Shown here in pieces: positions 1 through 64,000 of a stretch of DNA of 64,000 nt; within the stretch, counting starts at the first letter, position 1; every line of letters starts with the position of its first letter. Below the pieces are notes generated by a model. That model was not told the DNA's origin. It worked only from the letters and a program-made list of their open reading frames with translations, and ran no database searches. Where the stretch lies: NCBI GenBank assembly GCA_029204225.1, contig CM055097.1, positions 13,686,721 to 13,750,720 on the forward strand, read 5' to 3'. Position numbers and translations under genes: made by a program. This DNA comes from Diphasiastrum complanatum (taxonomy: Eukaryota > Streptophyta > Lycopodiopsida > Lycopodiales > Lycopodiaceae).

Positions 1-270
1 TGACTTATAAAGTGAATGATCTTACTGAATTGAAATCAGTCGATTGTTAAGATCACTGTACCCTTCACTTTTAGTTGAAGATTTTGTGAATCTGTCGATT
101 GAGGAGCATTTCTTGTTATGGGGATCAGTAAGGACCAAGAATAATGTAAATCTAGAAGAAGGATCAAAATAGATCTTGAATCTCAATCTAGTCTTGATCT
201 TGGTGCATCTACACACCTTAGGAGATCACAAGTACATGTTGTGGACAATCCACACGTGTGAAAATCAACA
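1..270 (+). mobile_element. 3' part of a Copia 5' LTR
   Basis: The sequence ends in CA at 270, directly before a plant primer-binding site, which is how a 5' LTR ends. The start of the LTR lies outside the window. A perfect 10-bp palindrome CACACGTGTG sits at 251-260, close to the LTR end. The matching 3' LTR was not found in the window. Confidence 0.7.
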
Positions 271-284
271 TGGTATCAGAGCCT
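271..284 (+). other. Primer-binding site for initiator tRNA-Met
   Basis: TGGTATCAGAGCCT matches the classical plant LTR-retrotransposon primer site complementary to the 3' end of initiator tRNA-Met. It directly follows the CA end of the LTR, which fixes the LTR boundary and the plus orientation of the element. Confidence 0.85.
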
Positions 285-1026
285 ACCTAAGGTTACCATG
301 CATTTTGATCCATTCAAGTGAAAACTATTCATCAATCTTGAGGTAGAAATTGTCAAGGTCCATTTTCCTAGCTATCTTGTTCATTTTTGGATCAAAAGAG
401 ATCAAAAGGACATTGATTGGGTCTGACTTGGTACTCTACAGAATCAGGTGCTCAGACACGTGTGAGGAACATCCAATTTTAGTTTGGAAGTTCTCTCTCA
501 TGCTTGATTTATTTATCTTGCTAGATAGCTTGTTATGAAGCTATTTTTGTCTAGTTTCTGATGCAATCAGTTTCATTCCATTTAGTTGAGCCAATCAAAA
601 GTTATAAGCTTTTGAAGAGGGTTAGGTAGGGCACCTAGACTTGGGTGGACACATTTGGTTTGGTTAAGAGATTGCTTGGTTGATCCAAAATCACAGTTGT
701 ATGCTTACCAATCTCATCTATATGTGATCTAGGCACTCTTTTGAGATCTTAGCCATTTTGTTTCATGCAATATCATTGTATTTCAGTCAAATTTGGTTTC
801 TTAGTGTACTTCACATGTGCTAAGAGTGTTTGATCCTAACTTTGCCCATACTCCATCATTTGACGTGAAATAGATCTTGTTTTAGAGAGATTTGTGTAGC
901 TAGTGAGATTCAATCCACAAATAGTTGCAAGATCTTTCATAGGAGGAGATAGTACTCTATTATTGGATCCTATTGAGAGTGTGTAGAAACATTTATTGTT
1001 CATTATTTGAGTTTTCTTCACTTCAA
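285..1026 (+). other. Copia 5' untranslated leader
   Basis: This stretch lies between the primer-binding site and the gag start. It has short ORFs in several frames but none with recognisable domains. The length is normal for a plant Copia leader. Confidence 0.5.
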
Positions 1027-2020
1027 ATGTCTTCAATGGGTTCATCCTTGTTGGAACCAAGTGCAAGATTGTCCGCTTCAAGCTATTCAATTTGGAAAAT
1101 GAGGATGGAGTCCATCTTGATCCTTCAAGACATGATGGACATAGTTCTTGGCCTTGAAGAAGAACCACAAGTTATTCAAGAGGCTCAAAAATACAAAAAG
1201 AGAACTAGGATGGCTCTCCACTACATTAAGATGAATGTCTCTAATGAGATATTGAGGGAGATAGGTACTTGTACAACAACCAAAGAAGCTTGGGATTGTC
1301 TCAAGACTATCTATGAGGCTAAGAATACCTCTAGGCTTCTCACTCTTAGGAATCAAATCTTTCAAAGTAGCCAAAAGAGTGATAAGAGTGCATCTAGTTA
1401 TGTTTTGAGAGTAAAAGATATTCATAGAGAACTTGCTTGTATTGGTGATTCTATCAACTTGCTTGTATTGGTCATTCTCAATGGCTTGAGAAGTGAATTT
1501 GATAACCTTGTCCAATCCTATGCCATTAAGGAGGAGCTACCAAGTTTGGAGGCTCTCCAAAGTGTGCTAATTTCAGAAGAATCAAGACAAGAGTACAAGC
1601 TCTTGAGGATGGACAAGCTCTCTCTCACTCATAATGATGGCAAAGCTCTCTTTGCCAAGGATAAGCACAAAGGGAGGAGCAAGAACCAATATCAACAATC
1701 CTCAAGCAAGGACAAAGTCAAATTCAAAGACAAAGATGAGGAGGAAGATGATTCCTCTAATGCTTTATCATCCAAGCTCAAGAAGAAGAAGATCAAGTGC
1801 TTTTATTGTGGCAAGAAAGGCCATTATGCCACCAATTGCTTCAAGAAGAAGAATCAACTCAAGCAAGCCAACATTACCAATGAAAAGGAAGACACTATTA
1901 AGAAGGACGGCCTATGGTATATTGATAGTGGAGCCTCTTCACATATGTGTAGCTCCAAGGACTCTTTCTTTTCTATTGCACCTTATGATGGAGTCAAGAA
2001 ATCAAGTGTCATCACAAAAC
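1027..2020 (+). pseudogene. Copia gag and protease start, truncated
   Basis: I chose the Met at 1027 (MSSMGSS) because the Copia gag N-terminus pattern (S-Y-S-I-W-K-M-R-M) follows about 20 residues later. Upstream in-frame codons look like leader. A UBN2-type gag region runs to about 1600, then a basic linker, then a CCHC zinc knuckle at 1798-1839 (C-F-Y-C, G-H, C). The aspartic protease motif I-D-S-G-A-S-S starts at 1921. Copia similarity stops near 2020 and the frame ends in unrelated AT-rich sequence at 2064. Integrase, reverse transcriptase and 3' LTR are absent, so the element is truncated. Gag would form the particle and the protease would process the polyprotein. Confidence 0.85.
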
Positions 2021-2989
2021 ACGAGAATCAGCAAATTATAGACAATGATAGTAATAAAATATGAATCAGAATGAAATGAACTACAAATGAATAGAATACG
2101 GCCTTTTCAATATCTACATCCGTTTGTAAATTATACCATTCAAAAAATAGCTTCGTATTGTACAAGACGAATATGCACAACTAAAAATATCTTGTTGCTG
2201 TACACACTGCATATATAGAACAAAAATTAGTAATATTTTGATAGAAATTTTATTTATGCTATGACGATACACTTGAATTAAAAAAAATACATGCATATCA
2301 GAGATAAATTGAATATACCTTGAGAGATTTAATGGTAATCTCTCCAATTGAAGTTGCCGTTGTCGGTATTTTCTGAACGACATCATGAAGTAGAGAATCA
2401 AATTCTCTATGTGTATTTGCAGCTGAGTTTAATTTTACACAGAGAAAATTTGATACTCCTTCCTTATTTATCTTTACAAAAAGAATATTCAGGCTCCAAT
2501 GCCGACTGTAAGAACCAAAATAAAAATATCGATAAATTCATATTTATGAAAAAAATTTGTTCTTATTAAAGCAATGAAGCATGCAACAATCCAGATTAAA
2601 GTAACAAAAACAAAAGAGCAATCCTTATTTTTTTTCATATGGAATCAAATAGAATTTTGCCATAGGACTGCACTCGATGAAATAGACATCCTTCTCAAAA
2701 TTGGCTTCTTTCACCTTTACCTCTCCCATGAAAAATGGACTAACTGCAAAAATTGTACCATGGGAATCGAAACTAATACTATTCTGTAAAAAAGAAACTT
2801 TGGCCTCTACTATTGCATCTAAAATTTATGAGGTCTTATTTTTTAGTTCGGCACAAAATTTGGGACCTAATCTAAAACTTCTACGTGTATCTGGAAGAAA
2901 AAAATCAAAAACGTTGCCGAGAAGATCAATTTTGTTAACTAGGTAGGCCTCGTATTGATTATAATGGTCAGAATAAAAAAAAACTAGGA
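2021..2989. other. Unassigned AT-rich stretch after the truncated Copia
   Basis: No convincing gene. On the minus strand between about 2600 and 2950 there is a broken stretch of protein-like translation that could continue the ORF at 2990-3346, but it contains stops and I do not recognise it. Plus-strand ORFs of 71-81 codons here look like chance. Confidence 0.35.
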
Positions 2990-3346
2990 TCAATCGTATG
3001 GAATTTTCACAAAAAGATTATGTACAGGAGCAGAAACAGAAGTGAAAACAATATTTACAGATTTCTCTGTTATTTTGTCTAGCTCCTCCTGGGTAATCAA
3101 CACTTTTGGTGATGAAACCTGCTGAGGAGCTAGACGATTAACAAGAGGAGAAAGAGGTGAAGATTCTCGATCTGGGTCAGATTCTCCAGCATCTGACTCA
3201 AAGATCAGGAAGACATGGGGTCTCTTGGCTGGGATACGTCTAGGAGGAAGGGAAGCAGTTGGCCTTTGAGATCCAGCCTTCTTGGAGACAGGTTGTCTTC
3301 TCTTCCTCCTAGAGGTAGTATCTACATTGGTTCTATCCAAAGGCAT
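2990..3346 (-). CDS. Hypothetical ORF, 118 aa
   Basis: Not recognised. The N-terminal third is rich in Arg, Lys and Ser, like a nuclear-localisation or nucleic-acid-binding tail (several R/K clusters in the first 45 residues). An acidic-serine patch follows (E-S-D-A-G-E-S-D-P-D-R-E) and then a more ordinary C-terminus. Codon-like structure may continue weakly on the same strand to about 2600 after a stop. It could be a fragment of a mobile element protein or a chance ORF. No intact neighbour supports a host gene. Confidence 0.25.
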   Translation of the reverse strand: MPLDRTNVDTTSRRKRRQPVSKKAGSQRPTASLPPRRIPAKRPHVFLIFESDAGESDPDRESSPLSPLVNRLAPQQVSSPKVLITQEELDKITEKSVNIVFTSVSAPVHNLFVKIPYD

Positions 3347-3829
3347 GTTTTATAGAGGTGCTGGCATTATCAACATGCAGACCAGAATATCTGTCCTGAA
3401 GCCTTTAGATAATGACGAAATCATTTGGCATGATGGTGACATGCTTACCATGCACTGCCAAAAGACAAGTATCCTCAAAAAACTAGGACAGAAAATCTTT
3501 TGCAGCACCTTGTATGGCATGTATGGCTGTCACGGCAAAACAAACATTAAGCCCAAGTGACAGAGTGACATTTCGAACAGATCAGCCGAAAGCAGCTCTA
3601 GGGATCAACAATTCAGTTGATCTCTGGAGTTTTCCAATATCCCTCAGCCAGACCTACTTCTTGCCATGCCTACGGGCAGTACTAGGGGGGAACACGGGAA
3701 TGGAATGGCTGTACAGTGGTGATGGCACGGGCGGTGGATTTGGTCTTGGACATCATTCTCAGAAGAAGAAAATTAACAAAAAACAGTTTGAACAAAACAA
3801 AAGTAGATGAAAACAAAAAAATTTACGAT
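3347..3829. other. Unassigned stretch
   Basis: Overlapping short ORFs occur on the plus strand but none shows a known domain. I see no repeat or RNA gene here. Confidence 0.3.
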
Positions 3830-4620
3830 GAAAGGGCACTTGAGATCGATACCAGAACTGAATATCAATTTCGAACGCAAAATCTAGATAGATTATTTGA
3901 AGAAAAGAGATGCGCGCTTGAAAGCGATATTGAACAACCAGCGGTATCAGACTCAAGCGCACTGTGAGAGGGCGGAAGCTTGAACGCTGAAAAAGCGTGC
4001 TTGAGAGCGATATCGGGAGCTAAAAGCAAAAATTTTACGAAAAAAAATGAAAATTCTGAGAACTTATATATACGAAATTTTTGCACGTGTGAAAAGACAC
4101 CGAAGTCATTCGTCGTTAGATTAGTAGGCCACGTAGAATGTCCCTACTGACAATGATAACCCAATTATGAGGCCATGTGGGTTGAGACACGCGGATATCG
4201 ACCCGTGTCATTTTTTACGACACAGATGTCAGATCAATCATTCTAGGTACGATGCATTTATTTTGACCAATCACATGTCGACATATGTTCTTTTGACACT
4301 CGTCCACACGTGCAAATTTTTTTTATAAATAGGTCTTTTTCGACTCGAATTTTCACGCAAATTTATGATTGCTTTTCTGGATATCAATTTCAAGCGCGCC
4401 GCTTGCTCTCATTACCTTTCGTTGACTATTATGCGCCTGGATCCGATACTGCATTGTCTGGTATCGCATTCAAGCACGCTTCACATCCCTTTTCTTTTCT
4501 ACTCGGTGTTTTTGCATCCGGATCTGATACTCCAACTTCAAATATTTCTCTCGAGCACACGTTGTCTTGACGTGCTTGTCTGACCTGCGGTTTGCGCTTG
4601 AGAGCGATATTTGAAACTTT
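3830..4620. repeat. Inverted arrays of a short CTCAAGC-type repeat
   Basis: A degenerate motif combining GATAC/GATAT with CGCTCTCAAGCGCGC recurs. In 3840-4020 most copies read on the minus strand (for example near 3910 and 3998). In 4380-4560 copies read on the plus strand (about 4383, 4445, 4510), with one further minus-type copy near 4597. The plus-strand copies near 4440 and 4500 form an imprecise tandem pair of about 65 bp. A TATA-like TATAAATAGG lies in the central spacer at about 4323. The arrangement resembles foldback arms or inverted LTR-like ends. Confidence 0.4.
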
Positions 4621-5280
4621 AGTTCTGTTATTTTTGTTTAAAACGTCTAATTTTGAATCTAGTTTGTTTTTTTTTTTAATGAATTTGGTATTACTAATAG
4701 GTTGGACTATTTCAAATCTCTTTTTTCTTCTTTTCTTTTTATTCTACCTTTTATAACTGAGGGCCCTGGTGTGGAGGCATTTTCCAAAGATATATCTCAG
4801 ATTTAAGTCCCTGCTCAGTACTCCTCTATTCAGATCTTAGAATAAGTACACGATTCACTATCAGGACCTAGTGGCACTCGACAAGCATATATATAAAGAT
4901 AAACTTGATAGAATGTTTACCAAGTTACATAATGACTTCAAGTCTGTAGATGAGTGCCCAATTCATAATAAAAAATGTAGATTTGTTGATTTTCAGTCTG
5001 CTTTTGTTTTTTTTTTTTGTTAAATATTTTTGACGATTCGGAGGCTGTGCCCTCCACTTCTGAAACAACTTCTTCTAGTGATACAAAGTCTGAAAAGTCT
5101 AAGATTGTAGATATAGATACTTTTTTTTATCGATACGAGTGTTAATTTAGACGATTGTTTTGATTTTGATCTTGTTTGAAATAGGGCTACTTTTATAGGC
5201 CCTAGAACACCCACTACCCTTTCTCCTTCTTTGATCACTTTGTCTACTTATGAAGATTTAAGCATTGATCTTGATATGTA
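4621..5280 (+). other. Possible decayed coding remnant
   Basis: Between about 4850 and 5280 the plus strand gives protein-like pieces in changing frames, including a Ser/Thr/Glu-rich stretch near 5040-5110. They are separated by stops and T runs. No family could be recognised, so this is noted as a possible relic only. Confidence 0.2.
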
Positions 5281-5934
5281 ATATAATGCATAATAACTAT
5301 TTATAACAATTGTATAATAACTATTTATTCAATATTTATTCACTAATTTAAATTTTTTTTAAAATTATTGTTTGGTTTATGATACTGAATTAAATGTTAA
5401 AATCCTAATAAGCTTAATTTTAAGTTTGTAAACTTGCATAAATTTAATAGAATTTTTGAGATATAAGTTTTTTTTATATTTATTTTACGTGATATTTACA
5501 ATCATAAATAAATATTTAGACAACTATAAATTTACCAATGTATGTTGATAACTAGTATAAAAATCATAAAATACAATGATAAATAGTTTGTTGTCTCAAT
5601 TGACTTTTGTTGTTTTGAAGTATATAAAAACTTAATTTATTTTTTTAATTATATTTCAAATATTTGAATTAAAAAGGTTTTTATCTTAAGAACTATGAAT
5701 TAAAAACAAAATCAGCTATCAAATTTTTTTGTTATATTACAAATAAACAACTGATCTAAATTGTAATATTTGATATTAGATTAATGTATCAGATAAGATA
5801 TGAAATAATTTAACATGAGAAATTATAAAAGACATGAAATTGTGTAATTTATATTATATCGTATTTTGATTTTAATGAAAATAGATTTGAGATATCTAAA
5901 AATAAGAATGTCCTTCCATCTTGTGCAATTGCAA
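5281..5934. other. AT-rich stretch, nothing recognised
   Basis: Strongly A+T-rich sequence without ORFs or clear repeats of its own. It forms the left edge of the AT-rich block that runs to about 9480. Confidence 0.5.
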
Positions 5935-6296
5935 ACTTATTTATTTAAAAAATACACATGAATTTAATATATAAATAAATTGTTTAATCTGTATTATAGA
6001 TTCTTATTTCTTTTAAAAACTTCTTTTTTTATTGAATTGAATTGGACTCTTAAAAATATCCTTTAGATGTTTTTGTTTTATAAAAATGTATGTAGAATTG
6101 TCTAGTCTATTTGCTCTATCTTTATAGTTCTCAATTTCTAATATATTTTTTTGAAGTATTTTTCAAAAGGAATAAAAGTAGATATATCTTTGAACATTTT
6201 TTTCTTTGTGTTGTGATATTAATTCTAAGTTTTTTGTTTGTCCTATATAGATTCTATAATTTATTAAATATTCTATTTTGTATATAAATATTTTGG

Positions 6297-6299
6297 ATA

Positions 6300-6374
<75 letters not shown>
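6297..6374. repeat. (TA)n microsatellite 1
   Basis: About 78 bp of nearly pure TA repeat at the end of unit A copy 1. Confidence 0.95.
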
Positions 6375-6377
<3 letters not shown>

Positions 6378-6560
6378 CAGTTGCACTTGCTACAAAAAAA
6401 ACATGTTCATAATCAGTAAATGGTTTTGAAAAATGTTGTCTTTAATATTGTATATATAAACAATTATATTGATTATGATTAACCTTATTATTTTTGTTGT
6501 TGTTGATGTTGATACTTGATCAGTTTTTTCGCCAATAGATATCAAAATTTGCTTATTAAA
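6374..6560 (+). repeat. Unit B copy 1
   Basis: Starts TTGCAGTTGCACTTGCTAC after the (TA)n array. It recurs at 7791-7978 after the third (TA)n array, sharing TGGTTTTGAAAAATGTTGT and a run ending in AGATATCAAAAT. With unit A this shows that an A-(TA)n-B block was duplicated. Confidence 0.8.
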
Positions 6561-6869
6561 AAAATACACATGAATTTAATATATAAATAATTGTTTAATC
6601 TATGTTATATTATTGTATTTTTTTAAATATTTTTTTTTATTGACTTGGATTGGACTCTTAAATATTATATCCTTTAGATGTAAAATTTTCTAGTCTATTT
6701 GCTCTATTTTTACAGTTCACAATTTCCAATATTTCTTTTTTGAATTATTTTTCAAAAGGAATAAAAGTAGATATATCTTTGAGCATTTTTTTTTTTCTGT
6801 GTTGTGATATTATTTGTAAGTTTTTTTTTTGTCCTATATAGATTCTATTATTTACTAAACATTCTATCT

Positions 6870-6871
<2 letters not shown>

Positions 6872-6937
<66 letters not shown>
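6872..6937. repeat. (TA)n microsatellite 2
   Basis: About 65 bp of TA repeat ending unit A copy 2 and directly bordering the left end of the TIR element. Confidence 0.95.
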
Positions 6938-7978
<1,041 letters not shown>

Positions 7979-8467
7979 ATAATTTTTAATATTTGTATAT
8001 TATATAATTAATAGCATATAAAAAATAGATTTATTGCTTACCAATTTATTTTTCTCGATTGGTAGTTTTTTTTTTTTTTTTAATTTCTTCTTGATTCATG
8101 ACCTCCATTGTTGATTTAATGGTGATTGATCCTTTTTGTAATTCGCTCTTCAGATTGTGAAAGATTTCCTAATTGCTTTGCAACATCTTTATATATTGAT
8201 CCACTTCAAATCTCGTCAGATCTTTCCAATATTGTATTGGATTTTTATATCCATAATATAAGTTCCGTATTGTATAATATGACTTATTTATGTGTGATTT
8301 CAGATATTTTATAACTGCTCTATTTGTATTGATAGTCTTTAGAATTGGTGTATCGAATTTTTTTTTAAAGAACTTTTACAAATCATGTGTTATAAAAAAA
8401 CATGCTTTTATTGACTATTTTATTTTGATATATATTTATTTTGATTTTAGTATTTATGTGAAATCAT
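7979..8467. other. AT-rich stretch, no clear gene
   Basis: Broken minus-strand translation may continue the helicase relic to the right, but stops are frequent and no motif is visible. Confidence 0.35.
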
Positions 8468-9400
8468 TTATAGATAATTGTTACCTTCAATTGGACTATC
8501 CTTATATTCTTTTTCAAAATTTTCTTTCTTTGATTTGTGCTCATTGATATAATCATTTAATTGTTCGCTGTTGTCAAAGCCATTTACAAAATGTAAAGGA
8601 TCAACTCCGCAAAGGTTTAGTAGAAATATTTGTTTTGTTGTTGGAAATATTGTTTTTATTTTTATGACTTTGTTCGAAATTGTTTCTTCTTTTAATTTTC
8701 GAAACAATTGTGATTGTATAACAAATATTAGAATCCAAAAAAATAAAGATATTAGATACGTAATTGTTTGTCTTTCATTATTTCAATGTGATTCAAAACA
8801 AAAACAATAATATGAATTATTATTTGGATTTATAAAATTTTCATAATAAAGTGATGTAGTTAGAGTCTATAGAAATATCCATGTGTTGTGGTTGTTCTTT
8901 TCTATAAAACATTTTTGATCATATGTTAGAAAAATATTTCTATAACAAACAAATTGGATCAAAATGTTTAGGTGTCAATTTATTAACAATATAAATGTTT
9001 TTTTATTTGTGACTCTAGACAACATAACATATGTTAATCCTGGAGTGAAATTGTTTTTCATATTGATAATAGTTTTTCCAATTATTGTCGCACATTGAGA
9101 TTTGTGTGCTATTATTGAATATGCAAGTATTATTGGAAATGTTGATTTATGATAAATTTTTGTATCTAATCTAATTTTAATAAATTTGGATCTTGTTAGA
9201 TTAAAGATTTCGTTATTATTTTGTATTTTTTATTTTATTGATTTTATGTCGTTACTATTTTTTAATATTTGATATCATTTACAAAATCTATGGTACCATT
9301 TACCATACCTTTTGATATGTGTAGATTTGCCAAAAGCATAACTTTTGCTAATATTGCAATATTTTTAATTTGATGAAAATCTTTCTGAATGCATCGCAAA
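8468..9400 (-). pseudogene. PIF1-like DNA helicase C-terminal relic
   Basis: Read on the minus strand from 9348 to 9271 is a segment with A-K-V-M-L-L-A-N-L and S-K-G-M-V-N-G. After a stop-rich gap, 9150-9001 gives A-Y-S-I-I-A-H-K-S-Q, then G-L-T-Y-V-M-L-S-R-V-T. These resemble the last helicase motifs of the PIF1 superfamily 1B, where the family has ALL-NLD..KGLVNG, then T-x-H-K-S-Q-G and Y-V-A/M-L-S-R. The Gly after HKSQ is Cys here, and stops separate the pieces. An open 79-codon stretch continues to 8468. In plants such proteins are either host helicases or the helicase half of Helitron transposons; a relic inside AT-rich repeats suggests a mobile element. No Rep domain was seen. Confidence 0.55.
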
Positions 9401-10259
9401 ACTATTACTTTGATCTTACAACGTATGATTGCTTACAAAATTGAAGGCAAATGTAAATGTGATCTAACTCCTATGATTAGGACCTAACTACCTTAGGCCA
9501 ATTCTTCACGTGGGAACATGCTCACACACGTGTGAATTACAGAATATACAATAAAATATGTGTTTATCAAGCTAATATTTGCCAATTTTTCACAAAGACT
9601 CACTTGTAATACCATAGTGTTAGATCATCAAAGTCATCATGCATAGAATGGACCAAATATTAGGTCATCCATACTAAATTTGTTAATGCTTAAGAATAGA
9701 TGCACTCATATACACATATATATATATAATGGCATACATTTGTATAACAACCAAAATATTGAGTTTCTTTCTCTCAAGATAAAAGCAAACTCACATTAAC
9801 CTAGCTTAAACCACTTTCAATATGATTGTTGCCACTTTAAATTAATGTGCTATAAGTCTCTAAAAACTTAGAAGATTATTCTACTCTATAAATAAAGACA
9901 ACACTTTTAGCCAATTATGAAAAATGGCATGAAAATAACATGTATCTTTCAATTTTGGTATTTTACTATCATATTGCATTTATCTAAAAAATACAATCTT
10001 GTTATGCTATTATGTAGCTTTCAACCAAAATTATCATTAGCAAAAGGGCAATAAAGAGAGGACTAAATGATAAAACATGTTAAAGAAAGCTCTACATGGA
10101 ACCAATAGTTATGTGAAGATACAAAGTAATTAGAAGATTGAATTTGAGGTCAGAGTGAAAATTTTACCTAAGATATGTACATTTTTAGAAATCTAATGAT
10201 TGGTAAGTGTTCCAAGCTACTTTCAAGGTAAGAGAAGTTTTAGATTTTTTTTGTACATC
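9401..10259. other. Unassigned AT-rich stretch
   Basis: No gene seen. A CACACGTGTG palindrome at 9525-9534 and a GTAATACCATAGTGTTAG segment near 9606 faintly recall an LTR end with a reversed primer site, but no partner was found. Confidence 0.3.
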
Positions 10260-11440
10260 ATCTTGACTGGACATCAAGTTATTGTGTAATGCAATGATTC
10301 TTCTTCAGATGATGTATCTTCATTCTTTTTATTACTTCACGATGTTTCAGTATTAGCAACATTTTTTTGACTTGTACTATCTTCATCTTTGTCATCTTCA
10401 ACAATCAAAGAGATACCACCAAATTTGGCTTTGTCACACTTATGCCCTAATTTCCATTTCTGCTTGCAAGTAAAATACAAACCCTTGTTGTCGAAGTTGA
10501 TCTATTTTTTATTTTGATCTGACAAGCTTCACCTTTGGTTTGGCTTCCATAGCAACCACTTGTTTCTTACTAGTATTTCTCCTATCAGCTTCTCTTTTTG
10601 TCAAATTCTGAAGATACATGTTTTTTTTTTTTTATCATTTTGATGAGCGTCGAGCTTCATGCCTAGTAGTTTCATACTTAGATGTTTTTGGCTTAGTCAG
10701 CCACTTCCTAGTGTACTTGGATTCAATTTTGAGTTTCACCTGCATAGATTGATCCAAATCAATGTAGAACCGTGATGCCACATTAGCTCCAATATATGAT
10801 TGTAGCCCTTGAATATATCTTTGTAGGTGATCCACATCGGAAACTGTAGGCAACTTCAAAGTTAGACTCCAAAACTCAAAATTATACTCTTGTATATAAT
10901 CTCATTGACATATCTTTGTCCTTTTTTTGAAATTTTTATCATCTTGAAATGGCCTTTTAAAAGTAGTGATGCAAGAATTTTTGAATAAAGGCCAACTAGT
11001 TTGCTCGTTACACTCTTCTATTCGCAAACTATTCTCTTTCCTCTTCCACCACTTACAAGTTGCCTCTTCAAAATGGATTGTAGTAAAGACAGTTTTTGCT
11101 GGATCAAGTGTGTTGAACAAAGTAAAGTATCAATCAAGTTTATCTAGCCATTCCTCAATGTCAATGAACTTAGAATCACCATTGAATTTATGAATAGTAC
11201 TTTTTTCTTTATATTCTTGGGTATTGAATTGGTTTCGTTGTTCATGAGACCTTGTTTTTTGTGGAACTCGTGGATCCAATGCTTCCGATCTCTGACTTGA
11301 CAACCCACATGATTTTGTAACACCAGTTTTTCCTTGTTAGAAATTCTAGTTGGGCCCATCTCAACTCTTCGCACATCTGGAGGAGAATTCCAACAATTGG
11401 GTTTGTATGAAGTCAAAAATTGTCAAAAATCCATAAGGGG
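10260..11440 (-). pseudogene. Gypsy gag relic
   Basis: Minus-strand pieces in successive frames fit a Ty3/Gypsy gag. The segment 11120-10902 has F-N-T-L-D-P-A-K-T-V-F and H-F-E-E-A-T-C-K-W-W, the conserved core of the retrotransposon gag domain. The segment 10859-10635 continues the gag tail (D-V-D-H-L-Q-R-Y-I-Q-G-L-Q), and 10510-10420 gives a degenerate zinc knuckle ending in W-K-L-G-H-K-C. Frameshifts and stops separate the pieces. Protease, RT and integrase do not follow on the left, so only the gag part is left. Confidence 0.65.
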
Positions 11441-11659
11441 ATCTTTCTGGATTTTTTACAACATGATTTGTATTCCTTTTTACCTTCCCAGCAAGCTATG
11501 AGACCTGTAAATTGATGGGTAGAGGCTTATGTTTCAATTCCATCAAGCTTAGAAGAAAGTTTTTTACTCTTAGCATGTCTGATTTTATTGCCATCACTTC
11601 TCACATCAAAGCTTCAAATCTTAATTAGATCAGTTATCAGTTGTAGGATGTGCTATTTA
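11441..11659. other. Junction between Gypsy gag and Copia relics
   Basis: Short unassigned stretch between two relics of opposite orientation. No LTR boundary is visible. Confidence 0.3.
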
Positions 11660-13765
11660 AGATGATGATGCCGTTACGACCTTGCTTTCATCTCTTCCAA
11701 AGTCGTATGAGCACTTTGTGGTGATAATCTCCACACAACTCGACCTCACTCTTCAAAAGGTGATCAGTCATCTTCTTCAAGAAGAAATGCGGAGAAAGAC
11801 CAGCAGCCTGTCCATCAAAGACAAATTGATGGACCTGTACACCAAAAAGAAAGATTATTCCAAGGGCAAGAATCAAATTCAGCAGCAACAACAGCAGAAG
11901 CCTCACACTCAAGGTGAAAATAGTGGATCGTGCAAGAAGCTTTTCTACAGATATTGCAAGAGAGCCAATCACGACATCAAAAGAGTGTCGTATCTGTTTC
12001 TACAATGAGGCAAAGAAGCAACAACAGCAACAACCAGCATTAATGACAAGTGATGAAGCCAAGGATACCTGGTACATTGATAGTGGTGCGTCCAAGCACA
12101 TGACTTCAAGGAAAGAGTGGTTTTCAAAACTCAAGGAAACTCACAATGATGATGAAGTTGGGCAAGCTGATGGCCAATTGCTATCTGTTAAAGGATTTGG
12201 AGTGATACCAGTGAAGTTAGCCAGCAGGATGATATAGCGAATAAGCAATGTGCAATATGTGCCTGGCTTAGCTAACAATCTACTATCTGTTGGGATGATG
12301 GCTGATCAACAACTCAAGGTTGAGTTTGACAGTGACAAATGTCTTGTCAAAGACATCAAAAATCACTACAAAGTGATTGCTACAGGAGCTAGAGTCAACA
12401 GGAATTGACATATTAGTGCTCAAAGTTTACAGATTCTCAAAAGAGGAATCTAGTTATTGGATTGTCTAATATTCCTAGTGACATCCTAGATCTTGTCCAC
12501 AGTGATCTATGTGGACCTATTCAGACTAGATCTCTTAGTGGCTACTATTATTTTATTACCTTATTTGATGATTATAGCAGATGCATTTGGATTTATTTCA
12601 TAAGCAAAAAATCAGATGCTTTTGCTAAGTTTAGAGAATTCAAGGCATTAGTTGAAAAGCAAACAGGATGTTGCATCAAGACTTTGAGATCTGATGGAGG
12701 TGGTGAGTATTTTTCAACAGAATTTATTGATTTCTGGGGATCAAGAGGTAGACTACAACACCTTATTCACCACAATAAAATGGAGTTGTGAAACGAAAGA
12801 ACATATCTATTATTGAGATGGCCAGAGCGATGCTCAAAAGCAAGGGTCTGCCAAACACCTTTTGGGAAGAAGCTTGTAGCATAGCTACGCACATCATGAA
12901 TCGGTGTCCTACAAATTCCGTGGAAGGTAAGACACCTTATGAAGATTTTACTGGAAAGAAACCTAATATTTCTCATTTGAGAGTATTTGGTTGTGATGCT
13001 TATGTTCATATTTCTGATGAGAAACGAAGGAAATTGTATGCAAAAGCTATCAAGTGTATTTTCCTTGGATATGATGAGAAGGCCAAGGCATACATGATGT
13101 ATGACACAAATGCACAGAAGCTTGTGATTTCTAGGGATTCTAAATTTGACGAGATGGATCGAGGTGAGCAATCTGAAGTAATCACTAAACCTTTTGATGA
13201 GGGAGTGAAAGTACAGGTCAAGAAGGAAGTGGATTTTGATACGAAAAATCCAATGGAAAAAGACAAGCATGATGCTGAAATCCCCAAGAGAGTACCTAAA
13301 TGGTACTTATCAGTCACAGATAATACAAAGAAGGGAAATACTCCCGAATCTAGCGAGCAGGGAGAGCTTAGAAGATCAAGTAGAAATCGAAAACCTCCTA
13401 CAAGATTAGAGATGAATCTAGCCCTAATCGGTTCTGTGTCCAAGGCTCAAGAACCAAAAACTTTTGATAAAGCAAAGGAACACGAGGAGTGGCGTGAAGC
13501 TATGGAAACAGAAATGGAAACTATATCGAAAAATAGGACGTGGAACTTGGTTGAGCTACCTGATGGTAAGACACCTATCACTTGCAAATGGATATACAAG
13601 ATCAAATATGGAGCTGATGGGCAACTCAACAAGTACAAAGCACGCTGGTTGCGAGAGACTTTGAGCAGCATGAAGGTATTGATTTTGAGAAAACCTTCGC
13701 ACCTATAGCTAAGATGGTAACTATACGTTCTATCATTGATATTTCTGCTTTCTACAATTGGAACA
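11660..13765 (+). pseudogene. Copia gag-pol relic A, broken in RT
   Basis: Domains appear in normal Copia order with frame breaks. Gag tail is at about 11682-11850 (L-S-S-L-P-K-S-Y-E), with a degraded knuckle near 11950. Protease D-S-G-A-S-K-H-M is near 12077. An incomplete GAG-pre-integrase region falls at 12240-12430. The integrase core starts at 12462 (V-H-S-D-L-C-G-P-I, later S-D-G-G-G-E-Y), breaks near 12760 and continues at 12788 (M-A-R-A-M-L-K-S-K-G-L-P). RT start is at 13480-13760 (E-E-W-R-E-A-M, C-K-W-I-Y-K-I-K-Y), with a further frameshift near 13650. The element stops abruptly near 13765, where a second Copia relic begins. Stops at 12235 and elsewhere make it non-functional. Confidence 0.85.
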
Positions 13766-14952
13766 ATCAATCGATAGGAAGGCAGATCATCATTCTTGGT
13801 GCTATAATAGGTCACAAGTCAAAGGTGAAGATCAAGAAAGATCTTCAAGTCCAAGCTCGAGCAAGCCAAAGAAGGATAACTCAAAGATCAAGTGCTACTT
13901 TTGTAGCAAGATGGGGCACTATGTCTTGGAGTGCTTCAAGAGGAAGAAAACTCAAAGTCAAGCAAACCTAGGCCAAGAGGAAGAAGAGAGCTCTCATGAA
14001 GACTCTCTTATGATGTCAAGTTTCTCATCTTCAAGCATGAGAGGAGAAGACCCTTGGTGGATAGATAGTGGGGCTAGCTCCCACATGACAAGTAAGAGGG
14101 AGTATTTTTCAATCTTATCCACCTATGATGGACCTATCAACTCAATTTTCATAGCAAATGATTGTGCTTGTAAGGTAGGAGGCATAGGATATGCTTGGGA
14201 CCTTCAAGGAAGATCAAGATAGATGGTGTATTATACATTCTTAGCATCACTAAGAGCTTACTTAGTGTAGGCCAATTGATTGAAAATGGTTTCATTGTGG
14301 AGTTCTCTACTAATGTATGCAACATCAAGACGAATGGGAAGATCATAACAAGAGGAAGAAGGTTTGGGAGGTTGTTTAAGCTTGATTCTTTTGTTGATCC
14401 TAACCAATTTGTGATGGTAGCCAAGGAAGACAATATGACCACATTGGTCACAAGAATACCAAGTCTATGGAAGCCATGTGCAAGGAGAAGCTTGCTCTAG
14501 TCCTTCCAAGATCCATGAAAAAGGAGAAAAAGGTTTGTGAAGCATGTGCTTTGGCTAAAGCACATAGGTTGTCTTTTTCTTACTCTATCACTAAGACTAC
14601 TCACAATCTTAAGTTGATCCATTTGGATGTACATTTTGCAAGCACAAGGAGCAATGGTAGAACCACAATGTTTGTAAGATTTAATGATGAATCCTCTAAG
14701 AATCATAATGGAAAATATATGGTTGAGATCAAGGAGGAGCTTGATCAAGAGGAGGAGCAAAATTCGTCCTTGAAGGACACTTATATCCATACAAGAGTAT
14801 TTGGCCTCATTAGTTTCAAGTTCAACAAGTATGTAATGCAAATTGCTAGTGGTAAGCAATTGTGGACTAGTCAATTTCACATAAATGGTCTTGGTTTTGT
14901 TGACTTAAAATTGATGGGGCAAGGGAGTATGGAGAACATGAACGGAAAATAG
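13766..14952 (+). pseudogene. Copia gag-pol relic B with deleted integrase
   Basis: A different Copia family begins inside relic A's RT. It shows a zinc knuckle (C-Y-F-C, G-H-Y, C) near 13890, protease W-W-I-D-S-G-A-S-S-H-M at about 14055, the region up to L-Y-I-L-S-I-T-K-S-L-L-S-V-G-Q-L near 14235-14280, and a GAG-pre-integrase C-x-A-C-A-L-A-K-A-H segment near 14540. Integrase starts (L-I-H-L-D-V) but its catalytic core is deleted and the frame passes into a Glu-rich linker and unrelated sequence. There is a stop at 14220 and a frame change near 14455. Both gag N-terminus and RT are missing. Confidence 0.8.
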
Positions 14953-15439
14953 AGCAGGAATATTTGCGGAAAAGCTCTCCCGCTATAATGGGCTACTAGA
15001 TGCAAAAACAGTTTAATAGAATGTTTATGCTAAGTATAATCACAGCTTAAATGTTCTGGTACCCAACAAGATCTTATAAACTAGTTCATACTCACAAAAA
15101 AAAAAGAGTACAATCCACCGAAGAGATTAGAAATGATTTGTGTGTGGTATAACTAAAAAATGGATTTAGTCAAATTTTTAGTTCTAAAATAGATTGAAAG
15201 AGCAGTATGATAGCGAAAGTTCCTCAAGCGTCATCAGACGTCAAAGATAGTCATCGTCTGATCAGAAACTGAGGAGTACAAGCATTCATCTACGTTATAC
15301 ATAGATAGAAAAACATGCAGCTACTATATTACACTGAAGCACAACAAAATAGCAGTTACAACTAGAATGACGGCGTAATTGGGAGGCTCAAAATCATTCG
15401 TCTCATAGATGGAGCATCACGTAGAGTGTGCTGTGAAAG
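14953..15439. other. Unassigned stretch between Copia relics
   Basis: No gene or clear repeat seen. The sequence may include LTR remnants, but no TG...CA pair could be matched. Confidence 0.3.
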
Positions 15440-16081
15440 ATTTCAGATCATTATGATGCAATCTACTTGAATGATCTTTGGTTAGAAAGAGAAATACACT
15501 ACCAATCTCACCAATGTAGAAAAATCAGCATCTACACACAAAATGAGATGCAAGCACTAATAGAACTTGATCAAACTTGAATGAAATGAAAAACTATTGT
15601 TGTTGTCCATGCAAAACCAGCAAACTACTGTATTTCACACGTGTGGATCCAAAAATAACAAATATAGATCATTCTACACATAGAATTGCAAGCAATCACC
15701 AAGATAGTGCACCAATTGATAGTAGAACTCAAGAGAATCATGTATAAGCATGAAATGAGATAGAAAAGAGAGAAGATAGCTCTCTCCACGAGTTACATCC
15801 TTTTATAGCATGTCCAAACCCTATTTGGCCACTTGGCTTTCCCACCAAATGCTAATCCTACTAATTTTGGGTCTAGATTCAATGTACCCAATTATTCAAA
15901 TTTGAATCTACTCAAACTCGCATTCTAACTTTCCCACACTTTCAAAAAGTGTTTATTCAAATGAAATTTAGACTAATGAACTTTGAAAAGTCAACCTCTA
16001 AGTCTAAAAGAAGTTGTGGCCTCAATATGCCAAATATGGAAATATAACAAAAATGGGATGAAACTAGTTGAATCTTTCACA
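15440..16081 (-). mobile_element. 3' LTR of the minus-strand Copia (left boundary approximate)
   Basis: The right edge is fixed: on the minus strand the LTR begins TGTGAAAGATTCAAC at 16081, preceded by a purine tract (GAAGAGGGAG in sense, 16082-16091). A TATA-like TGCTATAAAA lies at 15801-15810 in minus sense, as expected for an LTR promoter. The last 82 bp (16000-16081) recur at 19088-19169 at the other end of the element. The outer (left) edge is uncertain. Confidence 0.6.
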
Positions 16082-16626
16082 CTCCCTCTTCAACTAGTTT
16101 TAGCATAGACTTTGATAACACTCCAAGTGAGGTCCTATGCTTCATGAACAAGTCTTCTCCCAATGCCAAATTGAAAGCCAAATCGACGTCGCCTTTCGAA
16201 ATGCACTCTGTCGCCAACTCCCAACTTCGTGTCTACACATTCCCTTGAAGATACATGTTGAAGCTCCACCTCCTTTGCAATGACTTGCTCCCTCACAAAG
16301 TGATATTGTATCTCAATATGCTTGCTCCTAGCATAGTTTTTTGACCATAGAACTTTGATCCATCATAACAATGATCTTCTTCCTAAGAATAGATCTCCTT
16401 CTAATGATCATGTTATGCTCAAAATAGAAACAACCATAATTGATATAGAGAATAGTGTCCACTTGGATGCTTCACTATTTTTTACATCAATTTTACATGT
16501 AAAAATGTGACTAGAACATGAAGAATCAATTAGAATGTAAATGAAATGCTTCCACCATGCTTCCAACTCTGAACTCTCTGGAAAAATACAGCAAACAAAC
16601 AATAAATGTGAGTGATCAACATTTTC

Positions 16627-17259
16627 TTACATGTCTCCTCCTTCTTTGTCCTTTGTTGCCATGTATCCACCATGATACTCCATGAATGAGCCTCCATCTC
16701 CATCTTGCCTCAAGATACCATAATACCTTGATGACTTGACCATGAATGAGTGACATAATGAACCTCCAATAGCTTCATTTCCATTAGCAAAACCATCCAA
16801 GAATGCTAGTACAAATCCAACATCAAAACAATGCTCACCAATGTAGCTAGTTTTACCATATCTTGATAATTTGCACATATCCACATGAAAATGCTCAAAC
16901 ACGAGACAGAACAAGTTAAGTAGACTTGAAAAACACTTCCTTGCTGCTCCTTTGACCTTAATTGAGTCTTCAATATGCTGCAAAAATAGATCCATAACAT
17001 ACTTGCCAATTACCTCTCCTTTGATGCTCTTGACTAGCTTTAAATTGCCAACTTCTCTTTTGACTAGTAGAAGCGCTTTGAGATCAACCTCTTGATCTTC
17101 AACTTGACCATCAAAGTCATTGAACAATTTTTTTTTTCCAGATCCATTACTTGATTTTACAGCAAGATAACATCCATCCACTTGCATAGCTCCATGTACA
17201 CAAGAAGATCCTTCAAAAGATGTTCCACTCTTCTTAAGAGCTTGATAATCAAGATCCAT
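16627..17259 (-). CDS. Unidentified 210-aa ORF inside a Copia relic
   Basis: An uninterrupted 210-codon minus-strand ORF lies between integrase-type linker sequence (17290-17453) and the 3' LTR, where reverse transcriptase and RNase H should be. I recognise no RT or RNase H motif. Visible features are a Lys/Gly-rich start, a central Cys/Phe/Leu-rich part (C-F-S-S-L-L-N-L-F-C-L-V-F-E-H-F-H) and a Gly/Tyr-rich end (M-E-Y-H-G-G-Y-M-A-T-K-D-K-E-G-G-D-M) next to the 3' non-coding part. It may be captured host sequence, an accessory ORF of this family, or an open frame kept by chance. It stays open while neighbouring Copia frames are broken. Confidence 0.35.
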   Translation of the reverse strand: MDLDYQALKKSGTSFEGSSCVHGAMQVDGCYLAVKSSNGSGKKKLFNDFDGQVEDQEVDLKALLLVKREVGNLKLVKSIKGEVIGKYVMDLFLQHIEDSIKVKGAARKCFSSLLNLFCLVFEHFHVDMCKLSRYGKTSYIGEHCFDVGFVLAFLDGFANGNEAIGGSLCHSFMVKSSRYYGILRQDGDGGSFMEYHGGYMATKDKEGGDM

Positions 17260-17289
17260 TGCTTGGATCCACTCCTCTTCTTTCCTTGC

Positions 17290-18990
17290 CTGATGTACAC
17301 TTGTAGGGTCAAAGAGGTTAGGAAAGCAACATAATTTCCAGAAACTACTTGCTTACCCTTTTGATCATATGTGAGCCTTGAAGGTACTTCCCTTTCTCTT
17401 GATGTTCTCCTTGGCTTTTGACTTGATGAAGGTCCATCATCACCACCATCCAAAGTAGGATCCTTCTCATCAACATCAAGAATGTTAGACTAAAATCATC
17501 AATGAATGTTACATACATCTTAGCTCCACTATTGCTAATTGTAGTAAATCCATGAATATCTGAATGTACAAGTTGAAAAGGCTTTGTAGATCTAGTATAA
17601 GGTAGTCTATGTGACTTAGACAAAGCACAAGACTCACAAACATGCTTGACATCACTTAAGAAACTTGGAAGACCAATCACAACCTTCCTCCTTGCCATTA
17701 CCTCCAATGACTTGAAGTTGAGGTGTCCCATCCTTTTGTGCCAAACTCTTGAATAGAAATTTGCTCCCTTGCAACACATCCAACTTGGTTAGCAATAACA
17801 CAAGCATCTAGTTTGAACAAATTCCCTTGCCTTTTACCTTTTCCAATCAAGACATCCTTCCTTTTGATCAAACAAGCATCTCCATCAAACTCCACCTTGA
17901 GGCCAATACTTAGCATTTGGCACACTAAGCAAATTCTTAATATTAGATGGAATAAACAAGACATCCTCCAAATGAACATTCCTATTTGTAGAGAGAGAAA
18001 TAAAAATTGTGCCAATCCCTTTGATTGCACACTCACCATCATTGGTCGTGTAGATCACCCTCTTGTCATCTCCATATGCCAACAAAGAAGTGAAGTACTC
18101 TTTGTGAAAGGTCATGTGTGAACTTGCTCCACTACCAATCCACCAAGGATCTAGATCTCCATCATTAGCAAGCATATATGAAGACATCACAAAGCATCAT
18201 CATTTGCATCTTGAACATCCAAACCATCCTCATCAAGAGTAAGATTACCTTGCTTGTCTCCTTGATCTCTCTTCTTCTTGTAGCACTCACTTGCAAAGTG
18301 TCCTTTGATGCCACAATAGAAGCACTTGAGCTTTGATCTATCCTTCTTTTTGCCACTTGAAGAAGCATCCACTTGATCTTGCCCTTTAGACCACTCACTT
18401 TTGGTTTTGCCCTTGAATTTTCTTTTTGTGAACATAACATCCTTTTAAAGTGTCGATGTAGATCCACCTCTTGCTTGAAGCCTATATTCCTCATTGATCA
18501 AGATCTCTTGAAGATCCATCAAACTTGGCAATACTTTGAACAATGTTAGCATGAGCATTCAACAAGCCATTAAGAATTACTTGAATAAGCTCTCCTTCCT
18601 TAATGCTTTCATCAATGCAAGCCATCTCATCATTCAATGCTTTCATTCTCAAAACAAAAGTACTTGGACTTTCTTCATTCTTTTACAAACAATGGACTTA
18701 CCAACTTCCTTGATAAGCTCATTGGTAACATTCATCTTTATCATGTGTAGAGCCTTCTTGGCCCTCTTGTCATACCTCAATTGATCTTTTGTGTTGCTAG
18801 TCTCTCCTCCAAACCTACAACAATATCCAAAACATCATTGATCTCAAGAGGTGACTCCATCCTCACTTTCCACAATGAATAGTTACTTGAGGTAAGCCTA
18901 TCATTGGCTTCCAACATGACTCCAATTGAGGTTGCCATGTAGCAATGACTTGATCTTCTCTTTCAACTTGTTTCAATGCACAAAGAACTC
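17290..18990 (-). pseudogene. Copia gag-protease-integrase relic
   Basis: Reading right to left: degraded UBN2 gag at 18960-18500, with frame changes; zinc knuckle at about 18320-18280 (C-F-Y-C, G-H-F, C) after a Lys-rich linker; protease W-W-I-G-S-G-A-S-S-H-M near 18140, where the catalytic Asp of the D-S-G motif is replaced by Gly; L-L-S-V segment near 17930; GAG-pre-integrase W-H-K-R-M-G-H-L-N at about 17740-17715 and C-E-S-C-A-L-S-K-S-H near 17630; integrase start V-H-S-D-I-H-G near 17565-17545. The integrase core is cut short and a Ser/Arg linker follows. RT and RNase H are missing. The 5' LTR is reduced to the remnant at 19088-19169. Confidence 0.8.
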
Positions 18991-19087
18991 TTTTGAACAA
19001 CAACAAATGCTTTCAAAAGAAATCACCAAGATTTGAAACTATCTCACAAATTCTCTTCTAGCACTTATTTAAGCAAATCAAGACATT

Positions 19088-19169
19088 AAGTCTAAAACAA
19101 GTTTTGGCCTCAATATGCCAAATATGAAAATAGAGCAAAAATGTGATGAAACTAGTTGAATCTTTCACA
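19088..19169 (-). mobile_element. Remnant of the Copia 5' LTR
   Basis: 82 bp matching 16000-16081 (about ten differences by eye), ending at the same TG...-type terminus. The rest of the LTR and the primer site have been deleted, so gag follows almost directly. Confidence 0.7.
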
Positions 19170-19439
19170 TGTGCCTGGATGATACATTTATAGAATATAT
19201 CCATGTATTAATTACAATAAATATTTGTCACCTAATTAGGTAAGCCGTTGTACTTGAAACTATTTGGCTTGTGTGACAACTGTACATGGTCAACTTGTAG
19301 GGAATGTTGACGCAGACGAGGACGCTGCAAATTCTCTCACTTCGCATATTACGTGAAGTGGTTTTTTCTCACTTCGCAAATTCTGGGAAGTGCTTGGAAC
19401 GTTCCTCGTAGAAAAATAGACGACTGTTGGTTTTTTTTT

Positions 19440-19850
19440 TCTCTCTTCAGGATTTGTGAAAAAGCCGACAGTGCTCTCAAAAAGTCAACATTGTTTTTAA
19501 AAAATGCGACGGTTCCCTTAAAAAGATGACAATGTCTTTAAAACAGTCTAACTTCTTCAAAATAGTTGAAAGGAAAAAGCTGAAGGCAAGTGTCGCATTT
19601 TTCGGGACAGTGCGAAAGAACCGACACTGTCGCATTTCAAGAAAATGCGAAAAAGTCGACACTGTTGAAAAATAGTTGAAGTTGAACTATGTTGAAGTGT
19701 CGCATTTCGAGAAAAGCCGACATTGTCGCATTTCAAGAAAAGCCAACACTGTGAAAAACATAGTTCATTTTTGTAGACTGTTGCGACACTTAGTGTATTT
19801 TTGCAGACTGTTATGACACTCAGTGTATTTTTGCGGAGTTGTTCTAAATG
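19440..19850. repeat. Array of short GTCGCATTTC / CCGACACTG repeats
   Basis: Four imperfect units start with GTCGCATTT at about 19592, 19627, 19698 and 19725. Most continue with a GAAAA run and a CCGACA(C/T)TG or TCGACACTG. Earlier decayed units (CCGACAGTG at about 19465, TGCGACGG near 19505) precede them. Two further tandem units of about 31 bp (GACTGTTGCGACACTTAG and GACTGTTATGACACTCAG) lie at about 19776-19838. The TCGCA...TGCGA parts create local dyads. The array lies beyond the 3' end of the next Copia relic. Confidence 0.7.
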
Positions 19851-20129
19851 CTAATTCGTGGAAGTTCTTGAAGATGGCCAAGTCTTCAATGATCTTCAAA
19901 TTATTGAACTTAACATCTGAACTTGAAATATGATAGGATTGGTTACCCTTTGCTGGAGATCTATCAATAATCAGATATGCAACATCCTGCATTCACCATA
20001 AGCAATCACCAAAGAAGGCGGAAGAAGAACATGCACTATCACTCTATCACAATATTGCATACTGAATGTAAAATGTACAAATAAACCAATAGAGTACAAA
20101 ACCTCTCAAATTTACATCTACCTAATGAC

Positions 20130-21273
20130 TTAGTAAAAATATCTGCCATTTGATCTTCAAATTTACAAAAAACAAGATCAATGGCTTCATCAAGAATTTT
20201 CTCTCGAACAAAATGATAGTGTATTTAGATGTGCTTGGTTCGAGCATGTAAAACTGGATTTTTGACAAGGTGAATGCAGTTTTGATTGTTGCAAGATATA
20301 GTAGTCGCATCCACCTGTGGTTGACCTAAATCCACAAGCAATCTTCTTTTTTATACCGCTTCTTGTATAGCATTGTTGAGTGCTCGATATTCAGCTTCCA
20401 TCGATGATAAGACTACTGTAGGTTGCTTTTTGTTGCTCCATGAAATTGCAGCTATACCATAACTGAATGTATGACCACTGGTAGATCTTCTGTCATCAAT
20501 ATTACCTGTCTAATCGGCATCTGTATAACCTACCAACATTGGCGCTTCAGGATGATCATACTTCAAACCAAAATTCAATGTCCCTCGAATGTATCTGAGA
20601 ATACGTTTAGCAGACTTCCAGTGTGTTTGACTAGGATCTTGCATAAATTAACTAACACCACCAACAACATAAGAAATATCAGGTTGTGTGTGTGTCAAAT
20701 AAATCAAACTACCCACCAACTGTCTATACAAATAAACATCCACTTTCTCAGATTCATCATATGTAGTAAGCTTCATGTTGACATCCATAGGTGTACTCAA
20801 AGGCTTACAATCTTGCATATTGAACTTATAAAGCAAATCTCGTGCATATTTGCTTTGTGTAAGAAAGACCATGTCTTCCTTTTGCCATACTTCAATGCCA
20901 AGACAATAGTGCATCAATCCTAGATCGCTTATGTCATAAGCATTGGAAAGATCTGATTTGATTTCCTCAATTAAGCTCTCATTAATTCCTATAATAATCA
21001 AATCATCCACGTACAATACAATGAACATTATATCTGAATCTTGTCTTAGAATGTAAAGATTAGGATCAATATCACTCTTTATCATTCCCCTTTGCTGGAA
21101 GTGTTCATCAATGCAAGAGTATCACGCCCGTGGTGCCTGCTTCAATCCACAAATGGCTTTGTTGAGCTTACAAACGAGATGCTCTCTCCCTGGCTCAACA
21201 AATCCTTGAGGTTGTACTAAGTACACCTCTTCATCCAGCACTCCATTAAGAAAAGCAGATTTAACGTCTAATT
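20130..21273 (-). pseudogene. Copia RT and RNase H relic
   Basis: On the minus strand the frame enters at 21273 with [10 protein letters not shown], then [12 protein letters not shown] stop falls near 21120. The catalytic Y-V-D-D is at about 21003-21014. D-I-S-D-L-G-L-M-H-Y-C-L-G follows, then S-L-I-Y-L-T-H-T-Q-P-D-I-S-Y, and after more stops the RNase H region with A-R-T-K-H-I near 20240-20220 and D-I-F-T-K-S-L near 20150. Upstream domains are absent because a SINE-like repeat adjoins at 21274. Stops make it non-functional. Confidence 0.85.
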
Positions 21274-21620
21274 ATGGCTCGACCTAACGGCCTCGACATA
21301 ATCTTACGAGCGTCCAAGGTTTAAGCCTTGGTTTGAAACCAAGATGCACATTTTTTGGGCATTTTTATTGGGTTGCACAGGTAAAAAAAAAGCTTTTGCC
21401 TGGCTCCATAAAATGGATTGCATCTCTCCTGAATGGAAGCCTCAAGGCCAACACAGTAGGGATCAAGCGAGTGCTCAAGAAAGCCAGCAAAGTATAGGAA
21501 TGAAATTGGCATCATGAAAATTTTGATGACTTTTTAAACAGGCTAATGAAACCTTTTAAAAAAATGCAGGTTTTTTGAGGATAACTCAAAAGAGGTTTCC
21601 AACACTCGATCAAGCGTTGC
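21274..21620 (+). mobile_element. SINE-like repeat, copy A
   Basis: The left end has a tRNA-like head: TGGCTCGACCTAACGG resembles a Pol III A box and GGTTTGAAACC, about 55 bp further, differs from the B-box consensus GGTTCGANNCC at one base. The body shares TATAGGAATGAAAT, GCATCAT and CAGGTTTTTT...AACTCAAAAGAGGTTTC with the copy at 57000-57262. It directly abuts the Copia RT relic. No ORF is expected in such an element. Confidence 0.5.
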
Positions 21621-21860
21621 AGTGGTGAATGGCTGGAAGCAGAAGCATAAGGCTTACGAATATTCTATCAATGATTGCAATTGAGCAACGTACCGAAATA
21701 ATCTCTCAAAAATTGATATCATATAATTTTTGATGATTTTCTATAGAAGCATATAGACCCTTTTATGAGTAATAAGTCATCAAAAAATTGAGAGGCTTTA
21801 AAAAATGCAGGTTTTTTTTATAACTCAAAAAGATGTTTCCCGAGCACTGCTCTGAGGAAG
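21621..21860 (+). mobile_element. SINE-like repeat, copy B
   Basis: Its 3' part (about 21712-21852) matches 57110-57246 along ~135 bp: ATCATA, AAGCATATA, CAAAAAAT(T/C)GAGA, CAGGTTTTTTTT, AACTCAAAA and GAGCACTGC occur in the same order and spacing. A weak A-box-like TTGCAGTGGTGAATGG lies at its start. It ends just before the hypothetical ORF at 21869. Confidence 0.5.
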
Positions 21861-21868
21861 CAATCATT

Positions 21869-22129
21869 TTATTTGGTTTTGGCGCTGTTTTGGGCTTTTT
21901 TCTGGAGGCGTTTTGGTGGCGAGCATCGGTTTCCCTTTGATGTGCGATAAATCTCGGTAAGCATCTCACTTCTCCAATCGTCTCTCATTTTCAGAGATTC
22001 CATCGGTAAATCATGTTTTGAAGCAGCGAGGTTGCTTCCCAGCTCTTGAATCATACTAATGAATGAGTTTTTCAAAGGGGTATCAGTTTCAATTATTCTG
22101 ACAGGGTTTGGACGACCATATCTTTGCAT
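21869..22129 (-). CDS. Hypothetical ORF divergent from the U1A/U2B'' gene
   Basis: 86 codons on the minus strand, starting about 130 bp before the likely first 5' UTR exon of the U1A/U2B'' gene. The translation looks like real protein (T-P-L-K-N-S-F-I-S-M-I-Q-E-L-G, then a basic tail), with balanced composition and no simple repeats, but I do not recognise it. It may be the first exon of a divergently transcribed gene sharing a promoter. GAGAAGTGAGA at about 21970-21980 (minus sense) could be a splice donor. The left end runs into a SINE-like repeat. It could also be chance. Confidence 0.35.
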   Translation of the reverse strand: MQRYGRPNPVRIIETDTPLKNSFISMIQELGSNLAASKHDLPMESLKMRDDWRSEMLTEIYRTSKGNRCSPPKRLQKKAQNSAKTK

Positions 22130-22261
22130 TTGCTGAATGATGGGAGATCCTTAAACCATTATCGAACAATAAACTCAGAAATATTTGGATTGTCTAGTTA
22201 GAAATATGGTTCCGACGAGCTGTCTCGCTTGTATTAGAAAGCTGTTTTAGGTTAGGGTCAG
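22130..22261 (+). promoter_or_regulatory. Probable promoter and first 5' UTR exon of the U1A/U2B'' gene
   Basis: This short stretch lies between the divergent ORF and a good splice donor GTCAG|GTACGTG at 22261/22262. No clear TATA box is visible. The call rests on position only. Confidence 0.35.
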
Positions 22262-22444
22262 GTACGTGTTTTTATTTACAGTTTCAGGATGATGGTATTT
22301 TGAAGGGCTGCTCTCTTAAGCTCGATTTTAATTATTTTTTTTAATTTACAGTTTAGGATGATGATGTTAAGATGTAGCGTAGCAATGAAGTGGATTAGAG
22401 GTTTGCTTTCTTAAGTTAAATATCGTTTTTTGAATTTTTTGCAG
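22262..22444 (+). other. Possible 5' UTR intron of the U1A/U2B'' gene
   Basis: A strong donor GTACGT at 22262 pairs with an acceptor at 22443-22444 (T-rich TTTTTTGAATTTTTTGCAG). The enclosed 183 bp is T-rich, like plant introns. Transcript data would be needed to confirm it. Confidence 0.45.
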
Positions 22445-22635
22445 ACGGAGGACCGACTCGTATTCTTCTATTGCTTGAGAGAAGACAGTGGTCACGAGAG
22501 AAAACCATAGAGACTAGCATAGCAATCAGAGCCCTTGCTCAAAAATTAGAGCGAGCATCGAGATGATGCAGGTGGATGCACCTCCAAATCAAACGATTTA
22601 TATCAACAATCTCAATGAAAAAATCAAGAAAGAAG
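22445..22635 (+). other. U1A: U1A/U2B'' exon with 5' UTR end and first coding part
   Basis: 5' UTR 22445-22562 follows a TTTTTTGCAG acceptor. Coding part 22563-22635 holds 24 codons plus one base and ends GAAG|GTGAGC, a strong donor with phase 1. It encodes the N-terminus and the RNP2 motif of RRM1. Confidence 0.85.
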
Positions 22636-25600
22636 GTGAGCACCCCCATTCGGTAAGGCTTGTCATGGCTAGTTCGAGGCAGCATTTTTTCACAATAGAC
22701 TGAAGTTTTTCAAATGTAGAGGCTTTTTATAATCTTGCTAGCAATTATTGGCTTATGAGATGGAATATAGAAGATTATAAACACCTACATACCATCTTAG
22801 CTAATATAAAATCTTACAAGTAGCTACATGTAGAATGATAGTCTCAAGTTAAGTTTTCTATTTGGATAGTTCAAAAATAGAAGCCAGAATTGCAGATGCA
22901 AAACGACTGAATACCATGATTACTGGGGCACATTTCATTCTATACACATTGAAGTTTAGAATTAAGGCCAATACTTGTGTGCCTTAAATAGTGAAACACG
23001 AACTTCTTTTCCTCTACTTGAGGTCAGTAGTTTGAATGCATTCAGTCTTACGCACATGCACGAGGACAGTCAATAGAAAAAGAACAAAAAGCTCAATCTA
23101 TGGAAAAACCTTCATGCAGTAAAACATGCCCATCACCCTAAGCACTTGCAAGCAATAAGTAGATATGTTAAACAAAGACAGTGCATCCAACTAGGGGGCA
23201 TTTTGGAGATACGCATTTCAAAATGATGAAGAAAATGCAGAGCCTTCTCAAAGGAAAGTCAAACCTATGGAAGTACTTGCTAGTCCATACAACCAAGCTA
23301 GCAAACAACGAGGAGGAAAAGCTTGTATGGAATAGAAAAGTGGCTTTTTTTTCTCTTTGCGTGAAATTTTATTTGTACAGGTTTTTTTCTGAATGATACA
23401 AGAATATTCAACTTCAGTCTAATGTGTAAGTGTTTAGAAGCTGCTGCCATAATGAGGTAAACTTTTAGGATTATCCTTTCAAGTATTTCAAAATTTTATT
23501 TTTGAATGAAGTTTAAGTTTTTCATAAGCATTTGTGTTGGCCGATTTTGGGAAGATTCCAGCACACCGTACAAGCAGCAATATTTCACTCTGAGTCGCAT
23601 CAGAACAGCATGCCACGCTGAGAAATTTGTGACTTTTTTTGTTGTTGAAAAAACAGGGTTAAAAGTCCTGTTCCACAATAAAGAGGCCGCACATTTTTTT
23701 GAGAGGAAGAGTGGGTGGAGGAGCAATAAATGGGTGATCTTGTTGAGGGTGGAGTTTATGTTCTTAATTTTAGACAGGGATGGACATTGTGACAGGTCAT
23801 GAGGGTTTTTAGATAGTGTGTGGAGCTAAAACAACAAATTATGTTTTTGAGCTCATTTTCCTTCATTTTTTCGTTTGCGTCATTTGGAGGCTATACTAAT
23901 TCTTTTTCTCCGATTTTTGCTGCTAAGATCTGCTCTAGCTTGCTAGCAAAAGAATGCTGACAATTCCTCAGGTTAGTTTTGGTGTGTTTATATTGTGTGG
24001 AATTTGAATCTACAAAATTTCATAAACTTCAAATTTCATGGGCAAACCACAATGCATTCTTGAGGAGGATGATTTCTAATGAGAACTACTAGCTATAGAG
24101 ATTAGATGGTTTTTCACATATCAATGTTATCGACATGTATTCTTCAATTCTTTGCTTGGCACATGAACGCGTGACTTCACTTATATCATCTATGTACTGG
24201 GCCATGTGCCAACCTCTATGTGAAGTATTATTTCATGATGTTTTTTGACTCATTGACATTGTTGGATGAGCTCAATGTGACATCTTTACTCCCAAGTTTT
24301 AACTGACAAGTTCCTAGTTGCAAATTCAAGAAAGTCACAATTTTATAAAATGGTTGTTGGTTGTTGTTCTCTAGACTGTGCTTGTTGGTTATTGGTTACA
24401 TTGGCCAACAATTGTTTTCATCGTTTTGACCTTGAACGTGACAAAAATTAAATTCATGTATAGATATTTCAAAGCATACAAATTAAGGGTTGCAAAGGTA
24501 ATGAATCATTCAGGATCTTTTAATAGGGGCTCATGCCCACGACTGATCTCGAATTAATTATCCCGTTAGGAGGTCAGTAGGCCTACCTCGACCCGTAATT
24601 TAATTATGATTATGAGGGGTTTGGAGCCCTCATTCATAATCATTGGTTGGAGGTCTAAACTCAAGATGGTGGATTTTTATGGTGGGAACTGGATTACGTG
24701 GCCCAGTTAGAGGTGTCCAGTGAGGTGTCAGACAGAGTGCACTACTAGTGGTGCATGAGCCTTGGAGGGCATAAATATACACATTGGACTCTCAATAGTG
24801 TATGCCTGATTGTAGTATTGGTAGCAGAATGCTGTCGGAGTGACATCTCTCTCTTATTGAGCATTGATGGGTAGATCCATAGCTTGGGGGCTAGATCCGA
24901 TCAATCTAGGTTTGGTTGGGTTGGTTTGTCCACCATTCGTTTCCCTTTGATTCTATGGATTCCAACATCCTAGTTTTTGATCCTCGGAGGAGGTCTTCGT
25001 ACTAGCCATCAGTTCGACAGTTACGCTTTTGTATTCACAATGCATAATGTCTTTTTTAAGATTTTTAACACAATATCTATTTTGTAACCCCCTTATAAAA
25101 ACTGTCCAAATAAAAAAAAGAAAACATTTTTATTCAATATGCTCTAGAAATATGAAACTTAACAACATTCCGTTCGTGTTTTGAAATGTGAGGCAATTGT
25201 GATTCCATTGTAAATATTTTAGTCTTCAAGAGGAGTAAGTGGTTGGTTGATATTTTGCAGCTATAGACTTTAGCTTTTCAAGTATTTTAGAAAGTAATCT
25301 ACATCCAAAAAGCTAAGGAAATAGGATCTCTTTATCTTTGTTCAACCATGTTAGCAAGAGGGGCTAATAAGTGGCCATTAGATAAGGTGCTTACTCCCAT
25401 ACTACACAAGGCTCCCATTCTTTGTATATGGGACCTTCTCTTGTTATTTTCACAATTGGGAGTTGAATCTCTCTCTCTCTCTCTCTAAAAGGGTTCGAAC
25501 CTTTTCCCGATTCAAACCAAGCTACTAGTTTGAATCAGTTCGAATTGCCTGGTGACTATGCTATAGAAGAAAAAGAGAACACAATAGGCATTGTTTATTA

Positions 25601-28600
25601 TTGAACCTGAAGGGATGAGAGTACAAATCATCAATGTTCATGTGAATAGGGCTCATGAATCCTAGCATTGGCAATCTCCTTGGTTCTCATTCACAATTGG
25701 AGACGAAGGAATTCCAAACTCTCTCAAGTGAGCCAAAAGATCCCTTCCATGTTGTCAATATGCTAATGATAGATGTTACATGAATATACTTTTCTATCAT
25801 ATTAGTGGACATGTTGTTCTCATTTGAGATCTTTGTGCAAGTTACAGCTAGTTGGTTTGTGCTCATTCTTTCTATTTATAGCGATGCATTTTACCTCTTT
25901 GTTATGTTGAAAGATCTTAGATGCATTTTACTGTTGAACTATATTAGACACATAGTTCTCATTGTGTTAATTCTTTCTACCTTTTGTGGTACATTTTTGC
26001 CTCTAGTTGTGCGATTTAGTTAGGTTTTGAGCAAGCCTACGTGACGAAATGTTTATTCCCCTCATGAGAAAGTATGATTGGCATAAATAGTACTTGCCTT
26101 CATCCTGACTGATTCTACCCTTTACCTCTAGGAAAGTAATAGAAATTCAGCACATTGCTTGTTATACAAAATAACATGGACTTATGTTTGTACATGTGAC
26201 TTGCACCTATTCTTTGGCGCAGACAAAGTGAGTAGGGATGTCGTAGTGTTTCGTCTATGGCGTGCATGATTAAGTTAATGGTTCGGGAATTTGTGGGTTG
26301 ATGTTACAACTCCCTTAGATCTCCGACTGCCTTGAAGGTTATCGCACACCCCATACCAGTGACGACGCGCCGTATCCGCCCATCCATAGGGTCACAACCG
26401 ACCCACCCCCATGCACTGAAGCTATCGACATACTCATGACTAGTCAAGCCTCTTGCGATAATTGGCGTCCCATACCACCAGCCATCACCCTTGGCTCTCC
26501 CTGGCACACATCTCTTGCAAAGGTCTCATGGTACAAGTTGCAGCGGATTTCTTGCATGATATGCAGGAAATGTTGCAGGTGGCTAGGGAAAGCATTAGAT
26601 CGGCTCAGGATCGAGCCCAATTCTATGCTAACCGAAGTTGCTCTCCTCGAGAATTTGAGATCGGTGATTGGAATCCCAAAGGACTCTAAGACACATCGAA
26701 CGGGGAAATGTCCGAAGTTTTCTCCACGTTATAGCAGTCCTTTCAAGATTTAACAGGATTGGTAGGGTTGCATATCGACAAGAACTCCCTGTTGGAATTA
26801 AGGTTCATCCTATATTCCATGTTAGTCGTTTAAAGGAACGACTTGGTGGAAAAGATAACTTGATTCCCACAGATGATCTAGTGTTATTGGAGGATTTGAC
26901 TGCTTTTGTACCCCATGAACCAGATCGGATCATGGATACCCGACGTCATCAACTGAGAAATTGTTTGATTTCTGAACATCTGATTCGTTGGAAAAGTAAG
27001 TCAGATGATGAGGACACCTGGGAGAGGGAAGACGATTTGAGACTTAGATTCCATGGTTTTCTCCTATAGAAGGATGTTTTTATGGGTGAGGAAATGTTAT
27101 GTACCATAATGGTATGCCCTTCAGTGACGGCCTCGCAAGGGGCATGATGCAGGTCCAGCTGGCGTTATCGACATGTTTTGGTGCCACGCGTCACCATCCT
27201 AGGTGGTCATGTGTTGCCGGCAGGACCGTGCTTGATGGGACCCACTATGCTATGCCTATATAGTGGTGGGGTTTCCCTTTTGCCATTCACTTAGTCTACC
27301 CGGGAGTTGGTGGATGGAGAGCACGTGCACGGAGATAGGGAAACGAGGTTGAAGCTGTACAAGAGCATAAAAGGACTAAAACCAGTGGCAGAATGCTTCA
27401 TACTATTGTATGCGAACTCAACCATTGGGAGGTACTTTTTCCAATTTGATTGTCGCCTTGAAACACAATGCTCGAAGCATATCTTCCATCGACTGGTTGA
27501 CACGCTCGGTCTGACCATCGGTTTTTGAGTGATCCGTAGACGAAAGACTTAAGGTAGTTTCTAGTCTCTCAAAGACTGCCTGCCAGAACTTGCCAGTGAA
27601 CTTGGCATTACGATCACTAACAATATTGTTCGGCAAACCATACAACCTGAACAACTTTTCAATGAAGAGTTGAGCGAGTTTTGAAACTTTGACAATGATT
27701 TTTGTTGGAATAAATTGTGCCATTTTGGTAAGCCTGTCAACTACTACCCAAATGGCATCGTGATCCTTCCCAAACTTGGAAAGTCCGACCACAAAATCCA
27801 TGGAAATACTTTTCCACTTCTTGTTGGGAATTTCCAACGGATGTAACAGACTAGCTGCTTTGAGTCTTTCTGCTTTGTTCACTTGGCATTATTCACATTT
27901 TTGAACATAAGCCTCGACATGACCTTTCATTTTTGGCCAATAAAATTCTCTCTTAACAAGGTCAAGTGTCCTCTGTATACCAGGGTGTCTCGCACTGGGG
28001 CTATCGTGGCACTTATGCAGGATTTGGGCCCTAATATCTGCGATATCTGGCACACAAACTTTTCCTCTACGGAAAAGTAAACACTTCCGAATGGAATAAT
28101 CATCAAGTATCTTCTCTTCGCGAGACTTCTTGGAATACTGCTTTCCAAGATAATTTCTCACAATAGAGCTTCCTGCCAGGACTTCTTGCCAAATACGACC
28201 GAAAAACTCATCGGTTCGACAAAGATCTCGCAAAGAAAGATACAACTCGGATCAGAACTCAGCAAAGCATAACTGATTAACCTCTCCAATCCGGCTCAAA
28301 GCATCAGTGACACAATTTGACATATCGCGACGGTACTTAATGTCGAATTCGAACTCCTGTATGAGTTCCGACCAATGGTCCTTACGACCCCTAAGGTCCA
28401 AGGCATCACAGATATACTAAAGAGACTCGTGATCCGTCATAACCATGAATTCAGATCCGTACAAATAATGTCTCCAGATCTTTAATGCATGGATGACAGC
28501 AAAGTTCCTTCTCATAAGTAGGATACCTACTTTGAGCTTGGTCCAACTTCTTGCTTTTGAAAGCCACAAGCCTACCATCCTGGTAAAGGATTGCACCCAC

Positions 28601-29993
28601 CACATAGTCACTAGCATCCGTCTCCACCGGGAAAGGTCTGCTAGGGTCCACTATGTGTAAGATAGGGGTTGTAGACACTAACAACTTCAAAGCCTCAAAG
28701 CTTTGATTAAGTTCATCGGTCCAAGGAACAGGTGGACTGATTTTCGAACGCCTTCCGACTTTCTTTTTATTACCCTTTTTAGTTTTCCTTTTGGCTTTCT
28801 TCACTCCCTTAAGAAGATTCGTTAGAGGCAATGCAATCAAGGCATAGTCTTTAATGAATTTATAGAAAAACCCTGTGAAGCCCAAAAAAGATTTAACTTC
28901 CCTAATGGTTTTCAAGATAGACCAATCACGAACTTTTTGGACCTTATCGTAATCGATCGCAAGACCTCGATCGGAAACGATATGTCCCAAGTACTTGAGT
29001 CTTGTCTGAAAGAACTCACACTTAGACTCCTTAGCATAAAACTTTGACTGTCTGAATATCTAAGACGGTACGCAAATGTGCCTCATGCTCCTCAAGGGTC
29101 CTATAAATCAAGATGTCATCCAAAAATACCACGAGAAACTTCCCTAGATATGGATGAAGAATATCGTTTATCATCTGTTGGAAGTTTGTCGGGGCATTAG
29201 TAAGACCAAAGGGTAAAACTAAAAATTCGTAATGGCCATACCTAGAACAAAAATCAGTTTTGGAAACATCCACCTCGTTGATTCTAATTTGATGGTCCCC
29301 CGACCTAAGGTCCAATTTGGTGAAATACTTAGCACCATTCAATCGGTCCATTAAGTCATCCATCCGAGGTAAGGGATAACGGTTCTTTATAGTCATTTTA
29401 TTAAGCTTCTTGTAATCGAGACAAAGACAAATACCACCGTCTTTCTTGCCGGTTAGCAAAACAGGAGCTCCCCAAGGGGACTTACTGGGTCTAATGTGGC
29501 CCTTACGTAATAACTCCTCAAGTTGCCTAGCAATCTCATCTTCTTCCTTTGGGCTCATCCTGTAAGGAAAAAACGATACAGGAGAGCTGTCGAGAAGATC
29601 TATGTGATGGTCCACTCCCCAAGAGGGGGGACGACCCTCAGGCAACTGCTAAGGGAATATATCACTATATTCCTCCTTAAGTCTTTTAAAGATTTTGGCC
29701 TCAGGCGTTGATTCTAAATTAACATCAGAAAAAGACAGCTTTAGGGAAAGACGATACATCAACTTTGAAATTATGAGTAACAAAAGCATCCATGTACGAT
29801 TCATCTTTCAAATAACATAAATACGAGTGATACTCAGAATCCAATAAACCAAGGTTGCATCGAACCGCGGTTCAAACCGCCTTTCACGGTTCGAACCATC
29901 GAATCGTTTGGACCAGGTTCGAACCGGTTGAATCGTTCGAACCATCTGAGGCCCTAAAACGCGATTTCCAGATTCGCGAACATTCTATTCGCG

Positions 29994-30082
<89 letters not shown>

Positions 30083-33000
30083 GTGCACTGTGTCACTGTG
30101 TGTGCATTTGCCATTGAGATTGTGTGTGTGTGTGCTCGGTGTTGTGTGTGAGAGAGAGAAAGAAAATGGTGTGATACTGTGTGTGTGTGTTTGCACTGTG
30201 TGTGAGTCTTGAGATTGTGTGTGTGTGTGTGAGTGATTGTGTGATATTGTGTGTGTGTGTGTGTGTGCAGATAATGCGTCAAACTGCGTCTCCATGGGTA
30301 GGCTTGTTAATGAGACCTACCCCCACATCTTTTGGACACCTTGTGCCGCGCACTGCCTGGACTTGTTGGTCGAGGATATGGCCAAGATTCCATGGATTGC
30401 GGAGGTGGTGCGTATTGCACGGTTCTTGGCGAGATTTGTCACCAAGAAGCCTAGGGTCCTAGCCATGGTCAGGAGACAGTCCACCTTGGATGTCTTGAGA
30501 CCTGCCCCCACCAGGTATGCAAGTTGCAAGTTGCAAGTTGCAACTCAAATTTGAATGCGCTTCTGTAGACTGCTGGTAAGTATTTACTGTTTAGTTAGTA
30601 GTGGTAAATATTTCATGCATGTGCCATGTATTGTGTTGTCAGAAGTTAGAACTTAGAATTTGTCACTTGTGCCCTATGCAGGTTTGCATTTATGTTCCTG
30701 GTCCTGGAACGACTGCTGAAAGTTCATCAAGGCTTGAGGCAGATGGTTGTTGCCATTGACTGGGTGCAGTGGGGGCCGACACAGGAGCCCAAGAGTAAGA
30801 GATTCGAGCAGACTGTTATGTATTCACCATTTTGGGATGAGGCTCGATCCATTGTGGTGGGCCTACAACCCATCTACACTGTCTTGCGCCTTACAGATCG
30901 AGAGGGTTGCACATTGGGCCTCTTGTACGAGTTCATGGACAGGTTGGGCGAGCAGTTGAGGCTTTGCACGACCATTAGCCCAGAGAGGTATATCAAGATT
31001 GAAATTTCAAATGTAGTATGTATTATGTACTATGTAGACAGTAGTATGCAATATGTACTATCATGTACTATATAGTATAATTATTAATGTGTCTTCAATC
31101 TTGATTCTTGTAGGCTTGCGGAGGTCCGGCTCCTTTGGTTGAGCAGGTGGGAGTGGTTTCGTAGGCCCCTGCATGCCATGGCCCACATACTCCATCCACT
31201 TTTGAGGAATGAGGAGTAGTTCACAGATAGGGAGCTCAGGGATGGCTGGAATGCCTATATCTCCCTAGTTTATCCTGATGTACGCGAGCAGGATAACCTG
31301 TTGGATGAACTTCAGATTTTTAGGCAGGAGACCTTGGAGTTCGCCACTGGCCCGACGCTTTTGAGAGAGGGCAATAAATTGACCATGGTCCATTACAGTT
31401 TAAACTTGTTACTTCACATTTTACAGCACAGTTAGTCAATCATATTGTAACTTGTTGGAACTTGGTTGCAACTTGCTAGTAGTAAGTACTAAGTTCTAAC
31501 TGCCCCTTGAACTGTGATTCAGGCCAGCTATGTCCCGTGTCATGGTGGTCGACGTTTGGGGTTGATGTCCCCAAATTGCGTCGCCTGCCATCAGGATTCT
31601 CTCACAGGATTGCACTGCAATCGCTTGTGAGAGGAACTGGAGTGTCCATTCCATGATTCACACGAAGAAGAGGAATCGACTATCATCAGCACAGTTGGAG
31701 AGGTTGGTGTACGTACACGCCAACCTGAGACTTTTGGGTAGACTCCAGACCACCGTTGAGCCTATCCAGGTAACTACTAACTTGTAAGCCATAAATTATA
31801 TTTTCTAAATTCTAACATGTGATCCATGATTCCATCATCCCAGGTGGCAGGACCCAGTTGGCAGTTAGTAGATACTAAATACATCATACTACATACTACA
31901 TAGTAGATACTAGACTGTAGCTAAATTTTAACTTTTGTCGGGACTCGGCCCTCCAAATTTTGTCTTGATTTCAATGTGCATTGTGACATGTGCGTAGGTT
32001 AATCCCGATCTGATTGATGTGGCAAAGGTTCCAAAGTTGCCACCGAGAGACCAGTCAGAGGAGGACGTGTACGCATTCCTCCATGAGGAGGTCATGCAGA
32101 GTGCAGGTGAGAAATTAGAATTGTCTAAGGTCTTGAATAAAATTTTCGAAGTTCGAACTAATTATTGTAATTTACTAATTTGCAGGCAATAACACGTTTG
32201 TGCCTCTTTGTGTGCACTGTGCAAGGCCTGTCACTCGAGCAGAGCGTAGGAGGAGGGCAGGAGAGGGTAGCAGCTTCCGTGCTCACAGCCCCGAGGACGA
32301 GTTTGAGTCTGAGGCATCGTCAGGGTCAGAGTCCTCAGAGGAGGAGTATGAGGATGAGGAGTCCGAGGAGGGCGGGGATGAGGATGAGGATGAGGGGCGT
32401 CATACCTCTGCCTCTGATGAGGATTTCGCAGCTGAGCCTGCCACTCGAGAGGCCACAACAGGCTCCACAGCACCAGCGATTGGGAGGAGACTCAGGCGTA
32501 GGAGAGCTTAGAGTGCTCACTGCTCAGTGCTCATTGATGATTGTACATTAGATCATTGTAGTTACTAGTCTGTAGATGTTCATGTCACTAGATGAGCATT
32601 GACTCTTGAGTTGTTTACAGTTTAGTATGTACACATCATGATTTATCATCAGACACATCGCGCATTACATTGGTGACCGGACTCATGAGGCACCTGGCAT
32701 ATGTATTTACTATTATGTTATGATTCATGAATCATGATATATTATGGATTCTAGAATCTAGTTTCAAGTTTCTGATTTCTGAAGTTAAGTTTTAATTGTA
32801 GTATGTACTATGTAGTTTGTTTAATGTTAGTCGATTATCTAATTACTAACGATTAAAGCCTTAAAGGTTTAAAGTTTAAACTTCAAAGTTTTACAATTTT
32901 GATTTTGGTATTTAAATTTTAATGTATTATGTTAGAAGTTACTAGTTAGAACTTAGTAGTTACATTATACATATGTCATATAGATAATAGAATGTTCAAT

Positions 33001-36000
33001 GTTAAAACTTCAATGTTGAATGATGAACGATGTTGACAGATGTAAGATAAATCTAAGTTTCTAACCTAAATTTTTTTGGCTTTCTCAAACATTGTCATAA
33101 CCTTCTTGTTTATTCTTTTCTCCGATCTCGACATTGCAATTTGCAAATAAGTTTGAACTTCAACTTTCAAGTTTCAACTTTGAAACAAAATTACAATTTA
33201 CAATCTACAGTCCTAGTACCTACGTAGTACGGTCCCGGGTCTAGACTCTAGACTCTACCTAGCTAGTAGCTACAGCTTGCCACTATCCATATCAGTGATC
33301 ACTGTAGTCTGTATCAGACTAGTAAGTACTAAGTGGACCGTGGTCACTAGTTAGTAGTTAGAACTTAGAATTGTGGATCCTAACAAGCCGTATGTACTTG
33401 AAACGGATGACAGTGACTATGCTATAGGCGCAGTCCTATATTGTTAGAAATCCATAAATCATAATATGGATGGACAGACTAGGATTCGAACCCAGGACCT
33501 CCCTCATACCGGATGGGATGCTCTACCATTGAGCTATCCGCCCTGTTTGATAGTTCTCTCTAGAGTGTGGATTGATATTCCAAAACCCCCCCTCAAGCCA
33601 CACTTGGTTGGGGTCCTAGCTGTCACCTGCCCCACAACTTGGGCCACCTAACCATGGCTTTGACACCATGAACTGTTAGGTCTAACTTGGCTCTGATACC
33701 ATGTAGGAAAGCAAGAGACAAGTCACCAAGATCTAGTTATCAATCAATCTCCACAAGAAACAAGAGAGAAGAGGCTGGCGCCCAACTCTAAGAGAGAGAG
33801 AGAGAGAGAAAACAACAACAAGAGCAATGGAGAGCCAAACTGTATAAAATGGAATACACAATGAGCATCTAAGTACTCTACCTGGATGTGACCAAATGCC
33901 ACCAAACCCTAAGGTTAACCACTTACTAAATGTAGGGCACCCCCAAAAGTCAAGATAGGGCCCCTAAACAAAATTAGACCCCTAAGGACCCACGAGTCAG
34001 TACATGACCAAGATTGGGTCCAACTGAACTTAAGACAAACTTAAGATGGCCTAAATAACTAAATACCCATGGTTACACAAATCTCGACCTTTTGGGTCAA
34101 AGTAACCTATGGATTAACTTCAGCATAGTCATTTATTTTTAACACCCTCCTTCAATGACAATGCAAAAACTGAAATCTTCACTATGTAACAAAACCAACA
34201 CGTGGTATCAAATTTAAAGCTTTGCATAAAGCTTCAAATCTGACTCTAGGCAATGCCTTGGTGAAGAGGTCCGCAATATTATCCTCCGTAGGACAATATT
34301 CAAGTAAAATGTCGCCATCATGAAGTCTCTCTCGAACAAAGTGATAATGGATCTCGATGTGCTTCGTCCTCGCATGAAAAACAGAATTCCGTGCAATGGC
34401 AATAACACTTTGACTATCATTCAAGATAAGAGTGGCTGAGGGCTTGCCAAACTTCATGTCAACAAGTAGTCTTCTTAGCCATAAACACTCTGTCGTGGCT
34501 GAAAATATCGCTCTATATTCTGCCTCACTAGAAGAAGTAGCAACAGTGGGCTGCTTTTTACTTGACCACAAAATTGCAGAATTACCATAAAAAGGGCAAT
34601 GTCCACTTGTAGAGCGTCTAGTGTCTTGATCTCCACCCCAATCCGAGTCACTAAAACCAACCAAACATGCATCATCACAAGCAGGAAAAACCAGTCCATG
34701 ACTTCTTGTTCCTTGAAGATATCGAAAGATCCTCTTCAACGCTTTCCAATGTGATGTCATCGGGGCATGCATGAATTGACTCATGAGTGAGACACTATAA
34801 GAAATGTCTGGTCTTGAATTACATAGGTAAATGAGACAGCCAATAGCTTGACAATATAAAGTAGTGTCAAATGATTGACCATCACCTTGACTACTTAATT
34901 TCAAACCTGTCTCCATAGGTGTAGCAACCGGCTTGCAATCTTCCATCTTGAACCGCTTTAAAATCTGCCCAATGTAGCGTTCTTGAGAGATGAAAATTCC
35001 AGCACCTTCTTGTACAAATTCAAGACCAAGATAAAAGTGCAATAGGCCTAAATCTGAGGTTTCAAAAACCATACCAAGATCAAGTATTACGGCATCAATC
35101 TGCTGTTCATTACTTCCCGTAATAATAATATCATCAACATAAAAAATAATGATGATATAATCTGAAGTATGCTTGACATAAAGAGTAGATTCGCTAGGTC
35201 AATTAGTAAACCCTCGATCACAAAAGTAGGCATGTACCTTTTGATACCACATCCTCGAAGCTTGCTTCAGTCCATAAAGTGTCTTCTTGAGAAGACAAAC
35301 TTTATCTTCTTGGCCTTCAACCAAAAAACCAGCAGGTTGTTGAAGGTACACTTCCTCATTGAGATCACCATTGAGGAATGTTGTCTTTATGTCAAGTTGC
35401 CGCAAATGCTAACCAAAGTGGGCAGCCAAAGAGGTTACTACCCTCACGGTAGTCATCCGAGCAGTAGGAGAAAAAGTCTTCTCATAATCAATCCCCTTTT
35501 GCTGAGCATAGCCTTTGGCAATGAGCCTTGCCTTGTACCTTTCAATGGTACCATCTGCCTTATACTTGATTTTGTATACCCATTTAGAACCAATTGCTTT
35601 CTTCCCATGAGGAAGATCAACAAGAACCCAAATTTGGTTCTTCATAAGTGAGTCATACTCATCTTGCATCGCATCCTCCCAACATTTTACTCCCGTGGCC
35701 TGCTCATAGAAAACAGGTTCTTCTGCAACATCTCCATGAGATGTAAGAGCAAAATCTGAAAAATCAGCATAGTCCACTGATTTTGTAGAGGCACGTGTCT
35801 TTCCATCATAAAATGAACTTACTTTGCTGTCCCGCAAAGTCGACAACAGCCATCGTGGGACTGTTTTGGGCTGTCCAACAGCCATGTCTCTTCTTACAAT
35901 TTGCTGTCCAAGATCTTCCGACACCGCACTTGGCTGTCCAAATTCTTCCAAAACTGGTCCTTGCTGTCCAACAGTTCCTACAGGCTAATTTTGAGCAACA

Positions 36001-39000
36001 ACGGGCGGTTCTTGATGAACATTAGGCTCTAAACTTGACGAGGTGTTGGGCAGGTCGAAACTGGTTGATTGCTGCCCCTTATCTCCAACAATAGAAGATG
36101 GTACCAAATTTGGAAAAACTTCAACATTCACACTATGTGGGCTGTCCCCCTTCAAGATATGAGTTGGGGCCACATCCAATGAATTCTTTTCATCAAAATG
36201 CACATCACGACTAAGAATAATCTTATTAGTGCTCAAATTGAACAGCCTATAGCCTTTGCTAACACTACTATAGCCAACAAAATTGCATTTAACTCCTTTA
36301 TCTTCAAGCTTTGTACGAAGTTTATCTGGAACAAAAGCATAAGCCGTACAACCAAAAATGCGAAAGTGAGAGATTGTAGGCTTCTTTCCATACCAAACTT
36401 CATAAGGAGTTAATACTTTCAATGCTTTAGTAGGACAACGATTGCTTATGTATGCTGTCGTTATAATCGCTTTAGCCCAAAACTTGTGAGGCAGCCCCTT
36501 TGCTTTGAGCATGCAACGGGCCATCTCCATGAGTGTGCGATTCTTTCGTTCGGCAACACCATTTTGTTGAGGCGTATAGGGAGTTGTCATTTGATGTAGA
36601 ATTCCCTTTTCTCGAAGAAATGCACCGAACATATTCTTAATGTATTCCCCTCCTCGATCGGTGCGTAGGGTCTTCAAAGAATGCCCAAACTGATTTTCCA
36701 CCATTGTTAGAAAATCTTTGAAACGTTGAAAAACTTCCGATTTAGCCTTCATAGGATAGATCCATGTAAAACGGGAAAAGTCATCAATAAAAGTCACAAA
36801 ATAGATGCACTTTCCAATGGATTCGGTCCTCATTGGACCACAAACATCACTATGAACCAAATCAAATTTATCAAGAACCCTTCTACTTCCATCAATTTCC
36901 TTTGAAACTTTCCAAGTATGCACCCCTCGCATACATGCCCTTCCGGCTGCTCAATAGTAGGAATGTCTTCTACCATATTAAATGTCTTCAGCTTCTTCAA
37001 ACTTGCAAAGTTGAGATGCCCAAACCTTGCGTGCCACAATTCAGCCAACTCCAATGATTGTGGTGTAGAAGCAACAAGACGTGTAGAGAGAATTCGTCGC
37101 TCATAGGTATCCATAATGAATAAGCCAGCATGCATCGTTCCCGAAACAATAATCAAGAGTGATCTTTTAGGATCCTTGACAGGACACTTATCTTCTTTGA
37201 ACTCAACAACTAGTCCTTGCTTCAACATAGTTGAAACCGAAAGAAGATTCTTCTTGATTCTCGGAACATAAAGCACATTCTTAATGTACTTTTTTTCACC
37301 ATTAGGCAAAATGATGGCTACAATTTTAATTCCATGAATAGAATAAGATGCATCATCCGCACATTGTACCTTACTTCCATTTTGCACTTTTACTAATTTA
37401 GTAAATGCTTCTTTGCGAGAAGTCATATGACGAGTAGCACCACTATTAATCACCCATTCAATGGGCTGAAAATCAGCAACTTGCAAAACAGAATCTGAAT
37501 TTCTCATAGATGTAGTAGTACTAGTAGAAGCAATATTAGACACAAAAGCATAGTCTTGGTTGAAGAGATCACCACTAGCTTCAAGCTCTTGCTCCAAAGT
37601 AGCAAGTGAAGCACTAGTATCAATTCCTTTACTGTCCTCTTTCGCAAGCTTCTTCTTACAATCCTTAATGAAGTGCCCATACCTTTTGCAATAATGGCAC
37701 TTCCCTTTCTTCTTTTGAGTGTTGACATCTTGACCTCCAACGGGCTTTTGCTCATCCTTGGAAGGAGGCTTCCCCTTTCCTTTTGACTTGCCTTTGCCCT
37801 TGCCTTTCGTGAAAAAAGCTTGATCTTGTTGAGTGTCACCCGCAAAGTTTTGCCTCATGCTCCTCTTGAAGAAGCAGCCCAACAAGTTCATCAAAGGAGA
37901 GTTGCTGTCCCCTAAGAGAGATACTCAAAGATGAAACAAATGGAAGATAAGATGAAGGTAATGAGTTGAGAGTAGTGGAAACAAATTGAGCATCCTCAAT
38001 TATCTCATCAATATTGAGAAGCTCCTCACGAAGATCCTTGATCTTCGTCAAGTGATTGGTCACTTGATCCCCTTCTTGCATCTTCAACAAAGAAAGCTGA
38101 TTTATGAGATACACCACTCTTGCTGGATTTTTGACTCTATACATAGTATAAAGTGTATCCCACGCACTTTTAGATGTCTTACAAGACCTAATATGACGTA
38201 AGATAGATCTTTTCATAGCAAGAGCAACCATAGAATGTGCTTGTGCATCCCTTTTATCCCACTTCTTTTGTTCTTCCGAAGATGGAGAAGATGATGTTGA
38301 TGATGATGATCCACGAGGTGTAGGAGGTGCCAAAGACGGAGGCCTTTCCTCATCACCATTGACCAAATCCCACAGCCCTTTCGCTATGAGAAGATTCTTC
38401 ATCATGTAACTCCACAAGGAGTAGTTTGTGCCATCCAACCAATCTTCACTAAACAAAGAACCGATAGCTTCCGATTCTTTAGCCATTACTTCCAACAAAA
38501 TTTCAGCTTGTAGTAGATAGGAAAGAGAGCCTTTCCACAACCAAATCTACTCAAAAATTTGCAGCAAACAAAGAGCTGAAAGTAGGAGCACAAGATATCT
38601 TTCAATCTGCAACCAAAGTGCCCAGAAGATAATGGATAGATGGCTGTCTTTCTGCACAAAAAAACCAGCTTCTTGAAAATAAGGTTAGCTTCGATTGAAG
38701 CCTACACCGAAACCCAATTAGGAAGCCAAATAGTGTGATCAACACACACTCCAATAGGGCTGTTGAAAGCACCCTACTACTTGTTGAGAATCTGCAAATT
38801 TTCAGCCACAAGTTGACCTAACCCTGAATAGGGTTTGCTGAATTTTGGGCGCCCTCCTACACAAATGCAAACCTGAAAACAAAAACAGCAAGATAAGGAG
38901 ACACCACAACCAAAAATCAGTTGCAGATTTTTGGGCACCCTCCTCCAAACAAAACTTGTTGAAAACTGGTTGCATAAAAATCAGATTTGAGATTCTGATT

Positions 39001-42000
39001 TTTGGGTGCCAAAAATTGCTCCTCCAAGATCTCTGATGGCCGCCCTCCTTCAACCTGAAAAGAGACAAAAAAGCTGATCCAAACTCCACTTGAAAAGATC
39101 AGCAAGATGTTAAAATTTCACAACAAAAAGTAGAGAAGCTCCTCTTCTGGTAGGGCACCAACAAACAAGCTTGTTGCAGATCCGGAAGCTTTGATACCAT
39201 GTTAGAAATCCATAAATCATAATATGGATGGATAGATTAGGATTCGAACCCAAGACCTCCCTCATACCGGATGGGATGCTCTACCACTGAGCTATCCGCC
39301 CTGTTTGATAGTTCTCTCTAGAGTGTGGATTGATATTCCAACATATATCAGGATGGTAGACCGGTTGCTTTTGAAAGCAAGAAGTTGGACCCTGCTCAAA
39401 GGCGGTATTCCACCTATGACAATGAACTTTTTGTTGTTATTTATGGCCTGAACGTTTGGAGACATTATTTGTATGGCTCCCAGTTTACCATAGTTACTGA
39501 CCATCAAGCGTTAAAGTATATTAACGATGCGGTCGACCTTAGAGGTCGTAAGGCCAGATGGTCAGAGATGCTCCAAGAATTTCATTTTGATATTGAGTAC
39601 CGGAAAGGTACTTCTAATAGTGTCGTGGATGCCTTAAGCCGGATTGGAGAGGTTGATCAGTTAAGCTTTTTTGAGATCCAATCTGAGTTGTATCTGTCCT
39701 TAAGAGATTTGTGTAAGACGATAGGTACTTCGGTCGTATTTGGCTTGACCGATGACTCGTGAACCTGCATGGTTGCCACGTGTCATGATCTAGGTGTGCA
39801 CATGGCTTGGAGTCTCTCTCCTTGGAGGTATACAAGGGGAGGAGGACTCATTTACCATCCATTCTATCTACCTAGGAGGAGGTGGATGGAGAGCGTGTGC
39901 ACGGCCAGGATGTATGCTAGTGTGAGGTAGGAGATGACTGAGAGCCTAGGCGGTGATATGGGACGCCGTTTAGGATGGAAGTCGGATCCAGCTTGATACG
40001 GTCACAGGCCAAGGCATGGAGGGTGGACTCGCATTAGGTCCTACGGTGGGTTGGAACGTGAATCGTTCAATCTCTTGTGGTTAACCGGCACTTGGAGGTT
40101 TGCAGTAAGTAGGGATTGTAACAGTGCCACTTCTCCATGCAGGAGAAACATAACCCGCCGCTTTTGGCCTTGTCAAAGTCAGCTCTCTCCAACCAAGGGC
40201 GCTTCTTTTTCTTTCCCGAAGGGAAAGCTTCGTCAACAACTCTCTCTTTGCGCTTTTTAAAGGAAGGGCCCGAAGAGGGTTTGTCCATGGACTCAGGCTT
40301 TTGTTGCTCTTTGCGGGTCATTTTGTGCGTATCGTCGAAAATTTCAGCGAAACGCACCACATCCTCAAGGGATTGTGGCTGATTGCGGCGGACTTCCAAC
40401 TGATACTCTTTGGGCAAGCCCAAAATAGAATGCAGCTTAAGGAGAACTTCGTCAATGCGGTTAACAAACCACGAAGCAGCTTCTTGGAAGTCTTGCAAAT
40501 AGACATCTAAGGGTTTCGTCCCCATTTGCAATGTAGCAAATCGACGATAATACTCAAAATCGTCGAGGACTGGCATAAAGGATTGTAGCACACTCCTTAA
40601 GATCCTGCCACCATAAGTATGCTTTTCCGCGCAAAAACATAATAGCAATAGCAATCCGGGAGCTGTTTGGCAGATTGTGCATGGAAAAATGAGATGTCCA
40701 CCGATCAAAGCCAAGCCAAGACCACGTCCTGGTGTCTGTCCTTTTTCTCCCCAGTGAAAAACTCCGGGGTAAACATCGGGTTGAGGAGTGCCTGCCCGAG
40801 ATTGGGACATAGCCCTCAACTTCTCCGCCCGTTTATGCTTAGAGTGCATGTCGACAATCTGTTCTTGCAACAGATTTATCGCACGCGTTATTTGCTCCAT
40901 GTCAGTCCTCGCGGGACTTGGAGCTTGAGTAACATCCATAGGGGTGTCCATGGCAATAGCAAAGTGTAGGGAAAAGCTAGATGAAAAACGAGGAGCAACA
41001 GTGTCCAAACCGTTAAAAACTGACAACTATAGCACAAAAGCCCAAGAAAATAAGCAAACTTGAGCTTATAGAGCACTCAAAAACAACTTGGGAAAATGGG
41101 GTGAAGGAATGTGATCGTACGCTCCTTTACCCCCTCTCCTAAGCTTCTCTCCTTCATGCAAAAGGGACAACTGGGGCCCAAGAAAGGCCCCATTTGTCCC
41201 TTCTAGAACTTCCTCACCATGTGGGACCACCATAGGGTGCCACATGGCCCATGGATCCCAATAAGATATTAAACTAAGTTAAGGGATCTGCAGGTACAGA
41301 GAGGGAGGAGGAGGAAGTATGATAAAAAAAGGATAGGGGTCCAAGAATTTATCTTGGTTCAATCTTTTAAGCAAAGATTAAAAGCCTTTAATGGGCTTTC
41401 CCTCAAACGGTATAAAATTTTTAACTTAGAAGCAAAGGTTTTTTTCAAACTCATAACTTAAGTTCTCAAACATTTTATTAAACTTTTGCTTCAAGTATTT
41501 TGTTTCTATGGGGAAGCGTACACTTCCCCTCCCCCAAAAAGTCACATCGATGGATGAGGAGGGGGAAGTACAAAGTACTCCCCCCCCCCCCCCCTCTCTT
41601 TAAAAAGGAAAAACAAGTGGGCCAGGGTAGCTGCTGCCTCATGAAAAAAATAGATTCAAAGGGGGAAGGAACCCCCCACCCTCCCCCCGTTTATGCTTAG
41701 AGTGCATGTCGACAATCTGTTCTTGCAACAGATTTATCGCACGCGTTATTTGCTCCATGTCAGTCCTCGCGGGACTTGGAGCTTGAGTAACATCCATAGG
41801 GGTGTCCATGGCAATAGCAAAGTGTAGGGAAAAGCTAGATGAAAAACGAGGAGCAACAGTGTCCAAACCGTTAAAAACTGACAACTATAGCACAAAAGCC
41901 CAAGAAAATAAGCAAACTTGAGCTTATAGAGCACTCAAAAACAACTTGGGAAAATGGGGTGAAGGAATGTGATCGTACGCTCCTTTACCCCCTCTCCTAA

Positions 42001-44270
42001 GCTTCTCTCCTTCATGCAAAAGGGACAAATGGGGCCTAGAACTTCCTCACCATGTGGGACCACCATAGGGTGCCACATGGCCCATGGATCCCAATAAGAT
42101 ATTAAACTAAGTTAAGGGATCTGCAGGTACAGAGAGGGAGGAGGAGGAAGTATGATAAAAAAAGGATAGGGGTCCAAGAATTTATCTTGGTTCAATCTTT
42201 TAAGCAAAGATTAAAAGCCTTTAATGGGATTTCTCTCAAACGGTATAAAATTTTTAACTTAGAAGCAAAGGTTTTTTTCAAACTCATAACTTAAGTTCTC
42301 AAACATTTTATTAAACTTTTGCTTCAAGTATTTTGTTTCTATGGGGAAGCGTACACTTCCCCTCCTCCAAAAAGTCACATCAATGGATGAGGAGGGGGAA
42401 GTACAAAGTACCCCCCCCCCCCCTCTTTTTAAAAAGGAAAAACAAGTGGGCCACAGCAGCTGCTGCCTCATGAAAAAAATAGATTCAAAGGGGGAAGGAA
42501 CCCCCCACCCTCCCCCCCCCCCCCCCCCCCCCCGACTGCGGACTATTACAGAGGTGGCCTGAGGGCGCCATACCGTGCCTATCCGTGTGACAGCCGTACC
42601 AGCACCTCCCCCAACCAAAAGCCGTACCAGAGGCCTGCCTGTGGGACTGTGCAGTTTGCAGGTCTAATTAAAAAAAAAAAAAATCAAGGGGGAAACAAAT
42701 GTTAAGAAGGGGGTTTCCTAAATTAAATAAAACCCACCATCAAACATTTCTTTTCTCCTTAAAAGAAATGGAATTTTATAACTTAAGGCGGACAAGTTTA
42801 TATCTGGTTCTTCCAAGAACCAAAAGAAAAAGGTTCAAAATAAAAGATAATGAACCTAAAAGAACGAGTTAGTAACTAGTTCTCAAACCCCAAAAAAGAA
42901 AGGCTCAACACTTTTCAAGAATAAACCTGAAACGAGTTAGTAACTAGTTCTCAAACCCCAAAAAAGAAAGGCTCAACACTTTTCAAGAATAAACCTGAAA
43001 CAAAGGTTAAAGAATAAAAACAGCCACATTCCTTGTTAAAGAATACAAAACCGCAAAAACGATAAAGGAAACGTGTGCACCTCGTAAAGGAAATCGGTTG
43101 CTCTGATACCAAATGTTACAACTCCCTTAGATCTCCGACTGCCTTGAAGGTTATCGCACACCCCATACCAGTGACGACGCACCGTATCCGCCCATCCATA
43201 GGGTCACAACCGACCCACCCCCATGCATTGAAGCTATTGACATACTCATGCCTAGTCAAGCCTCCTGCGATAATTGGCGTACCATACCACTAGCCATCGC
43301 CCTTGGCTCTCCCTAGCACACATCTCCTGGCCTGGAGATACATCCTGGCTAATGTACGTGCTCTCCATCCACCAACTCCCGGGTAGACTGAGTGAATGGC
43401 AAAAGGGAAACCCCCCCACTATATAGGCATAGCATAGTGGGTCCCATCAAGCACGGTCTTGCCGGCGACACGTGACCACCTGGCTGGTGAATATTTTTCT
43501 TTTTCCCTTTACATTCTTGTTTTAATATGAATACTTTGACTTTATTTGTTGCATTTTTCTTCTTCTGAGCTTTACTTAATGACATTACTGACTCTCAAAC
43601 CAAATGTGTGAATTTGGATTTATTTCAGTCTCACGAGTCACAAATAGGTCACAAATGGATATTATACCTATGTGTGCTTGCATTTCAAAAGTATAGGAAA
43701 AATAGTGCCGAGATTCTTTATCTTGAAGCAAAAACAACTGCCTCGACATACTTATTGACAATTTTATTGTTTTTATGTGTTGTGTCCGATAGAGTTGAAG
43801 AAGTCACTTCATGCTGTCTTTTCACAATTTGGAAAGATTCTCGACATTGTTGTGAGCAAGGCTTTGAAGCTCAGAGGACAAGCCTGGGTCGTGTTTGATG
43901 AAGTTACTGCTGCAACTAATGCTCTTCGTCAAATGCAAGGATTCCCTTTTTATGACAAACCCATGGTCAGTTTTCGTGCTCTCGTCTTTGTTTTTGTCGT
44001 GTTCCTCTCTTGAACAACATCACGAAGTTATCTCTTATTTATTCTGTATTCGTTTATTGACAGAGTATTTTGTTTAGAATTGTACGCACATTGGTGTACA
44101 TATGCTGTCAATATTTGGTGCCAAACCAGTGATATAACATAATCATGTGGATAGTATTGGAACTAGAAAGTAGAAAGTTGAAGTACAATCATGATCAAGC
44201 AACAGTGAAGGTATTATGGCCCCTCTTAAGAAGCAAATAGGTCATATGGATCTAGTGCTGCCCAAAAAGT

Positions 44271-44308
<38 letters not shown>

Positions 44309-45439
44309 CCCCACACTGGTGTAGCGTTATGGTAACTAAATTGATGTATGTGTTAGAATAAGATATAGACTTTCCATGTTGTGACTTGCAATCCTCAAAT
44401 AGCAGATGCACTTTTTGAATTATAAACTGTATTGCACGTAACTGTTTGTTTGGACTTCACCTGAGCTACTTTTCACCTCTTGCGATAATTACCTATTTCT
44501 TGGCAGATAATTTCTTTGATGCTCATGGGTGGGTTCTTCTAACTTCTGTTTGTTAGATAACGAGAAAAGTTTTTTACTAACTTGAATAGTAGATATGGTT
44601 GGATGTTTATGTTTTTCCTTGCCCATCCTCTTGTAAACAAGCACAGGAAGTTAAAGCATACAATAACAAAATTTAGAGTTGGTGTTGCATCAGTAATCAA
44701 AAGTCGCACTTCTTTCATGCAGAGAATACAGTATGCTAAGACTAAATCTGACGCTGTTGCAAAGGCAGATGGGACTTATGTTCCGAGAGACTTAAGGGAA
44801 AAACTTCAAAAGAAGGGTAATCTATATTTACAAAATATTAGTTGAGCTTTTTGAGCTTGTTGAAGCCTTGTCAGATCTAACCAGTTTGAGAATAAGCTCT
44901 TGTCTTGCACTCATCTTCCTTCTTTTGGTTTTTATCAAGCAGAAAGGAGAAGGCATGAACAACAAATGGAGGCATCAATGGCTGGAGCTCCAAATGCTGC
45001 ATCATACCCTCCTCCATATGGAGTGGCTCCCCCTGTAAGTTTTGCTTGCTTGAAGAATACCACTTAATATATTGTTGAGGACAATTCAGGCTAACCCCAT
45101 GGATCAGCTATGCGTATTCTGATTACAACTTTTATGAACATATGCTGATTGTAGGTTGCTCCACAATTTCAGCCAAGGCCTGTTCTACCTGAGGCTCCAG
45201 CTCCACCCAACAGCATATTGTTTGTTCAAAATCTTCCACATGAGACTAATAGCATGATGTTACAGATGCTTTTCCAACAATTCCCAGGATTTAAGGAAGT
45301 AAGAATGATAGAAGCAAAGCCAGGTATTGCTTTTGTTGAGTACTCAGATGAGGTACAAGCAACAGCTGCTTTACAAGCTTTGCAAAATTTCAAGATAACC
45401 CCAAAGAATGCCATGCAGATTTCTTATGCTAAGAAATAA
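22563..45439 (+). CDS. U1A: U1A/U2B'' family spliceosomal RNA-binding protein, five coding exons
   Basis: Exons 22563-22635, 43793-43965, 44723-44816, 44943-45034 and 45155-45439 give a 717-bp frame (238 aa) with GT-AG introns and matching phases. RRM1 is at residues ~8-88: RNP2 I-Y-I-N-N-L (12-17, with Tyr13) and RNP1 R-G-Q-A-W-V-V-F (52-59). A short charged and Pro-rich linker covers ~100-160. RRM2 is at ~163-238: L-F-V-Q-N-L (166-171) and K-P-G-I-A-F-V-E-Y (199-207). In this family RRM1 binds the U1 snRNA stem-loop II (U1A) or U2 stem-loop IV (U2B''), in the nucleus as part of the sn[13 protein letters not shown] after RRM1 looks more U1A-like, but I cannot separate the paralogues without alignment. 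Two ATGs in a row (22563, 22566) could start it. No broken codons were seen, so it is probably active despite the giant intron. Confidence 0.93.
22636..24519. other. Intron 1 sequence without recognised elements
   Basis: Short ORFs at 23181-23396 and 23506-23802 (and one on the reverse strand) show no domain and are taken as chance. No transposon domain is visible. Confidence 0.4.
24520..25050 (+). repeat. Possible solo LTR
   Basis: The stretch looks like a plant LTR: GC-balanced upstream part, a TATA-like GGCATAAATATACAC near 24770, and a leader-like sequence after it. I found no second copy, no target duplication and no clear TG/CA ends, so this rests on appearance alone. Confidence 0.25.
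25051..26301. other. Intron 1 sequence without recognised elements
   Basis: Contains a short (CT)n run near 25470 and a small inverted repeat GATTCAAAC...GTTTGAATC near 25510-25540. A 72-codon hydrophobic ORF at 25805-26023 has no supporting context. Confidence 0.4.
26302..26517 (-). mobile_element. Gypsy 3' LTR, R-U5 part (left end of nested Gypsy G1)
   Basis: 216 bp matching 43114-43329 with about ten differences by eye, both beginning TGTTACAACTCCC on the plus strand (the LTR 3' end in minus sense). It marks the left end of the minus-strand Gypsy G1. The match stops at 26517, where sequence of the opposite orientation begins. Confidence 0.85.
26518..27094 (+). pseudogene. Gypsy integrase C-terminus and chromodomain-like end, inverted segment
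   Basis: Plus-strand translation gives the integrase C-terminal part ([10 protein letters not shown], then [10 protein letters not shown]), a frame change near 26690, then [11 protein letters not shown] and a chromodomain-like end ([16 protein letters not shown]), stop at 27067. The preceding part of integrase (27330 onward) is on the minus strand, and the LTR pieces on both sides fit an inverted block better than a second element. Confidence 0.75.
27095..27330 (+). mobile_element. Gypsy LTR, U3 part, inverted segment
   Basis: Starts TGTTATGTACC just after a purine-rich GGGTGAGGAAA, as an LTR does after the polypurine tract. It runs through a TATA-like CCTATATAGTGG and ends near GGAGAGCACGT. 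The part from about 27190 matches the reverse complement of 43340-43490. It holds the LTR half that is missing from 26302-26517. Confidence 0.8.
27331..28260 (-). pseudogene. Gypsy G1 integrase
   Basis: Minus strand, right to left: zinc-binding H-x-C region ([13 protein letters not shown] with F-Y-W-P-K-M, then V-Q-K-C-E) at 28245-27889. A stop precedes the core at 27882-27331: catalytic D in S-M-D-F-V-V-G-L, then [14 protein letters not shown] and D-G-Q-T-E-R-V-N. The end [13 protein letters not shown] stops at about 27330, where the inverted block begins. The remaining integrase C-terminus lies at 26518-27067 on the opposite strand. Confidence 0.85.
28261..28990 (-). pseudogene. Gypsy G1 RNase H region
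   Basis: Minus strand 28990-28451 is open: after the RT end ([19 protein letters not shown]), a Lys-rich insertion ([14 protein letters not shown]) interrupts the connection domain. RNase H follows with [15 protein letters not shown] and [18 protein letters not shown] frameshift near 28490 puts the next part ([17 protein letters not shown]) into another frame and a stop follows near 28417. Confidence 0.85.
29031..29849 (-). pseudogene. Gypsy G1 reverse transcriptase
   Basis: Minus strand. The leader D-S-E-Y-H-S-Y-L and N-L-E-S-T-P-E-A-K lies at 29849-29660, with stops. The RT is open from 29645 to 29031: [48 protein letters not shown] and the catalytic F-L-D-D-I-L-I-Y near 29120-29100. The N-terminal side is cut at about 29849 by the hAT-like element, so the protease-RT junction is lost. 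Confidence 0.9.
29856..29946. repeat. Subterminal GGTTCGAACC palindromes
   Basis: GGTTCGAACC or one-base variants occur about five times in 90 bp just inside the left end of the hAT-like element. Subterminal repeats of this kind are typical transposase-binding sites of hAT elements. The same sequence resembles a Pol III B box. Confidence 0.7.
29998..30079. repeat. (GA)n microsatellite
   Basis: About 82 bp of pure GA repeat, followed to 30268 by dispersed TG/GAGA repeats. Ser-Leu and Arg-Glu polymer ORFs over it are artefacts. Confidence 0.95.
30270..32511 (+). pseudogene. hAT-like transposase, middle and C-terminal exons
   Basis: Six exons join in phase with GT-AG borders: 30270-30514, 30682-30987, 31114-about 31375, 31523-31769, 31998-32106 and 32186-32511. 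Exon 1 has N-C-V-S-M-G-R-L-V, then [12 protein letters not shown] as in the DUF659-type core of plant hAT transposases. Exon 4 carries the C-terminal dimerisation motif W-W-S-T-F-G-V and later C-E-R-N-W-S-V-H-S. Exon 6 encodes an acidic Glu/Ser/Asp tail ending in R-R-L-R-R-R-R-A. A stop codon near 31218 and a frameshift near 31590 disable it, and the N-terminal BED zinc finger and first catalytic part are missing. Confidence 0.8.
32512..33371. other. Non-coding right part of the hAT-like element
   Basis: AT-rich, without ORFs. It contains several copies of TAGTTAGAACTTAG-type sequence shared with the transposase introns (for example 30645-30660 and 33355-33372). Confidence 0.5.
33372..33441 (+). 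pseudogene. Second Gypsy (G2) RNase H, part before the Copia insertion
   Basis: Plus strand [20 protein letters not shown], the start of Gypsy RNase H. The frame is cut at 33441 by the Copia LTR and resumes at 39344. Confidence 0.9.
33437..33441. repeat. Target site duplication, left copy
   Basis: TATAT directly before the Copia LTR at 33442 and again directly after the other LTR at 39344-39348. Confidence 0.85.
33442..33585 (-). repeat. Copia 3' LTR (144 bp) with tRNA-like insert
   Basis: Minus-sense TG-like start at 33585 (changed to TT) and CA end at 33442. It matches 39200-39343 along its whole length. Half of its length is the tRNA-like cassette at 33471-33543. Confidence 0.95.
33471..33543 (-). 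ncRNA. tRNA-like sequence inside the 3' LTR
   Basis: 73 nt in minus sense. Acceptor arms GGGCGGA and TCTGTCC pair 7/7 with two G-U pairs and are followed by an A. D stem GCTC/GAGC is perfect. T stem CTGGG/CCTAG has one G-U, with loop TTCGAAT. The anticodon stem is weak (TCCCA/TGAGG, one mismatch) and its loop TCCGGTA would put CGG in the anticodon place, with C instead of the usual U before it. A box TAGCTCAATGG and B box GGTTCGAATCC fit the Pol III consensus. No T4 terminator follows inside the LTR. It is probably not a working tRNA gene but a Pol III-promoter-like cassette. Confidence 0.75.
33586..33596 (-). other. Polypurine tract
   Basis: Minus-sense GAGGGGGGG-type tract directly before the 3' LTR, as needed to prime plus-strand synthesis. 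Confidence 0.8.
34182..35200 (-). pseudogene. Copia RT C-terminal half and RNase H
   Basis: Y-V-D-D lies near 35142-35131 just upstream of an in-frame break. The 296-codon stretch 35072-34182 has [14 protein letters not shown], the thumb region with P-D-I-S-Y-S-V-S, and RNase [37 protein letters not shown] and D-L-F-T-K-A-L-P. Length and order are normal for a plant Copia. Confidence 0.92.
35199..35951 (-). pseudogene. Copia reverse transcriptase N-terminal half
   Basis: The segment 35951-35409 holds a linker and the RT start ([32 protein letters not shown]). A stop replaces a codon near 35408, then 35405-35199 continues [19 protein letters not shown] and [12 protein letters not shown] single stop is the main damage here. 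Confidence 0.92.
35985..36932 (-). pseudogene. Copia integrase
   Basis: 315-codon stretch: [10 protein letters not shown] (first catalytic Asp), [10 protein letters not shown] (second), [19 protein letters not shown] (catalytic Glu), [17 protein letters not shown] and the [10 protein letters not shown] end. It overlaps the gag-side ORF by about 100 bases in another frame, which indicates a frameshift near 36900. Confidence 0.93.
36905..37860 (-). pseudogene. Copia zinc knuckle, protease and GAG-pre-integrase
   Basis: A Lys-rich linker ([12 protein letters not shown]) precedes the zinc knuckle [14 protein letters not shown] near 37690. The protease motif reads [11 protein letters not shown] near 37460, with Asn in place of the catalytic Asp. 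K-N-L-L-S-V-S is near 37240, then [10 protein letters not shown] and C-E-G-C-I-L-G-K of the GAG-pre-integrase domain near 37045-36920. Confidence 0.92.
37836..38490 (-). pseudogene. Copia gag (UBN2 type)
   Basis: The start is taken at the Met near 38487 (M-A-K-E-S-E-A-I-G), because [10 protein letters not shown] follows and typical gag begins there; the frame extends to 38540 upstream. Later landmarks are [19 protein letters not shown] and [10 protein letters not shown] frameshift near 37850 separates it from the knuckle part. Confidence 0.9.
38541..39186 (-). other. Copia 5' leader
   Basis: Region between primer site and gag. It repeats a GGGCGCCCTCC / GGGCACCCTCC phrase at about 38848, 38935 and (variant) 39041. 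Short minus-strand ORFs here lack domains. Confidence 0.6.
39188..39199 (-). other. Primer-binding site of the nested Copia
   Basis: Minus-sense TGGTATCAAAGC directly follows the CA end of the 5' LTR. It is a one-base variant of the usual initiator tRNA-Met site. Confidence 0.85.
39200..39343 (-). repeat. Copia 5' LTR (144 bp) with tRNA-like insert
   Basis: Minus-sense TGTTGGAAT start at 39343 and TAACA end at 39200. Differences from the 3' LTR are about five, mostly C/T or G/A changes. Confidence 0.95.
39229..39301 (-). ncRNA. tRNA-like sequence inside the 5' LTR
   Basis: Second copy of the 73-nt cassette. D arm GCTC-AGTGGTA-GAGC, A box TAGCTCAGTGG and B box GGTTCGAATCC are all consensus. 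The T stem TTGGG/CCTAA pairs with one G-U. The acceptor stem has lost one pair compared with the other copy. Confidence 0.75.
39344..39765 (+). pseudogene. Second Gypsy (G2) RNase H, part after the Copia insertion
   Basis: Resumes the frame broken at 33441 after one TATAT copy: [51 protein letters not shown] and the start of the integrase zinc region (S-L-R-D-L-C-K-T). It then runs directly into LTR sequence, so most of integrase is deleted. Confidence 0.9.
39772..40123 (+). mobile_element. Gypsy G2 3' LTR (5' truncated)
   Basis: Ends GGATTGTAACA at 40123, like the G1 LTR end. It shares GGAGGTGGATGGAGAGCG and GTTGCCACGTGTCATGATC-type sequence with the G1 U3. The start is missing. It lies inside the zinc knuckle codons of the G1 gag. 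Confidence 0.75.
40124..40950 (-). pseudogene. Gypsy G1 gag
   Basis: The start is taken near 40950 (M-D-T-P-M-D-V-T-Q). Landmarks: [10 protein letters not shown], a degraded gag core around 40830-40560, [13 protein letters not shown] near 40520, [10 protein letters not shown], then a Lys-rich linker and a zinc knuckle start C-F-S-C-M-E-K-W-H at about 40150-40124. The codons after this are supplied by the G2 LTR, so the protein end is chimeric. The G2 insertion or a rearrangement interrupts it here. Confidence 0.85.
40829..42520. repeat. Tandem duplication of the G1 gag start and leader
   Basis: A unit of about 850 bp (40829-41684) is repeated at 41687-about 42520, with a ~21-bp deletion near 42027 and scattered substitutions. 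Both copies start GTTTATGCTTAGAGTGCATG and end in AGGGGGAAGGAACCCCCCAC followed by C runs. Long poly-C tracts occur at about 41580-41594, 42411-42423 and 42511-42533. Confidence 0.9.
42864..42999. repeat. 68-bp tandem repeat, two copies
   Basis: ACGAGTTAGTAACTAGTTC... at 42864 and again at 42932, essentially identical over 68 bp, in the G1 leader. Confidence 0.95.
43100..43111 (-). other. Primer-binding site of Gypsy G1
   Basis: Minus-sense TGGTATCAGAGC, two bases from the LTR end at 43114. It shows that the adjoining LTR is the 5' LTR of a minus-strand element. Confidence 0.9.
43114..43490 (-). mobile_element. Gypsy G1 5' LTR (start truncated)
   Basis: The first 216 bp match 26302-26517; the rest matches the reverse complement of 27190-27326. 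Compared with the U3 at 27095, about 100 bp of the LTR start is missing at 43490, so this end of the element was trimmed. About 300 bp of ordinary intron separates it from exon 2. Confidence 0.85.
43793..43965 (+). other. U1A: U1A/U2B'' exon 2
   Basis: Acceptor GATAG at 43788-43792, donor CCATG|GTCAGT. It encodes most of RRM1, including RNP1 R-G-Q-A-W-V-V-F, and ends after Met82 (phase 0). Confidence 0.92.
43966..44722 (+). other. U1A/U2B'' intron 2
   Basis: 757 bp, GTCAGT...ATGCAG. It holds a (CT)n microsatellite at about 44274-44305 and no ORF of note. Confidence 0.85.
44723..44816 (+). other. U1A: U1A/U2B'' exon 3
   Basis: Acceptor CATGCAG, donor AAGAAGG|GTAATC, phase 1 end. It encodes the end of RRM1 ([10 protein letters not shown]) and the start of the charged linker. 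Confidence 0.9.
44943..45034 (+). other. U1A: U1A/U2B'' exon 4
   Basis: Acceptor ATCAAGCAG, donor CCCCCT|GTAAGT. It encodes the Arg/Gln-rich then Pro/Ala/Tyr-rich linker. Intron 3 is only 126 bp and intron 4 120 bp. Confidence 0.9.
45155..45439 (+). other. U1A: U1A/U2B'' exon 5 with stop
   Basis: Acceptor GATTGTAG. It encodes the Pro-rich end of the linker and all of RRM2, ending I-S-Y-A-K-K and TAA at 45437-45439. The whole second RRM lies in one exon. Confidence 0.95.
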
Positions 45440-46020
45440 GCATTTTCATCTGGGAGCTGTTGCTCGGATTTCAATTTCTTGAGTTCCACTTTTGCTACTT
45501 GTTTATTAAAGTTAAATTTTGAATTAGACGATTTTGAAAAGCTTTTGACAGGAAAAAGCACAGCAAATAGAAATGGTTCCGTGTGGAACTGATCTGTAGA
45601 TGATTGAAGAGAAAGTAACTTTAGAATGAGCTAATTGCTATCTCATAGGCCATCTAGAGAGAGTTTGACAAGCAATGGAGCACAACAAACATACTGGCGA
45701 TGCTGTCTTCATCTTTGAAACCTTTCTGCAACGTGGTCAGAAAAATGTCTTTTGGGACAAACTTGCAACAACTCATGAAACTCTTTGCTTCTGAATTGCA
45801 AATTTAAGATCGGGTATGTAGAGTATTTGAAGAGCTTAAGCCTTATGAACTTTGAGAAAGAGCTAACGGCTGCTTTGCAGTTTGTTCGTTTTGAATCATC
45901 AGTTTTTGGCTTTCAAACCTGTCTTCATCTTTACATTAAGTTTAAAATTAAGCTGAAGGTCATCATTGGACACTGAGGTGTCTCCATGTTTATAGCATTG
46001 TCTGTTGCATCATATAATTT
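45440..46020 (+). other. Likely 3' UTR of U1A/U2B'' and flank
   Basis: T-rich sequence after the stop. ATTAAA at 45505-45510 is a possible polyadenylation signal. The true 3' end cannot be fixed from sequence. Confidence 0.4.
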
Positions 46021-49000
46021 GTTTCATTCTTATATTCTGGTGACCAGGGTATCACAGATGTGAGTCAATTTAGTGACATTTCTGTGTATGTTTTATGTAA
46101 TATGCAAGTTACTGATTACGGCCGGTGTCCATCTCAACAGCAATAGATCAGCCTTTTTAAACTGGGATTGGACACAGATTGTTTTTTGGAATTTTTCGGT
46201 TACTCAGAAGGATCATGTGATGCTTCCCTCATTTGCAAGGCTCATGGCAAGTTTTCAATATTTTCTTGCTGACGCATCTTCCAGCCAGAAGCAAATGACC
46301 TCAGTTTTGAGTTCCATTTATTGACATTGTTTAATGAAGAAACATAGGTTTTCAGTTATACATAGCCTGTTTCCTTATGAATGATGAGAAGATTGATGCA
46401 TGCAATTTCCTAAATATCCTTTGCATATAATTTTTCGAGACTTCATTAGATAGCTTACCTAGTGAATCTGAATAAGTTCAATTTAGAATACACAGACCAT
46501 AGGTAGCATCAATGTAGCGAGTTCTAACTTTATATGCAAAATTTGTTTTTAAGAAATGTCTTATGTGTGTAACATCTGGGTGCTTAGGCACAATACAAAC
46601 ATGCTCAGGCATTGAAATGATTTTCAAAAGATCTTAAAGCTTGACAATGAGGAATGCAGGAGTAAGATGCCAAGCAAGTTTTTCATTATAGAAAAATTTC
46701 CAGTTGTTCACGAGACTATTGCATGAATTTCATTGTTTAGTGGCGTAATTTATGTAGAATGTTTGGAAAGTAGAGTTTATTTATGAAACTACTGTTATGC
46801 CAATTCAGAGATCTTGTGAAATGGACATATGGAAACTCTTGAGACCTTGCAGCATTTTGCCAATCGAACCTTTATGTGCTTGCAACAAAAACACATGGGC
46901 TTTGAAGCTAGCATGTTTGCAGTAGGCCTAACAAACAAGTCTTAGGATCAATGTCTACATATAGAGAACAATCTTTGGACCAATATCTATATATTTCCAT
47001 TGCATAATAATGCAAAAAATGAAAGACAATGTCCTGAAATGTCAAATGTTTCCTGAAAGCTAAGAGCATTCCTATTCTTAGTTTAACTCAACATGGCTAC
47101 TTGGTATTGAAAGATTGTTGATATGCACTCTACAATCATCTATAGAACATCTCTATGATGTGAAATGTGCCAACTTGTAAGCATTCAGGAATGCTAAACT
47201 TGACAGTAAAAGTGGGCACACATTTGTAGGATATCATGAAGATTTTTTACAAGCCCAAATACAAAGGAATTTGCTGATGCTAATGAAAGGACAATCAAGT
47301 ATACGTAGCAACAAAAGACCTCTTGGGTGCCATATCATTGCACCACGTCACATAGTTGAACCCTTGACAGAGTGAATAAATGGCCAAAATTGGATTCAAA
47401 ATAAGTCTCAAGTTTTTAGGGGTCCAAATGTGACTAACGATGATAGATTGTAGTAGTGCTTTTAAGGAAATTAGTTGCCTTGGTAACAAGAGCAGCATAA
47501 CGGCCAAAATGAATGATAGTTAAAAACCATTGTCACATTCAATTGAATGCAAGATATCTGTAGTTGACTCTCTTTCGTCAAGATGTTTTTGTAAGAAAAC
47601 CTGTGTAGTGTCGCTAATTGTCCTCTTGCATGGAGTTAATGCAAAAGTTTACAAACTTGTAATCGACTCCTTCCCATCGAGATGCCTTCACAATTGTGAG
47701 AGAAATCTTGTTGGCTTCGAAGTTGAAAATATCATCACCACATTAGAACTAGCCCTAGCACAAAATATGCTGAAATCCACCAAGCCTTGGAGTTCGGAAG
47801 TTCTCATAAATGATCCAAACGAGCATCAAGTCATCATAGAATGAATTTTTCAAAACACAATTATTTTCTTCATAAAATTTTTTGTCCTTATATAATCTTA
47901 AAAAGATGACCATTGAAGAGATTGGTGATGCACAATATTGTAAGTAGGAGCATCCCCAATCCATAGAGTGAGTTTGACTTAATGTGATGCAACCAAATAT
48001 CCTTGTTTGTCTACTCTGTTGGTCTTTTGCCTAATTGGATTGATCATTCAATACATTTAGCTTCTTGTTGTTGCATAAGATCCATAAAATTTATTGCTCT
48101 TGAATTGTGTAGCATCTCAAGCTAACACAAAGATGGTTAGTTCAATTCCTTGGTTATTTTGTAGAGCAAAGAAACAAAATTGTTCAATTGAAAATGAACG
48201 ATTAAATTTTCAACAACATTTTGTATAAACACATCACTTGATCAATAAAAAAAGCCTCCAAAATAGAACTATAGATCATAAGTTGCATCCTCCATACTTG
48301 GCCATGATGAAACATGAAATTCATTATTATCCTCAATAAGGTAATTTTTGTCATGATGTTTATTTGGTTTATTCTCAAATGAAATAAGATATTGCACTTA
48401 TGAATGCCTATTTCTTTTCCAATTTATATAAGTTGATTTCCACCGCCCCCCCAGAAGCAAGTGCCCACATTGCTTGTTTGTTTCACATCATTGATTGGAT
48501 TGAAGCAATATCTTTTGCTATTATTGACTATTTTCATGTTTCAACCCAACCCAAAAGAGGATCGACCCAACCCAAACTTCATAACTGAATGCATGGCACC
48601 TTATGTTCCAATAACCTCCTCTTAAGAGATTTTGAATATCCTTGCAAAATTGTCGCTTTTGTTTGTAGTTTTTAGACTTCTTTGTCAATAGTTCCACATC
48701 TTTCATTAATTGTATATTCTCTGAATGAATAGAAGCATAAATTCAGATTCTATTCTAATATCTAAATTAACTTTTTCTAATGATTCATGATTTGTTCGAA
48801 GATCTACATTTTCTTACATCAACTTTTGTATTACATTTTCTCTCTCATGGCAGTAAGAGGACATACACCTGACTTGAGTACTCTCCAAGATCTAAATCCT
48901 CTGCATTGAAAATGTATTTCCATAATTTTGTAATTATTCAGAATATCCAAGAAACCATTATGCCCATTGCATATCCATATGACTAATTGAGTTGTTGAGG

Positions 49001-49345
49001 ATAAGACAAGATGATACTGTATGAGGGTATTAGGTTCTTGAGGATACAAAGACCCATCTGTCCACAAATCCAGATTCTTTTTTCCTTCACTCCTATAATG
49101 TAAAAGTTTTTTAGCAGAGATATTGTTGATCCTTTGACTCCTCTGTTTTATGAAGGCGCCAAGTCAATAGGAATGTCCAAATGAAGATGACACAAAGTCG
49201 TGATCTTGAAAAGTACGAAATTAGTCACAACCTTCACAATATTTATAACAGAAATACTATAAAAATATTTGCATGCAAATATATTCTTACCTGATGGAAA
49301 ATAAACAATTTTCATGAATGCTTCTATTATGGTGATCCCTCCATA
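46021..49345. other. Intergenic stretch, nothing recognised
   Basis: No transposon domain, RNA gene or multi-exon gene seen. Short ORFs (for example 47530-47844 plus, 47295-47507 minus) have no motif support. A weak direct repeat with core TCGAGATG/TCAAGATG lies near 47580 and 47680. Confidence 0.4.
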
Positions 49346-49490
49346 TTCAAATAGGAGATGGCACTGATATTTTGACTTCAATGCCAAGATGGCGCTTGGA
49401 TTTTGTTTTCAATGCCAAGATGGTACTAATATTTTGTTTTTAATTTCAAGGTGGCGCTCATATTGATTTCAAATGTCAAGAGAGAATATA
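49346..49490. repeat. Short tandem repeat of about 30-33 bp
   Basis: Four decayed units with TTCAATGCCAAGATGGCGCT or variants, each followed by an ATATTTTG-type stretch. Confidence 0.65.
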
Positions 49491-49879
49491 CATTCAAAAT
49501 CATATTTGTTAACAGAACGTGACCATGAGTACAGTTGATTTGCTTAACCATAACTGTAGACGAGCTGGTTATACGATTGGGAATGGTGTACGACTTGGGA
49601 GTGGTGTGGGCAAGAAAATAAACAATATTGTTTTACTTGAATAGAATTCTTTTCTCATCCTTTGTGGCATTTCTAGTTTGAAACTCTAATGAGGAAGAGA
49701 CAGGGTGTGCATAAGTGAGCCTAGAGAGGAGACATTCCTTATCACATTCTATGCAGCGAAGGTTAGGTGGAGACAAGGCAGCCAGCTCTTTAATGTTGTT
49801 TTGGTGGATGCTACTTGCTTGCTAAGAATTGAATAAAGCTTGAAACTGGTATGTCCCAAGCTTTGTCAGCCACCTGCAA

Positions 49880-50600
49880 TAGCTCTCGGAGTCTCGGTCA
49901 GTTGTTCACCTACTGGAGAGTGAGATCTGTCATCATATAACCAAGCAGGGTGGAGAGTTTCTTGTTCTTAATACACTCATGAAGATAATTTGAAGTAAAC
50001 TGGACCCAATCATAGAGATTTTGACTGGGCAGTCATGAATCTGCCATCATGTGAAACAGGGACATCAATATTCGAAGGATCTTGGTTTTGTAACACTGGG
50101 TGTACTTGATTAAGTAAGCACAAGCAGCAGCTAGAGTCTGATCATTGATGGCATCAAACCGATACCCATCCTTTCTCTTTCACTTTTTAACAGAGAGATC
50201 AATATATGTCGTCTCGATCTTTTGCAATGTCCTGGTGACTACAGTCGATTCTCGAGGGAATCCAAAGGTATGGAAGTCTTCTCCAAAAAGATATATGTTA
50301 TAGACATAAGTTTCGTCAAGAGGTACAAAAAATTGGCATGACCTTGCCATGGTGTTGTATGATGCATAGACAATGTACAAGAGGTAAGGACTCTAGTAGC
50401 CAATCTGAACATGTATTTGGAATGCAATTTGAGTCAAGAACTGGTTTGCTTGCTGGTGTCAGGTTGTCATCTGTATAATATCCAAATCTTATTGGCCTCG
50501 GGGTCATCAGAGCTAGAGGACTGGTGGGAAGACATGACTGGAAACTGTTTCCAACCTTTAGAATTTCTAAAAGCCGTTAAATTTTTTACATCATAATTCA
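49880..50600 (-). pseudogene. Unidentified protein relic
   Basis: The minus strand reads as protein-like sequence with few stops: 50380-50180 (F-F-V-P-L-D-E-T-Y-V-Y-N-I-Y-L-F-G-E-D-F-H), continuing D-G-Y-R-F-D-A-I-N-D-Q-T-L-A-A-A-C-A-Y and, after a stop near 50035, N-L-Y-D-W-V-Q-F and L-S-T-L-L-G-Y-M-M-T-D-L. I do not recognise the family. The length and regular composition suggest a former gene or mobile-element protein. Confidence 0.4.
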
Positions 50601-50854
50601 TGTCTTAAAATACGCATGCCATGGAATATGATTTACTTTTAATAGGGTGTTAAATCCATTTAAGATTTTCTAGATTTTTTTTGTAGGGTTTTTAAGTTTC
50701 TTAGATGTTTTAAGTTTGTATTACGGTTGTTTTAAGATCTAGCCTATCCTAAGTTTTTCACATTTTTTAATTGTTTTTAGAGATTTTTTTTGTTGTTATT
50801 TATTTATTTATTTTTTAGTTTTTCCATTTTTTAGATCAAAATACTTTTTGATTT

Positions 50855-51260
50855 TTTTGGGATTTTTTAACACTATTTTGACTTTTTATATTTTTTATTT
50901 TTTAAAGCTTTATTTTTTATTTTTCTGGGAGTTTTTTAACATAAAATTATTGTTTTGATTTGTTTGAAAATTTTTATACTATTTTGATTTTTTAGATTTT
51001 TTTAAACTTATTTTTGGTTTTTGTTGAGATTTTTTACATAAAATTATTGTTTTAGGAGAATGGGAATTTTTACACTATTTTGATTCTTTTAGATTTTTTT
51101 TTCATTTTTTAAAGCTTATTTTTTGTTTCTTTTAGGATTTTTTTACATAAAATTACTGTTTTTATTTTTTTGGGATTTTTTATACTATTTTGATTTTTTA
51201 ATTTTTCATTTTTTTAAGCTTATTTTTGGTTTTTTTTGAGATTTTTTACATAAAATTATT
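50855..51260. repeat. T-rich tandem repeat, about four units of 96-110 bp
   Basis: ACTATTTTGATT recurs near 50872, 50978, 51074 and 51184, and ACATAAAATTATTG between them. Units are very T-rich with small length differences. Confidence 0.8.
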
Positions 51261-51320
51261 TTCTTAGTTTAAAAAAACAAATATATATAAATAAAAGAAA
51301 ATGCATATTAAAGAATCTCT

Positions 51321-51350
51321 CATGTGTGTGTGTGTGTGTGTGTGTGTGTT
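51321..51350. repeat. (TG)n microsatellite
   Basis: About 14 TG units. Confidence 0.95.
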
Positions 51351-51642
51351 ATATCTATATAAATATGTTATATCAGTACATTAAGTGTATGTTATATCTA
51401 TATATATATACTAAAGAGCTTAAAAAATACTTAAATAAATTAAAAACATACTAACAAGTGTACTTAAGAGTTTACCTTTAAGCGCACACTTGTATAAATT
51501 TAAAAAATGATTTGCATGAGCTTTCTAAGCTTCTAGAGGGTGGTTCTAAAATTTTATTCTAAGAAACAAACCTCGAGGTGAACATCTTTTTATAGAGTTT
51601 TGATGGCCTTTGTCCAGGTCATCAATCCATGTGAAACATTTT

Positions 51643-54490
51643 GTTTTTTTTTTTCTTGAAGCAGATTAACCATAGATTAAATACTTTTTACAAAAGTACA
51701 TGAAAATAAATAAAAGCTTAAAGAAGCAAAAGTTTACCAGCTTCCTTGAAAAGAAGAAGGGAGGAGATGACAAGATCACCATTCCAAAATTCCTTGTTGT
51801 TTCTAGCTAGCCAAATTTCCAAAGAGTTACAACCCTAATACATTGTGAGAAATAATTGATCTTTAGATCTTCAAAAGTAATATCATTCAGCAGCACATCT
51901 GTATGGCTAAATCTCCTGAATCTGGTATGAAAACGAGCAATAAAAAGATCGGACACAGACTTCCAAAGAGTAGCATGGCAGTGAAAAAAAAGGTGAGGCA
52001 CATCCTCATCCAATATTTTGCATTTAGAATAGACATGAGTAGCATCCCCCGTATAATGAGCCCGAACAAGAAAAGAAAGCTGAAGAATCCTGAGAGAGAA
52101 GACTCTATATTTGCCCATCCTAATCTTGTGAGTGCGACGAAGTCTAGCTTTCCAAATGTGAGGGGGATCAGAAAGGTTCCATTTGGCGTTAAACCAAGAG
52201 AAAACAAAATTCTCCTTTTTAGTGGCAGTAAAGATGGAAGAGTAAGAGATTTTAGAGATTTGTCCAAGGCCTTGAGGATCCAGTTCATGTTGTGGTCCGA
52301 GGAAGTAGAGGTAGAAAGAGGGCCAAGATCACCATGCGAATAGGCAAAGGACATGAAGTTAGTTTCACAGGTAGAAAGGCCAAGCTCAGTCTTGAGGTGG
52401 AGGTGGGCGAGGTTGAGGGAATAAATGGATTCCATGATATGTCCCCAAGTATTAAAACCCTTGTGAGACAAATTACAACAAAGTCTATTCTCAATCAGGG
52501 CCAGAGGTTTTGAATTAATGGTTATGATTTTAGAGAACCACAAGTATTCCAACGGAGAGATAGAATTATCGTCAGTCCAAAAGGTAAGCTCTCTCATAGA
52601 AATGAAAACTCTGTAGATAGATTTGAACAGAGAAGGGAGAGAGACGAAAAAGATAAATGGAAAACGGGTGAACTCTAGGAAGTAGGAATGGGAAGAGTTG
52701 TTTTGGAAGGCAGGAAGGGAAGAGAGAATAGCTGTTATCATAAGGGCCCAAGGTTGAGGACAAGCAAAGTTTGAATGGATATGCCTGAAGAGGAGAGAAA
52801 GGGAAGTGATGGAAGGATCAAGAAGACCAAATCCCCCAAGCTTCTTAGGAGCGGAACATATATCCCAATTCAGAAGACTAGGATGATTATTCCAAAGGAA
52901 TTTCCAAAAGGACTTAGCAATAGAAAGCAAGTAAGACGGGGGAAGAAACCAGATGAAGAGGAAGTGAATAAAATTGGCAGAGATAATATGCTTGAGAACA
53001 ATGAGTCTGGCGGAGAAAGAGAGATCAGAAGAGTTCCAATGCAACAACTTGTTATTGATCTTCTCCATGATCCAATTGAAATGCTCCCTATTGGACAGAG
53101 AAGCTCCCAGAGGAAATCCAAGTTATCTAAAAACAATGCCATGAGAGAGGATATTGAGACCCAAATTCAAACACAAAGGTGGAGGGGAGTCATGCAAAAG
53201 GACAATAACATCGGATTTTTGAAAATCAATCAACGACTCAGATAAATCACAAAATCTATGAAGTTCGAGGAGAAGCAGAGAGGCCGAATGATGATGGAGC
53301 TCAATGATGCAGGCCAAATTGTCGGCAAAGAGTTGGGGGCCAAGAGGAACATCATGAAAGGAGAAGGGGTGGAAGGAAGGGATAGAGTTGAGATTAAGGA
53401 TATGAAAAATAAAGGGCTCCATAGCAATGACAAAGAGGAGGGGTGAAAGAGGTCAACTTTGTCTGATACCACAGCCAGCTGAGAAGGAAGGAGAAAGGAC
53501 TCCCTGGAAGAGAATAGAAGAAGAGACAGAAGCAAAAAGGTTTTGAATGAGCTTGGTCAGGTATTCAGGGAGACCGAACAAAGAGCAATATGATCAAAAG
53601 CTTTGTCAAAATCAATCTTAAGAGAAGGGCCAGATAGTTAAACCACAGAGAAGAATCAATAACCAACCAAATATTGAGGATTTTATCAAAAAGAGATCTA
53701 CCTTTAATGAAACCAACTTGAGTTTTAGAGAGATGAGAAAGGAGAAGAGGTGAAATTCTTCTAGCAATCGCCTTAGCAATAATTTTATAGGAGGTGTTTA
53801 ACATGGTAAGGGTATGATAGTCGAAAATCCTAGAGGGAGAGTCCGATTTAGAGATGAGTTTGATCAGGCCTGGAGAAAGAGACGGGGAAAATGAGCCCGA
53901 GTAAAGTGCACTTATAGAGGTTTGAAGAAGGGCAGGGCTAGCTAAATTCCAATGAGCAAAAAAGAAGTCAGGAGTGACACCGTCAGGACCAAGCATTTTA
54001 TCTATGTTAAGAGATTTAAGGGCACAATGAAGCTTATGAGAGCGGCACAAAAAGAGTTCTAGAGTCCTCAGGGGACAGGGGGGAGGAAAAGGAACAATAG
54101 CTAGGAAGGTCATGAATGGAAACCTTAGAATGGGAGGAGGGGTTCAAAAGAGAAGAGAAATAATTGAAGAAAGATTGACAGATGGAATCGGGAGAAGAAA
54201 GAAGAGATTTGTTAATGGTAAGACTACAAGAGTCTTCTCTCTTGTGCAAGGCTTTAAGCTTCATGAAGAAAAAAGCAAAGGGAAGATCAGCTTCTCTAAG
54301 CCAATATAGGTGAGTTCTTTTGCGAAGAATGGTAGCCTTAGAATGATCAAAGATTCTAAGGGAGTTTCAAGCCTCTAAAAACTCAGCAACCTGAAAGCAA
54401 GGATCGCCTTACCAATCTCTATCCAAGAGAATATAGAGAGAGTATGTCTTTGGGAGGACTCAAGAAGGGAGGAGACAGATTTTGCAATCT
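51643..54490 (-). pseudogene. L1-type LINE, RT and C-terminal part
   Basis: Minus strand, right to left. RT is at 54110-53565 (A-L-K-S-L-N-I-D-K-M-L-G-P-D-G-V-T, then L-T-M-L-N-T-S-Y-K-I-I-A-K-A-I-A-R-R and Q-V-G-F-I-K-G-R-S), a frame change follows, and F-A-D-N-L-A near 53325 stands in place of the catalytic F/Y-A-D-D. The 393-codon stretch 53068-51887 has W-N-S-S-D-L-S-F-S-A-R-L and L-G-G-F-G-L-L-D of plant L1 ORF2 C-termini. A zinc-ribbon-like end (C-K-I-L-D-E-D-V-P-H-L-F-F-H-C) is at 52045-51975 in another frame. A T run at about 51641-51653 (poly-A in minus sense) marks the 3' end. The 5' part (ORF1, endonuclease) is missing, as usual for 5' truncation. Confidence 0.88.
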
Positions 54491-54509
54491 TCCCCTGAGT
54501 ACGAAAGAA

Positions 54510-56289
54510 CAGTTCAGACAAGAATTCTAGAAGCAGGCCATGTCGGAGGAGATCGAGTCGATGAGGCAGAATGAGGCATGGACATTAGAGCCACTGCCCG
54601 AAGAAAAGAAAACTGTCAACTGCAAATGGGTTTACAAAAAGAAGTTGAAATCAGATGGCACTGTCGGCGGACGCTACAAAGCTAGACTTGTTGCCAAGGG
54701 CTACACGCAAAGGTATGGCATCGATTACTTCGATACATACTCACCAATGGTCAAGATGGAAAGCATCTGACTACTCCTTGCATATGGAACATAGTACAAT
54801 TTGGAGATACACCAGATTGATGTAACAGCCTTTTTCATGGAGATCTAGGGGAATAAATCTTCATGAAGTAGCTTGAAGGATTCGAAGACCCTCCCCCCCC
54901 CCAATAATCGAGAGTATGCCTATCGGCTACATCGATGCATATATGGTCTAAAGCAGGCATCTCAAACTTGGTACAAGAAACTCGATAATCTTATGAAGTC
55001 TCTAGACTTTGTTCCTACACAACTAGACTACAACGTCTACATAAAGAGAGTTTTGTGATTTTGACAATTTTTGTAGATGAATTGTTGATATTAATCAATG
55101 ATACAAAGAGTCATATTTCTACAAGTTATGAAATTACAAGCCCTGGAGAAGTGACAAAGTGTCTTGGGCCGCAGCCGAAAAGGTGCTGAAGCAGTATATA
55201 ATGAGTGATTGCAAAGATGAAGCCACATCAATGATGGCTGGAGCCAGATTGTCAAAGCAAGACTGCCCAAGCACATAGGAAGAGAGACAAAAGATGGAAG
55301 ATATACCATACCAAAACCTGATCGGCAGTCTGATGTACCTTACAATTTGTACCAGACTTGACTTCGCCTTCTCTATCTATGCATTAGGTCAATTCTCTTC
55401 TAACCTTGGCATGGCACATTGGCTGATGGCAAAATGCATATTGCAATATCTGAAAGGCACCCAAAATATGGGATTAACATACAAGGCCGGAAAGGAATTC
55501 AAGCTGCAACACTACAGTGATGCTACTTGGGCAAGCTGCAAAGATGACAACAAGTCCGTGATATGAGGATGTTCGATAGTGTGCAGAGCAGCAGTCAACT
55601 GGGCGTACAAGAAGCAAACACTCGTAGCTCAATCCTCGTGCGAAGCCGAGTATGTGGCAGCATCGAAGGTGGCTAATGAGGTAGTGTGGTTGCAGATGAT
55701 GCTGGTGGCAATCGACATACAACATAGAGAACCATGCAGCATGATGATGGATTCTCATAGTGCCATATATCTGTCTCAGGAACCAGTCTTCCATTCGAAG
55801 ACCAAACACATACCTTTAAAGTACCATCATATTCGAGACCTGATCTTGAAAGGAGAGCTGAGTGTTGAATATATAAAATTAGAAGACATGATTGCAGATT
55901 TGCTGACAAAGTCGCTGGACAAGTCACTATTTACAAAACACAGAAAAGCGATTGGATTGGATGAGCAGAAAGGTTGCAATGTTCAAGAGGGAGTATTTGA
56001 AATGGTGAACTCTTGCAACCATTCCCTGGCATTCCCCGAGGGCAAAGTGCCCGAAGTCGAAGTCGAAGTCACCGATGTTCTTGATGAAGTGCCATTGCAA
56101 CCAGAGGCCGAGGTCCTTGAAGTGGCCAAAGCCGAAGTAACCGAAATGCCCGACTTGACTCATACATCTCTAACAAAAAGGCCGAAAGGTCAAAGCCCAA
56201 GAAAAAATTCAAAACGTCGGACAAGTCAAGCTGGTAAACTGGGGCATTGTACTTTCACCACTCAACCGCTAGAGCAATGTCATTAAAGA
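54510..56289 (+). pseudogene. Copia RT and RNase H with long C-terminal tail
   Basis: RT starts at 54540 ([22 protein letters not shown]). A stop at 54768 and further breaks follow, then Y-G-L-K-Q-A-S-Q-T-W-Y-K near 54945-54980. Next come the part with Q-N-L-I-G-S-L-M-Y-L (55312 on), a stop at 55564, and RNase H from 55579 (Q-S-S-C-E-A-E-Y, K-T-K-H-I-P-L-K-Y-H-H-I, D-L-L-T-K-S-L). After RNase H the frame stays open for over 100 codons with Val/Glu/Pro-rich repeats. Gag to integrase are missing; the left border meets the LINE near 54490-54510. Confidence 0.85.
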
Positions 56290-56999
56290 TTGGCTAACTA
56301 ATAGATTAGTGTTAAACCTCTCTTGTAATGTATTGATTAGTCTGTCTTGTAATCTCACCTGCAAAGATTAATATATGATAGAATGTTAGAACCATATATC
56401 GGTATCAGAACATTGTAGTTTTGTAAGACGTGCGTCAGGCTGCCAATGTGCAAGACACTAAACAACTCACTCACAACAAAAGAAAATACAAAAATTTCTC
56501 TGTTTTATTGCATTGCATTAATTTGATTGCTTATTGATAGTCTGTGATCTATAGTCGATTATCTAGATCCTGCAAATTTCGCAAAGCCAAGAAAATGTAA
56601 AGAAAATCTACTATAGTGCAATAGTCACACACACATGCTAGTAGAGATAAAACTGTCTTTGATCTACTTTTTTTTACCTTTTTTCTATGTAAGAGATCCA
56701 ATATAGAGATAAAAAGAGAGAAATAAAGAGAAATAAAGAGAGTGAATGAATACCAGCTCCTCCTAAGGTCAACAAACAAAAAACAATTTTTTGAAGACAA
56801 TGCAAGTGATCTTGCTCTGTGGATTGCTGATTGGAGTACAGTTCCCCAGTTGCTGATCCTGCTCTTTGATCTTCTGTTATTTATATTGTATCACTCTTGT
56901 GTGTTCAATTCACTATTTAGTACATTATTTTTGCGCATGATTGTGTTTCCTGATATAGAAGGAATAGAGCAAGTCGTGGAGGGGGAGAGTCTGGGGTAG
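56290..56999. other. Possible Copia 3' end and unassigned flank
   Basis: Probably includes the 3' LTR of the preceding Copia, but no second copy exists for comparison. Nothing else recognised. Confidence 0.3.
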
Positions 57000-57262
57000 G
57001 ACTCTTGGTTTAGTGGTTGAAGGCTGAAGCCTAGTTTGCATTTTGAGCAGTGCTCCAAAAAATTGGCAAACTATAGGAATGAAATCAGCCAGTTTTCTCA
57101 AAACTCAGCATCATAAAATGTTTGAAGATTTTTTATACAAGCATATATACTTTTTTATTATAAGTAAAAGTCTTCAAAAAATCGAGAAGTTCTATAAAAT
57201 ACAGGTTTTTTTTAGGGTAACTCAAAAGAGGTTTCTAGAGCACTGCATTTTGAGTGCAACAC
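57000..57262 (+). mobile_element. SINE-like repeat, copy C
   Basis: Begins with TTGGTTTAGTGGTTGA, close to a Pol III A box. It shares TATAGGAATGAAAT with copy A, and with copy B a ~135-bp 3' part (AAGCATATA, CAAAAAATCGAGA, CAGGTTTTTTTT, AACTCAAAAGAGGTTTC, GAGCACTGC). A clear B box is not visible in this copy. Confidence 0.55.
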
Positions 57263-57789
57263 TCTCACTCCCACGTGGGAGTAAAACGATAGCCAATCAT
57301 TAGATGAAGAACATAACTGCAAACAAGCAGTTGAGATGAAACTTTTTTGTGAGTTTGAACAATAAAAGAAAGTCTAGGAAAGCACATATGTCTTGATGCT
57401 CAAAATGCTACACATACTAGTGATGTCACCTTCCCTCATATCCCCACCCATCAAGTTGCTAGTTACTTAGATTAGATTTAGATCAATATCAAAAATAAAT
57501 ATCACAATATTGAACTAGTCACATAGATGCACAATTGATACTGAGAAATGTTTTATGGATGGTAGTCTCTAGATTATATTTGCCATAGGTGTGGTGCTTT
57601 GATGTTCATGGACCTTATAAAAACATGAAAACATCTTAAGTGTGAGAGTTTGATGGTTACTAGAGCATTATGTAAGTATTGACAAGTTATGTACAACGAT
57701 CTTAAAATATTGGCTTTGAAAGCACAAATTGTTGCTCTTGTAGTCAAGCTAGAAAGGTTTTTTTTCTATCTCTCTTTTGCTTTGTTTTT
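57263..57789. other. Unassigned stretch
   Basis: No gene, transposon domain or repeat recognised. Confidence 0.35.
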
Positions 57790-58190
57790 ATGGAAGACGC
57801 TCAAACCCCCCTCCCCCCCCTTTTCCCCCTTCCCCATTTCCCCTCGTTTGTTGTTTCACCTATGAATCTTTTCTCACCCTCGATCCTTGTCTTTTGTCTC
57901 CAAGATTTGAAGCTTAGTGGCATTCTTTTTTACATGTTAAAAACTTCTACTCTTTCACTCCGAGTAATTGTACTCACAAGGGCTACTCTTATCTCAAAGG
58001 ATTGAGAATTGTTGTCCCAGTCCTTCAACCAAGTGGCCATCTGAACCATTGTACTCTTTCCAACTATGGTTTGTCCTTCGATGTCATTAATATTTATGCT
58101 CCTTGTTCAGTCTCAGCTCGGGCTATTTTGAAAATTCTCCATTCAACGCTTTTCCTTCACTCTAATATGTATCTTCAGTCTCTTGATGGA
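57790..58190 (+). pseudogene. LINE endonuclease scrap
   Basis: Plus-strand translation gives L-R-I-V-V-P-V-L-Q-P-S-G-H then S-F-D-V-I-N-I-Y-A-P-C, matching the N-V-Y-A-P region of the AP-like endonuclease at the start of L1 ORF2. A stop at 58003 interrupts it. Only about 60-100 codons remain, and it is on the opposite strand to the LINE at 51643-54490. Confidence 0.6.
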
Positions 58191-58439
58191 TTGAATCATA
58201 TTTCTTTTGCTAAAGGACTTGTCTGGGACTACTTTAATAATGGCTTTGACATTGTGGATGTAAGCTCACTTATCCATTGCAAAATAAAAAAAATGTACCT
58301 TGAAATCAATTTTTTAAGAAGCCTATGGTTGAGTAATGCCTATGAAGTACACAAATAGATTTTATCCCCAAAAGTAAAGTAGAATAAATTTTAAAAACCT
58401 AAAACCAATGTAGCATTCCATGTGCTATCAATTTGACAT
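58191..58439. other. Unassigned stretch
   Basis: Junction between the LINE scrap and the Gypsy integrase end; no LTR seen. Confidence 0.3.
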
Positions 58440-59340
58440 AATTTAAAAACACTAAACTTGCAAAACCTTTCTCACTAGCAGAGAACTGCACATCTCGTTT
58501 GTGTGGATTTGCATAATGTCTGCCTCGATCCTAGGATCGCCTAATGCTATGTTTAGCATGTTCTATCATCTGGTTTGGGTCTTCTAAAAAGTTTTTCGCT
58601 GTTTCAACTTTTTCTTGTTTAAACCCTACTACTGTGGGTGAGCGTGGCTGAAAACCATACATCAGCATAAATGGTCTGTATCTCGTAGCTGAATGTTTGG
58701 GACTGTTATAAGCAAACTCTAATATCGAGAGATACTCCTCCCAATTAGTCTACTTTTTGCTGACGTATGACGAAGCATATCCTCCAGCACTTGATTTACT
58801 CTTTTTGTTTGACCGTCCGTCTGTGGATGGTCGGTGGTACTCATATTTAGTTTATTATGGAGATGATGGAATACTGTCCTCCAAAATTTTCCATTAAACT
58901 TATTGTCCCGATTGCTGACTATGTCGGAAGGTAGACCGTACAATTTAAATAGCCCATCTATAAACAACCTTGCTAACTCTGGAGCTCTAACGGTTGTTTT
59001 AATTGGAATAAAGTGAGCCATTTCGGTCAGACGATCAATTGTGACCCATATAGTGTCATTACTCTTTTGGGTCTCAGGCATGTTTACTATAAAATCCATG
59101 GAGATATTCTTTGATTTACCAGTTGGTATAAATAAGGGTCGTAACAACCCTCCAGCCTTCAAATGCTCTGCTTTATTAACTTGACATTTCTGGCAACTGG
59201 TTACATATTGTTGGACGTCCTTTTTCATACTGGGCCAAAAAAATTGCCTACGAAGAAGCTCATAGGTCTTTTGACTGTCTGCGTGCCTCGCACTAGGACT
59301 GTCATGACAAGGACCTGTTGCCTATAGTCCTCTGAATTGG
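58440..59340 (-). pseudogene. Gypsy G3 integrase
   Basis: Minus strand: C-Q-K-C-Q-V-N-K-A-E-H near 59190, then S-M-D-F-I-V-N-M-P (catalytic Asp), D-I-V-S-N-R-D-N-K-F-N-G-K-F-W, H-P-Q-T-D-G-Q-T-K-R-V-N-Q at about 58810. After a frame break near 58745: F-M-L-M-Y-G-F-Q-P-R-S-P-T and the C-terminal part with D-R-G-R-H-Y-A-N. It is truncated near 58440, so the C-terminal end and 3' LTR are missing. Confidence 0.85.
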
Positions 59341-60149
59341 GGACACATACTCAATCTCTATAGAGCAAGTACTCACCCTGAATAATATATTGTTTCCATT
59401 TGAATCCTTGAGCCAACTGACCCTCAACCACTGCGGTTACCTTGGATAAAATAGGCTCCGAGTCCTCAACGTCATCTGACGTATACTGGGACTCATCATC
59501 CTCAAAGGAAACTACCGTATTCTTGGATGTAGCCCTGAGAACTGGTTTTGGAGTCTGTAACTGTCTACTCTAGACTGAGCTCCAGATAGTAGAGAAGTAA
59601 GCATCATGCTGGCACTTCCCTCCCAAGGACTTGAGTAACTCACTACGAATCTGAGTAAAACTCAGCTTGTTTATCATAGGCATTCTATTAAGGGCATCTG
59701 CTACTATGTTGAATTTTTCCCATCTATATCTGATAGACATATCAAATTCTTGCATTAACTCAATCCAACGAGCTTTCCGACCTCTTAAGGGCATGTACTA
59801 TTCCTTTTCATAGGCACTACACTTAGTTTGTGCTGGTTCAAGTTTTTTACTCTCGAACGCAACTAGTCGTCCATTTTGAGTTAGTACAGCACCAACCGCA
59901 AAGTCGCTGACATCTGTTCGACCACAAATGGCTAATTGGGGTTGACTACTTTTAGAACTAGTGCAGTAGCTAAGGCTATTTTGAGAGCATCAAAGCTCTC
60001 TTGCTGTGTAGACTCCCATTTGAACTCCTTTTTCTTCTCCTTAATAAGATTTGTTATAGGAACTGCTATCTGAGCATATTCTTTGACAAATCGTCTATAA
60101 TATCCTGCCAAACCTAAAAGTATCTGTAGCTCTAAAATATTCTAAGGTC
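59341..60149 (-). pseudogene. Gypsy G3 RNase H
   Basis: Broken minus-strand frames. 59794-59570 has [16 protein letters not shown] and N-I-V-A-D-A-L-N-R-M. Upstream pieces near 59930-59800 give the A-V-G-A-V-L-T-Q-N-G-R region. Several stops. Confidence 0.8.
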
Positions 60150-60570
60150 TTAGCCAACTGAGTATGGTAATCTTACTGGGTCTATCTTAATCCCATATGC
60201 CAAGATAATGTGACCTAAATAAGCTATTTCTTCAACAAAGAATTCACACTTAGGTTTCTTGGCATAAAGCTTATGCTCTAAGCAGTCGAAACACCTTTCT
60301 AAGGTGTTTAAGATGCTCCTTCCTCGTTTTACTGTAGACGAGGATGTCATCTAAAAATACAACTACAAACTTACCAAAGTCTGGTCTGAGGACACTATTC
60401 ATCAAGGTCATAAATGTAGCTAGAGCATTTGTGAGCCCAAATGACATCAACTTAAACTCATAATGACAGTGACGAGTCCTAAAGGTTATTTTCGGGACAT
60501 CTTCCGTTTTTATACGGACTTCATGATATCTCGATCTAAGGTTCATCAGTTAATTGGGATTCTTATGTGA
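60150..60570 (-). pseudogene. Gypsy G3 reverse transcriptase, partial
   Basis: N-L-R-S-R-Y-H-E-V-R-I, F-G-L-T-N-A-L-A-T-F, and catalytic F-L-D-D-I-L-V-Y near 60350-60325, then A-K-K-P-K-C-E-F-F-V-E-E-I-A-Y-L-G-H. It stops abruptly near 60550, so the fingers part of RT is deleted and the protease follows within about 100 bp. Confidence 0.85.
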
Positions 60571-60650
60571 CTTTCAGTTTATTCTAGAAGTTTCTATTTC
60601 TAGTTCTTTACAATAGAAAGTAAATAAATTAGAAACTTTATTGTCTAAAA

Positions 60651-61260
60651 TTAAAGATGTTTTTCTTGAAGATTTACCATGTCACTATTCCTGATTAATT
60701 GACAGAGCTCTAAACTATAGACCGTAGGACTGCTGGAAACATCATGCTCCCCTTGCAACCGGATCTCTCTACCATTACGTTGAAAGCTGAGGATGTTCTC
60801 TTGATAATTTCTGTGGAGGGAAGGCCCTAAGCTGAAAAGACAATCTCTCTTGAGAACAAGGTCTGTTCGATCCAAATGTATTATCTGAAAGCTAATTTCA
60901 TCTTGATACCCTTGAATATCAAGATTTAAATTGCTTACCATAATTTCCCAAATTTTCTTGTCTACACTCTTGGCTAAAGAAACTATATACCTATGTTGAC
61001 TAGGTATTTCTGGAAGTGGGAGTTTTTTAATTAGGGTGTAATTGATGAAATTATGGGTTGACCCATCATCAACCATAACTCTTAATGACTGGTTGCCAAT
61101 TTTATCATGCATACTTACTAGGTCATGTGGCCCAAAGCTGAAGGGTCTCACTAGCATTGCAGAAGTTAATTGGCAACAATTTTCATGATATTCATGAAAC
61201 ACTTTTATCTCGAAAGCTGTCGAGTCATTGGGAAGCGTACAGTTTGAACAAGGTGAACTT
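60651..61260 (-). pseudogene. Gypsy G3 protease region
   Basis: The 183-codon stretch 61202-60651 holds the retropepsin-like core V-M-V-D-D-G-S-T-H-N-F-I (usual form D-S-G-S-T/A-H-N-F). The catalytic Asp is present, and the next residue is Asp instead of Ser. G-Y-Q-D-E-I-S-F follows. Upstream in frame is the link to the zinc knuckle. Confidence 0.8.
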
Positions 61261-61299
61261 GTTTTTTTATCTTTTTTATCTTTTTTAATGAATGGCCCC

Positions 61300-62232
61300 T
61301 TAGGACACTATCTGACTGTGTGACTCTTGCCCATACACACAAAGCACAAACGTTCTTGTTTGGCTTTCTTAAAATCTTCTGATTTTAAGGGCTGTATGCG
61401 TTTACGAGGAGTTTCATTCCTAACTTTTTCTTCTTCCTTTCTTTTTAAAAATTTATTTTTAAATTGAAACCTTTCTGAGTACAATGATTATTGTTTCGCC
61501 TTCTTCCTACCCACTGAATCATCATAGATTTGAGCATATCTGAGAGCTTGCTCTAAGGTAGTAGGCAAGTTTCTCTGGACCTCTACTTTGTATTTATCTT
61601 GAAGCCCACGGAAAAACCCTCTGACTTTTTGATATTCATCCATATTTTTTTATCTTTAATATGGCCTCTCGATACTGCAAGATATACTATATTACGATTT
61701 ATCCATTACTCTTCTCTCCCAAACTTCCCAGGCTCTATCAAATTCATTTTCAGGTAGAAACTCTTGTAGGAAGGCCTCTTCAAAAGCCTTCCAGGATCAG
61801 GGGGTCTGCCCGATCTCCTGGAGGTTTAACCACTACTTATAGGCCATGGGTCCTAAGGAAAGACTGGCTCGATTGCTTGCAAATGGTCAGGGGTAAAGTA
61901 GGAGATTTTAATTCTTTAAAGACACTGAGATGAGACTATATAGGATCACCCAATACTGATGGAAGTGGTGAAGGGGACGATTGAGAAGTGGAAGGGAGAC
62001 TTCCTTTCGCGGAATCTTTGAGCTCGGCGAATGAATCTTCCACACTGGACTTGAAATTGGCTAAAGCCAGCTTTAATTCATCCACTTCTATTATCAAGTA
62101 GAGATACTGCTCCTTGGTAATCAAATCGTCTAGTTCTTTGGCGAATTTCTCTTTACTGAAAACCAAAGCTTCTATTTCCAATTCGTCGATGCCTCTCTCC
62201 GAGGGTTGATCAGGTTCCTGAGGAGTGGTCAT
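61300..62232 (-). pseudogene. Gypsy G3 gag
   Basis: The start is at 62232 (M-T-T-P-Q-E-P-D-Q); 98 codons are open with a coiled-coil-like Glu/Lys/Leu stretch. The gag core at 61930-61500 is decayed across frames. A zinc knuckle C-F-V-C-M-G-K-S-H-T-V-R with a stop before the last Cys lies near 61345-61300. Confidence 0.75.
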
Positions 62233-63056
62233 TTTTGGAACGAAAAAAGATGTACTTTAGATTCTGACTAGCAAGAAGAAAGATTGCTTGAAACTAGAAA
62301 AAATGAAAGGTAGAGTATTCAGCACTGTCTCAGGTCTGTACTTCCAAAGAAAAAGTAAGAAAACTCCTCAATCTTTTTGTGGCTGACAAAACTGGCTCCC
62401 CACACTGCATGCAGGATCCACTGCAAGGAAGAACTGGTTGAAGGTAGTTTGGAAGATTTATCTTCAGATTGGCCGAAAAAACCTGGCTATTAGGTTGTAA
62501 GCTGGTTATTATGGAAAAAAAAGAACTCAATTTTTCACCAAAAAGAGTGAAAAAATAGCCTAATGTCTGTCTTTGAAGCGAGTAGGAGCTATAGCTGAAG
62601 TAGGTCATCCTTATTTGAGGATTCTTTGTTCCAAATTTCAGGTTAAACGGACAAAAACCCAAAAAGTTATGTGCCTTCAATTGCAACAGCCCTGAAAAAT
62701 GTTCAAAAATTGATTTTTTGCGATATCTCCACAACCACAGCTCCAAATCAGGTGAAATTAAGCTAGCTAAGGGCGCCCTAATGTTGTCCACCTACTGTCA
62801 AAGTCTCAGAATGATCTGTCACATATGGGAAAAGTTATGATCAACTAAAGTGCTGAATTTTTCTCTTTTCTAGGCAGCGATGGACCTATAGAACTTTTTT
62901 GAGAAGTGTGAGGCTGGAACAACAACACTAGAGGTTCCATAACACCTTAAGAAGCTGTCTCCACCTTTTTTCCCACCAAAATCATCAAGAAACAAGCAAA
63001 AATTGAAGATTTCTTCATTTTGTCTCTTAGAACAAGCTATTCTCTCTCTAAAACGA
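62233..63056 (-). other. Gypsy G3 leader
   Basis: Non-coding region of about 820 bp between primer site and gag. The ORF of 153 codons at 62330-62791 has no recognisable domain and is probably chance or a leader ORF. Confidence 0.55.
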
Positions 63057-63070
63057 GGCTCTGATACCAG
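63057..63070 (-). other. Primer-binding site of Gypsy G3
   Basis: Minus-sense CTGGTATCAGAGCC borders the LTR end at 63071. Confidence 0.9.
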
Positions 63071-63420
63071 TGTAAGAAAAACCACAGTAGGGCAAACACT
63101 AACTGATCCACCCAACATTGCCTACTCCCTGATATGGATTAAGCCCTTCCTAGCCCAATGTGAGGACCGGTAGCATGCATATTACCAAGTGTCGGCCACG
63201 TGGCACTGACGTGGCCGACTGCACATCGGGATCCAACGTGGGGCCCTATCCTGCTGACAGGGTCTCTATGTTGTGTTAGGCCCACCATGGCTATGGGCCG
63301 TGCCGGGGCACACTACTCACACTGTCTTGTCCTGTTGGATGTGTATGCTGGACACACCCCTAACTGTGGTATTTGACTCCCTGAGTTCCTTAGGGTTCGG
63401 CACTGGTTACAGGCTCGTAA
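63071..63420 (-). mobile_element. Gypsy G3 5' LTR (outer edge approximate)
   Basis: On the plus strand it starts TGTAAGAAAAACC, giving a ...TTACA end in minus sense. GC-richer than the flank. The outer edge near 63420 is judged from the change in base composition; no second copy exists in the window. Confidence 0.6.
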
Positions 63421-64000
63421 CAGAAAACCCCTAAGGTGAGGATAGGGAAATCCAAAAATACTTTTAGAAAATCTCATTTCTATACCAAAACTGGTTCTCT
63501 TTCAAAAACTATACAACCAATAGGTCTTCAGATAGAATTTTATTCCATCACTTCACCCCTCCTTTTAAAGAAATTACCAACTTCTATAAAAGTTAACTAG
63601 AAAAATGATATATGAAAATATATAAATCTATAAAAGTTAGTAATAAGTGCCTTCCATAGAAAAGAATTCACTCTATTACAATTAAAAGTTTTCCTTTGAA
63701 TATTTCCAACCCGAGCAATAATAACTATCATTCCTCTAAAATCCATTTGTGCGATAGAGATCTCCTAGGTTTAAGAAATTGAAACACGATCACCTTAGAA
63801 TTTATCTGAATTCCAAGTCTATTCACACAAGTAGTGATTCATATGATATAACAGTCTTCCAAACAAATAACTTCATGCTGGAAAGAATCATGTAAACCGG
63901 TTTAATGTCTAATCTTCAAGAAATTACTAAGAAGTAAAGGATTAATTAAGAAAGTGAGAAATAGATTTAAGGGTTTCCGATTTTGTAAATTAAGAGGTAC
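63421..64000. other. AT-rich end of window, nothing recognised
   Basis: May contain the rest of the LTR or flanking DNA. No ORF, repeat or RNA gene seen. Confidence 0.4.

What the first reader, a model, noticed from the sequence alone, without database searches (positions are those of the whole stretch)
33442..39343. Copia LTRs that carry a tRNA-like Pol III cassette
Both 144-bp LTRs contain the same 73-nt sequence (33471-33543 and 39229-39301) that folds as a tRNA cloverleaf in the element's sense direction, with consensus A and B boxes. LTRs this short, half made of a tRNA, in an element that also encodes full gag-pol are unusual. Cassandra-type TRIMs carry 5S rRNA in their LTRs (established knowledge); a tRNA analogue in an autonomous-type Copia would be a separate invention. 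It could give Pol III transcription, antagonise silencing, or recombine with tRNA genes. The weak anticodon arm and missing T4 terminator argue against a working tRNA.
Basis: partly seen in the sequence, partly recalled or inferred. Interest (0 to 1): 0.85.

Follow-up and report, generated by a model that had tools for sequence, protein, structure and literature searches.

The report
tRNA-LTR mini-retrotransposon fused with Copia
The tRNA-bearing repeats belong to a 404-bp parasitic mini-retrotransposon that is abundant in this plant-like genome, and the window holds one of many fusions in which it swallowed a protein-coding Copia element at a shared replication-start site, which points to the Copia families that probably move it.

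Summary
The tRNA-like cassette is real: both 144-bp LTRs contain it, and 0 of 2000 shuffles do. But these are not the Copia's LTRs. They belong to a 404-bp TRIM (LTR_t-INT_t-LTR_t) with 778 LTR_t-INT_t junctions in the host genome, of the kind Kojima 2024 named Helenus. The Copia's own 443-bp LTR_c, without a tRNA, lies inside at 33702-34144, followed by a second PBS and the TRIM interior. Similar chimeras occur across the genome with at least two Copia families. Partners switch at the primer-binding site; two tested polypurine-tract swaps were not found. Outer target-site duplications are perfect in 5 of 6 composites that could be tested. In the best tree LTR_t-linked Copias are not one clade, though more clustered than shuffled labels and weakly resolved, so repeated events are likelier than one tRNA-LTR Copia lineage. 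A T run about 70 nt into the Copia leader should stop Pol III. Inferred mechanism: TRIM and Copia share a primer tRNA, and strand transfer at the PBS swaps their LTRs. Not shown: Pol III transcription, or the exchange itself.

The parts
39344..39348 (.). target-site duplication TATAT (right copy)
39200..39343 (-). 5' LTR_t (TRIM LTR)
39229..39301 (-). tRNA-like cassette in the 5' LTR_t (A box 39283-39294, B box 39240-39250)
39188..39199 (-). primer-binding site of the Copia (PBS_c), joined directly to LTR_t
34182..38540 (-). Copia gag-pol region, broken into several ORFs in this copy (gag, GAG-pre-integrase, integrase, RVT_2)
34145..34155 (-). polypurine tract of the Copia (PPT_c)
33702..34144 (-). 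LTR_c, the Copia's own 443-bp LTR, without a tRNA
33586..33701 (-). TRIM interior INT_t: PBS_t (33689-33701) to PPT_t (about 33586-33596)
33442..33585 (-). 3' LTR_t (TRIM LTR)
33471..33543 (-). tRNA-like cassette in the 3' LTR_t (A box 33525-33536, B box 33482-33492)
33437..33441 (.). target-site duplication TATAT (left copy)

Best explanation
The window holds a chimeric retroelement chain: LTR_t - PBS_c/gag-pol/PPT_c - LTR_c - PBS_t/INT_t/PPT_t - LTR_t. LTR_t and INT_t come from a Helenus-like TRIM whose LTR contains a tRNA-derived, probably Pol III, promoter; gag-pol and LTR_c come from an ordinary Copia (Copia-C) that very likely supplies the proteins that move the TRIM. Shown: the anatomy, the abundance of both parents, recurrence with a second Copia family (X), junctions at the PBS, absence of the two PPT-side junctions that were searched, and TSDs at the tested places. 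Inferred: TRIM and Copia RNAs meet in one virus-like particle and share a primer tRNA; at the second strand transfer, which relies on PBS complementarity, an LTR of one element is placed on the other's cDNA; chains then form through shared LTRs and integrate. The tRNA cassette serves the TRIM, not gag-pol expression.
For: Junction counts: LTR_t to INT_t 778; LTR_c to Copia-C 729; LTR_t to Copia-C-like leaders 49 of 67 rows by eye, 17 of them in two C5 clusters or on C490; LTR_c to INT_t 21, LTR_x 14 and a third LTR 4 of 61 rows by eye; LTR_t to Copia-X 11 of the 19 rows with up to 2 mismatches (394 rows in all, 100 listed). PPT side: Copia-C to LTR_t 0 at up to 2 mismatches, INT_t to LTR_c 0 at up to 3. 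Shared sequence: 14 nt between PBS_t and the PBS of Copia-X, the only plus-strand match with E below 0.1 among the pieces compared; 12 nt with the PBS of native Copia-C copies (read). Outer TSDs: 5 of 6 LTR_t-ended composites perfect, 2 of 2 gag-bearing chimeras, 1 of 1 LTR_c-ended chimera. LTR_t-linked Copias are not one clade in the best tree (7 label changes); 17 of 18 are at least as close to a native copy as to another composite. First TTTT of the Copia leader at 68-71 in the 9 composites looked at.
Against: The exchange itself was not observed. TSDs would also be seen if a Copia circle recombined into an already inserted TRIM. The labels are more clustered than chance: 7 changes against a shuffled mean of 11.9, reached by 2 of 500 shuffles, and supported forks do not rule out one origin; with native rows chosen only by likeness to the window the tree needed 2 changes. 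Only 16-17 native copies of about 729 were used, and nearness may reflect short native branches. In the 3' region 5 of 9 composites were nearer to another composite, two of these being one duplicated locus. Only two PPT-side swaps were searched. Of six 3' stretches fetched, three showed no composite end, one an array with a truncated last LTR, and one a TRIM unit in the opposite orientation. A and B boxes are not more conserved than the rest of the LTR. No transcript data. The shared primer as initiator Met tRNA is recalled, not tested.
Confidence: 0.63

Rival explanations
1. In-place recombination: one-LTR circles of the Copia (or of the TRIM) recombine or are end-joined at the short PBS match into an element that is already inserted, giving the same composites with the older TSD.
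For: Explains both arrangements in one step and the TSDs; end-joining can use 12-14 nt (recalled).
Against: The shared stretch is only 12-14 nt, short for homologous recombination (recalled); it recurs with two different Copia families.
Confidence: 0.2
2. The composite itself replicates as a unit: a tRNA-LTR Copia lineage, in which LTR_t drives an autonomous-type element.
For: Several LTR_t-ended composites at different loci carry their own TSDs; one has identical outer LTRs, 0 of 144. LTR_t labels are more clustered than in shuffles, 2 of 500 as low. In the 3' region 5 of 9 composites are nearest to another composite, two of these being one duplicated locus.
Against: Not one clade in the best tree of the 5' region (nearest neighbours); the T run about 70 nt into the leader would stop Pol III; some places with identical flanks are duplicated loci.
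Confidence: 0.13
3. One reading: an autonomous-type Copia family whose own LTRs acquired a tRNA.
For: In the window the outermost repeats of the gag-pol element do carry it.
Against: The Copia has its own LTR_c inside, with 729 native LTR_c junctions; the direct junction of the Copia-C polypurine tract with LTR_t was not found at up to 2 mismatches.
Confidence: 0.02
4. The TRIM arose from the large element by deletion between the two PBS copies, as Gao et al. 2016 proposed for rice OsajRetroS10 and OsajLTRA10.
For: Same geometry: the PBS sequence stands on both sides of the breakpoint (section read).
Against: The extra segment is a Copia with its own LTR that exists natively; the reciprocal arrangement and a second Copia family also occur.
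Confidence: 0.02

Closest known systems
Helenus / TRIMp3 (Kojima 2024, PMC10886601; abstract, sections 3.1-3.5 and start of 3.6, section 4.1, and passages of 3.6 and 4.2 read)
   Same: [quoted passage not shown] only plant case listed there is Selaginella
   Different: The window copy encloses a gag-pol Copia and a second LTR; Copia families are physically linked to the TRIM here, whereas the paper thought a long shared LTR stretch with the autonomous partner unlikely
Template-switching complex LTR insertions (Sabot and Schulman 2007, PMC1950507; whole text read)
   Same: Three LTRs, flanking 5-bp TSD, similar outer LTRs
   Different: Their complexes join close relatives through R; here unlike families join at the PBS, and the inner LTR differs from the outer ones
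Rice OsajRetroS10 / OsajLTRA10 (Gao et al. 2016, PMC4717578; two sections and passages read)
   Same: TRIM and a large Ty1-copia share LTRs; a repeat that contains TGGTATCAGAGCC stands on both sides of the breakpoint
   Different: Explained there by deletion from an autonomous parent; whether the rice element holds a second inner LTR was not tested
Cassandra (PMC7215508, passages read)
   Same: TRIM with a Pol III-type promoter in the LTR, tandem arrays
   Different: 5S rRNA instead of tRNA
Veju long form and BARE-2 (passages in PMC13317346; mention in PMC1950507)
   Same: TRIM or LTR element that gained foreign sequence by template switching
   Different: No tRNA in the LTR and no PBS-specific exchange in the passages read

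Membership tests
Helenus (the 404-bp element) | tRNA-derived sequence with A and B boxes in both LTRs | tested here: met
   window LTRs; 89 of 93 sequences give a tRNA call
Helenus (the 404-bp element) | TRIM size (311-1263 bp in the paper), PBS and PPT, no coding sequence | tested here: met
   404 bp in 9 of 10 copies measured, 403 in the other; PBS_t and PPT_t; coding potential judged from the length only
Helenus (the 404-bp element) | 5-bp TSD | tested here: met
   20 copies fetched; 15 had both LTRs in the stretch, 8 of these match perfectly
Helenus (the 404-bp element) | transcription by Pol III | not testable with these tools
   no RNA data; the paper itself calls it expected, not validated
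Helenus (the window element as a whole) | short, non-coding | tested here: not met
   5.9 kb with gag-pol
Template-switching complex | inner LTR, flanking TSD, similar outer LTRs | tested here: met
   window:
Template-switching complex | joined through homologous R regions of related elements | tested here: not met
   LTR_t and LTR_c gave no plus-strand match at E 5 or better; the junction is at the PBS
Cassandra | 5S rRNA in the LTR | tested here: not met
   the only Rfam matches in the window at gathering score are the two tRNAs

The most novel reading that the evidence does not exclude
PBS-directed LTR exchange between a Pol III-type TRIM and its helper Copias is a recurrent, general by-product of trans-mobilisation. 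It leaves junctions that identify the helper families of orphan TRIMs, and some published 'autonomous partners' that share TRIM LTRs, such as rice OsajLTRA10, are really such chimeras.
Probability: 0.42. Interest if true: 0.7.

Novelty: new variant of a known kind. Interest (0 to 1): 0.55.

Why it matters
TRIMs carry no proteins and their helpers are mostly unknown: Kojima 2024 says that no autonomous partner of Cassandra is indicated, and Gao 2016 found no related coding element for 278 of 289 TRIM subfamilies. Chimeric PBS junctions would give a simple sequence test for the helper. The case also adds a high-copy tRNA-LTR TRIM in what looks like a plant, warns that tRNA gene finders will count such LTRs as tRNA genes, and offers another reading of LTR-sharing 'autonomous partners'.

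Tried and rejected
Nested insertion of a TRIM in a Copia: rejected, it would leave two LTR_t copies and an inner TSD. Recombination between neighbouring insertions: rejected for the composites with perfect TSDs. Selection on A and B boxes: diversity 0.038 (A) and 0.033 (B without CpG; 0.052 with it) against 0.032-0.042 for non-CpG sites elsewhere; no signal. Absence of TTTT in the TRIM: 9 of 10 copies have none, but 36-65% of shuffles have none either; no evidence. Folding energy: not unusual. Viral contigs: 0 matches for one 30-base pattern. Source tRNA isotype: not tested.

Rows dropped or sorted by eye before counts: 18 of 67 rows (LTR_c-like or ambiguous) were left out, 14 of 61 rows (LTR_t-like variants) were left out and 8 were entered as unclassified; only the 11 LTR_t-like rows were entered. 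LTR copies come from loci chosen by similarity to the window, 105 reduced to 92 after removal of repeats. In the 3' comparison one composite array (L072) was filed among the 12 native rows.

Full report
What is there. On the minus strand the window reads, from 39343 down: LTR_t (39200-39343), PBS and gag-pol of a Copia, the Copia's polypurine tract, a 443-bp second LTR (LTR_c, 33702-34144), a second PBS with a 116-bp interior (INT_t, 33586-33701) and LTR_t again (33442-33585). The ends carry a 5-bp duplication TATAT. The right flank encodes a Ty3/gypsy RNase H, and by eye the two flanks read on as one frame. The gag-pol of this copy is split into several ORFs.

The tRNA cassette. ARAGORN and Rfam agree on both copies, and none of 2000 shuffles gives a call. 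89 of 93 LTR sequences give a call, 80 of them Thr-GGT. The anticodon arm is poor and the fold is no better than shuffles, as expected of a promoter relic rather than a working tRNA. LTR_c of the window and LTR_x of L006 have none.

Whose LTR it is. The host assembly (1.74 Gb, unnamed; plant is my inference from its retroelements) has 778 LTR_t-INT_t junctions at up to 2 mismatches. TRIM copies are 404 bp (9 of 10 measured, the other 403). Of 20 copies fetched, 15 had both LTRs in the stretch, and 8 of these have perfect TSDs. All 40 scored INT_t hits were identical to the window's INT_t, but only 40 of 1125 candidates were scored. The Copia exists natively with LTR_c: 729 junctions. So the window element joins two families.

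Chimeras. LTR_t to Copia-C-like leaders: 49 of 67 rows by eye, 17 of them in two clusters on C5 or on C490. Two independent DNA queries gave the same 19 places with long matches. LTR_c to INT_t: 21, plus 14 from a second family X and 4 from a third LTR, of 61 rows. LTR_t to Copia-X: 11 of the 19 rows with up to 2 mismatches. By distance and strand alone, pairs 6 LTR_t-ended and 13 inverse arrangements (LTR_c or LTR_x - INT_t - LTR_t - Copia); loci read directly add C13 (two places with identical flanks) and C3 to the first kind and C4:39.25 Mb to the second. Three X places share flanks and are one duplicated insertion.

Single insertions. Outer TSDs are perfect in 5 of 6 LTR_t-ended composites whose two ends were read (window, C2, C14, C3, C17; C13, counted once, matches 4 of 5 bases), in 2 of 2 gag-bearing chimeras, and at the LTR_c ends of the one inverse composite tested, C4:71.31 Mb. 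Other places were not tested. Of six 3' stretches fetched, one was a complete composite (L070), one an array with a truncated last LTR (L072), one had a TRIM unit in the opposite orientation (L071) and three showed no composite end.

Where they join. The PBS is the place of exchange. Searches for two PPT-side swaps found none: Copia-C to LTR_t 0 at up to 2 mismatches (the 37 rows at 3 mismatches look like TRIM variants or another LTR), INT_t to LTR_c 0 at up to 3. Swaps with other families were not searched. Among the pieces compared on the plus strand the only match better than E 0.1 is 14 nt at the PBS of Copia-X; native Copia-C copies share 12 nt there (read). This is what a second strand transfer in trans predicts if both use one primer tRNA (recalled: initiator Met).

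One lineage or many. With native rows chosen by likeness to the window, the tree of the 5' region needs 2 label changes. After five native copies nearest to another composite were added it needs 7 for 18 LTR_t-linked against 17 other rows; shuffled labels need 11.9 on average and 2 of 500 shuffles reach 7, and well-supported forks do not rule out one origin. 17 of 18 are at least as close to a native copy as to another composite once duplicate pairs are set aside. In the 3' region 4 of 9 are. I read this as repeated events with some clustering.

Function. In the 9 composites looked at, the first TTTT lies 68-71 nt into the Copia leader, so a Pol III transcript from LTR_t would be expected to end there. 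The cassette can serve the 404-bp TRIM, not gag-pol. Whether it is transcribed is unknown.

Known and new. Helenus already covers tRNA-LTR TRIMs, with Selaginella as the only plant listed; template-switch complexes are known. The listings of paper searches (no hits) showed no report of a tRNA-LTR TRIM fused to its helper at the PBS; the library is partial. Rice OsajLTRA10 has the same PBS repeat at its breakpoints and may be a similar chimera.

Noticed in passing
G000 C5:37.5-37.97 Mb, C5:65.19-65.69 Mb, C490 (L101): 17 places share LTR_t plus a PBS variant; the one read (L101) has about 120 bp of Copia leader at 86% and then diverges, so it may be an old duplicated fragment family.
   Followed up: partly
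L041, L049: TRIMs that carry about 1.3 kb of Copia leader and gag between LTR_t copies, each with a perfect TSD.
   Followed up: partly
L048; G000 C2:78731292-78731843: Tandem TRIM arrays with 260-bp spacing.
   Followed up: no
L042, L071: A TRIM unit and an LTR_t-Copia in opposite orientations side by side.
   Followed up: no
window 39385-39762 and left of 33442: The composite sits in a Ty3/gypsy RT-RNase H gene.
   Followed up: partly
window 973-2064, 12788-13708, 29031-29645: Further retroelement ORFs: Copia gag, Copia SH3/RT part, and an RVT_1 reverse transcriptase.
   Followed up: no
L006: Second Copia family X, whose LTR is 80% like LTR_c over 243 bp; most of the 100 listed rows (394 in all) look like its native junctions.
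   Followed up: partly
L107 (G000 C5:75469075-75469155): The LTR_x of this chimera is preceded by a polypurine-like stretch, which suggests a longer chain with another Copia upstream.
   Followed up: no
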